Shown here: piece after piece, positions 1-41,494 of the stretch
How positions within the stretch are numbered: the first letter of the stretch is position 1
Layout of the letters: each line of letters starts with the position of its first letter
Source: Halorubrum distributum JCM 10118
GTDB lineage: Archaea > Halobacteriota > Halobacteria > Halobacteriales > Haloferacaceae
Assembly (NCBI RefSeq): GCF_000337335.1
Contig: NZ_AOJN01000063.1
Location: 30,628-72,121, forward strand
Direction of reading: 5' to 3'
Length of the DNA stretch: 41,494 nt
The notes under the pieces: model-generated
What the model saw: the letters and a program-made list of their open reading frames with translations, nothing else
What the model was told of the DNA's origin: nothing
The model's database searches: none
Made by a program: the position numbers and the translations under genes

Positions 1-99
1 CCGGAAGACGTGTTCGCTGCGCTGCGCGCGACTTCCGTGCCCAAATCGGGTCGGCGTCGTTTCTTCACCCGCTCGCCGTCGCTCGCGGGTTCAGAATAT
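1..99. other. Intergenic, no gene seen
   Basis: No coding region is supported here. A short inverted repeat (ACCCGC ... GCGGGT, about 67-90) lies just 3' of the minus-strand tRNA-Phe and could help end its transcript, but there is no T-run to support that. Confidence 0.4.
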
Positions 100-172
100 G
101 CCGCCTCCCCGATTTGAACGGGGGACAGCTCGATCTTCAGTCGAGTGCTCTCCCAGTCTGAGCTAAGGCGGC
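100..172 (-). tRNA. tRNA-Phe (anticodon GAA)
   Basis: Read on the minus strand the 73 bases fold as a complete cloverleaf. The acceptor stem pairs GCCGCCU with AGGCGGC. The anticodon stem CUCGA/UCGAG closes the seven-base loop CUGAAGA, which places GAA at the anticodon. The T arm has the usual GTTCAAATC loop. No intron is visible and CCA is not encoded, as is common in archaea. 174-385, between this gene and the next, holds no convincing gene. Confidence 0.95.
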
Positions 173-385
173 TCGCACTCGAACCAACGCCGATTCGAGA
201 CAAAAGGATTTCGAAAGGCGGCGCCCCGATCGGACACCGCCCGCTCGCTTCCGTCGATCGCCCTCGCTCCGTTCGGCGTCCGATTCGCGTCCCAGACGTC
301 GGACGATATCGCCGCCGATCCGGGGCGACGGTGCGGATCGGGGTTTCCGCAACCGCCCCCTTTCTCGCGCCCCTCCGATCCGCCG

Positions 386-1003
386 ATGGCATCCCACGAC
401 CACGACGCTGAGGCCGACCACGACACGCACCACGAGCGACTCGACGCCGCGGTCGACGAGCGAGACGACTGGGCGCGGCGCCGCCGCAAGGGGATCCCGA
501 CCGACGAGAACCTCCTCGTCGTCGCCTGTATGGACGAGCGAATCCCGATCGAGGAGGCGCTCGGCATCGACCTCGGCGACGCGCAGGTGTTCCGCAACGC
601 GGGCGGCAAGGTGACGGACGACGTGATCCGGTCGGCCGCGCTCACGACGAACTTCTTCGACACCGACGAGATCGTCGTGATCAACCACACCGACTGCGGC
701 ATGATGAGCGCACCCGACGATGCGGTCCGCGAGGGACTCGAAGCGCAGGCCGGCGACCTCGACGACGTCGACCTCGACCCCTCGCTCCCGGAGCTCACCA
801 TCGGCGAGGCCGACCTCCTCGACTGGGTGAAGATGACCGACGACATCGACGCGGCATGCGCCGCACAGGTCGAGTACCTCCGCGAGTCCGCGTTCATCCC
901 GGACGACACGACCGTCTCCGGCTACGTCTACGAGGTCGAGTCCGGCGAGCTCCGCCGCCCGGACGAGCGGATCGCCGAGGAGATCAGCGAGCGGCGGGCC
1001 TGA
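386..1003 (+). CDS. Beta-class carbonic anhydrase family protein
   Basis: This 205-residue cytoplasmic protein has the signatures of beta-carbonic anhydrases, zinc enzymes that interconvert CO2 and bicarbonate. The motif ACMDER gives the zinc ligand Cys48 and the Asp50-Arg52 dyad, and NHTDCGM gives His101 and Cys104. The length fits small prokaryotic beta enzymes. The first 16 residues are rich in His and Asp, which is not part of the family core. The gene stands alone: tRNA-Phe lies on the opposite strand upstream, and the methyltransferase downstream has its own TATA-like box. Family assignment is firm. Actual carbonic anhydrase activity is inferred, since some relatives use other small substrates. 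Confidence 0.88.
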   Translation: MASHDHDAEADHDTHHERLDAAVDERDDWARRRRKGIPTDENLLVVACMDERIPIEEALGIDLGDAQVFRNAGGKVTDDVIRSAALTTNFFDTDEIVVINHTDCGMMSAPDDAVREGLEAQAGDLDDVDLDPSLPELTIGEADLLDWVKMTDDIDAACAAQVEYLRESAFIPDDTTVSGYVYEVESGELRRPDERIAEEISERRA

Positions 1004-1078
1004 TCCGCGGACCTGATCCGGGGGCCTGATCCGGGCGGGCGACCGACGCGCCGACGCCTCGCGCCCCGAGGTGTGACG

Positions 1079-1085
1079 TTTTTAT
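1079..1085 (+). promoter_or_regulatory. TATA-like box before the DNA methyltransferase
   Basis: GTTTTTATG reads as an archaeal TATA box and predicts a transcript start near 1108-1111. It argues against the upstream GTG at 1073 as the start of the methyltransferase, because that codon would lie before the promoter. Confidence 0.5.
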
Positions 1086-1147
1086 GCGCCCGCAGCGAAC
1101 CGAGTGGCAAATGGACCGAGTACACGCGCCCGCGTTCGAGCGAGGTG

Positions 1148-2356
1148 GTGCCGGTGGGCGCTGACGGCGACGCGACGACCGGTGACGACGCCGTGACCGG
1201 CGCGGACGGCGCGCACGCCGCGAGCGGCGACGCCGACGCGCCGGTCGTCGCCGGCTTCTTCTCTGGGTGCGGCGGCTTGGATCTGGGCTTCGAGCGCGCC
1301 GGCTTCGACGTCGCCCTCGGGAGCGACCAGTGGGAGCCGGCCGCGGAGACGTACCGCCGCAACTTCCCCGACACCGAGTTCGTCGAGGAGGACGTCCGCG
1401 AGCTCGACGCCCCGGCGATCCGCGAGGCCGTCGCGGGCGCCGGTTACGACCCGGACGGCGTCGACGTGGTGATCGGCGGGCCGCCCTGTCAGGGGTTCAG
1501 CCGGCTCAACAACGAGCAGATCGAGCTCGACGAGATGGAGAAGGACCGCCGGAACACCCTCTTCGAGGAGTTCCTCCGGGTCGTCTCCGTCCTCGAACCG
1601 CAGCTGGTGTTGATGGAGAACGTCCGCGACCTGATCAACCGCCAGACCAGCGACGACCGGTACGTGAAGGACCTCATCGTCGACGAGTTCGCGGCCCACG
1701 GCTACAAGTGCGAGTACCGGGTGCTGGAGGCCGAGCAGTACGGCGTCCCGCAGAAGCGCCGCCGGATCTTCTTCATGGGCACCGACCGCGACGTGCCGAT
1801 CCGGTTCCCGGAGCCGACGACGCCCGAGGGGCAGTGGCGCACCGCGGGCGAGGCGCTCGCGGACGCGACCGACGACCTGCCGAACATGACGTACGCGGAC
1901 ACCGGCGAGAAGACGCTCGAACGCATCCGCCACGTCCCCCCGGGCGGCTACTACCGCGACCTCCCCGACCGGCTGAAGACGAAGAAGTACCAGTGCGACT
2001 GCGAGGACACCGACACCTGCCCGCACGAGCCCGAGATCGTCAAGCGCTACGGGACGTACCTCCGCCGGCTCGACCCCGACGAACCGTCGCTGACGGTGAG
2101 CACGAACGTCTTCATCCACCCGAGCGAGGACCGCTACCTCACCCCGCGCGAGATGGCGCGGCTCCAGACGTTCCCCGACGAGTTCGTCTTTGAGGGGACG
2201 AAGACCGACGTGATGAAACAGATCGGCAACGCCGTCCCGGTCCGACTTGGCGAGGAGTTGGCGACCCAGCTGCTGGAGTACTACCCCGAGATCCGGGACG
2301 CGCCCCCCGCCGACCCCGACGTGTACGAACAGCAGTCGCTGACTGACTTGGCCTGA
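1148..2356 (+). CDS. DNA (cytosine-5-)-methyltransferase
   Basis: A C5 cytosine DNA methyltransferase with the family motifs in order: FFSGCGGLDLGFERAGF (S-adenosylmethionine binding), GGPPCQGFSR with the catalytic cysteine near residue 114, MENVRDL, QKRRRIFFMG, and the C-terminal PREMARLQTFPDEF and QIGNAVP. A Cys-rich stretch (CDCEDTDTC) sits in the target-recognition region between motifs VIII and IX and may bind a metal. The frame is open back to a GTG at 1073, but the TATA box at 1079-1085 makes one of the in-frame GTGs at 1145, 1148 or 1154 more likely. The first ~30 residues are low-complexity Ala/Gly/Asp. No restriction endonuclease or specificity gene lies beside it, so it looks like an orphan enzyme. 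Its target sequence cannot be read from the protein. A T-run follows the stop. Confidence 0.9.
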   Translation: MPVGADGDATTGDDAVTGADGAHAASGDADAPVVAGFFSGCGGLDLGFERAGFDVALGSDQWEPAAETYRRNFPDTEFVEEDVRELDAPAIREAVAGAGYDPDGVDVVIGGPPCQGFSRLNNEQIELDEMEKDRRNTLFEEFLRVVSVLEPQLVLMENVRDLINRQTSDDRYVKDLIVDEFAAHGYKCEYRVLEAEQYGVPQKRRRIFFMGTDRDVPIRFPEPTTPEGQWRTAGEALADATDDLPNMTYADTGEKTLERIRHVPPGGYYRDLPDRLKTKKYQCDCEDTDTCPHEPEIVKRYGTYLRRLDPDEPSLTVSTNVFIHPSEDRYLTPREMARLQTFPDEFVFEGTKTDVMKQIGNAVPVRLGEELATQLLEYYPEIRDAPPADPDVYEQQSLTDLA

Positions 2357-2360
2357 GATC

Positions 2361-2366
2361 TTTTTT
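2361..2366 (+). terminator. T-run terminator after the methyltransferase gene
   Basis: Six consecutive T residues begin five bases after the methyltransferase stop codon. Oligo-T runs on the coding strand are the usual archaeal termination signal. Confidence 0.6.
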
Positions 2367-2415
2367 AGGTGGTGATCGGCGGTGCGGTGAAGAATACCAA
2401 AGTTCCAGCGGCTTG

Positions 2416-2719
2416 TTTATAAATAGTCGCTGGTAGATCGGCGGCGAACACCTCCAAAGCCCCGGCCGAGAGGCGGTCGCACGCTCGCTGCGCTCCTCGT
2501 CACTCCGTTCGCTCCCTCGCTGCGGTGCTTGCGTCACCTGCGCCCGCCTCCCGGCTGCCCTTTTGAGTCCCACCCCGCACCGCGACCGCACCTCACACCT
2601 CCCCAGCCTCGTCAGTCGCCTCCGCTTCGCTCCGGCGACTGACTCCCTCGCGCGTGCTGCTCGGCCGCGGGGCGGCCTCGCAGGCACGCGCCACCGCCTC
2701 TTTATTTGTAAATAGTCGC
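2416..2719. repeat. Dispersed structured intergenic repeat, copy 1 (~304 bp)
   Basis: This segment shares order and many blocks with 9791-10106, for example CTCCAAAGCCCC, GCTCGCTGCG, GTGCTTGCGTC, CACACCTCCCCA, TCCGCTTCGCT, CCCTCGCGCGTGCT and GGCACGCGCCACCGC. Three hairpins can be drawn. The long stem pairs 2463-2481 with 2539-2557, the perfect 10-bp stem pairs 2611-2620 with 2634-2643, and the perfect 8-bp stem pairs 2650-2657 with 2684-2691. The outer edges are near-identical direct repeats, TTTATAAATAGTCGC at 2416-2430 and TTTGTAAATAGTCGC at 2705-2719. No reading frame is convincingly conserved between the copies. It lies between the methyltransferase gene and the 3' end of tRNA-Pro. Its function is unknown: it could be a structured RNA, a small non-autonomous mobile element, or both. 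Confidence 0.8.
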
Positions 2720-2751
2720 CACTGCTCACGGATTGTTCGCAACAGCAGAAT

Positions 2752-2821
2752 GGGACCGCCCGGATTCGAACCGGGGTCACGAGCACCCAAGGCTCGGAGT
2801 ATACCACTAACCCACGGTCCC
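2752..2821 (-). tRNA. tRNA-Pro (anticodon UGG)
   Basis: Minus-strand cloverleaf with acceptor stem GGGACCG/CGGUCCC and anticodon stem CGAGC/GCUCG around the loop CUUGGGU, which places UGG at the anticodon. The T loop is GTTCGAATC. A CCTTTAG element about 30 bases upstream (near 2850) may be its TATA box. The helicase gene ends 49 bases upstream on the same strand, so co-transcription is possible. The structured repeat ends only 32 bases beyond its 3' end. Confidence 0.95.
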
Positions 2822-2870
2822 GTACTCCTACATACCCCGAAGAGCCGCTAAAGGGTTTCGTTGCGCGTCG

Positions 2871-4925
2871 TCACTCCTCGTCGTCGCGCCGTTCGAGGTC
2901 GGCGACGATGTCGTACGGGTCGGTCCCCTTCCGGACCGAGTCGAGGATGAAGAACGCCTCGTCGGGCGCGAGGAAGTGCCGCGTCACCCCGCGGCCGAGC
3001 GGCGTCGGCTCGAAGCCGTCGATGAAGTTCCACTCTAGCAGCTTCCCGAGCGCGTGCTTGGTGGGGACCTCGCCGATCATCCGGTCGTTGAGGCGCTTCG
3101 CCTTCTTGCCGGCGACGACGACGTTCGCGAGCGTCTCCTCGGCGGCCGCGGTCTCGTCGTAGTGCGTCGCCACGTCCTCCATCTCGCCTTTCAGCAGGGT
3201 GAACGCCACCTCGTCCTCCGTGCGGTCCATCGACCCGTGGTAGACGCCGTCCGGCTCGACGAGGAGGTAGACGCGGCCGCGGTCGTGGTAGTCGGGGCGT
3301 CCGGCGCGCCCGAGCATCTGCGAGAACTCCTGGACCGAGAGCCACTCGATCCCCATCGCCAGCGAGTCGAAGATCACCTGCGAGGCGGGGAAGTCGACGC
3401 CGGCCGCCAGCGCCGCGGTGGTGACGACCGCCGAGAGGTCCTGGTTCCCGAACTGGCGCTCGACCTTCTTCCGGCGGCCGTAGTCGAGCCCGGCGTGGTA
3501 CGGCGCGGAGTCGTACCGCAGCTTGCGGCTGATCTCGTGGCAGCGCCGCCGCGAGTTCGTGAAGATGATCGTCTGCCCGCGGTACCCCTTCGAGGACTTC
3601 GTGTCGAACTCCCGCTTGACGAGCTTGTCCGCGATCTGCGCCTTCTCCCGGCTGTCCGCGAACGTGACGTGTCGCTCGATGGGGACGGGTCGCTCCTCGT
3701 ACTCGATGAGCGTCGCCCGGAGCTTCTCGGCGAGCCACTCGGGGTTCCCGACGGTCGCCGAGAGGTAGACGAACTGGGTGCCGTCGTAGCCCGCGTGGGT
3801 CTCCATCCGATCCTCGCTGTAATACTTCAGCCGCGAGATGAGCCCGTCAAGCCGGTGGCCGCGCTCGCCCTCCTTCAGCGTGTGGACCTCGTCGATGACG
3901 ACCGTGCCCACGTCGCCCAGGTCCTTGCCGGTCCGGAGCGCGTGGTCGATCCCCTCGTAGGTGCCGACGATCACGTCGGCGTGCGGGTCGAAGCGGTTGC
4001 CGTCGTCGTTCACCCGCGAGGAGCCGACCCGGATGGAGACGTCGAGCAGGTCGCCGTAGCGGTCCTCGAAGTCCTCGTGCTTCTGGTTGGCGAGCGCGAC
4101 GAGCGGGACCAAGAAGAGCAGCTTCCCGTCCCCCTTCAGCGCGCGGTCGATCCCGGTCAGCTCGCCGACGAGCGTCTTCCCCGTCGCCGTGGCGCTCACC
4201 ACGAGCTGGTCGTCGCCGTCGAGCAGGCCGTTCCGCACGGAGAGACTCTGGACCGGCAGTAGCTCCTCGAAGCGGCCTTGGAGGTGCGAAGAGAGGTCCG
4301 GGTGGAGGTCGAGGTCCTCGGTCCGGACCGGGGAGACGTCGTCGACGTTCGCCGACACCTCGTCGTACTTCGTGAGGTCCGGGTCGAGTCCACCTTGGAG
4401 GAGGCTCACGATCCGGTCGAGGTCGCCCGACTCGTACAGCAGCTCCTCGAGGCGTTCCTCGGCCGCGCCCGTGAACTCGCCTTTGTACGACAGTTCGCGC
4501 TCCAGCTCCCGGCGGGCGCAGTCCCGGCAGATCAGCTCGCCGTTGTGGTCGATGGCGTCCTCGCTCGTGATCGGCCCGTAGCGTCCGTCGCTCGCGCAGC
4601 GCCGGCAGGTCCGGACCGCCGTCGCCTCCAGCTGGTAGCCGTCGAGCATCTCCTTCAGCCGCGCCCGGTTCTCGGGAGTGGTCTGCTCGGAGATGCGGAT
4701 CCGGCCGGCCGCGCGGGCGAGGTCGACGAACTCGTCCGGCTGGCGGGGGTGGTCCTCGCCGTCGCGGATCACCCGAAACTTCCCCGGGCGCGGGCCCGCG
4801 GAGGTCTCCTTGAGCTCGAGCCGCCCGCGGAGCACGCGCTTGCCGTCGCGGTTCGCGACGACGGTGTAGTCGCTCCGCGCCTCGTGGAGGAACAGCGTCT
4901 CGACCTCGGCCAGCTGCTGTGACAC
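2871..4925 (-). CDS. Ski2-like DEAD/DEAH-box helicase with N-terminal zinc motif
   Basis: A 684-residue superfamily 2 helicase. Residues 1-100 form a conserved-looking N-terminal region, followed by a four-cysteine motif (Cys107, Cys110, Cys133, Cys136) that probably binds zinc. The helicase core follows: Walker A SATATGKT (244-251), DEVH (345-348), LSATVGN, and the second RecA domain with QMLGRAGRP. The C-terminal part resembles the winged-helix region of Ski2/Hel308 enzymes. Start is a GTG at 4925, supported by a TATA-like AAATACC about 25 bases upstream, implying a leaderless transcript. I recall haloarchaeal proteins of this layout as the DUF5814 helicase group, a recollection rather than a search result. 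Whether it acts on RNA or DNA cannot be told from sequence. Confidence 0.88.
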   Translation of the reverse strand: MSQQLAEVETLFLHEARSDYTVVANRDGKRVLRGRLELKETSAGPRPGKFRVIRDGEDHPRQPDEFVDLARAAGRIRISEQTTPENRARLKEMLDGYQLEATAVRTCRRCASDGRYGPITSEDAIDHNGELICRDCARRELERELSYKGEFTGAAEERLEELLYESGDLDRIVSLLQGGLDPDLTKYDEVSANVDDVSPVRTEDLDLHPDLSSHLQGRFEELLPVQSLSVRNGLLDGDDQLVVSATATGKTLVGELTGIDRALKGDGKLLFLVPLVALANQKHEDFEDRYGDLLDVSIRVGSSRVNDDGNRFDPHADVIVGTYEGIDHALRTGKDLGDVGTVVIDEVHTLKEGERGHRLDGLISRLKYYSEDRMETHAGYDGTQFVYLSATVGNPEWLAEKLRATLIEYEERPVPIERHVTFADSREKAQIADKLVKREFDTKSSKGYRGQTIIFTNSRRRCHEISRKLRYDSAPYHAGLDYGRRKKVERQFGNQDLSAVVTTAALAAGVDFPASQVIFDSLAMGIEWLSVQEFSQMLGRAGRPDYHDRGRVYLLVEPDGVYHGSMDRTEDEVAFTLLKGEMEDVATHYDETAAAEETLANVVVAGKKAKRLNDRMIGEVPTKHALGKLLEWNFIDGFEPTPLGRGVTRHFLAPDEAFFILDSVRKGTDPYDIVADLERRDDEE

Positions 4926-5062
4926 TGCCGTGCGGTACGCGAGCGAGGTATTTCAGGTGTTCGGCTCGGGGATCGGAACCGGTCCGGAGACTCGCGGCGC
5001 CGCGGCTACGTCACGCGAACGCGCGGAGAAAAGCCCGCCTCACGGACGGGGGTCGAGGTGGT

Positions 5063-5593
5063 CTACGAGACGAGCAGCTTCTCGCCGCGGTCGACCGTGA
5101 TCCGGCACGGCGGGGAGAGCTTGTTGTACGCGCGGCGGAACGCCTCTTTCACGACGGACGCCTGCTCGACGTCGCAGTACGCCGTGAAGACGACGTCGTC
5201 CTTGTTGAGACGCGCCGCGGTGCCGACCGGCTTACCGAACGCCTGCCGCATCCCGTCGGAGACGCGGTCCGCGCCGGCGCCGGTCGCCTGCTTGTTCTCC
5301 CGGATGACCTGGTGGGGGAACTTGCGGAGGGTCATCTTGTAGTTGCCCTCGCCGAGCTCCTTGATCAGGTGGCGGTTCGCCGAGAGGCGCGCGCTCTCCA
5401 GCGAGCCGTGTCGGACCTGGAGCTCCTCCTCGACGCGGAGGCTGATCTGGACGGGGTAGTCGTCCGGCTCCGCGGAGAGGTCGCCCATGTTGTGCTGGGC
5501 GATCTTCGAGCCGGGGATGCCCGTGATGTACTCGCGGCGGGTGTACGACGGCTTGTCGATCGTCCGATACATAGAGGCGGGTTTGTCAGACAT
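5063..5593 (-). CDS. rpl10e: Large ribosomal subunit protein L10e (uL16 family)
   Basis: A 176-residue protein with the full archaeal/eukaryotic L10e sequence, from [15 protein letters not shown] to the C-terminal KLLVS, including [16 protein letters not shown] and [12 protein letters not shown]. It is a universal component near the tRNA and factor-binding region of the large subunit. The frame is open to 5713, but the family's N-terminus fixes the ATG at 5593. A TTTATC element about 35 bases upstream is a plausible TATA box. nucS lies upstream on the same strand after a 130-base gap. Confidence 0.97.
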
Positions 5594-5723
5594 GGCTACT
5601 TGTCCGATGTAGCCCGCGCTGCGGCGATAAACCCTTCGATAGCGAGGCGGCTTCGTCGGCTCTTCGGGGGGCAGCGGCGGCGTTCCGCCTCGAATCGCGG
5701 TCCGCGTTGACACGCCGCCCGGC

Positions 5724-6485
5724 TCACTCCTCCGGCGTCGGGTCGAGCGCGACGTGGTCGAACCCGCGGTCCGCGAGCCGCTCCGCGGCGCGGTCGGTGA
5801 CCGACGGCGCGACGAGGACGCCGCGGACCGCGGGGGCGTCGCGGTCGGAATATTCGTCCTCTTCGGTATCCTCGATCCCCAGTTCCTCGCGGAGCGCCCG
5901 CACGTACCGGGCGAGTTGCCCGACGGCGTCCGGGCCGACGCGCCGGCGCTTCAGCTCGACGACGACCGGGGTCCCGTCGGCGTCGACGCCGAAGACGTCC
6001 ATCGGGCCGGCGCTGGACGGGCGTTCGGTCTCGCGGGGCTCGAATCCGGCCTCGACGAGGTCGGGTCGCTCCAAGATTCGGGTCCGGAGGTCCTCCTCGC
6101 TGCCGTGGAGGTCGAGGTCGCGCCCGCCCGTCACGGCCATCGCGGAGAGCTGGTGGACGTCCGAGAAGCGGACCGTCAGCGTCTCGTCGGGATTGCTTCG
6201 GGTCGAGCGCACGCGGAGCCGCCCCTCGCGCACCGCGGCGTGGTGTTCGGATCCCGGTGGCTGCCAGTTGACCGGCTGGCGCCCCTCGTCGGTGTGGACG
6301 AGGGCGGCGCCGTCGGGCTTCAACACGAGCAGCCGATCGCCCGCGCCGAGGTCCGAGGCGGCCCGACCCTCGTACGAGACCGTACAGCGGCCGAACAGGC
6401 TGACGAGATCGCCGCGCTCGAAGGCGTCCTCCAGCTCCCAGAGGGCCTCGCGGTGGCTCGGGTCGTGGACGCTCGTAACTGTCAC
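5724..6485 (-). CDS. nucS: Endonuclease NucS
   Basis: A 253-residue NucS/EndoMS enzyme that cuts branched or mismatched DNA and is linked to archaeal and actinobacterial mismatch repair. The C-terminal RecB-like nuclease domain has the catalytic set in [20 protein letters not shown]: Asp163, Glu177 and Lys179, followed by the conserved [10 protein letters not shown] helix. The N-terminal half is the DNA-binding and dimerisation domain ([20 protein letters not shown]). The start is a GTG at 6485 with a TTTTTCAC element about 26 bases upstream, consistent with a leaderless message. No PCNA-binding motif is obvious at the C-terminus, which ends in an acidic tail. Confidence 0.95.
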
Positions 6486-6541
6486 TGGCCTCCGTAGGCG
6501 GTTGCGAGTGAAAAAGGGCGCGCGCCGGGGGCGGATGCGGC

Positions 6542-6691
6542 TCAGTCGCCGCGCCGCGACACGACGATGCCGGCGACAAATAGGATCGCCCCGAGCGCGA
6601 AGGCGGCGACGCGGAGCGTCGCGTCCGAGACGAGGATTCCGGCCAGCACCGATACGCCGAACCCGGCGTGTAACACCGCGGTCAGGTTCAT
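6542..6691 (-). CDS. Small two-helix membrane protein (49 aa)
   Basis: An ATG-started frame of 49 codons with two hydrophobic helices, roughly residues 4-20 and 25-44, ending in SRRGD. The composition (MNLTAVLHAGFGVSVLAGIL at the start) is that of a real small membrane protein, not a GC-rich shadow frame, and no overlapping gene competes for the space. It sits between nucS and the SAH hydrolase gene on the same strand, 79 bases downstream of the latter. No family is recognised. The positive-inside pattern puts the C-terminus in the cytoplasm. Confidence 0.6.
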   Translation of the reverse strand: MNLTAVLHAGFGVSVLAGILVSDATLRVAAFALGAILFVAGIVVSRRGD

Positions 6692-6770
6692 GGGATCGGT
6701 ACGACCGCGTCGCACAAAAGCCGGTCGAAGGCGGCGGTGCGGTCGGTGGGCGGGCTGCGTTGAGCCCGGA

Positions 6771-8060
6771 TCAGGTGCCGTGCTCCCAGCTCCCCATGTA
6801 CTTGCGCTGCTCGTCGCTGAGCGCGTCGTACTCGACGCCCTCGGCTGCGAGCTTGATGTCCGCGACCTCGCGGTCGAGATCGTCGGGCACGTCGTGGACG
6901 CCGGCGTCGTACGCGTCGCCGTTCGCGGCGAGCTCGCGGACGACGACCGCCTGGACGCCGAAGCTCTGGTCCATCACCTCGACGGGGTGGCCCAGGGCGA
7001 TGGGCGCGGCGAGGTTGACGAGCCGGCCCTCCGCGATGACGTTCAGGACGCGGCCGTCGGGCATCTCGAACCCCTCGACGCCGTCGCGGACCTCGTAGCG
7101 GTCGACCGCGAGGTCGTCGAGGTCGTCGAGGTTCACCTCCACGTCGAAGTGGCCGGCGTTCGCGAGGAGGACGCCGTCGCTCATCTCCTCGAAGTGCTCG
7201 CGGGTGATCACGTCGCGGTTGCCGGTCGTCGTGATGAACACGTCGCCCTTCTTCGCGGCCTCCTCCATCGGCAGCACTTCGTAGCCCTCCATGTGGGCTT
7301 CCAGGGCCTTCCGGGGATCGACCTCGCAGACGATGACGTTCGCGTTCTGGCCGGCCGCCTTCTTCGCGACGCCCTTCCCGCACTGGCCGTAGCCGCCGAC
7401 GACGACGTTCTTCCCGGCCCACGAGAGGTTCGTCGTCATCGCGATGGTCGCGAGCGACGACTCGCCCGTGCCGTGGACGTTGTCGAACAGCTGCTTCATC
7501 GGCGTGTCGTTCACGGCGAAGACGGGGTAGTGGAGCTCGCCGTCGGCGTCCATCGCGCGCAGGCGGTCGACGCCGGTGGTCGTCTCCTCGGCGCCGCCGA
7601 CGATGGAGTCGATGAGGTCGGGGTACTCCTCGTGGACGAGCTTCACCATGTCCATCCCGTCGTCGACGGTGATGGTGGGCCCGTGGGCGATACAGGCGTG
7701 CATCGCGTCGTAGTACTCGTCGTCGTCGACGCCGCGGACCGCGTAGGAGGTGATCGACTCGTGGGCGTCGAGCGCGGCCGACACGTCGTCGTGCGTCGAG
7801 AGGGGGTTACAGCCGGTGATCGCGACCTCGGCGCCGCCCTCGGCGAGCAGCTCGACGAGGTTCGCGGTCTTCGCCTCGACGTGCATCGCCATCGCGATCG
7901 TCTCGCCGGCGAGCGGCTGCTCGTCGACGAACTCGTCGCGGAGCGCGTTCAGGATCGGCATGTGCTGGAGCGCCCAGTCCATCTTCCGGCGCCCTTCCTC
8001 TCGGGCCGCTTCGACGTCCGAGAGGTGCTGTGACACCGGCGAATACGCGGTTTCGCTCAT
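6771..8060 (-). CDS. ahcY: Adenosylhomocysteinase (S-adenosylhomocysteine hydrolase)
   Basis: A 429-residue cytosolic enzyme that splits S-adenosylhomocysteine into adenosine and homocysteine, relieving product inhibition of methyltransferases. Family signatures include AMHVEAKTANL, the NAD-binding loop VVGGYGQCGKG, TTTGNRDVI, NAGHFDVEV and the C-terminal YMGSWEHGT. The length is normal for the archaeal form. The ATG at 8060 is preferred over an in-frame GTG at 8078, because GGGTTTAG about 26-32 bases upstream of the ATG looks like the TATA box of a leaderless message. A probable SAH/MTA deaminase gene lies 2.1 kb away at 10191-11510, so two routes of SAH removal appear in this stretch. Confidence 0.96.
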   Translation of the reverse strand: MSETAYSPVSQHLSDVEAAREEGRRKMDWALQHMPILNALRDEFVDEQPLAGETIAMAMHVEAKTANLVELLAEGGAEVAITGCNPLSTHDDVSAALDAHESITSYAVRGVDDDEYYDAMHACIAHGPTITVDDGMDMVKLVHEEYPDLIDSIVGGAEETTTGVDRLRAMDADGELHYPVFAVNDTPMKQLFDNVHGTGESSLATIAMTTNLSWAGKNVVVGGYGQCGKGVAKKAAGQNANVIVCEVDPRKALEAHMEGYEVLPMEEAAKKGDVFITTTGNRDVITREHFEEMSDGVLLANAGHFDVEVNLDDLDDLAVDRYEVRDGVEGFEMPDGRVLNVIAEGRLVNLAAPIALGHPVEVMDQSFGVQAVVVRELAANGDAYDAGVHDVPDDLDREVADIKLAAEGVEYDALSDEQRKYMGSWEHGT

Positions 8061-8178
8061 GCCTCTCGGTTCGCTCACGGCGCACTAAACCCTGCCGACA
8101 CGGAGTGCGCACGCAAAAGGAAAGTCGGTTCTCAGCGAGCGACGCTCGCGTTACCGACCCGAACTGCGGACCGCGTCG

Positions 8179-9540
8179 TCAGTTACCGCCGGGGCCGCCA
8201 GCGTGGTCCGGCGGGCCGCCGTCGTCGTCGTCGTCCTCGTCCTCTTCATCGTCTTCATCATCCTCCTCGTCGGCGTCGTCTTCGGCGTCGTCGTCTTCGG
8301 CGTCGTCTTCCTCAGCGTCGTCGTCTTCGGCGTCGTCGTCTTCGGCGTCGTCTTCCTCAGCGTCGTCGTCTTCCGCGTCGTCACCGCCCGGACCGGCGTG
8401 GGCCGGCGGGCCGCGCTCGTCGCTGTCGTTCTCGCCGTCGGGGCCGCCCGCGTGGTCGGGCGCGTTGCCCGGCGCGCTGTCGTTCTCGTCGCTGGCGTTA
8501 CCGTCGTCAGGGCCGCCGGGGCCGCCCGCGTGGTCGGGGGCGTTACCGGGGTTGTTCTCCGTCACGAAGTCCGAGACCGCGCTGCCGATGCCGCCGTCCC
8601 GGTCCTCGAGGCTCTCGATGAACTCCTGGACGAGTTGGCCGAACGCCTGCTCGTCGGCCTCGTCGCCCTCGTCGCCGACGGTGAGGTCGGCGGTCGTCGA
8701 GACGCTCTCGTTCTCGTACTCGGCGGTGATCTCGACCGTGACGTCCTCCTCGGCGGCGGGGAGCGTCACCGTGCCGTTGGCGTCCGTCTCGTACTCGCCC
8801 GTGCCGGCGTAGGAGGCGTTCTCGCCCGCGTCGTCGGCGAGCTCGACGGTGATCGAGGCGTTCTCGGCGGGGTCGTCGTCGTTCGTCACCGTGACGACCG
8901 GCTCGCCGTCGGTGTTCTCCACGTCGAGTTCGAGGCCGTCGGGCGCCTCGATGTCGACCGTCTCGGAGACGCTCTCGTTCTCGTACTCGGCCGTGACGTT
9001 CACCGTCACGTCCTCCTCGGCGGCGGGGAGGTCGACGGTGCCGTTCTCGTCGGTCTCGTAGTCGCCCGTGCCGGCGTAGGAGGCGTTCTCGTCGGCGGTC
9101 GTGACGTTGACCGAGGCGTTCTCGACCGCGGTGTCGTCGTTGGTCACCGTGACGACCGGCTCGCCGTCGGTGTCCGCCACGTCGAGTTCGAGCCCGTCAG
9201 GGGCTTCGAGGTCGACCGTCGTCGCGGCGGTGTCGTTACCCGCGGCGGCCGTGACTTCGACCGTCACGTCCTCTTCGGGCGCTTCGAGGTCGACGGTGCC
9301 GTTCGCGTCCGTCTCGTACTCGCCCGCTCCCGCGTACGACTCGTTCTCCGCGTCGACCACGCTCACGACGACCGTGGCGTTCTCGACGGCGGTGTCGTTC
9401 TCGGTCACCTCGACCGTCGCTGTCCCGTCCGCGTCCGTGTCGACGGCCACTTCGAGGTGGCCGTCGGCGGCCGCAACGCCGGTCATCGCGCCGAGCGCGA
9501 CGACCGCGATCAGGAGGATGGCTGTCGTGCGTTTGCTCAT
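8179..9540 (-). CDS. Secreted three-repeat protein with acidic tail
   Basis: A 453-residue exported protein of unknown function. Residues 1-25 are a Sec-type signal peptide ending in VAAADG. Three tandem beta-rich repeats of about 83 residues follow (about 28-115, 116-198 and 199-283). Each has the order PVVTVTND, ASYAGTGEYETDANGTV, EEDVTVEVTA and APDGLELDV, suggesting Ig-like or carboxypeptidase-regulatory-like domains. They carry many N-x-S/T sequons. The C-terminal part holds three copies of PDHAGGP separated by Asp/Glu/Asn-rich stretches and a tail of repeated EDDDAEDDDAE. There is no C-terminal membrane helix, so it is either released or held non-covalently. The ATG at 9540 is supported by the TATA box at 9569-9576. 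No family is recognised. Confidence 0.85.
   Translation of the reverse strand: MSKRTTAILLIAVVALGAMTGVAAADGHLEVAVDTDADGTATVEVTENDTAVENATVVVSVVDAENESYAGAGEYETDANGTVDLEAPEEDVTVEVTAAAGNDTAATTVDLEAPDGLELDVADTDGEPVVTVTNDDTAVENASVNVTTADENASYAGTGDYETDENGTVDLPAAEEDVTVNVTAEYENESVSETVDIEAPDGLELDVENTDGEPVVTVTNDDDPAENASITVELADDAGENASYAGTGEYETDANGTVTLPAAEEDVTVEITAEYENESVSTTADLTVGDEGDEADEQAFGQLVQEFIESLEDRDGGIGSAVSDFVTENNPGNAPDHAGGPGGPDDGNASDENDSAPGNAPDHAGGPDGENDSDERGPPAHAGPGGDDAEDDDAEEDDAEDDDAEDDDAEEDDAEDDDAEDDADEEDDEDDEEDEDDDDDGGPPDHAGGPGGN
8221..8382 (-). repeat. Low-complexity GAx/GAC tract encoding the Asp/Glu tail
   Basis: About 160 bases of near-continuous GAC/GAG codons with internal copies of an 18-21 base unit (coding strand GACGCCGAAGACGACGAC). 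It encodes the acidic tail of the secreted protein. Such a tract is prone to slippage, so its length may vary between strains. Confidence 0.8.
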
Positions 9541-9576
9541 GTCCACTCGGGTCCACTCCCTGTTCACGTATAAATA
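9541..9576 (-). promoter_or_regulatory. Promoter of the secreted repeat protein, with direct repeat
   Basis: On the minus strand TATTTATA (9569-9576) is a strong archaeal TATA box, predicting a start within a few bases of the ATG at 9540. Between it and the ATG are two copies of GAGTGGAC (9541-9548 and 9551-9558) exactly 10 bp apart, one helical turn, which could be a repressor site or a chance repeat. Confidence 0.65.
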
Positions 9577-9583
9577 GAGAAGT

Positions 9584-9624
9584 CCGTTAACGCGGTTTAA
9601 TTCGGTTTGTATCCGGGTTAACGG
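9584..9624. promoter_or_regulatory. Inverted repeat CCGTTAAC...GTTAACGG upstream of the TATA box
   Basis: Perfect 8-bp inverted arms at 9584-9591 and 9617-9624. Each contains the palindrome GTTAAC, and the two palindromes are 31 bp apart, about three helical turns. The element sits just upstream of the TATA box of the gene starting at 9540, where archaeal activators or repressors often bind. The remainder, to 9790, shows no gene. Confidence 0.45.
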
Positions 9625-9790
9625 CGCTGAGGAGTTTGTTTTGGGAGATCGGAGGTTCGGCGGCGGTTTCGACGGTGATCGCCCCCGGTTTCGACTCTGC
9701 CATCGCTCGCGCGCACTGCGTCGTTTACCTATCGCCTGTTCGCGCCGCGTCTGCTGGCGCGGTGACTACCGACGGAACCCCGGCGGCTCG

Positions 9791-10106
9791 TTTATAAAAG
9801 GTAGCTAGCGGAACGACGGCGAACGCCTCCAAAGCCCCAGTCGCGAGGCCGACGTACGCTCGCTGCGCGCTTCACTCGGTCGCTCACTACGTTCGTTCCC
9901 TCGTTCCAGTGCTTGCGTCGCCTACGTCGGCCTCGCGACTGCCCCTTTGAATCCCACCCGACCGCACCGCACAGCGCCTCACACCTCCCCAACCTCGCGG
10001 CTCCCTCCGCTTCGCTTCGGTCGCCGCGTCCCTCGCGCGTGCTCCTCGCGGCCGCCTCTGGCGACCACTCGGAGGCACGCGCCACCGCACTCTCATTTAT
10101 AAATGG
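9791..10106. repeat. Dispersed structured intergenic repeat, copy 2 (~316 bp)
   Basis: Second copy of the element at 2416-2719, in the same orientation. Its long stem is a perfect 19-bp inverted repeat pairing 9838-9856 with 9923-9941. The second stem pairs 9996-10001 with 10023-10028, and the third pairs 10035-10042 with 10075-10082. The arms of the first two stems differ from copy 1 yet remain complementary, while the third is identical. The edges are direct repeats, TTTATAAAAGG at 9791-9801 and TTTATAAATGG at 10096-10106, and these too differ from the edge repeats of copy 1. 10107-10190 up to the next gene shows only an AT-rich ATTTAAAT. Confidence 0.8.
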
Positions 10107-10190
10107 GACGTGAATCCCGGATTCGATATTTAAATACTGCCTACGTGGGTCGGCTTCGCGCTTCGCGTTCGGTTGCGGTCGCGCAGCGCG

Positions 10191-11510
10191 CTACGCCGAT
10201 TCGACCCGCTCGACGAGGTCGCGCGCGGCGTTCGCGGCGCGCTCTTGGACCGCCTCGGCGTCGAGCGTCAGCACCTCGCGGTCGCGCATCAGGACCTGGC
10301 CGTCGCAGACCGTGTGGCGCACGTCGCTCCCGCGGGCCGCGTACGCGAGGTGCGAAACGGGGTCGTGGACGGGCGTCAGGTGCGGCGCGTCGAGGTCGAC
10401 GACCGTGAGGTCGGCGGCCGCGCCCGCCTCGATCCGGCCGCCGGGGAGGTTCAGGGCGTCGGCGCCGCCGGCGGTCGCCATCTCCACGACGGCCGCCGCG
10501 GGGACCGCGCTCGCGTCGTCCGCGGCCAGCTTCCCGAGCATCGCGGCGTCGCGCATCTCGTCGAACACGTCGAGGTCGTTGTTCGAGGCCGCGCCGTCGG
10601 TGCCCAACGCGACCGTCACGCCCGCCTCGCGCAGGCGCTGAACCGGCGCCATCCCGCTGGCGAGCTTCATGTTCGAGGCCGGACAGTGGACGACCGCGGT
10701 CCCCGCCTCGGCGAGTCGGTCGACCTCGGAGTCGTCGACGTGGACGCCGTGCGCGAAGAAGTCGTCCGGGCCGAGCGCGTCGATCTCGGCGGCGTACGCG
10801 ATCGGCCGCTCGCCGCGCTCCTCGACGATCGGCTCCACCTCGTCGGTCGTCTCGTTCGCGTGGAGGTGGATCGGAATCCCCGCCTCGCGCGCCTCGGCGA
10901 CGCCCTCGCGCAGGAACTCCTCGCCGACCGTCGTCAGCGAGTGCGGCATGAACGCGGTGCGGACCCGCCCGTCCGCGGCGCCGTCGAGCTCGCGGGCGAC
11001 CGCGAGGCTCTCCTCGACGTCCGCCCGGGCGTCCGCCTCGTCCTTCCCGACCGTGACGACGCCGTGCCCGAGTCTCGCGCGCAGCCCCGCGCGGTCGACG
11101 GCGTCGGCGACGCGGTCCATCGCGAAGTACATGTCCGCGAACGCGGTCGTCCCCGACCGGATCATCTCTACGGCGCCGAGCTCGGCGCCCGCCTCGACGT
11201 CGTCCGGCGTCAGTTCGGCCTCCGCCGGCCAGATGTCCTCGCGGAGCCACGGGTCGAGCGGCTTGTCGTCGGCGTACCCGCGGAGCAGCGTCATCGCGAC
11301 GTGCGTGTGCGCGTTGACGAGCCCGGGGATCACGAGCGACCCCGACGCGTCGAGCGTCTCGGCGGCCGCCCCGCCGACCGCCTCGTCGACCTCGCTCGGC
11401 GACCCGACGGCTCGAATCGTTCCCTCGTCGCGGTCGACCGCGACGTCCGCCCGCTCGACCCGGCCGTCCGGCCGGAGCACTCGTCCGCCGGTGACGCGGA
11501 GGTGGTTCAT
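10191..11510 (-). CDS. Amidohydrolase, probable SAH/5'-methylthioadenosine deaminase
   Basis: A 439-residue metal-dependent amidohydrolase of the TrzN/ATZ/MtaD group, which deaminates S-adenosylhomocysteine, methylthioadenosine or related adenosines. Metal-binding motifs are NAHTHV (His68, His70), HLHANET and the GTDGAASNN loop. The small flanking beta domain is seen at both ends (LVIPG, AADLTVVDLDAPH). The ATG at 11510 gives the standard N-terminus of the family; the frame runs 27 bases further but only with a weaker start. It is divergent from the LEA-type gene across a 139-base shared promoter region. Substrate is inferred from the family and from the nearby SAH hydrolase gene. Confidence 0.85.
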   Translation of the reverse strand: MNHLRVTGGRVLRPDGRVERADVAVDRDEGTIRAVGSPSEVDEAVGGAAAETLDASGSLVIPGLVNAHTHVAMTLLRGYADDKPLDPWLREDIWPAEAELTPDDVEAGAELGAVEMIRSGTTAFADMYFAMDRVADAVDRAGLRARLGHGVVTVGKDEADARADVEESLAVARELDGAADGRVRTAFMPHSLTTVGEEFLREGVAEAREAGIPIHLHANETTDEVEPIVEERGERPIAYAAEIDALGPDDFFAHGVHVDDSEVDRLAEAGTAVVHCPASNMKLASGMAPVQRLREAGVTVALGTDGAASNNDLDVFDEMRDAAMLGKLAADDASAVPAAAVVEMATAGGADALNLPGGRIEAGAAADLTVVDLDAPHLTPVHDPVSHLAYAARGSDVRHTVCDGQVLMRDREVLTLDAEAVQERAANAARDLVERVESA

Positions 11511-11622
11511 GTCCGCTCGTTCCGCCCGCCGAACCAAACGCCTTCGGTTCCTCGTCCCCGCGCGTCGACCCCGCCCGTCGACCGATACGCTCGTCGAAAC
11601 ACTCCTTCACGAACGATACGAC

Positions 11623-11630
11623 TTTATCTA
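11623..11630 (+). promoter_or_regulatory. TATA box of the LEA-type gene
   Basis: TTTATCTA lies 20-27 bases before the ATG at 11650, the spacing of a leaderless haloarchaeal message. Confidence 0.6.
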
Positions 11631-11649
11631 CCGATCGAAACGAACGGGT

Positions 11650-12798
11650 ATGGCTCTGAACCGCATCGTCTCGGCGCTCACCGCTGGGAAGCTCCGGATC
11701 GCCGTCGTCGGGCTGCTCGTCGTCGCCGCCGCGGTCGGCGGGGCGTTCGCCCTCGGCGTCGTCGGCGTCCCGAGCGTCGCCGCCGTGAACAACTCCTTCG
11801 GCGACGTGACGAACGAGACGACGGTCGTCGAGACCGACCTGGTCGTCTCGAACCCGAACCCGATCGGGGTCGGCCTCGACGGCGTCTCGATCGACTACAC
11901 CGTCTCGATGAACGACGTCGAGATGGCGAGCGGCGGCCGCGAGGGCGTCAGCGTCGCCTCCGGAAACTCCTCTATCGCGTTCGAGACGGATCTCGAGAAC
12001 GACGCGATCCCGCCGTGGTGGACCAGCCACGTCGAGAACGACGAGCGGACGACCGTCGCCATCGACGCGACGGTCACCTCGGACCTGCTCGGCCGGAGCG
12101 CGAACCTCACGCGGACCCGACAGGTCGAGACGGACCTCATCGGCGCGTTCACCTCCGACGAGACGCGCCCGGTGAACGCCGACGCGCCGCTCGTCGACGA
12201 CCCCGTGCTCTACGTCAACGAGACGCGCGGACGGTGGGGAACGGTGAGCGAAGAGGAGACGCCGATCGAGATGGAGTTCGACGCCTACAACCCCAACCTC
12301 GAACCGTACGTGGTCTCCGAGATCGGCTACGACGTGACGATGAACGGCGTCGAGATGGGTTCCGGTTCGACCGACGAGGAGTACGTCATCCCCTCGTACG
12401 GCTCCGAGACGGTCGAACTGTCCGCCGCGCTCCGCAACGAACGCCTCGACGAGTGGTGGGTCACCCACCTCAACGAGTCCGTCAACGGCCACCAGGTGAG
12501 CGACCTCCGGATCGAGTTCTACGCGGTGGTCGAGCTCCCCTCCGGCGAGGAGCTCACCGTCCCGCTGGACGCGCTGACATACGAGGAGACGGTCGAGACG
12601 GACATCTTCGACGAGGGGCTCGACCGAGGCGAGGGGAGCGACACCGGAGACTCGACCGACGCCGAGGGCTCCGACGACGGCGAGAACACCAGCGACGGGG
12701 GCAGCACCAGCGCCGACGACAACACGACTGACGACGGCGACTCCGGCGACGACTCCGGCGACGACGGCGGACTGCTTCCCCTCGCCGCCGACCGATAA
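11650..12798 (+). CDS. Membrane-anchored LEA type 2 / WHy-domain protein
   Basis: A 382-residue protein with an N-terminal membrane anchor (about residues 17-40, IAVVGLLVVAAAVGGAF) and two LEA2/WHy-like domains facing outward. Each has the pattern of beta strands with an N-P-N motif (VSNPNPIGVGL and AYNPNLEPY) and a tryptophan pair (PPWWTSHVEN and EWWVTHLNES). The C-terminal ~60 residues are a disordered Asp/Gly/Ser/Thr linker ending in LLPLAADR. Relatives in other organisms are linked to desiccation or osmotic stress, but the haloarchaeal role is not established. The long upstream open frame is antisense to the deaminase gene and is ignored; the TATA box at 11623-11630 fixes the start. Confidence 0.82.
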   Translation: MALNRIVSALTAGKLRIAVVGLLVVAAAVGGAFALGVVGVPSVAAVNNSFGDVTNETTVVETDLVVSNPNPIGVGLDGVSIDYTVSMNDVEMASGGREGVSVASGNSSIAFETDLENDAIPPWWTSHVENDERTTVAIDATVTSDLLGRSANLTRTRQVETDLIGAFTSDETRPVNADAPLVDDPVLYVNETRGRWGTVSEEETPIEMEFDAYNPNLEPYVVSEIGYDVTMNGVEMGSGSTDEEYVIPSYGSETVELSAALRNERLDEWWVTHLNESVNGHQVSDLRIEFYAVVELPSGEELTVPLDALTYEETVETDIFDEGLDRGEGSDTGDSTDAEGSDDGENTSDGGSTSADDNTTDDGDSGDDSGDDGGLLPLAADR

Positions 12799-12879
12799 CC
12801 GCGGCCGCCTCCCGCACCTCGGACCGTTCCTCCCGCTCGCCGTCCGAACCTTCTTGCCCGCCCGCGGCCGCGTTCCGCC

Positions 12880-13314
12880 ATGGCAACCGACGCCCAGCAG
12901 GCGTGTTTCGAGGCGGGGATCAAGTTCGGCTCGCTGTACCACCAGTTCGCCGGGACGCCCGTCAGCCCGTCGAGCGCGCGGAGCCTGGAGGCCGCGATGG
13001 CGGAGGCGATCGAGAACCAGCCGCACTGCGAGGCGGTCGAGGTGACGGTCCACGACGACCGCGTCGCGGACGCCATCGACCACGAGAACGGCTACACCGA
13101 GCTCACCGGCTCGCTGATGGACGTCCGGATGCGGATCGCCTACGAGGGCGTCACGGTCCGCACGCGCATGGAGCTGGAAGACGGGTACCCCCTAATGAAA
13201 CTCGTCGAGGTGGTCGACGGCGGCCGGCCGGGCTCCGGCGACGCCGACTCATCGCCCGACGCCGACTCCTCGCCCGACGCCGACTCCTCGCCCGACGCCG
13301 ACCCGAACGCTTAG
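12880..13314 (+). CDS. mptD: Archaeal dihydroneopterin aldolase (MptD family)
   Basis: A 144-residue cytosolic protein. The family is recognised from FEAGIKFGSLYHQFAGTPVS near the N-terminus and the region around GSLMDVRMRIAYEG. MptD cleaves 7,8-dihydroneopterin to the hydroxymethylpterin used in archaeal pterin cofactor synthesis. The fold is complete by about residue 115. The last 29 residues are a tandem repeat of SSPDAD units with no counterpart in the family, encoded by an 18-base repeat. The gene follows the LEA-type gene by 81 bases on the same strand. Confidence 0.85.
   Translation: MATDAQQACFEAGIKFGSLYHQFAGTPVSPSSARSLEAAMAEAIENQPHCEAVEVTVHDDRVADAIDHENGYTELTGSLMDVRMRIAYEGVTVRTRMELEDGYPLMKLVEVVDGGRPGSGDADSSPDADSSPDADSSPDADPNA
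13240..13302 (+). repeat. 18-bp tandem repeat at the 3' end of mptD
   Basis: About 3.5 copies of GACGCCGACTCCTCGCCC in frame, giving the DADSSP repeats of the MptD tail. One copy has a single substitution (CTCATC). Copy number is likely to vary between strains. Confidence 0.85.
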
Positions 13315-13383
13315 TACCGCGAACCGCCTACGACGAGCCGAACGGCGGCCGACGCTCCCGATCTCCCGCTTTCAGAGACTCAC

Positions 13384-13881
13384 ATGGTCGACAGACGACA
13401 CGACGGTCGGACGGACCGAACCGGCTTCGACGAGACGAAGAACTACCTCTCCGAGGCCCTCGGCCGCGTCGTGCCCCGATCGGTGGCGCGGCGAGCGATC
13501 GAGGTGACCGTCAGCACCGACGCCGCCGAGTACGCCCCCGACGAGCCGGTCGCGATCACAGTCGCGATCCGCAACCGCCTGCCGGTCCCGGTCGAGGTCC
13601 CCACGACGACCCGCCGCCTGTGGGGGTGGGCGGTCGACGGCGTCTTAGAGGCCACCGACGAGCGACGCTACGTGTCCGCCGAGGAGTCCTCGCTGTCGCT
13701 CCGGGCCGGCGAGACGAAGCGCGCGACGGTCACGTGGAACGGGCGGTTCCGCCGCTCCGACGAGGACGGGCTCGACCGGTCGGTCCGGGCCGAGCGCGGC
13801 GACCACAGGATCTCCGCGTTCGTCCCGGTCCCCGACGCCGACGAGCGTCACGAGGACGCCACGCAGATCCGGATCCGGTAG
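13384..13881 (+). CDS. Conserved protein with BsuPI-like beta domain
   Basis: A 165-residue soluble protein without signal peptide. Residues 38-140 look like a single Ig-like beta sandwich of the BsuPI type: YAPDEPVAITVAIRNRL, a central tryptophan pair (LWGWAVDG), then LRAGETKRATVTWNG and GDHRISAFVPV. The pattern of a strand with ITV..RN followed by an 'E-T-x-x-x-T-V-T-W' strand is seen in that family. Function is unknown, and the family suggestion comes from pattern only. Its 3' end converges on the ABC operon. Confidence 0.65.
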   Translation: MVDRRHDGRTDRTGFDETKNYLSEALGRVVPRSVARRAIEVTVSTDAAEYAPDEPVAITVAIRNRLPVPVEVPTTTRRLWGWAVDGVLEATDERRYVSAEESSLSLRAGETKRATVTWNGRFRRSDEDGLDRSVRAERGDHRISAFVPVPDADERHEDATQIRIR

Positions 13882-13896
13882 CCGGCGCTCGCCGGC
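13881..13896. terminator. Short GC hairpin between convergent genes
   Basis: GCCGGC-GCTC-GCCGGC forms a 6-bp stem immediately after the stop of the plus-strand gene, in the 62-base gap before the end of the oppositely oriented dppF. A termination or RNA-end role is possible but there is no T-run. Confidence 0.3.
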
Positions 13897-13943
13897 CCGC
13901 TGTCAGCTTCTCCGCCGAACCAGACGGCCGAAAACGAGGGCGG

Positions 13944-15308
13944 TCAGTCGTCCGCTTCGGTCACTCCCGCGCCGGGGCGGGCCGCGTCGTCGACCGCGGG
14001 CTCGTCGACGGCGCTCGCGAGCGCCTCGTCGCGACGCAGGTGACACGCCGAGTAGTGACGGCCGTCGGTGAGGTCGGACGGCACCTCGTAGGCGGGCGTC
14101 GTCGTCGCGCAGACGCTCTGGTCCGCGAACCGCTCGCTGAGGATCTGTTCGGCGTCGTCCCATTCATCGCGCTCGATGTGCCCGAGCGCCTCGTCGAGCA
14201 GGGTGCCGGCGTCGCCGCTCGGCACCGCGTTTTCGAAGTACCGCGACCGGAGCGCGTCGGGGTCGGTCTCCTCGAACGCCCGGCGCTCGACCGCGCGCTG
14301 GAACTCCACGACGTTCCGCCAGGCGTCCTCCGTCATGTCGTACTCGTCCGGCTGGATCACCTTCGGACACCGCGTCCGGAACCGGCAGCCCGAGGGCGGG
14401 TCGATCGGCGAGGGCACGTCGCCCGAGAGGAGCGCCTTCCGCCCGCCGCTCCGCGGGTCCGGGACCGGAATCGCGTCGAGCAGCGCCCGGGTGTACGGGT
14501 GTTTCGGGTTCTCGAACAGCTCCTCTTTGTCGGCCAGCTCGACGACGTTCCCGAGGTACATCACCGCCACGCGGTCGGAGATGTGGCGGATGACGCTCAG
14601 GTCGTGCGCGATGAACAGGTAGGTGAGGTCGAACTCCTCTTGCAGCTCCTCCATCGTGTTGAGCACCTGCGCCTGGATCGACACGTCGAGCGCCGACACC
14701 GGCTCGTCGCAGACGATGAAGTCGGGGTTCACCGACAGGGCCCGCGCGAGGTTCACGCGCTGGCGCTGCCCGCCGGAGAACGCGTGCGGGTACCGGTTGT
14801 AGTGTTGCGGGTCGAGCCCGACCTTCTCCAACAGCTCCTTCGCGCGGGCCTCCCGGCCCTCCTCGTCGAGCATGTCGTGGGCCTTCATCGGCTCCTCGAC
14901 GATCGGGCCGACCTTCATCCGGGGGTCGAGCGACGACTGCGGGTCCTGGAAGATCATCTGCATGTCCTTCCGCATCCGCCGCAGCGGCTCGCCGGACAGC
15001 TCGGCGAGGTCCTCGCCCTGGAAGTAGACGCTCCCGCTGGTCGGTTCGAGCAGCCGGAGGACGGTGCGCGCGAGCGTCGACTTCCCGCAGCCGGACTCGC
15101 CGACGAGCCCGAGGGTCTCCCCCTCCTTGATGTCGAAGCTCACGCCGTCGACGGCGCGGACGTCGGAGGTCGACCGGGAGACGTACGGGAACTCGTCGTC
15201 GAGTTGGACGCCGGCGAGGAGTCCGCTCTCGTTGTCGAAATGCTTCTTGAGGTCCCGGACCTGTAACAGCGCCTCGGGGTCCGACTCCGGCGGGCCGACT
15301 TCCGTCAT
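13944..15308 (-). CDS. dppF: Oligopeptide ABC importer ATPase, DppF/OppF type (operon 1)
   Basis: A 454-residue ATPase subunit on the cytoplasmic face of a peptide importer. The nucleotide-binding domain has Walker [11 protein letters not shown]-loop FQDPQSSL, signature FSGGQRQRV and Walker [13 protein letters not shown], with the switch histidine in IAHDLSV. The C-terminal oligopeptide domain has the conserved cysteines GCRFRTRCP ... SVC ... SACHL, the type of motif reported to hold an iron-sulfur cluster in some DppD/OppD proteins. Between the second and third cysteines there is an insertion of about 90 residues, making the protein ~120 residues longer than usual. Its start overlaps the dppD stop by 4 bases. 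Last gene of operon 1. Confidence 0.93.
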
Positions 15309-16426
15309 TCCGCCTCACCCCCGGTCTCGGTGAAGCCGGCGGAGAACCCGCCGGTGGCCTCCGTCTCGATCGGCGGGCTCTCGTCGTACCCCACGCCGAA
15401 CGCGTCGTGTTTCACGCACGCGGCCGTGTGCGGCGCCTCGCCCTCGTCACTCAGTTCCCGCGGCTCGGGGTGGACCTCGCGGCACACCTCCCGCGCCTCG
15501 GGACACCGCGAGTGGAACCGACAGCCGGCGGGCGGATCGATCGCCTCCGGCATCACCCCCTGGATCGGCCTGAGCTCGTCGACCGTCCGGTCGGGACGGG
15601 GCATCGAGTCGAGCAGCGCCGACGTGTACGGGTGTTTCGTGTCGTGGAACAGGTCGTCCACCTCGGCCTGCTCGATGATCTCGCCGAGGTACATCACGTT
15701 GACGCGGTCGCAGATCTCCGCGACGACGCTCATGTCGTGGGTGACCCAGATGAACGAGGTGTCGTACTTGTCCTGGAGCTCGGTCACCATCTCCAGGATC
15801 TCGCCCTCGACGGTGACGTCGAGCGCGGTCGTCGGCTCGTCGGCGATGATCAGGTCGGGCTGGCAGGCGAGCGCCATCGCGATCAGCACGCGCTGCCGCA
15901 TCCCGCCGGAGAACTGGTGCGGGTACTCGTCGTACCGGGACTCCGGCGCCGGAATCCCGACCTCCCTGAGCATGTCGATCGCCTCTTCTTTCGCCTCCTC
16001 GGCCCCCAAATCGCGGTTAATCTCGATGAACTCCCGGAGCTGCCCCCCGACGGTGAACACGGGGTTCAAAGACTCCATCGGGTCCTGGAAGATGATCGCT
16101 ATCTCGCGGCCGCGGATCCGCTTTCGCATCTCCTCTTCGGTGAGCATCTCGTCGCGGGGGCGCAGCTCGCCGTCGTCGCCCTCTTCGAGCCCGAAGATCG
16201 TCTCGCCTTTGAACTCGATCTCGCCGCCGACGATCTCGCCGGGGCTGTCGACGAGCCGGAGGATACTGGAGGTCGCCACCGACTTTCCGGCGCCCGACTC
16301 GCCGACGAGGCCGACGATCTCCCCCTCGTGGACGTCGAAGGAGATGCCGTCGACGGCGCGGACCGTGCCGTCCTCGGTGAAGAACTGTGTCTTGAGATCG
16401 CGTACGCTGAGTAGTGGTTCGCTCAT
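15305..16426 (-). CDS. dppD: Oligopeptide ABC importer ATPase, DppD/OppD type (operon 1)
   Basis: A 373-residue ATPase paired with DppF. Motifs: Walker [11 protein letters not shown]-loop [10 protein letters not shown], signature FSGGMRQRV, Walker [13 protein letters not shown], switch VTHDMSV. The C-terminal domain carries the four-cysteine set [15 protein letters not shown] in its compact form. About 20 extra residues lie after the Walker A region ([15 protein letters not shown]). The last ~25 residues ([11 protein letters not shown]...) are a low-complexity tail. It starts 1 base after the dppC stop and overlaps dppF by 4 bases, so translation is probably coupled. Confidence 0.94.
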
Positions 16427-16427
16427 A

Positions 16428-17414
16428 TCAGTTGTTGATCCGCGGATCGAGGGCGTCCTGGAGACCGTCGCCGAGGATGTTGAAGCCGATGACGGTGATC
16501 AGAATGGCGATTCCGGGGAAGATGCTGAACGTCGGCGCGGGGAGCATGTACCCGCGCGAGGCGGACAGCATCTGCCCCCACGACGGCGTCGGCGGCTGCG
16601 CGCCGAAGCCGAGGAACGAGAGGCCGGCGACGATGAGGATGCTCACGCCGACCTGGAGCGTCGCCTGGACCAGCACCGGCGCGAAGCTGTTCGGAATGAT
16701 GTGCCGGAAGATGATGTTCCGGTCTTTCACCCCGGCGGCCCGCGCGGCCTCGACGTAGTCCTCCTCGCGGATGGAGACGACGCGCGACCGGATCAGCCGG
16801 TTGAACACGGGGACCGCCGTGATCCCGACGCCGATCATCGCGAACGTGAGGTTCCGCCCGAACGCGGTCATGAACGCGATGACCAGCACGAGGAACGGGA
16901 TCGCGTAGATGGTCTCGGTGACGCGCTGGAGCACGTCGTCGATCCAGCCGCCGTAGTAGCCGGAGACGGCGCCGATGACGGTGCCGCCGCCGAGGCCGAT
17001 TGCGGTCGCGAGGAACCCGACCGTCATCGCGATCCGCGTCCCGTAGATTGTCCGGGAGAGCAGGTCTCGACCGCGGTGGTCGGTGCCGAGCGGGTGTGCC
17101 ATAACGCCCTGCCCGAACTGGTTCTCCATGCCGACCGGCGGGAGGAGCCGCCGGACGTTCTCCGGGTCGGTCTCGGGGTTGTACAGCACCGCCTCCGCGA
17201 TCGCGTAGTCGAGGACGTAGTAGTCGAACGCGGCGAACACCGCGACGAAGGTCATGAAGCCGACGATGTAGGTCCCGATCCGCGCCGTCGTGTCCTGTCT
17301 GACCTGCTTGAGCGTGTACCGCAGGCCGACGCGGGCCTCGACCTCCTCGGGCCCGCCGCTCTCGTCCCCGTCGTCCGGCGTGTCGTCGTCCGAAGTCGCG
17401 CTGTTAACAGACAT
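16428..17414 (-). CDS. dppC: Peptide ABC importer permease, DppC type (operon 1)
   Basis: A 328-residue membrane subunit. After an acidic cytoplasmic N-terminus come about six helices. It has the family's HPLGTDHRGRDLLSRTIYGTR motif region and the EAA coupling loop EDYVEAARAAGVKDRNIIF that docks on the ATPases, and ends DALDPRINN. The length is normal for DppC, unlike the enlarged paralogue at 24323-25873. Stop and start overlap by one base with dppB (TAATG). Confidence 0.94.
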   Translation of the reverse strand: MSVNSATSDDDTPDDGDESGGPEEVEARVGLRYTLKQVRQDTTARIGTYIVGFMTFVAVFAAFDYYVLDYAIAEAVLYNPETDPENVRRLLPPVGMENQFGQGVMAHPLGTDHRGRDLLSRTIYGTRIAMTVGFLATAIGLGGGTVIGAVSGYYGGWIDDVLQRVTETIYAIPFLVLVIAFMTAFGRNLTFAMIGVGITAVPVFNRLIRSRVVSIREEDYVEAARAAGVKDRNIIFRHIIPNSFAPVLVQATLQVGVSILIVAGLSFLGFGAQPPTPSWGQMLSASRGYMLPAPTFSIFPGIAILITVIGFNILGDGLQDALDPRINN

Positions 17415-18409
17415 TACTCGTCACCGTAGGTGACCCGCGGGTCGAGGTAGCTGTACGTGATGTCCGTGATGATCACACCGACCACGTAGACGAACCCGAA
17501 CACGAGCGTCGTCCCCATGATCAGCTGGTAGTCCTGGTTGTTGATCGCCGTGATGATCAGTCTCCCCATCCCCTGGATCCCGAAGACGGTCTCCGTGAGG
17601 ACGGCGCCGCCGAGCGCGGTCGAGAGGCCGAGGCCGATGATGGTGATAACCGGCAGCTGCGCCACCTGGAACGCGTGCTTGCGGACGATCGTCGACTCGG
17701 GCACGCCGTACGCGCGGGCGAGCTTCACGTACTCGCCCTGGAGCGAGTCGACCATCGACGAGCGCTCGATCCGCGTGATCTGCGCCATCTGAAGCGTTCC
17801 GAGCCCGATCATCGGGAGGAAGAGGTGATGCATCGACTGGCGTATCACCTGGAACTGCGTCGCCGCCCCGCGGACGTTCGTCGGGTCGGCCCACGGGAGG
17901 ACGAGCCCCCGCGCGGGGAACCACCCGAGATAGAAGGCGAAGACGATGATCAACACCAAGCCGATCCAGAACGACGGGGTCGAGACGCCGATCAGCGAGA
18001 TGATCCGGGAGACGTGGTCGGCCGGCTCGTTCCGCCGTTTCGCCGAGATCACGCCGAGCGGAATGGCGGTGATAATGGCGAACGCGAACGCGGACAACAT
18101 GAGCAACAGCGTGACCGGGAGCCGGAGGATGATCATCTCGAGGACGGGGCGGTCGTAGTAGATACTGAGGCCGAGGTCGCCCGTCGCGACGCTGCTGAGG
18201 TACGCGAAGTACCGCACGTGTATCGGCCGGTCGAGGCCGTACCGGGCGCGGATTGCCTCGACCTGCTCTTGGGCCGGCGTCGGCCCGAGCATGATGTCGA
18301 CCGGGTCGCCGGGGATCTGGTTGGCCAGGAAGAAGGTTATCGTCACGATACCTATCAGTACGGGTATCGCCTGTGCGAACCGCCGGAGTGTGTACCGAAG
18401 TAAGCTCAC
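17414..18409 (-). CDS. dppB: Peptide ABC importer permease, DppB type (operon 1)
   Basis: A 331-residue permease with the N-terminal helix and LANQIPGDPVDIMLG motif of DppB, about six membrane segments, the EAA loop GEYVKLARAYGVPESTIVRKH and the C-terminal SYLDPRVTYGDE. The frame is open 36 codons further upstream, but those codons have no family match. The GTG at 18409 (VSLLRYTLRRFAQ) gives the usual N-terminus. It follows the binding-protein gene by 207 bases with no clear separate promoter, so it is probably transcribed with it. Confidence 0.92.
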   Translation of the reverse strand: MSLLRYTLRRFAQAIPVLIGIVTITFFLANQIPGDPVDIMLGPTPAQEQVEAIRARYGLDRPIHVRYFAYLSSVATGDLGLSIYYDRPVLEMIILRLPVTLLLMLSAFAFAIITAIPLGVISAKRRNEPADHVSRIISLIGVSTPSFWIGLVLIIVFAFYLGWFPARGLVLPWADPTNVRGAATQFQVIRQSMHHLFLPMIGLGTLQMAQITRIERSSMVDSLQGEYVKLARAYGVPESTIVRKHAFQVAQLPVITIIGLGLSTALGGAVLTETVFGIQGMGRLIITAINNQDYQLIMGTTLVFGFVYVVGVIITDITYSYLDPRVTYGDE

Positions 18410-18591
18410 TGTCGTTGGTTCCTCGTTGCGTTCGTCTCGGTTTGTGCTGTCGCTTATCCGTTTCGCTCCTGCCGACGCACCAATTCGGAGCCGCGAGCGG
18501 CCGGTCGACCGCACCACCGACCGCTCGGAAGGGCGGCGTTTACGACTCGATACCGTTCCGAGCGCGGACCGCGCGGGTCCGCACCGCCGGG

Positions 18592-18626
18592 CCGATCACC
18601 GGGTCGCCGCGTCCGATCACCGGGTC
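18592..18626. repeat. 14-bp direct repeat overlapping a stop codon
   Basis: CCGATCACCGGGTC occurs at 18592-18605 and 18613-18626. The stop codon of the binding-protein gene (18617-18619) lies inside the second copy. It could mark a small duplication or an RNA signal between the binding-protein and permease genes. There is no direct evidence for either. Confidence 0.6.
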
Positions 18627-20269
18627 ACGGTGACGCCGTCCAGCTGGACCTCCGTCGAGATCGGGTGCGAGCTGAAGCCCTCCACGACGTTGCGCACGCC
18701 GTAGGAGTTGTTCAGGTTGTACGCCGGAAGGTGGACGCGCCCCTCAAGCAGCGATGTCGTGGCGTCGATGTAGAGCTGGCGACGCTCCTCGCGGTCGGCG
18801 GACTCGCGGGCCTGCGTCAGCTTCTGCGAGGCCTCGTCGTAGCCGTGGAACGTCCCGTTCGTCACGCCCTCCGTCTCCTGGCTCAGCAGGTTGTACGCGA
18901 ACGTGTCCGGGTCCGGCGAGCCGGACCAGCCGAGGGTGTACATGTTGTAGTCGTCCTCGTTGCCGGTGACGTACGCGTCGAGGAATGTGCCCCAGTCGAG
19001 ACGCTGGACTTCGACGTTCTGGAAGCCGGCGTTCTGGAGCCCGTCGCCGATGGAGATGCCGATCTGCTCGCGCTTGTTGTCCGGCGGCACGATGATCCGC
19101 CAGTTGTAGTCCATCGGGACGCCGGCCTCCTCGAACAGCGCCTGCGCCTCCTCGAGGTCCTGGTCGTGCTGAATGTCCGACCACTCGTCGGTCGGGAAGT
19201 TCCACTCCTCGGAGATCGAGGACGGGAACGGGCTGCTCTGGCGGACGCCGGCCGGCTCGACGAAGTTCTCGACCGCCTGGTCCATCGAGACGCAGTAGTC
19301 GACCGCCTCGCGGACGAGCGGGTCGCTCGTCGGCCCCTCGTTACAGTTGAACGCGAGGTAGAAGTACCCGATACCCGGCTCCTCCGTCAGCGTGGCGTTC
19401 TGGTTCGCCTCGACCGTCTCGTACAGCTGCGGCGGGATCGACTCGATGACGTCGACGTTCCCGGTCTCCAGCTCGGTGACCCGCGTCGTCTGCTCGACGA
19501 TCGGCTCGAACTCGACCGTGCCGATCTCCGGGAGGTTGTCGCTGTCCCAGTAGTCGTCCCACCGCTCGAGCGTCGCGTAGCTCTCCGGCTCCCACTCGCT
19601 GAGCTTGAACGGCCCGGAGGTGACCGGGTCCATGTTGTACGCCTCGGTGTCCTCCTGCCGCACGGAGGCGTTGACGACGTTCCGCGCCATGGCGATCGTG
19701 AACGCGCCGTACGGGTACTTGAGGTCGAACTGCGCGGTGGTCTCGTCGATCGCCTCCCCGGTGTCGATCATGTCCACCTCGGAGGCGTTCTCGGTCTGTT
19801 CCTCGACGGGCGCCATCATCGTGTGAACGACGTCCTCGGCGGTGACCGGGTCGCCGTTCTGGAACTGGGCGTCCTCGCGGATCGGGACGATGAACCGCGT
19901 CCCGTCGCGCTCGACCGTGGGCATGTCCGCGGCGATCTTCGGCTCCAGGCTGACGCCGTCGGTGTACTCGTAGAGCCCGTCGAATATCCGCCCGGCGATC
20001 TGCGCGGACGGCACGTCGTTCATGACGACCGGGTCCATGTCGAGCGGACCCTTCGCCTGCGCGAAGAACAGGGTCGGGGCGCTGCCGCCGTCGCCGCCGT
20101 CGGAGCCGTCGCCGCTGTCGGAGCCGTCGCCGCCGTCGGAGCCGTTACCGCCGGACCCGTCGCCGCCGTCCCCGCCGCCGGCACACCCGGCCAGCAGGAG
20201 AGAGGTGCCGGCTGCCCCGCCGGCGAGAATCTTCCGTCGCGAAATGCGTTGTGTGTGTTGTCGACGCAT
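18617..20269 (-). CDS. Peptide ABC importer substrate-binding lipoprotein, canonical order (operon 1)
   Basis: A 550-residue SBP_bac_5 (cluster C) binding protein. The N-terminus has a Tat motif (SRRKILAGG) and lipobox LLAGC at Cys29, followed by a Gly/Asp/Ser linker of about 35 residues. The domain order is the normal one: DMDPVVMND, GDPVTAEDVVHT, DPVTSGPFKLSEW, FYLAFNCNEGP, then the AQALFEEAG helix, TLGWSGSPDPDTF and the final HLPAYNL. It captures peptides or similar solutes outside the membrane and delivers them to DppBC. A TATA box at 20289-20298 implies a leaderless message. It serves as the reference for the two permuted binding proteins in this window. Confidence 0.94.
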   Translation of the reverse strand: MRRQHTQRISRRKILAGGAAGTSLLLAGCAGGGDGGDGSGGNGSDGGDGSDSGDGSDGGDGGSAPTLFFAQAKGPLDMDPVVMNDVPSAQIAGRIFDGLYEYTDGVSLEPKIAADMPTVERDGTRFIVPIREDAQFQNGDPVTAEDVVHTMMAPVEEQTENASEVDMIDTGEAIDETTAQFDLKYPYGAFTIAMARNVVNASVRQEDTEAYNMDPVTSGPFKLSEWEPESYATLERWDDYWDSDNLPEIGTVEFEPIVEQTTRVTELETGNVDVIESIPPQLYETVEANQNATLTEEPGIGYFYLAFNCNEGPTSDPLVREAVDYCVSMDQAVENFVEPAGVRQSSPFPSSISEEWNFPTDEWSDIQHDQDLEEAQALFEEAGVPMDYNWRIIVPPDNKREQIGISIGDGLQNAGFQNVEVQRLDWGTFLDAYVTGNEDDYNMYTLGWSGSPDPDTFAYNLLSQETEGVTNGTFHGYDEASQKLTQARESADREERRQLYIDATTSLLEGRVHLPAYNLNNSYGVRNVVEGFSSHPISTEVQLDGVTVTR

Positions 20270-20288
20270 ACAGCCGATGTCTTGTTTC

Positions 20289-20298
20289 TATATAATAA
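20289..20298 (-). promoter_or_regulatory. Promoter of ABC operon 1
   Basis: TTATTATATA on the minus strand is centred about 25 bases before the ATG at 20269, so transcription should begin at or next to the start codon. Confidence 0.7.
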
Positions 20299-20935
20299 GT
20301 ATTTTGGCACCACGTGTCTGTACGGTCACATCTGGTCGCTACGCTGTCGTATCATTAACTCGTTCCCCCGTAAAAGTCGTCCAGATTAGTAAGAAACTGC
20401 TGCCGCGATCCGGATTTTTCCGCCCGGGCTTCGACCGATCTCCGCCGGCCGACACGGATACCCCGCGCTGCTCGGGAAAGCCGCGAACCGCACGCAGGCG
20501 GTCGCGGGACGGCGTTCCGCCGCGCGCGCCCTCGGTCGCCCCTGGCGCCCCGATCCGCTCACCGAAGACGAATTGCCGTCCCTCCTCGGTCTACGACGGG
20601 ACACACTCAGTTGACCCAGACGCGGCCCCCCGCGCCTGTCGTCCGGGAAGAACGTCCCTCCGGACACACCGCGGTCGCCTCCGAGGGTCCCGAGGCGAGC
20701 CACCGGCTCGGACCCCTTCCGGATCCGGGCCGCGCGGTTGAGTGCCATCGTCCCTGCGTCGAACCCCCTGACCCGTTCCGGACCGCTGCCGCGTGATTTC
20801 GGGGCTGTTCCGCGCTCGATGGAGACGGCGGGAGGCCACCCCCGATTGGATTCGTTTCCGTCGGATCAGCAGAAAGCAGTGAGCGAGCGGCGACGACCGC
20901 GACCCCGGCGACGGCTCTCTCCGGTCGAGACGCGG
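20299..20935. other. 637-bp intergenic region between the two ABC operons
   Basis: Apart from the operon 1 promoter at its left edge I see no supported gene. The open frames here (for example a 120-codon frame at 20386-20748 on the minus strand) are Arg/Gly/Pro-rich and look like chance GC-rich frames. The first ~100 bases are comparatively AT-rich and could hold regulatory sites for operon 1. Confidence 0.5.
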
Positions 20936-21481
20936 TCAGCGCTCGTAGGCGTACACCGACTCCGGGTCCGGGAAGAACGCGTCGGGGTCGTCGTGGTCGA
21001 TCGTTCCGAGGTGGGTCCCGTCGACCTTCCTCACGTGCGTGTACATGCGTCCGCGGTCGAGAGCGGCCCTGACCAGCGGCGCCGCGAACATGAGCCGGAA
21101 CGTGCCGGCGATGAACACGGCAATCCCCTCGTCGTGGTCGAGACACTCGGTAACGATAAACCGGACGCCCTCCGAGTCGGCCTGATAGACTCCGGTCTCG
21201 TCGAAGTCGGCCCGGTCGTACAGCGCCCCGAACTCGTCTTCGATGTCGCCTGGAACGACGTAGCTCAGACCCCACTCGTCCGTCTCGCCCGTGTCCGGCG
21301 CCTTCGGCGTCGTGTCCCCCGCCGCGACCGTGAACGTCTCGTACCCGGCCTCCTCGCGGTCGGCGGCCATCGCCTTCATGTCCTCGATCGTCTGCTGTAG
21401 CCCCGTCTTGGACTGTTCAACCGACCGTGCGCGCCGCTCGGCGTCGTCCGCATCCTGTCCGTTGGGGTCCGTTCGAACCAT
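20936..21481 (-). CDS. Conserved haloarchaeal protein of unknown function
   Basis: A 181-residue acidic protein without signal peptide. The first 40 residues look helical (SVEQSKTGLQQTIEDMKAMA). The rest looks like a mixed alpha/beta domain with GLSYVVPGDIEDEF, GVRFIVTECLDHDEGIAVFIAG and the C-terminal DAFFPDPESVYAYER. One hydrophobic stretch (IAVFIAGTFRLMFAAPLV) might touch the membrane. It is the last gene downstream of ABC operon 2 but has its own TATA-like element (TTTTACC, about 25 bases before the ATG), so it can be expressed separately. No family is recognised. Confidence 0.75.
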   Translation of the reverse strand: MVRTDPNGQDADDAERRARSVEQSKTGLQQTIEDMKAMAADREEAGYETFTVAAGDTTPKAPDTGETDEWGLSYVVPGDIEDEFGALYDRADFDETGVYQADSEGVRFIVTECLDHDEGIAVFIAGTFRLMFAAPLVRAALDRGRMYTHVRKVDGTHLGTIDHDDPDAFFPDPESVYAYER

Positions 21482-21521
21482 GCTCTCGCACTGTTACAGA
21501 GAGGTAAAACGCTTGTGCGCT

Positions 21522-21920
21522 TCAGACGCCGACGCCCGCGACGAGTTCGAGCGACAGCGACACGCCCAACACGACCAGGCTCGTCACGAACGTCTTCACG
21601 TTGCGACTCACGCGCTCTTCGAACGGAATCGTTCGCTCGCGGAGTGGGGGAAGCCGCATGAGTCTGGTCTCGATGTCCCACGCCTCGTCGGTGTCGAGGG
21701 TGATGCGTTCGCGGTCACGACGCTTCGACTTGGGCTGAATGGCTAACGACCCCAGACCGAACAGCACGAACCCGACGGCGAACAGGACGTACTTCAGCGT
21801 GATCAGGCCGTCGCCGAACGCGAAGGCGACGACGGCGCAGCCCCCGACGACGGCGGCCGACGCGGCGCCGACCCAGACGGCGAACTCGCTGATCCGGTCG
21901 GCGTTAGTCGCTGTCTGCAC
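21522..21920 (-). CDS. Small membrane protein encoded at the end of ABC operon 2
   Basis: A 132-residue protein with three predicted membrane helices: about residues 13-34, 40-60 and 108-130. Between them is a charged cytoplasmic loop (QPKSKRRDRERITLDTDEAW). Its GTG start lies within the last codons of dppF, a 17-base overlap, which suggests translational coupling and a role with the transporter. The function is unknown; it could be an accessory subunit or simply share the transcript. Confidence 0.72.
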   Translation of the reverse strand: MQTATNADRISEFAVWVGAASAAVVGGCAVVAFAFGDGLITLKYVLFAVGFVLFGLGSLAIQPKSKRRDRERITLDTDEAWDIETRLMRLPPLRERTIPFEERVSRNVKTFVTSLVVLGVSLSLELVAGVGV

Positions 21921-23238
21921 GGCGCGTAAGCACGGGGTCTACGTCCTCGTACTCGTCGGCGTGCCGGTGACAGTAGCTGTACCGACCCGACGCGGACACC
22001 TCGTACATCTCGGGCTGTTCGTCGTCACAGACGCTGGCGAACTCCTCGTAGAGGTGTTCTTGCGCCTCCGTCGGCCGCCCCCGTTTGACCATCTTGACCG
22101 CGGTCTGTATCTCCTCGTCGACCCGCTCCGGCACCTCGATGCCGTCGAAAGTGTCTGCCCTGCTCTCTTCGATGTCGTCGAACCGGTCGAATCGGTCGAA
22201 CCGCCGCCTGACTCGGTCCCCCGTCGAGAGCGCGATGCGAGCGCGTTCGCGGACGACCTCCCTGAACTGCTCGATCCCCTCCCAGAGGTCCTCGTCGAGG
22301 TCGGCGTACGACTCCGGTTTGATCTTCGCCGGGCAGCGCGTCGAGAGGTTACAGCCCGCCGGCGCGTCGCTCGGACTCGGGGGCGTCCCCGAGAGCGTTA
22401 TCCGGCGAGACGTCTTGGTCGGGTCTGGCTCTGGAATCGCAGACAACAGCGACTGCGTGTACGGGTTCGACGCGTCCGCGAACAGTTCCTCCGCTTCGCC
22501 CATCTCCATGATCTTCCCGAGGTACATCACGGCGACGCGGTCGGAAATGTACCGGACCACGGAGAGGTCGTGGGCGATGAGCAGGTAGGTGAGGTTGAAC
22601 TCCTCTTGGAGGTCCTCGAGGAGACTGATGATCTTCGCCTGAACGCTCACGTCGAGCGCGGAGACCGGCTCGTCGAGGACGAGGAAGTCCGGCTCGAGCG
22701 CGAGCGCGCGAGCGATCCCTATCCGCTGGCGTTGGCCGCCGGAGAACTGGTGGGGGTACCGGAAGTAGTGTTTGTCGGGGAGACCGACCGCGGACAGCAG
22801 GTCGAGCACCCGCTCGCGGCGGTCGTTCATCGTCTTCCAGTCGTGCGCGTCGAGCGGCTCCCGAATGATCTCACCGACCGTCATCCGGTCGTTCAGGCTG
22901 GATTCGGGGTCTTGGAACACCATCTGGGCGTTCTTTCGCCACTCCTTCAGATCCTTCCCGGAGAGCGTCGTGATGTCCGTGCCGTCGTATCTGATCGAGC
23001 CCTCGGTGGCGTTTTCGAGCGCCAGCATGGTGCGCCCGAGCGTGCTCTTTCCGCACCCGGACTCGCCGACCAGCCCGACCGTCTCGCCGCGCTTGATCTC
23101 GAAGGAGACGCCGTCGACCGCCTTCACCGGCGGGTCGGCGAACATCCCGTCGCCTCCGTAGTACTTTTTCAATCCCTCGACTTCCACCAGCACCTCCGAC
23201 TCCTCGGTCGGGGGCGACTGCTCGACTGCGTTGCTCAT
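21904..23238 (-). CDS. dppF: Oligopeptide ABC importer ATPase, DppF/OppF type (operon 2)
   Basis: A 444-residue ATPase. Motifs: Walker [20 protein letters not shown], signature FSGGQRQRI, Walker [13 protein letters not shown], switch IAHDLSV. The C-terminal domain has CNLSTRCP and, after an insertion of about 90 residues rich in Arg/Asp/Glu, SVC and YCHRH. The insertion is in the same place as in the operon 1 DppF but with little shared sequence. The ATG at 23238 overlaps the dppD stop by 4 bases. The longer open frame upstream lies inside dppD and has no family match. Confidence 0.93.
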   Translation of the reverse strand: MSNAVEQSPPTEESEVLVEVEGLKKYYGGDGMFADPPVKAVDGVSFEIKRGETVGLVGESGCGKSTLGRTMLALENATEGSIRYDGTDITTLSGKDLKEWRKNAQMVFQDPESSLNDRMTVGEIIREPLDAHDWKTMNDRRERVLDLLSAVGLPDKHYFRYPHQFSGGQRQRIGIARALALEPDFLVLDEPVSALDVSVQAKIISLLEDLQEEFNLTYLLIAHDLSVVRYISDRVAVMYLGKIMEMGEAEELFADASNPYTQSLLSAIPEPDPTKTSRRITLSGTPPSPSDAPAGCNLSTRCPAKIKPESYADLDEDLWEGIEQFREVVRERARIALSTGDRVRRRFDRFDRFDDIEESRADTFDGIEVPERVDEEIQTAVKMVKRGRPTEAQEHLYEEFASVCDDEQPEMYEVSASGRYSYCHRHADEYEDVDPVLTRRADSD

Positions 23239-24323
23239 GAGTGTTCCTCCGTACTCTCCTTCGCTATTTCGACGTGTTTCTCCACGCGCGCCGTCTCGCT
23301 CAGATCGTCGGGGTACAACAGACACGCCGCCGTGTGGTCCTCGGCGTCACTGACGGCAACGTGCTGCGGCGGTACCTTCTCGCAGTCGCCGAACGCCTTC
23401 GAACACCGGGGCGCGAACCGACAGTGATCGGCCGGCTCGTTCGGCGTCGGAACCTGTCCTTCGATCGTTTCGAGCCCGTCCGCACGAGAGTGTTCGCCCG
23501 GGATAGACCGGAGCAGCGCCCGCGTGTACGGGTGATGCGGATTCCCGAACAGCTCTTCGACGGGCGCCTTCTCGACGATCTGTCCCGCGTACATCACGTT
23601 CACGCGGTCCGCGATGTCCGCGATGACTCCCATGTCGTGGGTGATGAACAGTATCGACAGCCCGCGCTCCTCCTGTAGCTCCTTCAGGAGGTCGAGGATC
23701 TGCGCCTGGATCGTCACGTCGAGCGCGGTCGTCGGCTCGTCGCAGATCAGGAAGTCGGGGTCACACGCCAGCATCATCGCGATGACGGCGCGCTGGCGCA
23801 TTCCGCCGGAGAACTCGTGCGGGTACTCGTCCAACCGACGCTTGGCGTCCGGAATGCCGACGGCTCGGAGCAGTCTCGTCGCCTCCTCGGTCGCCTCCTC
23901 GCCCGTGATGTCGCGGTTGACCGCGAGCGACTCACGGATCTGGTTGCCGACGGTGTAGACCGGGTTAAGCGACTGCTGCGGGTCCTGAAAGACCATCCCG
24001 ATCCCGCTCCCGCGGATCGACTGGTACTGCTTCTCCGAGAGGTCGGTGAGCTCCTGTCCGTCGAACGAGATCGACGACTCCGGGAGCACCTTCCCCGGTG
24101 ACTCGATCAGCCCCATGATCGAGCGGGCGGTGACGCTCTTGCCGGACCCAGACTCGCCGACGATTCCGACCGTCTCGCCGCGACCGACGTCGAAGCTCAC
24201 CGAGTCGACCGCCCGGATCGTTTCGTCGTCCGTGTAAAAGACCGTTTGGAGGTCTCTGACGGAGAGGATCGGATCCTCGCGGCCGTCCGTGGCGTCCGTG
24301 CTTGCGCTCTGTGATCGGGCCAT
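23235..24323 (-). CDS. dppD: Oligopeptide ABC importer ATPase, DppD/OppD type (operon 2)
   Basis: A 362-residue ATPase. Motifs: Walker A GESGSGKSV, FQDPQQSLNP, signature FSGGMRQRA, Walker [13 protein letters not shown], switch ITHDMGV. The C-terminal cysteines are in the compact arrangement CRFAPRCS, GDC, TAAC. The start is an ATG at 24323, or a GTG one codon earlier; both overlap the dppC stop (GTGATG), indicating coupled translation. Confidence 0.94.
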   Translation of the reverse strand: MARSQSASTDATDGREDPILSVRDLQTVFYTDDETIRAVDSVSFDVGRGETVGIVGESGSGKSVTARSIMGLIESPGKVLPESSISFDGQELTDLSEKQYQSIRGSGIGMVFQDPQQSLNPVYTVGNQIRESLAVNRDITGEEATEEATRLLRAVGIPDAKRRLDEYPHEFSGGMRQRAVIAMMLACDPDFLICDEPTTALDVTIQAQILDLLKELQEERGLSILFITHDMGVIADIADRVNVMYAGQIVEKAPVEELFGNPHHPYTRALLRSIPGEHSRADGLETIEGQVPTPNEPADHCRFAPRCSKAFGDCEKVPPQHVAVSDAEDHTAACLLYPDDLSETARVEKHVEIAKESTEEHS

Positions 24324-25873
24324 CACGCACCACCTCCGGCGGCCGCCTCCTCGCCATCGCCGGTCTCGACTTCCGGATCGATGGCGTCGCGGATCCCGTC
24401 ACCGAGGGCGTTCATTCCGGTGACGAGGAGCACGATCATCAGCCCGGGGATCAGCGAGATGTGCCACGAGGGCGACGAGACGTAGCTCTGCCCGGCCGAT
24501 ATCGCCCGTCCCCAGGCGGGCGTCGGGGGTGATATCCCCAAGCCGTTACCGAGGAACGACAGCGCCGAGAGGCTGATGATGATCCCGCCGACGGACATCG
24601 AGGCGTAGACGAGCAGGTACCCGAGGACATAGGGGAGCATGTGCTTTTGCATGATGTTCCGCGGCCGTTGGCCGTAGCTCTCCGCGGCGCGGACCCAGTC
24701 TTCCTGTGCGACCTGTAGCGCCGGGCCCCGAACCGCTCGCCACAGGAACGGCCACGTTGTGAACGCGAATATGAGCGCCAACAGGAACCCGCCGTCGAGT
24801 ACCGCCCCGAGCCACGTGTTCGCGAAGACCGCGCTCATCATTATCAGCAACAGCAGCTGTGGCACGGAGACGACTCCGTCCGCGACCGTGAGTATCCCGA
24901 GGTCGAGCGACCCGCTGTAGTACGCGGACAGCATCGACAGCGTCATCGCCACCACCGCGGCCCCCGTGATCGCCATTCCCGAGACGATCATCGTGATCCT
25001 GGCGCCGCCCATCATGAACGTGAACAGGTCGCGACCGTTCGGGAGCGTTCCGAACGGGTGGAAGCGGCCGTAGTCGTCGTAGGTCATCACGCCCACGTTG
25101 GTATCGACCGCACCCTTCGACTTCGAGTCGAAGTTGGCGTCGCCGGCGAACACCGTCTCGACCGTTCCCTCCTCCGTGAGGTACTGGATCTGGCTCTCGT
25201 CGCTGTAGGGGCTCTGGATGTTCTGACTGACCGTCGAGGGAGCCAGCGCGGACCCGAACGTCGCCATCGTCAGGAACACGACCAACACGATGATTCCGAA
25301 CTGTCCCCAACGGTGTCCACGGAGGTTGTTGACGATGTCGTCCGTCGGGGTCCAGTCGGACTCGCGGTAGTGGTCGCGGTAGACGAGCCACCCGCGGAAC
25401 GCCCAGTAGGCGGTAAAGAGCGCGTACGCCATGATGAGCGAGAACCTGAGAGCCCATGCGACCGCCGGCTGAAGCCCGAGGAAGGTGCCCTGCCACGCGC
25501 CGTTCGGGGTCTGATGCCCTTGGTTCGGGATGACTTCGCGGCTGAACAGCGTCGGCAACTCGCCGAGCGTCCCCCCCACGCTGCGGAGCATCCCGACCAC
25601 ACCGGCCTGGAAATCGGTCACGATCTGCGCCAGCCCGGGCGAGACGAACCCCACGACGATGTCGATGAGACCGGTCACTCCGATGACCAACGCGTCGAGC
25701 ATACCGACCAGGATCCCGCCCCACGTGGCGAACTCGACGGCGAGCAACACGAACATCGGAACGGCCCACCACACGAACGGCTCCGGGTTCTCCGCGATGC
25801 GGGCGGTGAGCGACAGATTATCACGGTGTGTCAGTTCCTCTCGAATCGACTCGGTGGAATGTCTATCGGACAT
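24323..25873 (-). CDS. dppC: Enlarged peptide ABC importer permease, DppC type (operon 2)
   Basis: A 516-residue permease, against about 300 for the family and 328 for the operon 1 copy. The canonical DppC core begins near residue 182 (NLRGHRWGQFGIIVLVV). It has the GRDLFTFMMGGARIT motif, the EAA loop EDWVRAAESYGQRPRNIMQKH and the DAIDPEV end. Ahead of it are about 180 extra residues with three or four hydrophobic helices (for example WWAVPMFVLLAVEF and FSLIMAYALFTAYWAF) and a segment around REVIPNQGHQTPNG. A second insertion of ~50 residues follows the first core helix (about 220-270), on the outer side. It is 1 base after dppB's stop and partners a permuted binding protein. Confidence 0.9.
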   Translation of the reverse strand: MSDRHSTESIREELTHRDNLSLTARIAENPEPFVWWAVPMFVLLAVEFATWGGILVGMLDALVIGVTGLIDIVVGFVSPGLAQIVTDFQAGVVGMLRSVGGTLGELPTLFSREVIPNQGHQTPNGAWQGTFLGLQPAVAWALRFSLIMAYALFTAYWAFRGWLVYRDHYRESDWTPTDDIVNNLRGHRWGQFGIIVLVVFLTMATFGSALAPSTVSQNIQSPYSDESQIQYLTEEGTVETVFAGDANFDSKSKGAVDTNVGVMTYDDYGRFHPFGTLPNGRDLFTFMMGGARITMIVSGMAITGAAVVAMTLSMLSAYYSGSLDLGILTVADGVVSVPQLLLLIMMSAVFANTWLGAVLDGGFLLALIFAFTTWPFLWRAVRGPALQVAQEDWVRAAESYGQRPRNIMQKHMLPYVLGYLLVYASMSVGGIIISLSALSFLGNGLGISPPTPAWGRAISAGQSYVSSPSWHISLIPGLMIVLLVTGMNALGDGIRDAIDPEVETGDGEEAAAGGGA

Positions 25874-25874
25874 A

Positions 25875-26963
25875 TTACTCACGCTCTCCAAGGCTGATTC
25901 GCGGGTCGATGTACGTGTACAGGAGGTCTTGGCTGATGTTGAAGAGGATCTGGATCACGATGAAGATGAACACGAGAGCCATCACCAGCGGGATGTCCGG
26001 CCCCAGCACCGCGCTGAAGAAGAGATTCCCGAGACCGTTGATACCGAACACCGACTCGACGAGGACGGATCCCCCGATCAACAGGTAGAACTCGCCCATG
26101 ACGACGGGCAGAAGCGGGATGATCGCGTTTCGGCCGACGTGTTTGGCGATGATCCGACGGGGTGACACGCCCTTGGCCTTCGCTGTCTCGACGTACTTCG
26201 AATTGATGCTCTCGAGCACCGCCGTCCGTCCGATCCGTACCTCGTTACCCATCGACGACGATCCGAGCACGAGCGCCGCGGGCAGTATCCATTTGAACGC
26301 GACGAACATCGGGCCGGGATTGGGTACCGGAATGAACAACAGCTCCAGGTACGGGATGCCGCTGAATATCTCCACGTTGGTGAACAGGTTGCCCAGCGCA
26401 TCGGGGGTCCCGCTGACCTGCGTCTCGACGATCGCTGTGCGGTAGAAACTGAGGGCACCACCGGCGGTGATCAGCCCGGAGATGATGACGGCGAGCCAGA
26501 AGTTCGGCATCGCGCGCCAGATGATCCCGAACCCCGAACTCGCGTAGTCGCGGAACGTGTTCGCGCGCAGGCCGGCGTACAGCCCGACCGGGACGCCGAC
26601 CCCGAGCGCGATGACGACCGACCAGAACCCGAGCCAGAGCGTCGCGGGCATCCGGTTGATGATGAGCGTGGTGACGGGCGTCTCGCGCTGGATGACCCAC
26701 GAGTCACCGAAGTCGAGCAGGAACAGGTCGCTGACGACTCGGAAGTACTGTTCCCACAAGGGTATGGGGTTTCCGGCCGAGTCGATGTAGTTCAGCGCCA
26801 TCCGGAGCTGTCGGATGTCCGCCGGCGTCGCCTGTCGACCGAGGATGCTCCCGACGGGATCGATCGGCCCGAGGTAGAGGATCAGAAACGACATCGTGAC
26901 CCCGAAGATCATCACCGGGATCGCGAGTCCTAACCGCTTGAGTATGTAGATTCCTCGATTCAT
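25875..26963 (-). CDS. dppB: Peptide ABC importer permease, DppB type (operon 2)
   Basis: A 362-residue permease with the DppB N-terminus (MNRGIYILKRLGLAIPVMIF, LYLGPIDPVGSIL), the EAA loop SKYVETAKAKGVSPRRIIAKH and the C-terminal YIDPRISLGERE. It is about 30 residues longer than the operon 1 copy because of a larger outer segment around GNPIPLWEQY and GNLFTNVEIFSGIPYLELL. First of the four tightly packed transporter genes. Confidence 0.93.
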   Translation of the reverse strand: MNRGIYILKRLGLAIPVMIFGVTMSFLILYLGPIDPVGSILGRQATPADIRQLRMALNYIDSAGNPIPLWEQYFRVVSDLFLLDFGDSWVIQRETPVTTLIINRMPATLWLGFWSVVIALGVGVPVGLYAGLRANTFRDYASSGFGIIWRAMPNFWLAVIISGLITAGGALSFYRTAIVETQVSGTPDALGNLFTNVEIFSGIPYLELLFIPVPNPGPMFVAFKWILPAALVLGSSSMGNEVRIGRTAVLESINSKYVETAKAKGVSPRRIIAKHVGRNAIIPLLPVVMGEFYLLIGGSVLVESVFGINGLGNLFFSAVLGPDIPLVMALVFIFIVIQILFNISQDLLYTYIDPRISLGERE

Positions 26964-27234
26964 GCCTCGATCACCGGATCGGGCACCGATGTCTCGCCGA
27001 CGGGCTGAGGCTGGGAGGACTGGTTAGCCGGGACCGGCCCGCACGAACGTAACACGGTCCGGACGCGCCGCGCGCGGCTTGTCGGTGCCGTCAACGACTG
27101 TCGATCGTTCGTCGAATCTGTGGGGCGCAAACGTAATGGACTGATACTGGTGGCCATTCTTAACCATATCGATCAAACGACCGAGAGGGAGGCCGAACGG
27201 CCGGTTCAAAGCCGATAAACGACGCTGTCGCGGG
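26964..27234 (-). other. 271-bp gap between binding protein and dppB of operon 2
   Basis: No gene is supported. On the minus strand TTTATCGG near 27220 and GGTTAAGAATGG near 27155-27166 are possible TATA-like elements, so dppBCDF may have a separate promoter with a leader of 150 bases or more. A GATCACCGGATCGGG block just before dppB resembles the direct repeat after the operon 1 binding protein. Confidence 0.4.
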
Positions 27235-29121
27235 TTACTCGCCCTGCCAGTGGTTGGCGTACCCGTCACCGCCGCCGGGGAAGACCTGCGGGGGCGTGAG
27301 GTGGTACGCGGACTCGCCGCGGCCCTTGAACACGCTCTCGACGAAGTCGTCGCGCGTCATCACGTACGCCATCGCCTTCCGGACCGGCTTGGGCACGTTC
27401 TCCATGTTGAACGCGACGTAGAACGTGTCGATGGTCGGCGTCCGCGACATGTTGACCGTCTTGTCGTTCCCGAGCGGCCCGTACGTTCCGGTCTGCTGGG
27501 CGCCGTCTTGGCTCGTCAGGTCGATGAGCCCGGGATCGAACTGCGAGGTCGGGATCCCGCCGGCGTCCGCGTTCTCGTTGAGGAACCGATTGTAGATCGC
27601 GTTCGGATCGCTGAGGATCGCGTCTTGGACGTTGTCGATCGCCGGCGCATCGCCGTGGTAGTCCCCGAACGCCGAGGCACGGAACTCGCCGCCGACGCCG
27701 GACTCCCACTGCTCGAAGACGAACGGACCGCAGCCGACCGGGTTCGTCGAGAACTCCTGGAAGGTCATGTCGCCGTCGTACCCTTCGATGTCGCCGACGA
27801 TGCCCTCGGGGACGGCCGAGAACGCCGAGTAACTGAGCACCTCGAGCGCGTAGCCGAACGGCTCGCGGAGCGTGACGGTGAAGGTGTAGTCGCCGGTCGC
27901 TTCGACGGCGACCGACTCCGGCACGACGTTCCCGTCCTCGTCCTCCTCGCGGTCGATGTTCAGGACGCTGATCGGGAAGTAGGTGTTCGTCGAGTTCGAG
28001 GACTCGACGAGCCGTCGGATCGAGTAGACCATATCGTCCGCGGTCACCTCTCCGTAGTCGCCGTGGAACTGGATTCCCTCCTTGAGGGTGAACTCGTACT
28101 CGGTGAGGTCGTCGTTCGTGGAGTAGTCCTCGATCAGGAGCGGTTCGACCTCGACCGTCCCGTTGACGTAGTTGAACGGCGCGTCGAACATGTCCATGAT
28201 CTTGGCGCCGCTCGCCGTGTTCCCCGAGGCGATCGGGTCGAGCGCGTTGAACGTCGCGGACGTCCCGTTCAGCGTGCTGCTGCCTTCGAGCCCGCGGACG
28301 GACGTGCTGGTCTTCGCCCGGGACGCGCCCATCCCGCCCGGCGGGTCGTAGTCGACTCGGTCGTACCAGAACAGGTCCTCGACGCTGTGGTACACCGGGA
28401 GCAGCGCCGCGGACTCCCAGAGCAGCTTCTCCAGCCGGAGGGTCGCGTCGCCGCGTGCGCTTGCCGCCTCGTCGGTGTTCTCCGGATTGCCCGAGATCCC
28501 CGCGAACGCCTCCGTCATCGCGCTACGGACTTGGGGGTCGGTGTAGGAGTCTTCGCTCCAGAACAGCCGTGCGCCGTTCGGCGACGCCCCTTCGGCGTCG
28601 TAAACCGTGTTGTCCGGATCGACCAGCTGCGTGAAGTTCCTGATCCCCGGGTAGTCCGCGATCCAACCGAGGGTGAACGCGTCCATCTCGCCTTTCTCGG
28701 TCCGCTCGAGGAGGGCGCCGAAGTCGGCCTTGCTGATGTTCATATCGATGTAGACCGACTCGAGGCGGGCTCGGAGCGTATTCGCGATCTCCTCCCACGC
28801 CGGCGAGTTGTACTGGAGCCAATCGAGGCTGAACCGGTTGTCGGGCCCGTACCCGGCCTCTTCCATCGCCGCTCGGGCCTCCTGGATCCGGTTCTCGTTC
28901 GCTCCGTACGGGTACGAAGACGGGAGTTCCAACTCGCCGTCGTCTCCGTCTCCGCCGTCGTCTCCGTCTCCGCCGTCGGATCCGTCCATTCCGTCTTCGC
29001 CGTCGGATCCGTCTCCGCCGTCGCCGCCGTTCCCGGAACAGCCCGCGATGCTAGCCGTGAGTGCCGACGCTCCAGTCACTCGGAGGAACTGGCGCCGTTT
29101 GAAATTGTCTTTGTCAGACAT
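27235..29121 (-). CDS. Circularly permuted substrate-binding lipoprotein of peptide ABC operon 2
   Basis: A 628-residue SBP_bac_5-type binding protein in permuted order. Residues 1-28 hold a Tat motif (KRRQFLR) and lipobox SIAGC (Cys28), then a Gly/Asp linker to about 63. Next come elements that normally close the family: PYGANENRIQEARAAMEEAG (72-90), DAFTLGWIADYPG (147-159) and LLPVYHS (240-246). After a short joint near 277-290 come the elements that normally open it: FNALDPIASG (291-300), FTLKEGIQFHG and VTADDMVYS (344-367), NPVGCGPFVFEQW (460-472) and FYVAFNMENVPKPVRKAMAY (567-586). The protein ends at FPGGGDGYANHWQGE, where a normal protein would continue into PYG. All segments are present, so it should fold and bind, with the lipid anchor on a different part of the protein. 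Confidence 0.9.
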   Translation of the reverse strand: MSDKDNFKRRQFLRVTGASALTASIAGCSGNGGDGGDGSDGEDGMDGSDGGDGDDGGDGDDGELELPSSYPYGANENRIQEARAAMEEAGYGPDNRFSLDWLQYNSPAWEEIANTLRARLESVYIDMNISKADFGALLERTEKGEMDAFTLGWIADYPGIRNFTQLVDPDNTVYDAEGASPNGARLFWSEDSYTDPQVRSAMTEAFAGISGNPENTDEAASARGDATLRLEKLLWESAALLPVYHSVEDLFWYDRVDYDPPGGMGASRAKTSTSVRGLEGSSTLNGTSATFNALDPIASGNTASGAKIMDMFDAPFNYVNGTVEVEPLLIEDYSTNDDLTEYEFTLKEGIQFHGDYGEVTADDMVYSIRRLVESSNSTNTYFPISVLNIDREEDEDGNVVPESVAVEATGDYTFTVTLREPFGYALEVLSYSAFSAVPEGIVGDIEGYDGDMTFQEFSTNPVGCGPFVFEQWESGVGGEFRASAFGDYHGDAPAIDNVQDAILSDPNAIYNRFLNENADAGGIPTSQFDPGLIDLTSQDGAQQTGTYGPLGNDKTVNMSRTPTIDTFYVAFNMENVPKPVRKAMAYVMTRDDFVESVFKGRGESAYHLTPPQVFPGGGDGYANHWQGE

Positions 29122-29141
29122 ACACAGTCGATTCCTAAGAA

Positions 29142-29155
29142 CAATAATTAATACT
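29142..29155 (-). promoter_or_regulatory. Promoter of ABC operon 2
   Basis: AAGTATTAATTATT on the minus strand is centred about 27 bases before the ATG at 29121, consistent with a leaderless transcript. The rest of 29122-29407 holds no gene. Confidence 0.65.
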
Positions 29156-29407
29156 TTCGGTGTACTGAGATATCAATACCCGATCCCACCGTTCGGACCG
29201 AGTTTTTTCACCGGATCCTGAACCTGTGGCCCCACTCGCTCGGTGCCGTGAGAGATGGCAGAAAATCCGACTCTTGTTCCGATCGGATGCCTCCGCTACG
29301 ACCGAAACGAGCGTCCGTCGCCGCCGCGTCGTCGGGGCGAAATCGCAGTCGAACACGGCGCGTTCGACCGCCCTTGCCACGGCCGGTCCGCGTCGGCTCT
29401 CCGGCCG

Positions 29408-31036
29408 TCACTCCCCCTCGGTCGACAGCACCGTCCCGACCCCCTTGCTCGACCCCTCGCGGAAGACGAACCGCTGCCCCTCCTCGATCAGGTACGGGCG
29501 GAACTTGAAGCGGACGCGCGCCTCGCCCGTGTCGCCCGGGAGCAGTCGCCCCTCCGCCGGGAAGAACGCGGCCGCCTCGGAGACGGTCTCGAGGTGGACG
29601 ACCGGCTCGTACCCTTCCTGGATCCGGGTCGGGTGGTTTAGGACCATCACCTCGGCGTCGAACTCGCGGACCGGCTCCGGCTCGCTCCCGCGGGGGACCA
29701 GGGCCATCCCGCGCTCGATCTCCGCCTCGTCGACGCCCTTCAGCGCGATGCCGACGATCCGCCCGGCGGTCGCCTTGTCGACCCGGTGGTAGTGCATCTC
29801 GATCGACCGCGCCTCCACCTCGCGGAAGGAGCCGTCGGACATGGGACCGAGCAGGAGCTCGTCGCCCGTCTCGACGGTCCCCGAGTTCACCGTGCCGGAC
29901 GCGACCGCGCCCACGCCGGTCACCTGGTAGCTGCGGTCGACGTACATCCGGAACGTCTCGCGATCGGGCGTCGCGCGCTTCGGCAGGTGCTCGAACAGGC
30001 GGTCGAGCGTCTCAACCCCGTCCTTCGTCACCGCGCTGGTCCGCAGCAGGGGGACGACGCCGTCGCCGACCTCCGCGATCGCGGTGTCGACCCCGTGCCG
30101 GTCGACGAGGAGGGGAGTCTGTCCCGCGTCGCGCAGCATCGACTCGACCTCGCGCTCGACGTCCGCGAGCCGCTCGTCGCTCACGGCGTCCGCCTTCGTG
30201 ATCGCGACGACGGTCGGCAGCTCGGTCGCGAGGAGGATCCCGAGGTGCTCGCGGGTGGTCTTGGTCGGGCCGTCGTCGGCGGCGACGACGAGCAGCCCGT
30301 AGTCGAGCTTCTGGCCGACGAGCCCGCGGATCGTCGTCCGGAGCCACGGCTCGTGGCCGACGGTGTCGACGAAGGACACGAGCCGGTCCGCCGCCTCGAC
30401 GACGCCGGCGCGGTCCGCCTTGCGGTGTGGGTTGTCCATCCGGACCGGCTCGTCGGCGTCGTCGGCGAACCCGTACACCGCGTACGAGAGGTCCGCGGAG
30501 AGGCCGCGCTCGACCTCGTGGGGCTGGACGTCGAGGAAGCCGCGCGTGCCGCCCTGCCCGTCGTCGGCGCGGCCGGTGACCAGCGTGCCGACGAGCGTCG
30601 ACTTCCCGTGGTCGACGTGGCCGGCGGTGCCGACGACGAGGTGGTCCTCGTCGGCCTCGAACACGCCGCCGTCGCGGAGCGTCGCGAGCCCGACCAGCCC
30701 CGCCTCGTCGCCGTCGCGCCCGTCGCCGGCGCTCCAGGTCTCGACGTCGGCGATGTGGGCGTCCGCCTCGTCGGCCAGAAGCGACAGCACGTCCATCGTC
30801 TCCGAGAAGGTCTCGGGGGCGATGCCGGCGAGTCCCCCGTCGTCGGTGACGCCGAGGACGTAGGTTGCCTCGCCGTCGCCGGAGAGGACGCGGTGGCGGA
30901 GCTGGGCCACGAGCGACTCCATGCGCCCGTCGGCGAGGTGGACCTCGCGCGTCAGCCGCTCCTTGAACTCGATGGCGCCGCCGTCCCGCTCGCCGCGCTC
31001 GATGGCCCGCCTGAGGGCGGACCGGTCAGCGCTCAT
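29408..31036 (-). CDS. GTPBP1-type translational GTPase
   Basis: A 542-residue protein of the EF-Tu/GTPBP1-2 group, cytosolic. The G domain starts near residue 130 with GTAGHVDHGKST, then DTVGHE (G3), TKAD (G4) and a TSAV (G5) region. EF-Tu-like domains II (SYQVTGVGAVASGTVNSGTV) and III (ARVRFKFRPYLIEEGQRFVF) follow. The first ~120 residues, with GAIEFKERLTREVHLADGR, are the archaeal GTPBP1-specific N-terminal domain. In animals GTPBP1/2 act in mRNA turnover and ribosome rescue; the archaeal role is not known. The ATG at 31036 is preferred to an upstream in-frame start at 31090 with no family support. Confidence 0.9.
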   Translation of the reverse strand: MSADRSALRRAIERGERDGGAIEFKERLTREVHLADGRMESLVAQLRHRVLSGDGEATYVLGVTDDGGLAGIAPETFSETMDVLSLLADEADAHIADVETWSAGDGRDGDEAGLVGLATLRDGGVFEADEDHLVVGTAGHVDHGKSTLVGTLVTGRADDGQGGTRGFLDVQPHEVERGLSADLSYAVYGFADDADEPVRMDNPHRKADRAGVVEAADRLVSFVDTVGHEPWLRTTIRGLVGQKLDYGLLVVAADDGPTKTTREHLGILLATELPTVVAITKADAVSDERLADVEREVESMLRDAGQTPLLVDRHGVDTAIAEVGDGVVPLLRTSAVTKDGVETLDRLFEHLPKRATPDRETFRMYVDRSYQVTGVGAVASGTVNSGTVETGDELLLGPMSDGSFREVEARSIEMHYHRVDKATAGRIVGIALKGVDEAEIERGMALVPRGSEPEPVREFDAEVMVLNHPTRIQEGYEPVVHLETVSEAAAFFPAEGRLLPGDTGEARVRFKFRPYLIEEGQRFVFREGSSKGVGTVLSTEGE

Positions 31037-31133
31037 GTCCGCTCGTAGGCGACAGCCGGGCTTAACGGTTTTCGTGGTACGTGCCCCCACGACACGTGAT
31101 CGCTCGCGACGCCTCGGGAGCGCTCCGGCGGGC

Positions 31134-31140
31134 TATTTAA
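31134..31140 (+). promoter_or_regulatory. TATA box of the CARF-like regulator gene
   Basis: TATTTAA lies 25-31 bases before the ATG at 31165, the usual spacing for a leaderless haloarchaeal gene. Confidence 0.6.
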
Positions 31141-31164
31141 CCGACCGCCGCGGACAAGGACGAT

Positions 31165-32010
31165 ATGGACACCTCGGTCCCCAGCGTCGCCGAACGCCGC
31201 GTCCACGTGGTCCCGCTCGGCTACGAGCGCGACCGGATCGTCGAGCCCCTCCGCCGCCACGGCGCCGACGTCGCCTACCTCCTCGTCGACGCCCCCGACC
31301 GCGACGGGGCCCGCGGCGACGTGGACTTCGACGCGGCCGGCGCCGCCGACCCCGCCGACACCCGCGTCGACCCCGACGCGCTCACCGACTACCAGCGCGA
31401 CGCGTGGACGGCCGCCGCCGAGTTCGCCGAAGTCCGGCCGATCCCCGTCGCGCTCGCGGACGTGTACGACGCCCTCGGCGTGACGACGACGGTCGCCGCC
31501 CGCCACCAGGCGAGCGCGGCGGACGGCGACCGCCTCTTCGGGAACGTCTCTACCGGACCGCGGATCGCCGCGGTCGGCGTCGCGCTGGCGTGTATGATCG
31601 TCGGCGCGCGCCCGTACAGCGTCGAGCCCGAGCGCCACCGGCACGACCGGCGCGAGGAGCCGCTCACCGAGGGCGTCGCCCGCACCGTCGACCTCCCGAT
31701 CTACCCGATGGACGCGCCCACCACCGACCAGGTGGCCGTCCTCGGTCGGCTCCACGAGCGCGCGGAGGAGAACCTGACCACGGACAAGTGGAACCTGATC
31801 GAGTGGGCGCGCGAGCGCGACCTCACGTTCCTGCGCGAGGCAGGCGAGAGCCGGACCGCGAAGTACCGCGCCTTAGAGACGCACGTGCTCTCGCCGCTGC
31901 GCGAGCGCGGCTACGTCGAACTGGAGGACATCGGGCGCTCCGACACCGTCCGCCTCACCGAGACCGGCCGCCGCGTCTTCTTCGCGTTCAAGCACAAGAT
32001 CGGCGAGTAG
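31165..32010 (+). CDS. CARF-like winged-helix regulator (HFX_2341/DUF6293 type)
   Basis: A 281-residue protein. Residues ~10-175 look like a Rossmann-type CARF domain: RVHVVPLGYERDRIVEPLRR at the N-terminus, YLLVDAPD, and the glycine-containing GNVSTGPRIAAVGVALACMI. Residues ~195-281 are a winged helix-turn-helix (NLIEWARERDLTFLREAG, ALETHVLSPLRERGYVEL, RLTETGRRVFFAFKHK). I recognise this as the haloarchaeal HFX_2341/DUF6293 group from recollection. CARF domains bind cyclic or linear nucleotides in CRISPR-linked regulators, but no cas gene is in the window. The ligand and target genes are unknown. It is divergent from the GTPase gene. Confidence 0.8.
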   Translation: MDTSVPSVAERRVHVVPLGYERDRIVEPLRRHGADVAYLLVDAPDRDGARGDVDFDAAGAADPADTRVDPDALTDYQRDAWTAAAEFAEVRPIPVALADVYDALGVTTTVAARHQASAADGDRLFGNVSTGPRIAAVGVALACMIVGARPYSVEPERHRHDRREEPLTEGVARTVDLPIYPMDAPTTDQVAVLGRLHERAEENLTTDKWNLIEWARERDLTFLREAGESRTAKYRALETHVLSPLRERGYVELEDIGRSDTVRLTETGRRVFFAFKHKIGE

Positions 32011-32346
32011 CGGAGCCATCTCGGCCGACGAGCGGCGACCGGTCGAAACGCACGCCGCGAGCCGTCCGACCCGAACGCGTTGTTCGGTCTGTCCGAACTA
32101 TCGACGGCTAACGTAGAATTATCCCCCGCACCTCGACTTAGATGCGTGACGCCCGCCGGGCGGTCGGGGCGCCCTCCCCGCCCTCCACACCGCCTGTCCG
32201 CTATCGGCTCCCGGTCGCCCCGGTCCCCTCTCGCGGCGACCGGCCGTCGCCGCCGGCCGGATGCCGGCGACGATCCCCGCTGACGCCGCCGCGGCCGTCC
32301 GGCGGACCGTCACGGCCGGCGGAGCTCCCGTCGGCGTTTCTCCGAC
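32011..32346. other. 336-bp intergenic region between convergent genes
   Basis: No gene is supported between the regulator and TFIIB genes. The interval holds an AT-richer spot (GTAGAATTATCC near 32113) and several GC hairpins, for example GTCGCCG/CGGCGAC around 32246-32271, which may serve as transcript ends for the two convergent genes. Confidence 0.4.
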
Positions 32347-33360
32347 TCACTCTTCGGTCAGATCGACGTACGTCTGCCGGACGGTCACGGGCGTCACGTC
32401 GGCGACGTCCGCGGCCTCCTGTTGGGTACACTCCGCGTCGAGCTCGCGGGCCGCGGTGTAGAGGCAGGCCGCCGCGACCCCGACCGGGTTGCGGCCGTTC
32501 GCGATCCCCTCCTCGACCGCGCGCTCGGCCAGCTCGCCGGCGCGGCGCTCGACGGCCGGATCGCAGCCGAGGTCGCTGGCGAACCGCGGGAGGTACTCCG
32601 CGGGGCCGCTCGGCGCGATGGGCAGGCCGAGCTCGCGGTTCATCGCGTCGAAGGCGGCCCGGTGTTCGTCCTCGGTCGCTTTCGCCTCGGCGCACACCTC
32701 GCCGACGGTGCGCGCCACGTCGGCGGTCCGGCAGGCGACGTAGACGCAGGCGGCCGCGAAGCCCTCCAGCGAGCGGCCGCGAAGCAGGCTCTCCTCCTGC
32801 GCGGAGTCGAACAGCGCGCAGGCGGCGTCGCGGACGCTGTCGGGCAGCTCTAGGACGCCCGTGAGCCGGCGGATCTCGGTGTAGGCGTACACCTTGTTGC
32901 GGTCGCGCTTCGTCGAGATCTGCGCGCGGTTGTGCTGGGTCCGCATCCGGGCGAGCCGCCGGCGCTTGCGCCCCTTCACCTTCGTCGACCGCCCGATCTC
33001 CGTCGAGAGGCCGCGATCGTGGCGGGAGCGCGTCAGGGGGGCACCGGTCCGCTTCGGATTCGCGTCGTCGTCGTCGAACGACCGCCACTCGGGGCCGTGG
33101 TCGATCCGGTCGGCCTCGACGACGAGCCCGCAGTCGGCGCAGACGCGCTCCGCCGCGTCGGCGCGCGTGCGGCCGCCGCACTCGGGACAGGTCTCCCGGT
33201 CGCCGGCCTCCTCGGACTCCTCGGCGGTGGCGGGGCGCTCCGCGGTCGCGGCGTGCTCTGCGGTCGCGGCGCGCTCCGCGGTCGCGGCGCGGTCGGCGGT
33301 CGCGGCGTCGTCGGTCTCGGTCCGGGGCGAACGAACGCGGGTCGAGCGTGCGTCACTCAT
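32347..33360 (-). CDS. tfb: Transcription initiation factor IIB (TFB)
   Basis: A 337-residue general transcription factor that bridges TBP on the promoter and RNA polymerase. Domains in order: a variable N-terminal tail (1-~50), zinc ribbon (CPECGG ... CADCG), B-reader/linker (GPEWRSFDDDDAN, KRTGAPLTRSRHDRGLSTEI), and two cyclin-like repeats ending in the helix-turn-helix ADVADVTPVTVRQTYVDL, which reads the BRE. The tail has five copies of an AATAER-like hexapeptide, unusual for TFB. ATG at 33360 with a TTTAAG TATA box about 30 bases upstream. Haloarchaea carry several TFBs, and this one cannot be ranked as the main or a specialised copy. Confidence 0.95.
   Translation of the reverse strand: MSDARSTRVRSPRTETDDAATADRAATAERAATAEHAATAERPATAEESEEAGDRETCPECGGRTRADAAERVCADCGLVVEADRIDHGPEWRSFDDDDANPKRTGAPLTRSRHDRGLSTEIGRSTKVKGRKRRRLARMRTQHNRAQISTKRDRNKVYAYTEIRRLTGVLELPDSVRDAACALFDSAQEESLLRGRSLEGFAAACVYVACRTADVARTVGEVCAEAKATEDEHRAAFDAMNRELGLPIAPSGPAEYLPRFASDLGCDPAVERRAGELAERAVEEGIANGRNPVGVAAACLYTAARELDAECTQQEAADVADVTPVTVRQTYVDLTEE
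33221..33310 (-). repeat. 18-bp tandem repeat in the tfb 5' end
   Basis: About five in-frame units related to GCGGTCGCGGCGCGCTCC (plus-strand reading), encoding AATADR, AATAER, AATAEH, AATAER and PATAEE. Units differ by a few bases, and the number of units is likely to vary among strains. Confidence 0.8.
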
Positions 33361-33491
33361 CACACGTCGAACTCCGGCCCGATGCCTTACTTAAACCCGG
33401 GCGAATCGGCGGTCGATCGGCCGGATCGCGGCGCGCGAACCGACCGGTTACCGGTCGGTGATCGGTCGGCCGAGGGCGCCGCAGTACGGTG

Positions 33492-33499
33492 GTTTTAAC
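33492..33499 (+). promoter_or_regulatory. TATA box of the HTH-like gene
   Basis: GTTTTAAC lies 25-32 bases before the ATG at 33524 and supports that start rather than the in-frame start at 33458. Confidence 0.6.
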
Positions 33500-33523
33500 C
33501 ATCCTGCCGAGCCATCGGTTCGC

Positions 33524-34045
33524 ATGACGCTGTCGGAGATCGCGGCGGGGGTCGAGGTGACCTCGCGCCAGCGCGATCGAGGGGTCGCGCTCGCGGACGA
33601 CACGGAGACGCCGCTCGTCGACCGCCTGTCGGATCACGCCGAGTCGCTCCCGTGTACGCCCGAAGCGACCGCCACGCTCGTCGACGCCTACACCGCCGGA
33701 CGGAGCGTCGGCGACGCGGCCCGCGAGGCCGGGGTCTCCCCGATGACGGCCGCGAAGGCGCTCCACCGGTGCGGCGTCGCGGGCGTCTGCCCGCTCTCGC
33801 CCACGGGCCGCGACGTCGTCCGCGACTGGCTCGCGGGTCGGACCGCCCGCAGTGAGGCCGTCGAGCTCACCGGCGGCGACGAGGCCGACTTCGCGCTGGC
33901 GACGTACGTCGAGACGCACGACCCGGTCGAGCCCGTCGCGGAGGCGGTCGACGCGCAGGTCGCGGGCTCCGCCCCGCTCGGCGAGGGCCTCGGCGCCGAC
34001 GACCCCCTCGGCGACGCGCTCGGCGCCGGCGACGGCCTCCGCTGA
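33524..34045 (+). CDS. Conserved haloarchaeal protein with HTH-like segment
   Basis: A 173-residue protein of unknown function. Residues 1-25 (MTLSEIAAGVEVTSRQRDRG) resemble the start of a conserved haloarchaeal family. The central region LVDAYTAGRSVGDAAREAGVSPMTAAKALHRCGV has the shape of a helix-turn-helix. LTGGDEADFALATYVETHDP follows, and then an acidic Gly/Ala tail (LGEGLGADDPLGDALGAGDG). A regulatory role is inferred from the HTH-like pattern only. Confidence 0.75.
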   Translation: MTLSEIAAGVEVTSRQRDRGVALADDTETPLVDRLSDHAESLPCTPEATATLVDAYTAGRSVGDAAREAGVSPMTAAKALHRCGVAGVCPLSPTGRDVVRDWLAGRTARSEAVELTGGDEADFALATYVETHDPVEPVAEAVDAQVAGSAPLGEGLGADDPLGDALGAGDGLR

Positions 34046-34081
34046 GTTCCGCGCCGCGGTTCGGCTCTCCTTCGACCCGTT

Positions 34082-34918
34082 TCAGGGAGTGAACCGTTCG
34101 ACGAGCCCCGGCTCCGGGAACTCAACGCCGAGCGACGCGTCGAACGCGGTCTCGTAGGCGGCCGCGATCGCCCGCGCGTACGCGTCATCTCCCGTCGCCG
34201 CGGTCGGCGCGGCCGCCACGGCGGGATCGGTCTCCGGTACGCGGACGACGCCGGACCCGTCGCCGTCGCGCTCCCCGTCGCTCTCACCGCCGGACCCCGC
34301 TCGCTCGACCGCGAGCGTCGCGTCGAGGCTCCCGCCGACGTCGGCGATCCGCCCGCGGAGCCGCTGGACCGCGTCGCGCCCGTGGGCCGTCGCCGGCCTG
34401 ACGGCGACCGCGCGGTCGACGGTCGTGGCGGCCGCGACCGCCTCGTTTGACCCGACCGGCGCGGCGTCGACGACCACCGCGTCGTACGTCGTCGCCGCCT
34501 CGTCGACCCGCCGCTCCAGCTTCCGGGCGGCCTCGGCGGTCTTCGCCCGCGCGACGCGCTCGAACGGCGCCCTCGCGGGTATCGCGTCGACCCGTCCCGG
34601 CAGGTCCGGCGCGTCGCCCTCGTTCCCGTCGCCTCCGCTCCCGCCGCCGAAACTCGACCGCTCGGCGCTCGCACCGGTCCCAGCGAGAGGGTACGCCGCC
34701 GCCGACAGCGCCGCGTCCGGATCCTCGGTGAGGAGCGCGGTGAGGTCGGGGTCGATCCGTCCGGAAACGTACTCGGAAAGTCCCTGCGTCGTGAACGCGG
34801 CGTCGACGACCGCGACGTCGTCGCCGTCGCGCGCGCCCATCGCCGCCAGCTCGACAGCGGTCCGCGTCGTCCCCGCGCCGCCGGTCGCCCCGACCAGCGC
34901 GAGCGTCGTCGCCTGCAT
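34082..34918 (-). CDS. MinD/ParA-like protein with degenerate P-loop
   Basis: A 278-residue protein with the overall pattern of the MinD/ParA/SIMIBI fold: ALVGATGGAGTTRTAVELA at the N-terminus, a DVAVVDAAF strand, TYDAVVVDAAPVGSNE and a late DRAVAVRPATAHGRDAV. The deviant Walker A motif should read KGGxGKT, but here it is TGGAGTT: both lysines (positions 12 and 17) are replaced by threonine. It is probably unable to hydrolyse ATP in the usual way and may be a partner or pseudo-enzyme of another MinD homologue. Two acidic Gly-rich insertions (about 90-100 and 205-220) are present. No ParB or plasmid genes lie nearby. Confidence 0.78.
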   Translation of the reverse strand: MQATTLALVGATGGAGTTRTAVELAAMGARDGDDVAVVDAAFTTQGLSEYVSGRIDPDLTALLTEDPDAALSAAAYPLAGTGASAERSSFGGGSGGDGNEGDAPDLPGRVDAIPARAPFERVARAKTAEAARKLERRVDEAATTYDAVVVDAAPVGSNEAVAAATTVDRAVAVRPATAHGRDAVQRLRGRIADVGGSLDATLAVERAGSGGESDGERDGDGSGVVRVPETDPAVAAAPTAATGDDAYARAIAAAYETAFDASLGVEFPEPGLVERFTP

Positions 34919-34995
34919 GTGCCGCTCTCGCCGGAGGCCGTTTGTAAAAACCGCGAAGGCGAGCGGCGGCGCGGGCCGCGGGTCCGTCGCGCCTC

Positions 34996-35427
34996 CTACC
35001 CGTCTATCGCGGCCGCGACCTCGTCGGCGACGGCGTCGAGCTCGTCGTCCGAGAGGTCGGGTCGCTCCCCCGCCACCGCGTGGATCGGCGCGCCGCCGTC
35101 GCCCTCGAACCGCGGGACGACGTGGACGTGGACGTGTGGAACCTCCTGGCCGGCGGCCTCGCCGTCGTTGACGCCAACGTTGGCGCCGTCGGCGTCGACC
35201 GCGTCCTGGATCCGCGGCGTGAGCGACGCGACCGCGTCGAACAGGTCGCTCGCGAGGTCGGCGTCGAGGTCGCCGACGTGCTGCGCGTGCGACTTCGGAA
35301 TCACGAGGGTGTGCCCGCGCGCGAGCGGGTTCGCGTCCAAGAACGCGAGCACGGCGTCGGTTTCGTAGACGGTGCGCGCCGGGATGTCCCCGGCGACGAT
35401 CGAACAGAAGATACAGTCGTCGGACAT
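34996..35427 (-). CDS. HIT family nucleotide-binding protein
   Basis: A 143-residue histidine-triad hydrolase or transferase of the Hint/HIT group, acting on nucleoside phosphoramidates or dinucleotides. It starts CIFCSIVAGDIPA, a typical zinc-linked opening, and has LARGHTLVIPKSHAQH and the active-site triad HVHVHVVPR. The ATG at 35427 matches the family start; ten extra upstream codons in frame do not. Its exact substrate is unknown. Confidence 0.93.
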   Translation of the reverse strand: MSDDCIFCSIVAGDIPARTVYETDAVLAFLDANPLARGHTLVIPKSHAQHVGDLDADLASDLFDAVASLTPRIQDAVDADGANVGVNDGEAAGQEVPHVHVHVVPRFEGDGGAPIHAVAGERPDLSDDELDAVADEVAAAIDG

Positions 35428-35567
35428 ACCCGAGCGATCGCTCGGGCGTCTCATCAAGGTTTCCCGGGCCGCGGTTCGTCGGTGCTCGCCGCCCCGTACC
35501 CCCGCCGAGGACCGACAGCTGCCCGCGTCGCCAACGGACCTATATCCGCCGCGCCGAAACGGGCGGT

Positions 35568-35870
35568 ATGGACGACCGGCTCGAACGCGTCATCCGCCAG
35601 CAGCTCCGGAAGGCGGGCAAGCAGTTCGAGGAGGCCAGACGCGCCTACGCCGAGGGGCGCGACGACCCCGAGGGCGACGCGGCCGCGGCGGCGCGGTTCG
35701 GCCTCCCGACCGACGACGCCGGCGCGGCCCGCATCGTCTGTCGCCGTCACGCGGAACGCCGGACCGTGCCGGTCGACGCCGAGGGACGACCCGCCTGCTT
35801 CGAGTCCGGCCACCCCGACTGCGAGAGGTGCGCCGAGGACGTTCGCGACGTCGTCGTCGAGACGTGGTGA
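35568..35870 (+). CDS. Small conserved haloarchaeal protein with Cys/His motif
   Basis: A 100-residue protein. The first 35 residues form a charged helix (LERVIRQQLRKAGKQFEEAR). The second half has VCRRHAER and CFESGHPDCERC, so several Cys and His residues could bind a zinc ion. TATATC about 25 bases before the ATG supports the start. Haloarchaeal families of this size and layout are known only as uncharacterised. Function unknown. Confidence 0.75.
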   Translation: MDDRLERVIRQQLRKAGKQFEEARRAYAEGRDDPEGDAAAAARFGLPTDDAGAARIVCRRHAERRTVPVDAEGRPACFESGHPDCERCAEDVRDVVVETW

Positions 35871-35953
35871 CCGCCGCGACCCGCGGGATATTTCGGCGGT
35901 AGCGCGACGAGCCCACCCGAACAGGTTTGTGTTCCGGGCCTCTGGTGAGGCGC

Positions 35954-37144
35954 ATGAAACGGATCGGGGTCGTCGTCGCCCTCCTCCTCGTGGTCGGGGT
36001 CGGCCTCGTCCTCTCCGGGTTCTTCGCCGGTGTCGCCGAGGAGCCGACGGTCGGCGACGTGGCGGACGACCGCCTCATCGAGGTCGACGGCGACTACCGG
36101 CTCTGGCCGTACACGAGTCGGAGCCGGACCGTCGAGGGGCGCACGCTCGCGATCAACGTGGTGTTCCACGCCGACGCGGCGACGACCCGGGCCGCGATCG
36201 AGGGCGACGCGGCCGCGGACTGGCAGGAGACCGACCCCGGCGAGGCGGCGGCGACGGCGGGCGACGACCAGATCCGCGAGTTCGTCGGCCGCGACTGGCG
36301 GGACGCTCACAGCTCGCTCCGCTACTCCTACGTCGAGGGACCGACTGGCGGCGTCTGGCTCGCCGAGACGTTCGAGCTCCACGACGGGGCGTACCTCGGG
36401 GTCCGCGACCACCTCCGCGCGTACGAGTCCCCCGACGGCGCCTACACGGCGATACAGGCCCACGAGGAGTACTACGACTGGTTCCGGCTCCGGCACACCG
36501 TCCCCGACATCGACGCGCCCGCGACGCGGCTGGAAGACGAGTTCATCGAGTCGGGCCGCGCGAACGACGTCCGCCGCGAGTACCGCGGCATCGACGGCGG
36601 CCGCAGCGACGGCTGGCTCTCCGTGATCGAACTGGCGGCGACCGCGGCGCTCGCCGGGGCGCTGCTCCGCCGGCGGACCCGCGAGGCGGCCGCCGACCTC
36701 CTCGGCCGGCTCCGGACCGACGCGGAGCGACACGCCGCAGCCGCGACGCTGGGGCTCGCGCTCGGCGTCGTCCTCGTCGGCGTCCGCTTCGCGGGCGTGA
36801 CGCTGGAGGCGGCGCTGCCGGGCGTGTCGCCGAAGGGCATCGCGGCGCCGCTGTACCTCGTCCTCGCGCTCGGGCTGCCCGCGCTGGTCGTCTGGCGCGC
36901 GCCGCGGTCTACCCCCGAGGCGGCCTCGGTGGCCGTCGTCGTCGGCCTCGGCGGCGGCTTCGTCGCAGACTTCGCGGCGCTCGGGGTGGCGGTCCCGCCC
37001 GCCCTCGTCGTCCACCGGGTGGCGCTGCTCGCCGGGCTCGGCGTCGTCGCGATCGGGCGGGCGGCCGGGGACCGGCCGGTCGCCGTCGTCGGACTGCTGG
37101 CGTGGGCGATCGGGCTCGCGCTCCCGCTGGCGGACGTGATCTGA
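35954..37144 (+). CDS. Multi-helix membrane protein of unknown function
   Basis: A 396-residue protein with an N-terminal helix (about 4-26, VVVALLLVVGVGLVLSGFF), a soluble domain of about 185 residues facing outside, and at least five C-terminal helices from about residue 216. The soluble part includes RLWPYTSRSRTVEGRTLAIN, ADWQETDP and a His/Tyr-rich segment (AHEEYYDWFRLRHTVPD). The ATG at 35954 starts right before the first helix; an in-frame start nine codons upstream is less likely. I do not recognise the family with confidence. It precedes the permuted binding protein by 115 bases, which has its own TATA-like box. Confidence 0.75.
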   Translation: MKRIGVVVALLLVVGVGLVLSGFFAGVAEEPTVGDVADDRLIEVDGDYRLWPYTSRSRTVEGRTLAINVVFHADAATTRAAIEGDAAADWQETDPGEAAATAGDDQIREFVGRDWRDAHSSLRYSYVEGPTGGVWLAETFELHDGAYLGVRDHLRAYESPDGAYTAIQAHEEYYDWFRLRHTVPDIDAPATRLEDEFIESGRANDVRREYRGIDGGRSDGWLSVIELAATAALAGALLRRRTREAAADLLGRLRTDAERHAAAATLGLALGVVLVGVRFAGVTLEAALPGVSPKGIAAPLYLVLALGLPALVVWRAPRSTPEAASVAVVVGLGGGFVADFAALGVAVPPALVVHRVALLAGLGVVAIGRAAGDRPVAVVGLLAWAIGLALPLADVI

Positions 37145-37259
37145 TCGACAGGGGCCGCTCCGGACGCACGGGCGGTCCGTCGCACCGACGCGACACCTCG
37201 GCGCGGCGACAGCACAGAAGAGATATATCCGGCGACTGAAAACAGGGGGAAACGAACGG

Positions 37260-39170
37260 ATGACGCGACCGATCAGTCGACGAGCGGCGCTCGCAGGGCT
37301 CGGCCTCGCGGCCGCCAGCGCCGGCTGTCTCGGTCGTACGGAGAACATCGCCGGACGGGACCCCCGCTCGCAGCTGACCCTGGAGATCAACACCACGCCG
37401 GCCGACGGCGACCCCAACGGGATCCGGATCGCGAGACAGCTCGAAGAGCACCTGACCGCGGTCGGCATCGACGTCCGACTCAACACCGTCGGACAGACCG
37501 ACCTGTGGCGGAAGGTGCTCGTGAACCAGAACTTCGACCTCTACGTCGGGCAGTTCGTGGAGACGGAACCGTTCGATTCGGACGCGCTGTACGGGCTGAC
37601 GCACTCGCAGTTCGTCGCGGAGCCGGGGTGGCAGAACCCCTTCGGGATCACGGAGATGGCGGTCGACGACCTGCTGGAGCGACAGCGCCGGACGGCCGGA
37701 AACGACCGGTCGGACGCCGTCGACGCGCTTCAGGAGACGGTGTGTGACCTCCAACCCTTCTCCGTCGTCGCGTTCCCCGACGCGCTCACCGCCGTCCAGG
37801 GGGCGCGGTTCGAGGGGTGGACCCAGGACCGCCAGCCGGTGTCGGTCACCGGACTCCTCGGCCTCGACGCCGTCCCCGACGCCGACTCGGCGGGAGACGG
37901 GGGGTCGGGCGGCGGCGACACGACGGCGGACGACGACAACGCGACCTCGTCGGCGACGGCGGGCGGCGCGGACGGCGAGGGCGGGGCCACCCTCCGGCTG
38001 GTGACGACCGACGACCGCATCACGGAGAACTGGAACCCGATCGCCGCGGAGTACCGGAAGTACGGCACGTTCACCGGCCTGTTGTACGACCCGCTCGTCC
38101 GCACGGACGGCGAGTCGACCGTCCCGTGGCTGGCGGCCGACTGGGAGCGGCCGGGCGCGAACACCGTCGACGTCGCGCTCCGCGACGCCCGGTGGCACGA
38201 CGGCGAGCCCGTGACGGCGAGCGACGTCGCGTTCACCTACCGGTTCCTCCGGGACACCTCGCTGGGGGGCGTCGAGACGGCGGTGCCGACGCCGCGGTTC
38301 CGCGGGCGGAGCTCCCTCGTCGAGGACGAGCGGGTCCTCGACGACGCGACGGTCCGACTCACCGTGCCCGACGTCAACGAGACGGTCGCCGCGCGGGCGC
38401 TCCGGGTGCCGATCCTCCCGGAACACGTCTGGTCCGAGCGGACCGACCCGGCGACGATCGGGGGCTTCGAGTTCGACTTCGAGACGACGCAGGCGGTCGT
38501 CACGAACAACCCCGAACCGGTCGGGAGCGGCCCGCTGCGGTTCGTCGAGGCGACAGCCGGGGAATCGGTCGTCTTCGAGCGCAACCCCGACCACTTCCTC
38601 GTCCGTCCGGCGCCCGACGCCGACTCGGAGACCTCGGGGGGGACGACGGACCCGCGAGCGGGGATCCCGCCCCGGTACCACGGCAAGCCGGCGTTCGACC
38701 GGCTCCGGATCGAGGTGCTGCCGTCGGACATCTCGGCCGTGGAGTCGGTCGCCGAGGGGCTCGCGGACGCGACCGTCTCGAACCTCGGCCCCCAGTCGGT
38801 CCCGCGGATCGGCCGCTCGGACGACGCGCGGCTCGTGAGCGGCCGGTCGGCGGCGTTCTACCACGTCGGCTACAACGTGCGGCGGAGCCCGCTGTCGAAC
38901 CCGCGGTTCCGGGCGGTCATCGCGCGGCTGATCGACAAGTCCGCGGTCGTCGACGAGGCGTTCGAGGGGTACGCGCAGGCGGCGGCCTCCCCGCTCGCGG
39001 CGTCGCCGGACGCGGTCCCCGACTCGCTGGCGTGGACTGACGGGACCGACCCCGTTCACCCGTTCTTCGACGACGAGGGATCGCTGGACGTCGAGGCCGC
39101 TCGCGCGGCGCTGCGGGACATCGGGTATCGCTTCGACAGCGAAGGGCGGCTGCTTTCGCGGGCGCAATGA
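37260..39170 (+). CDS. Circularly permuted substrate-binding lipoprotein (orphan SBP_bac_5)
   Basis: A 636-residue Tat lipoprotein (SRRAAL motif; lipobox SAGC, Cys23) in permuted order. Residues 39-187 match the usual C-terminal part: LTLEINTTPADGDP, QLEEHLTAVGIDVRL, FDLYVGQFVETEPFDSDALY and the closing FSVVAFPDALTAVQGARFEG. A Gly/Asp/Ser/Thr linker fills 209-242. The usual N-terminal part follows from 244: TLRLVTTDDRITENWNPIAA, GEPVTASDVAFTYRFL, EPVGSGPLRFVEA, FYHVGYNVRRSPLSNPRF. The end is AARAALRDIGYRFDSEGRLL, the helix that normally precedes LTLEI. So the cut is about 25 residues later than in the other permuted protein. TATAT at 37223-37227 is a possible promoter. No permease or ATPase gene is adjacent; the downstream PAP2 gene overlaps by 4 bases. 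Confidence 0.9.
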   Translation: MTRPISRRAALAGLGLAAASAGCLGRTENIAGRDPRSQLTLEINTTPADGDPNGIRIARQLEEHLTAVGIDVRLNTVGQTDLWRKVLVNQNFDLYVGQFVETEPFDSDALYGLTHSQFVAEPGWQNPFGITEMAVDDLLERQRRTAGNDRSDAVDALQETVCDLQPFSVVAFPDALTAVQGARFEGWTQDRQPVSVTGLLGLDAVPDADSAGDGGSGGGDTTADDDNATSSATAGGADGEGGATLRLVTTDDRITENWNPIAAEYRKYGTFTGLLYDPLVRTDGESTVPWLAADWERPGANTVDVALRDARWHDGEPVTASDVAFTYRFLRDTSLGGVETAVPTPRFRGRSSLVEDERVLDDATVRLTVPDVNETVAARALRVPILPEHVWSERTDPATIGGFEFDFETTQAVVTNNPEPVGSGPLRFVEATAGESVVFERNPDHFLVRPAPDADSETSGGTTDPRAGIPPRYHGKPAFDRLRIEVLPSDISAVESVAEGLADATVSNLGPQSVPRIGRSDDARLVSGRSAAFYHVGYNVRRSPLSNPRFRAVIARLIDKSAVVDEAFEGYAQAAASPLAASPDAVPDSLAWTDGTDPVHPFFDDEGSLDVEAARAALRDIGYRFDSEGRLLSRAQ

Positions 39171-40033
39171 GTCCGTTCCTCTCCGTCCTCTCGTCGGTCG
39201 TGGCGTGGGTCGGAGCGATGCTGGCCGCCGCGAGCGTCGCGGTGATCGGTCCCGCCCGGCTCCGGGAGACGTGGGACGGGCTCCGCGGGCGGATCTGGGA
39301 CGCGCGTCGCGCCGTCGCGCTCGTCTGCGTGGTGCTTCTCGCCAGCGCGGTCGGCCGCCCGGCACTGCTGGACGTCTCCAGGCTCTTCGGGATCCAGGCG
39401 ACGGCGCTCATCTACGGGCTGGAGGGCGGTTTCGTCGCGTGGGTCCAGGCGACGTTCGCGTCGCCCGCGCTGACCGCGTACTTCTCGCGGGTGTACGTGT
39501 ACGGGTACGCGTTCCTCGTCGCGTTCCCGGCGATCGCGTACCTCGCGCTGCCTCGAACCGCGGATCTCAGGCGACTGCTCGTCGCGTACGCGCTCAACTA
39601 CGGGATCGGACTGGTCCTCTACACCCTGGTGTTCGCGCACGGCCCGCGGAACGTGATGCCCGACATGGTGACGCCGCTGCTGTTCACCAACCAGCCGGAC
39701 GTGATACTGCTCGCGAGCGAGGTGAACCAGAACTCGAACGTCTTCCCGTCGCTGCACACCTCGCTTTCGGTCACCGTCGGGACGTTCGCGGTCCTGACGC
39801 GCGACGAGTACCCGCTGTGGACGGCGGTCGCGGTGCCGCTCTCGCTGTCGGTCGTGATCGCGACGATGTACCTCGGCATCCACTGGCTCACCGACGTCGT
39901 CGCCGGCTTCGCGCTCGCGTTCGGCTGCGTCGTGCTCGCGTATCGCCTCGTGGAGCCCCGGGACGCCGCCGCAGAGGCGAGCGACGCGGGGGAGGGAAGG
40001 CGTTCCGGGTCCGAGCCCGCCGCGGAGGACTGA
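39167..40033 (+). CDS. PAP2-family membrane phosphatase/phosphotransferase
   Basis: A 288-residue integral membrane protein with about six helices. The PAP2 active-site motifs are partly clear: FPSLHTSLSV (P-S-x-H) and YLGIHWLTDVVAGF, with the second catalytic histidine and aspartate. The first K-x6-RP motif is not in classic form; GPRNVMPD may take its place. The layout resembles the inositol-phosphorylceramide-synthase-like branch. It probably acts on a lipid phosphate at the outer membrane face. The start overlaps the stop of the permuted binding-protein gene (ATGA), so the two are co-translated. An Ala/Glu/Ser-rich tail closes the protein. Confidence 0.88.
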   Translation: MSPFLSVLSSVVAWVGAMLAAASVAVIGPARLRETWDGLRGRIWDARRAVALVCVVLLASAVGRPALLDVSRLFGIQATALIYGLEGGFVAWVQATFASPALTAYFSRVYVYGYAFLVAFPAIAYLALPRTADLRRLLVAYALNYGIGLVLYTLVFAHGPRNVMPDMVTPLLFTNQPDVILLASEVNQNSNVFPSLHTSLSVTVGTFAVLTRDEYPLWTAVAVPLSLSVVIATMYLGIHWLTDVVAGFALAFGCVVLAYRLVEPRDAAAEASDAGEGRRSGSEPAAED

Positions 40034-40057
40034 TCGGCGCGCCCGCTCCCGCCGACC

Positions 40058-40717
40058 TCAGACCCCTTCGACGAGCCGTTCGAGCTGCTCCGGCGGGACC
40101 GCGCCCCGGGCGGCGTGACCGTCGTACGCGAACGTCGGGACGCCGGTGACGCCCTGTCGCCGCGCGGCGTCGAACATGTCGGTCACGCGCTCGCGGAGGT
40201 CGCCGTCGCCGAGCGCCTCGTCGACGACCTCGGGGTCGAGCCCGTCGACGTCGGCGGTGATGTCCGCCAGCACGTCGCGGTCGCCGATGTCGCGCCCCTC
40301 CAGCCACAGCGCGTCGAAGACGGCCTCGTCGAACGCGAGCCACGCGTCCGGCGCGGTCTCGCGCACGCGGACCGAGACGATCTGCGCGGGCAGCGAGTCG
40401 ACGTCGGTCGCGAGCTCGAGTTGCATCTCGTCGGCGCCGTACTCCTCCTGAAGCCGGCGGACGTTCTCGCGCGCCTGCTCGTAGTACTCCTCGTCTTTCC
40501 CCGTGTCGGCGTCGTGATCGATCTCGCCGTCCGGCCCGCGCTGGCCCGCGCGGAGGTCGAACGGGTGCCAGTCGATGTCGAGCGGCTCCTCGCGCGTCTC
40601 CTGATAGTTCGAGAGCGACCGCCGTCCGAGGAAGCAGAACGGACAGACGTAGTCGGAGTAGACGGTGATCGCCTCGGGCTCGTCGGCGGCGGTCGCGGCG
40701 TCGGAGTCGGTTGCCAT
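40058..40717 (-). CDS. DsbA-family (FrnE-like) thioredoxin-fold oxidoreductase
   Basis: A 219-residue cytosolic protein of the DsbA/FrnE group. The redox motif CPFC (Cys25, Cys28) follows the first strand in ITVYSDYVCPFCFLGRRSL. IDWHPFDLRAGQR, a helical insertion, and the cis-proline loop GVTGVPTFAYDGH complete the fold. The ATG at 40717 gives a normal N-terminus; the open frame extends further but into the divergent thiD promoter region. There is no signal peptide. Relatives act as disulfide oxidoreductases or isomerases; the substrate is unknown. Confidence 0.9.
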   Translation of the reverse strand: MATDSDAATAADEPEAITVYSDYVCPFCFLGRRSLSNYQETREEPLDIDWHPFDLRAGQRGPDGEIDHDADTGKDEEYYEQARENVRRLQEEYGADEMQLELATDVDSLPAQIVSVRVRETAPDAWLAFDEAVFDALWLEGRDIGDRDVLADITADVDGLDPEVVDEALGDGDLRERVTDMFDAARRQGVTGVPTFAYDGHAARGAVPPEQLERLVEGV

Positions 40718-40802
40718 GTCCACGCTACGCCGCGGAGCCGAAAAGGTCGTTCGGCGACGGCAGGCGGCGTCCGAGAGAGCCGAGGATGCCCGAACCACCA
40801 CC

Positions 40803-40810
40803 AATTAATA
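40803..40810 (+). promoter_or_regulatory. TATA box of thiD
   Basis: AATTAATA lies 23-30 bases before the ATG at 40833, consistent with a leaderless transcript. No thiamine riboswitch can be placed in so short a leader. Confidence 0.6.
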
Positions 40811-40832
40811 TCACCAAGTTGTACTCCCGCGT

Positions 40833-41494
40833 ATGTCCGAGTACGACCCGGTCGATCCGCCGGTCGCGCTGACGGTCGCCGGCAGCGACAGCGGCGGCGG
40901 GGCGGGGGTTCAGGCCGACCTGACGGCGATGCGCGCGCACGGCGTCTTCGGGGCGTCGGTCGTGACGGCGACGACCGCACAGAACACGCGCGGCGTCGAG
41001 GACGTGAACCCGCTCCCGGCCGACCACGTCGCGAGCCAGTACGCGGCGGTCGCCGACGACTTCGACGTCGCGGCGGTCAAAACGGGAATGCTGGCGACCG
41101 CCGAGGTCGTCGAGACGGTGACGGAGCTGGTCGCGGACTTCAACGCCCCGCTCGTCGTCGATCCCGTGATGGTCGCGGCGACCGGCGATCGGCTGCTCTC
41201 GCCCGCCGCGGAGGACGCCTACGAGGACCTGGTCGCGGCCGCGACGCTCGTCACGCCGAACGTGGACGAGGCCGCGGTGCTGACCGGCAACCCGGTGGAG
41301 ACCCCGGCCGACGCCGAGGCGGCCGGGCGGGAACTGGTCGCGCTCGGCGCGGACGCGGCGCTGGTGAAGGGCGGGCACCTGAGCGAGGGGGCAGTTGGGG
41401 AGGACGTGGTCGTCGACACGCTCGTCCGCGCGGAGGGTGATTCGGAGTCCGGCGGCCCGACCGTCGACCGCTTCGAGACGCCGCGGATCGACAC
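40833..41494 (+). CDS. thiD: Hydroxymethylpyrimidine/phosphomethylpyrimidine kinase ThiD (5' part)
   Basis: The frame is open from the ATG at 40833 to the window end (220 codons), so the gene is cut off. It begins with the ThiD signature [20 protein letters not shown], followed by [55 protein letters not shown] and ALVKGGH. The enzyme phosphorylates the pyrimidine moiety of thiamine twice. Many archaeal ThiD proteins carry a C-terminal ThiN-like thiamine-phosphate synthase domain; whether this one does lies beyond the window. Confidence 0.93.

Follow-up and report, generated by a model that had tools for sequence, protein, structure and literature searches.

The window analyzed here, a stretch of 41,494 nucleotides from Halorubrum distributum JCM 10118, contains two genes for substrate-binding proteins (SBPs) of the SBP_bac_5 family with permuted chains, designated P1 and P2, and a paralogue in canonical order (Table 1). 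The P1 open reading frame was confirmed at its position and begins with ATG. P1 has the features of a Tat lipoprotein, with RR at residues 9-10 and the lipobox SIAGC at Cys28, from which export and lipidation are predicted. Additionally, it fits an importer of the Opp/Dpp type, as it is encoded together with OppB/OppC permeases and OppD/OppF ATPases. The OppC-type permease carries a long part N-terminal of its permease domain, and its orthologues align over approximately 480-530 residues.

Table 1. Features of the window and the canonical/permuted gene pairs used for comparison (SBP, substrate-binding protein; aa, amino acids).
Feature	Position	Strand	Basis
Canonical-order SBP_bac_5 paralogue, comparison	18617..20269	-	Pfam, doubled HMM
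OppF-type ATPase, 473 aa; completes the P1 transporter set	21904..23325	-	sequence
OppD-type ATPase	23235..24326	-	profile and orthologous loci
Cognate OppC-type permease, 522 aa, long extension at the N-terminus	24323..25891	-	profile and orthologous loci
Cognate OppB-type permease, 362 aa	25875..26963	-	adjoins SBP in orthologous loci
P1, type A circularly permuted SBP_bac_5 lipoprotein, 628 aa	27235..29121	-	ORF, Pfam, phmmer, BLASTP, doubled HMM
P1 twin-arginine signal and lipobox, residues 1-28 (RRQFLRVTGASALTASIAGC, lipid Cys28)	29038..29121	-	sequence
P1 Gly/Asp-rich linker behind the lipobox, residues 29-63	28933..29037	-	sequence
P1 canonical C-terminal part, residues 66-274, PYG/EAGY helix first	28300..28926	-	matches L053 404-602
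P1 new junction, residues ~262-282, old C-terminus into old mature N-terminus	28276..28338	-	BLASTP; dN/dS
P1 canonical N-terminal part, residues 275-628	27238..28299	-	matches L053 ~50-400
P2, second permuted SBP_bac_5, type C, 636 aa	37260..39170	+	profile, BLAST-type matches, doubled HMM, AlphaFold model
PAP2-family phosphatase gene, downstream of P2	39167-40033
Family E pair, permuted L082	G013:C1
Family E pair, canonical L004	G000:C39
Family F pair, permuted L154	G011:C8
Family F pair, canonical L005	G000:C48

An earlier note on this DNA had claimed that the two halves of P1 stand in swapped order, and the Pfam, phmmer, BLASTP and doubled-HMM results all bore this out. In Pfam, residues 324-621 of P1 corresponded to SBP_bac_5 profile positions 1-258 with a score of 183.4 bits against a cut-off of 32.4, and a profile search of the genome placed the end of the profile (257-359) upstream of its start within the P1 reading frame. 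The phmmer comparison with Escherichia coli DppA (1dpp) aligned residues 298-615 with positions 20-316 of the chain and residues 80-163 with positions 329-415, the latter piece being weak by itself. BLASTP against a canonical protein from Halorussus ruber (L053) matched residues 263-624 to 38-400 with an identity of 47% (E 7e-115) and residues 69-274 to 404-602 with an identity of 39% (E 1e-44). The outcome that would have refuted the permutation, a match of the N-terminal half of P1 to the usual N-terminal half of the family, was not obtained. The canonical L053 chain is broken between residues 400 and 404, with approximately three residues missing at the cut, which agrees with the proposal that P1 begins at the PYG/EAGY helix and stops just before it; the cut lies immediately before the YPYGYN...EEAGYG helix of the canonical chain. 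The C-terminal end of P1 reads YANHWQGE, and no signal remnant was present at the new junction.

For the doubled HMM, 21 canonical haloarchaeal proteins were aligned and the resulting HMM of 499 positions was joined to itself, such that a canonical protein fills one copy and a permuted protein spans from a position x in the first copy to x in the second. P1 aligned without a break from model position 303 to 795 (296 on the second copy) over residues 87-631 of its stop-to-stop reading frame, and its score of 372 bits compared with 256 and 105 bits for the separate halves. The paralogue in the window, which had been taken as canonical, filled one copy in normal order (1-498), as did each of the canonical proteins left out of HMM building (L054-L057) fill one copy. 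At the level of sequence, P1 therefore fits the definition of a circular permutant, in which both parts are homologous to one parent, are swapped and contain nearly everything once.

The permutation of P1 proved not to be a single case. The earlier note was right about P1, but it overlooked the second permuted SBP in the same window and the commonness of such proteins with several cut sites. Across 17 haloarchaeal genomes, 33 of 83 SBP_bac_5 genes were permuted (approximately 40%), comprising 26 of type C, three of type A, two of type D, one of type E and one of family F. Seven of these genomes belong to one genus, so the counts are not independent. On the doubled HMM, the cut fell at model positions 297-303 in type A, approximately 322-334, past the helix, in type C, approximately 415-424 in type B and approximately 401-438 in type E. 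Family F is cut close to type A but belongs to another subfamily, and the type D proteins L139 and L148 are possibly cut at the site of the L086/L133 group and not at one of their own. The idea that the cut is unique to the P1 family was dropped, as other SBP families are also permuted.

In P2, the cut lies after the EAGY helix, and a Gly/Asp-rich stretch (residues approximately 206-242) stands between the old C- and N-parts. This stretch resembles an old lipoprotein linker; it may have been left over from one, or it may have been inserted later. The AlphaFold model of P2 had a pLDDT of 69, and its residues 218-609 superposed on DppA 1-346 with a Z-score of 18.6; the counterpart of DppA 347-507 must therefore lie at the front of P2. 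Type C is widespread in Halobacteria, with at least 49 genomes showing one junction-crossing alignment among the matches listed.

A restriction of permutation to haloarchaea, which we had considered, was overturned by tblastn searches of plasmids, which revealed alphaproteobacterial cases, and by one genome outside Halobacteria (G467). The type C order was found in Ketogulonicigenium, Maritalea, Nitratireductor and Roseomonas. The alphaproteobacterial SBPs L207, L208, L242 and L243 have the type C order, lie beside their own ABC transporter genes and are annotated as ordinary SBPs. In Neorhizobium galegae VafX2, a family-5 SBP (L244, 2432-4085) is annotated as two genes, a hypothetical protein and an SBP; the pattern resembles that of a permuted gene interrupted by a frameshift. 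The G467 protein (L245, G467:C2), from the same phylum but not from Halobacteria, was strongly permuted (332 bits on the doubled HMM) and nested among canonical proteins; its permutation is probably a separate event.

In the tree, the type A proteins grouped together as one clade (100/100), nested within the canonical DppA-like proteins. A single clade of types A and B was rejected (p-AU 6e-79), and a single origin of type B was not (p 0.44). A canonical-order protein (L130, G013:C1:74866-76083) was placed among the type B rows with weak support, which could reflect two origins of type B or reversion to the canonical order. The main type C clade (99/98) takes in the Alphaproteobacteria. The D/L086 group and the G467 protein lie outside it among canonical sequences, and a common origin of all these permuted rows, 27 in total, was rejected (p-AU 0.004). 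Type E was nested among canonical proteins. Judging from these sequence trees, with type E and family F counted in, we would expect approximately seven origins of permutation, of which we defend five, because the deep branches are long.

Recent permutations were observed in families E and F within the genus of the window. In family F, the permuted L154 matched the canonical L005, from the genome that holds the window, over the signal region (1-85 to 6-85, 73%) and then in swapped order, with residues 89-327 corresponding to 415-669 (62%) and residues 334-658 to 91-415 (66%). Across 52 genomes of the genus, the family was permuted in 19 and canonical in approximately 13, and no genome among the 52 was seen with both forms. 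The set of neighbouring genes (permease, permease, ATPase, ATPase) did not differ between the canonical genomes G000 and G103 and the permuted genomes G147 and G065. It was largely shared by two more genomes with the canonical form (G152, G278) and two with the permuted form (G011, G027), in which rough ORF calling had fused or skipped single genes. When the halves of the permuted rows were restored to canonical order, these rows formed one clade (100/100) within the canonical ones, with canonical L176 from G259 as sister (100/100). In family E, the last 55-60 residues of the canonical relatives were relocated to the front of L082 (E 1e-17 to 1e-10), and the rest of L082 showed 56-61% identity to them; the loci of G013 and G000 were syntenic. 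The full canonical protein was present in 25 genomes of the genus, and 10 genomes matched only over residues approximately 88-503, as the permuted G013 does. Only G013 was verified in full; the nine other genomes probably also carry the permuted form.

Duplication followed by fusion and trimming, and fission followed by fusion, are both accepted models for circular permutation, and the former predicts a fused tandem intermediate (PMC3320104). We regard tandem duplication, fusion and trimming as the likely origin of the permuted genes. For P1, the SBP gene would have been duplicated in tandem and fused in frame, after which the second signal peptide, and next the front of the first copy and the tail of the second, would have been lost. 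In G002, we observed one ORF (L153/L251, G002:C1, approximately 2362605-2365421) with one Tat-type signal, two full head-to-tail SBP_bac_5 domains, the second without a signal, and a dockerin-like tail; it is likely a fused duplicate. This tandem protein belongs to another subfamily and therefore shows only that such fusions occur, and for type A no intermediate came to light. Fission of the gene and rejoining of its halves in the other order is equally an accepted model (PMC3320104), and the two-gene region of N. galegae can be read as a split gene, although a frameshift is the simpler reading. We nevertheless consider this route unlikely, as the haloarchaeal genomes surveyed showed no complete separate half-genes (without a systematic search), two SBP domains fused head to tail behind one signal do exist, and the parental signal and linker are kept in the permuted proteins, as evident from the signal region shared by L154 and L005.

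We hold with high confidence that P1 is a Tat-type lipid-anchored SBP of an oligopeptide/dipeptide-type ABC importer in which the SBP_bac_5 fold has been circularly permuted in nature. In DppA, both termini lie in domain I, and domain III covers approximately residues 262-478. From this general knowledge of DppA, domain III contains every one of the SBP cuts, and the distance between the old termini can be bridged by a short loop. The P1 chain starts at the domain III helix (approximately residue 400 of the canonical protein), continues to the old C-terminus, passes through the short loop to the old N-terminus and ends just before the helix. P1 is inferred to fold as a normal two-lobed binder. 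The AlphaFold model of P1, built with 26 near-orthologues, was poor (pLDDT 55) and gave only partial matches to OppA and DppA chains, so the fold assignment rests on sequence and partial structural matches; Foldseek and VIA-align seem bound to sequence order and align one part at a time.

The lipid anchor had been predicted to be attached at another point of the fold, and this follows from the sequence, in which the domain III helix comes directly after the lipobox and linker. P1 would accordingly be tethered by lobe 2 (domain III) and not by lobe 1, although no localisation data are available, and any effect of the shifted anchor on anchoring, transport or permease docking is inferred, not shown. 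P1 is also presumed, in the absence of binding or transport data, to pass peptide-like substrates to its own OppBCDF-type transporter. We argue by analogy with families E and F, whose operons are unchanged, that a transporter can work with a permuted SBP in place of the canonical one; on the same analogy, with canonical and permuted SBPs in the same operons, the function of P1 would survive the permutation. A more tentative and, in our judgement, rather doubtful proposal is that haloarchaeal SBPs were re-cut repeatedly because this is useful, with shifts of anchor and termini in domain III altering tethering and permease docking and Tat export easing the re-cutting. If true, permutation would be an ordinary selected route of change in the SBP family and not a rare accident. 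Tat export of a folded protein could make permutation easier; Tat export as a requirement was weakened, as the permuted Maritalea protein has an ordinary Sec-looking signal in its sequence.

The permuted proteins could instead be substrate sensors or receptors and not transport components. The gene downstream of P2 encodes a PAP2 phosphatase; in Haloferax gibbonsii, the gene for a relative of P2 (L209) has such a neighbour as well, and no permease gene adjoins it. However, type A genes stand ahead of their own permease and ATPase genes, and in families E and F a canonical SBP is swapped within an unchanged transporter operon, which makes the sensor reading very unlikely. In the P1-orthologue loci with enough sequence, the SBP, permease B, permease C and ATPase genes follow in that order.

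We give still less credence to P1 being a chimaera, in which parts from different SBP paralogues were joined by recombination. Haloarchaea contain many SBP_bac_5 paralogues, and the C-part of P1 is somewhat less conserved against canonical relatives (38-45%) than the N-part (47-49%); the best canonical matches of both halves nevertheless fall in the same DppA-like set, and the pieces of families B, E and F match one and the same canonical protein. Families A, B, E and F are therefore not chimaeras of distant paralogues, since both pieces match the same canonical subfamily; the C-part of type C is too diverged to tell.

The search for orthologues in other haloarchaea, which had been proposed as a check, returned colinear orthologues (58-100%) in 20 of 292 sampled Halobacteria genomes, in three families; some of these genomes were assembled in few contigs. 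Beyond this sample, orthologues were present in named organisms (Halonotius, Halapricum, Halorhabdus, Halolamina, Haloquadratum and Halobacterium salinarum DSM 3754), and one independent MAG also has the swapped order. The earlier claim of a permutation rather than a truncation or duplication was upheld: the doubled HMM revealed each part once, the best canonical relatives of both halves lay in the same DppA-like subfamily, and the order was inverted in every orthologue, which ruled out the other two readings. P1 is under purifying selection, with dN/dS of 0.13-0.21 (NG86, against three orthologues) and 0.17-0.28 across junction residues 255-295. Faulty assembly or sequencing, or rearrangement of a gene in decay, would be conceivable in a draft genome of 68 contigs, in which the window lies on one of 108 kb. 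This reading is refuted almost beyond doubt by the colinear orthologues in independent genomes, including the MAG and named isolates, by the low dN/dS and by the conserved operon.

No description of a permuted SBP_bac_5 protein was found in the open-access literature, and no solved chain in the permuted order was found in the PDB by sequence. For L208 and L207, the C-terminal part mapped to the N-terminal part of PDB chains among the matches listed. The public records inspected name the permuted proteins only 'ABC transporter substrate-binding protein'. What is new is likely the re-cut chain, with family and likely job unchanged. Domain annotation conceals the chain order of approximately 40% of the sampled haloarchaeal SBP_bac_5 genes. 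Natural circular permutations are mostly ancient and met one at a time, and here a single fold underwent approximately seven permutations with several different cuts, most of these events within one class of organisms. The canonical and permuted forms at the same operon position in one genus (two cases) make origin, fitness cost and mechanics testable in a culturable group, and they show a protein re-cut in evolution while keeping its transporter place.

Compared with known proteins, P1 resembles the members of Pfam PF00496 (SBP_bac_5, cluster C, with DppA, OppA and NikA) in family, motifs, lipoprotein signal and OppBCDF-type operon, but its chain is rotated to start near DppA residue 329 and end near 316; it lacks the canonical chain order, which is usual but lies outside the definition of the family. 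Its closest canonical relatives are haloarchaeal DppA-like SBPs of Halorussus and others (L031, L032, L035, L036, L039 and L053), to which its halves show the 39% and 47% identity given above with no large part absent; in these proteins the order is normal and the signal and linker run into a domain I strand, unlike in P1. Laboratory circular permutants of binding proteins, made as biosensors, demonstrate that such folds tolerate new termini, but they are engineered and belong to other binding-protein clusters, whereas P1 is natural. Natural permutants of the swaposin type (PMC3320104) show the same relation between chains, and duplication, fusion and trimming is the route proposed for them too; in contrast to swaposin, the haloarchaeal case concerns a secreted, lipid-anchored ABC-importer subunit that was permuted several times with different cuts, on two occasions in a single genus with the operon conserved.
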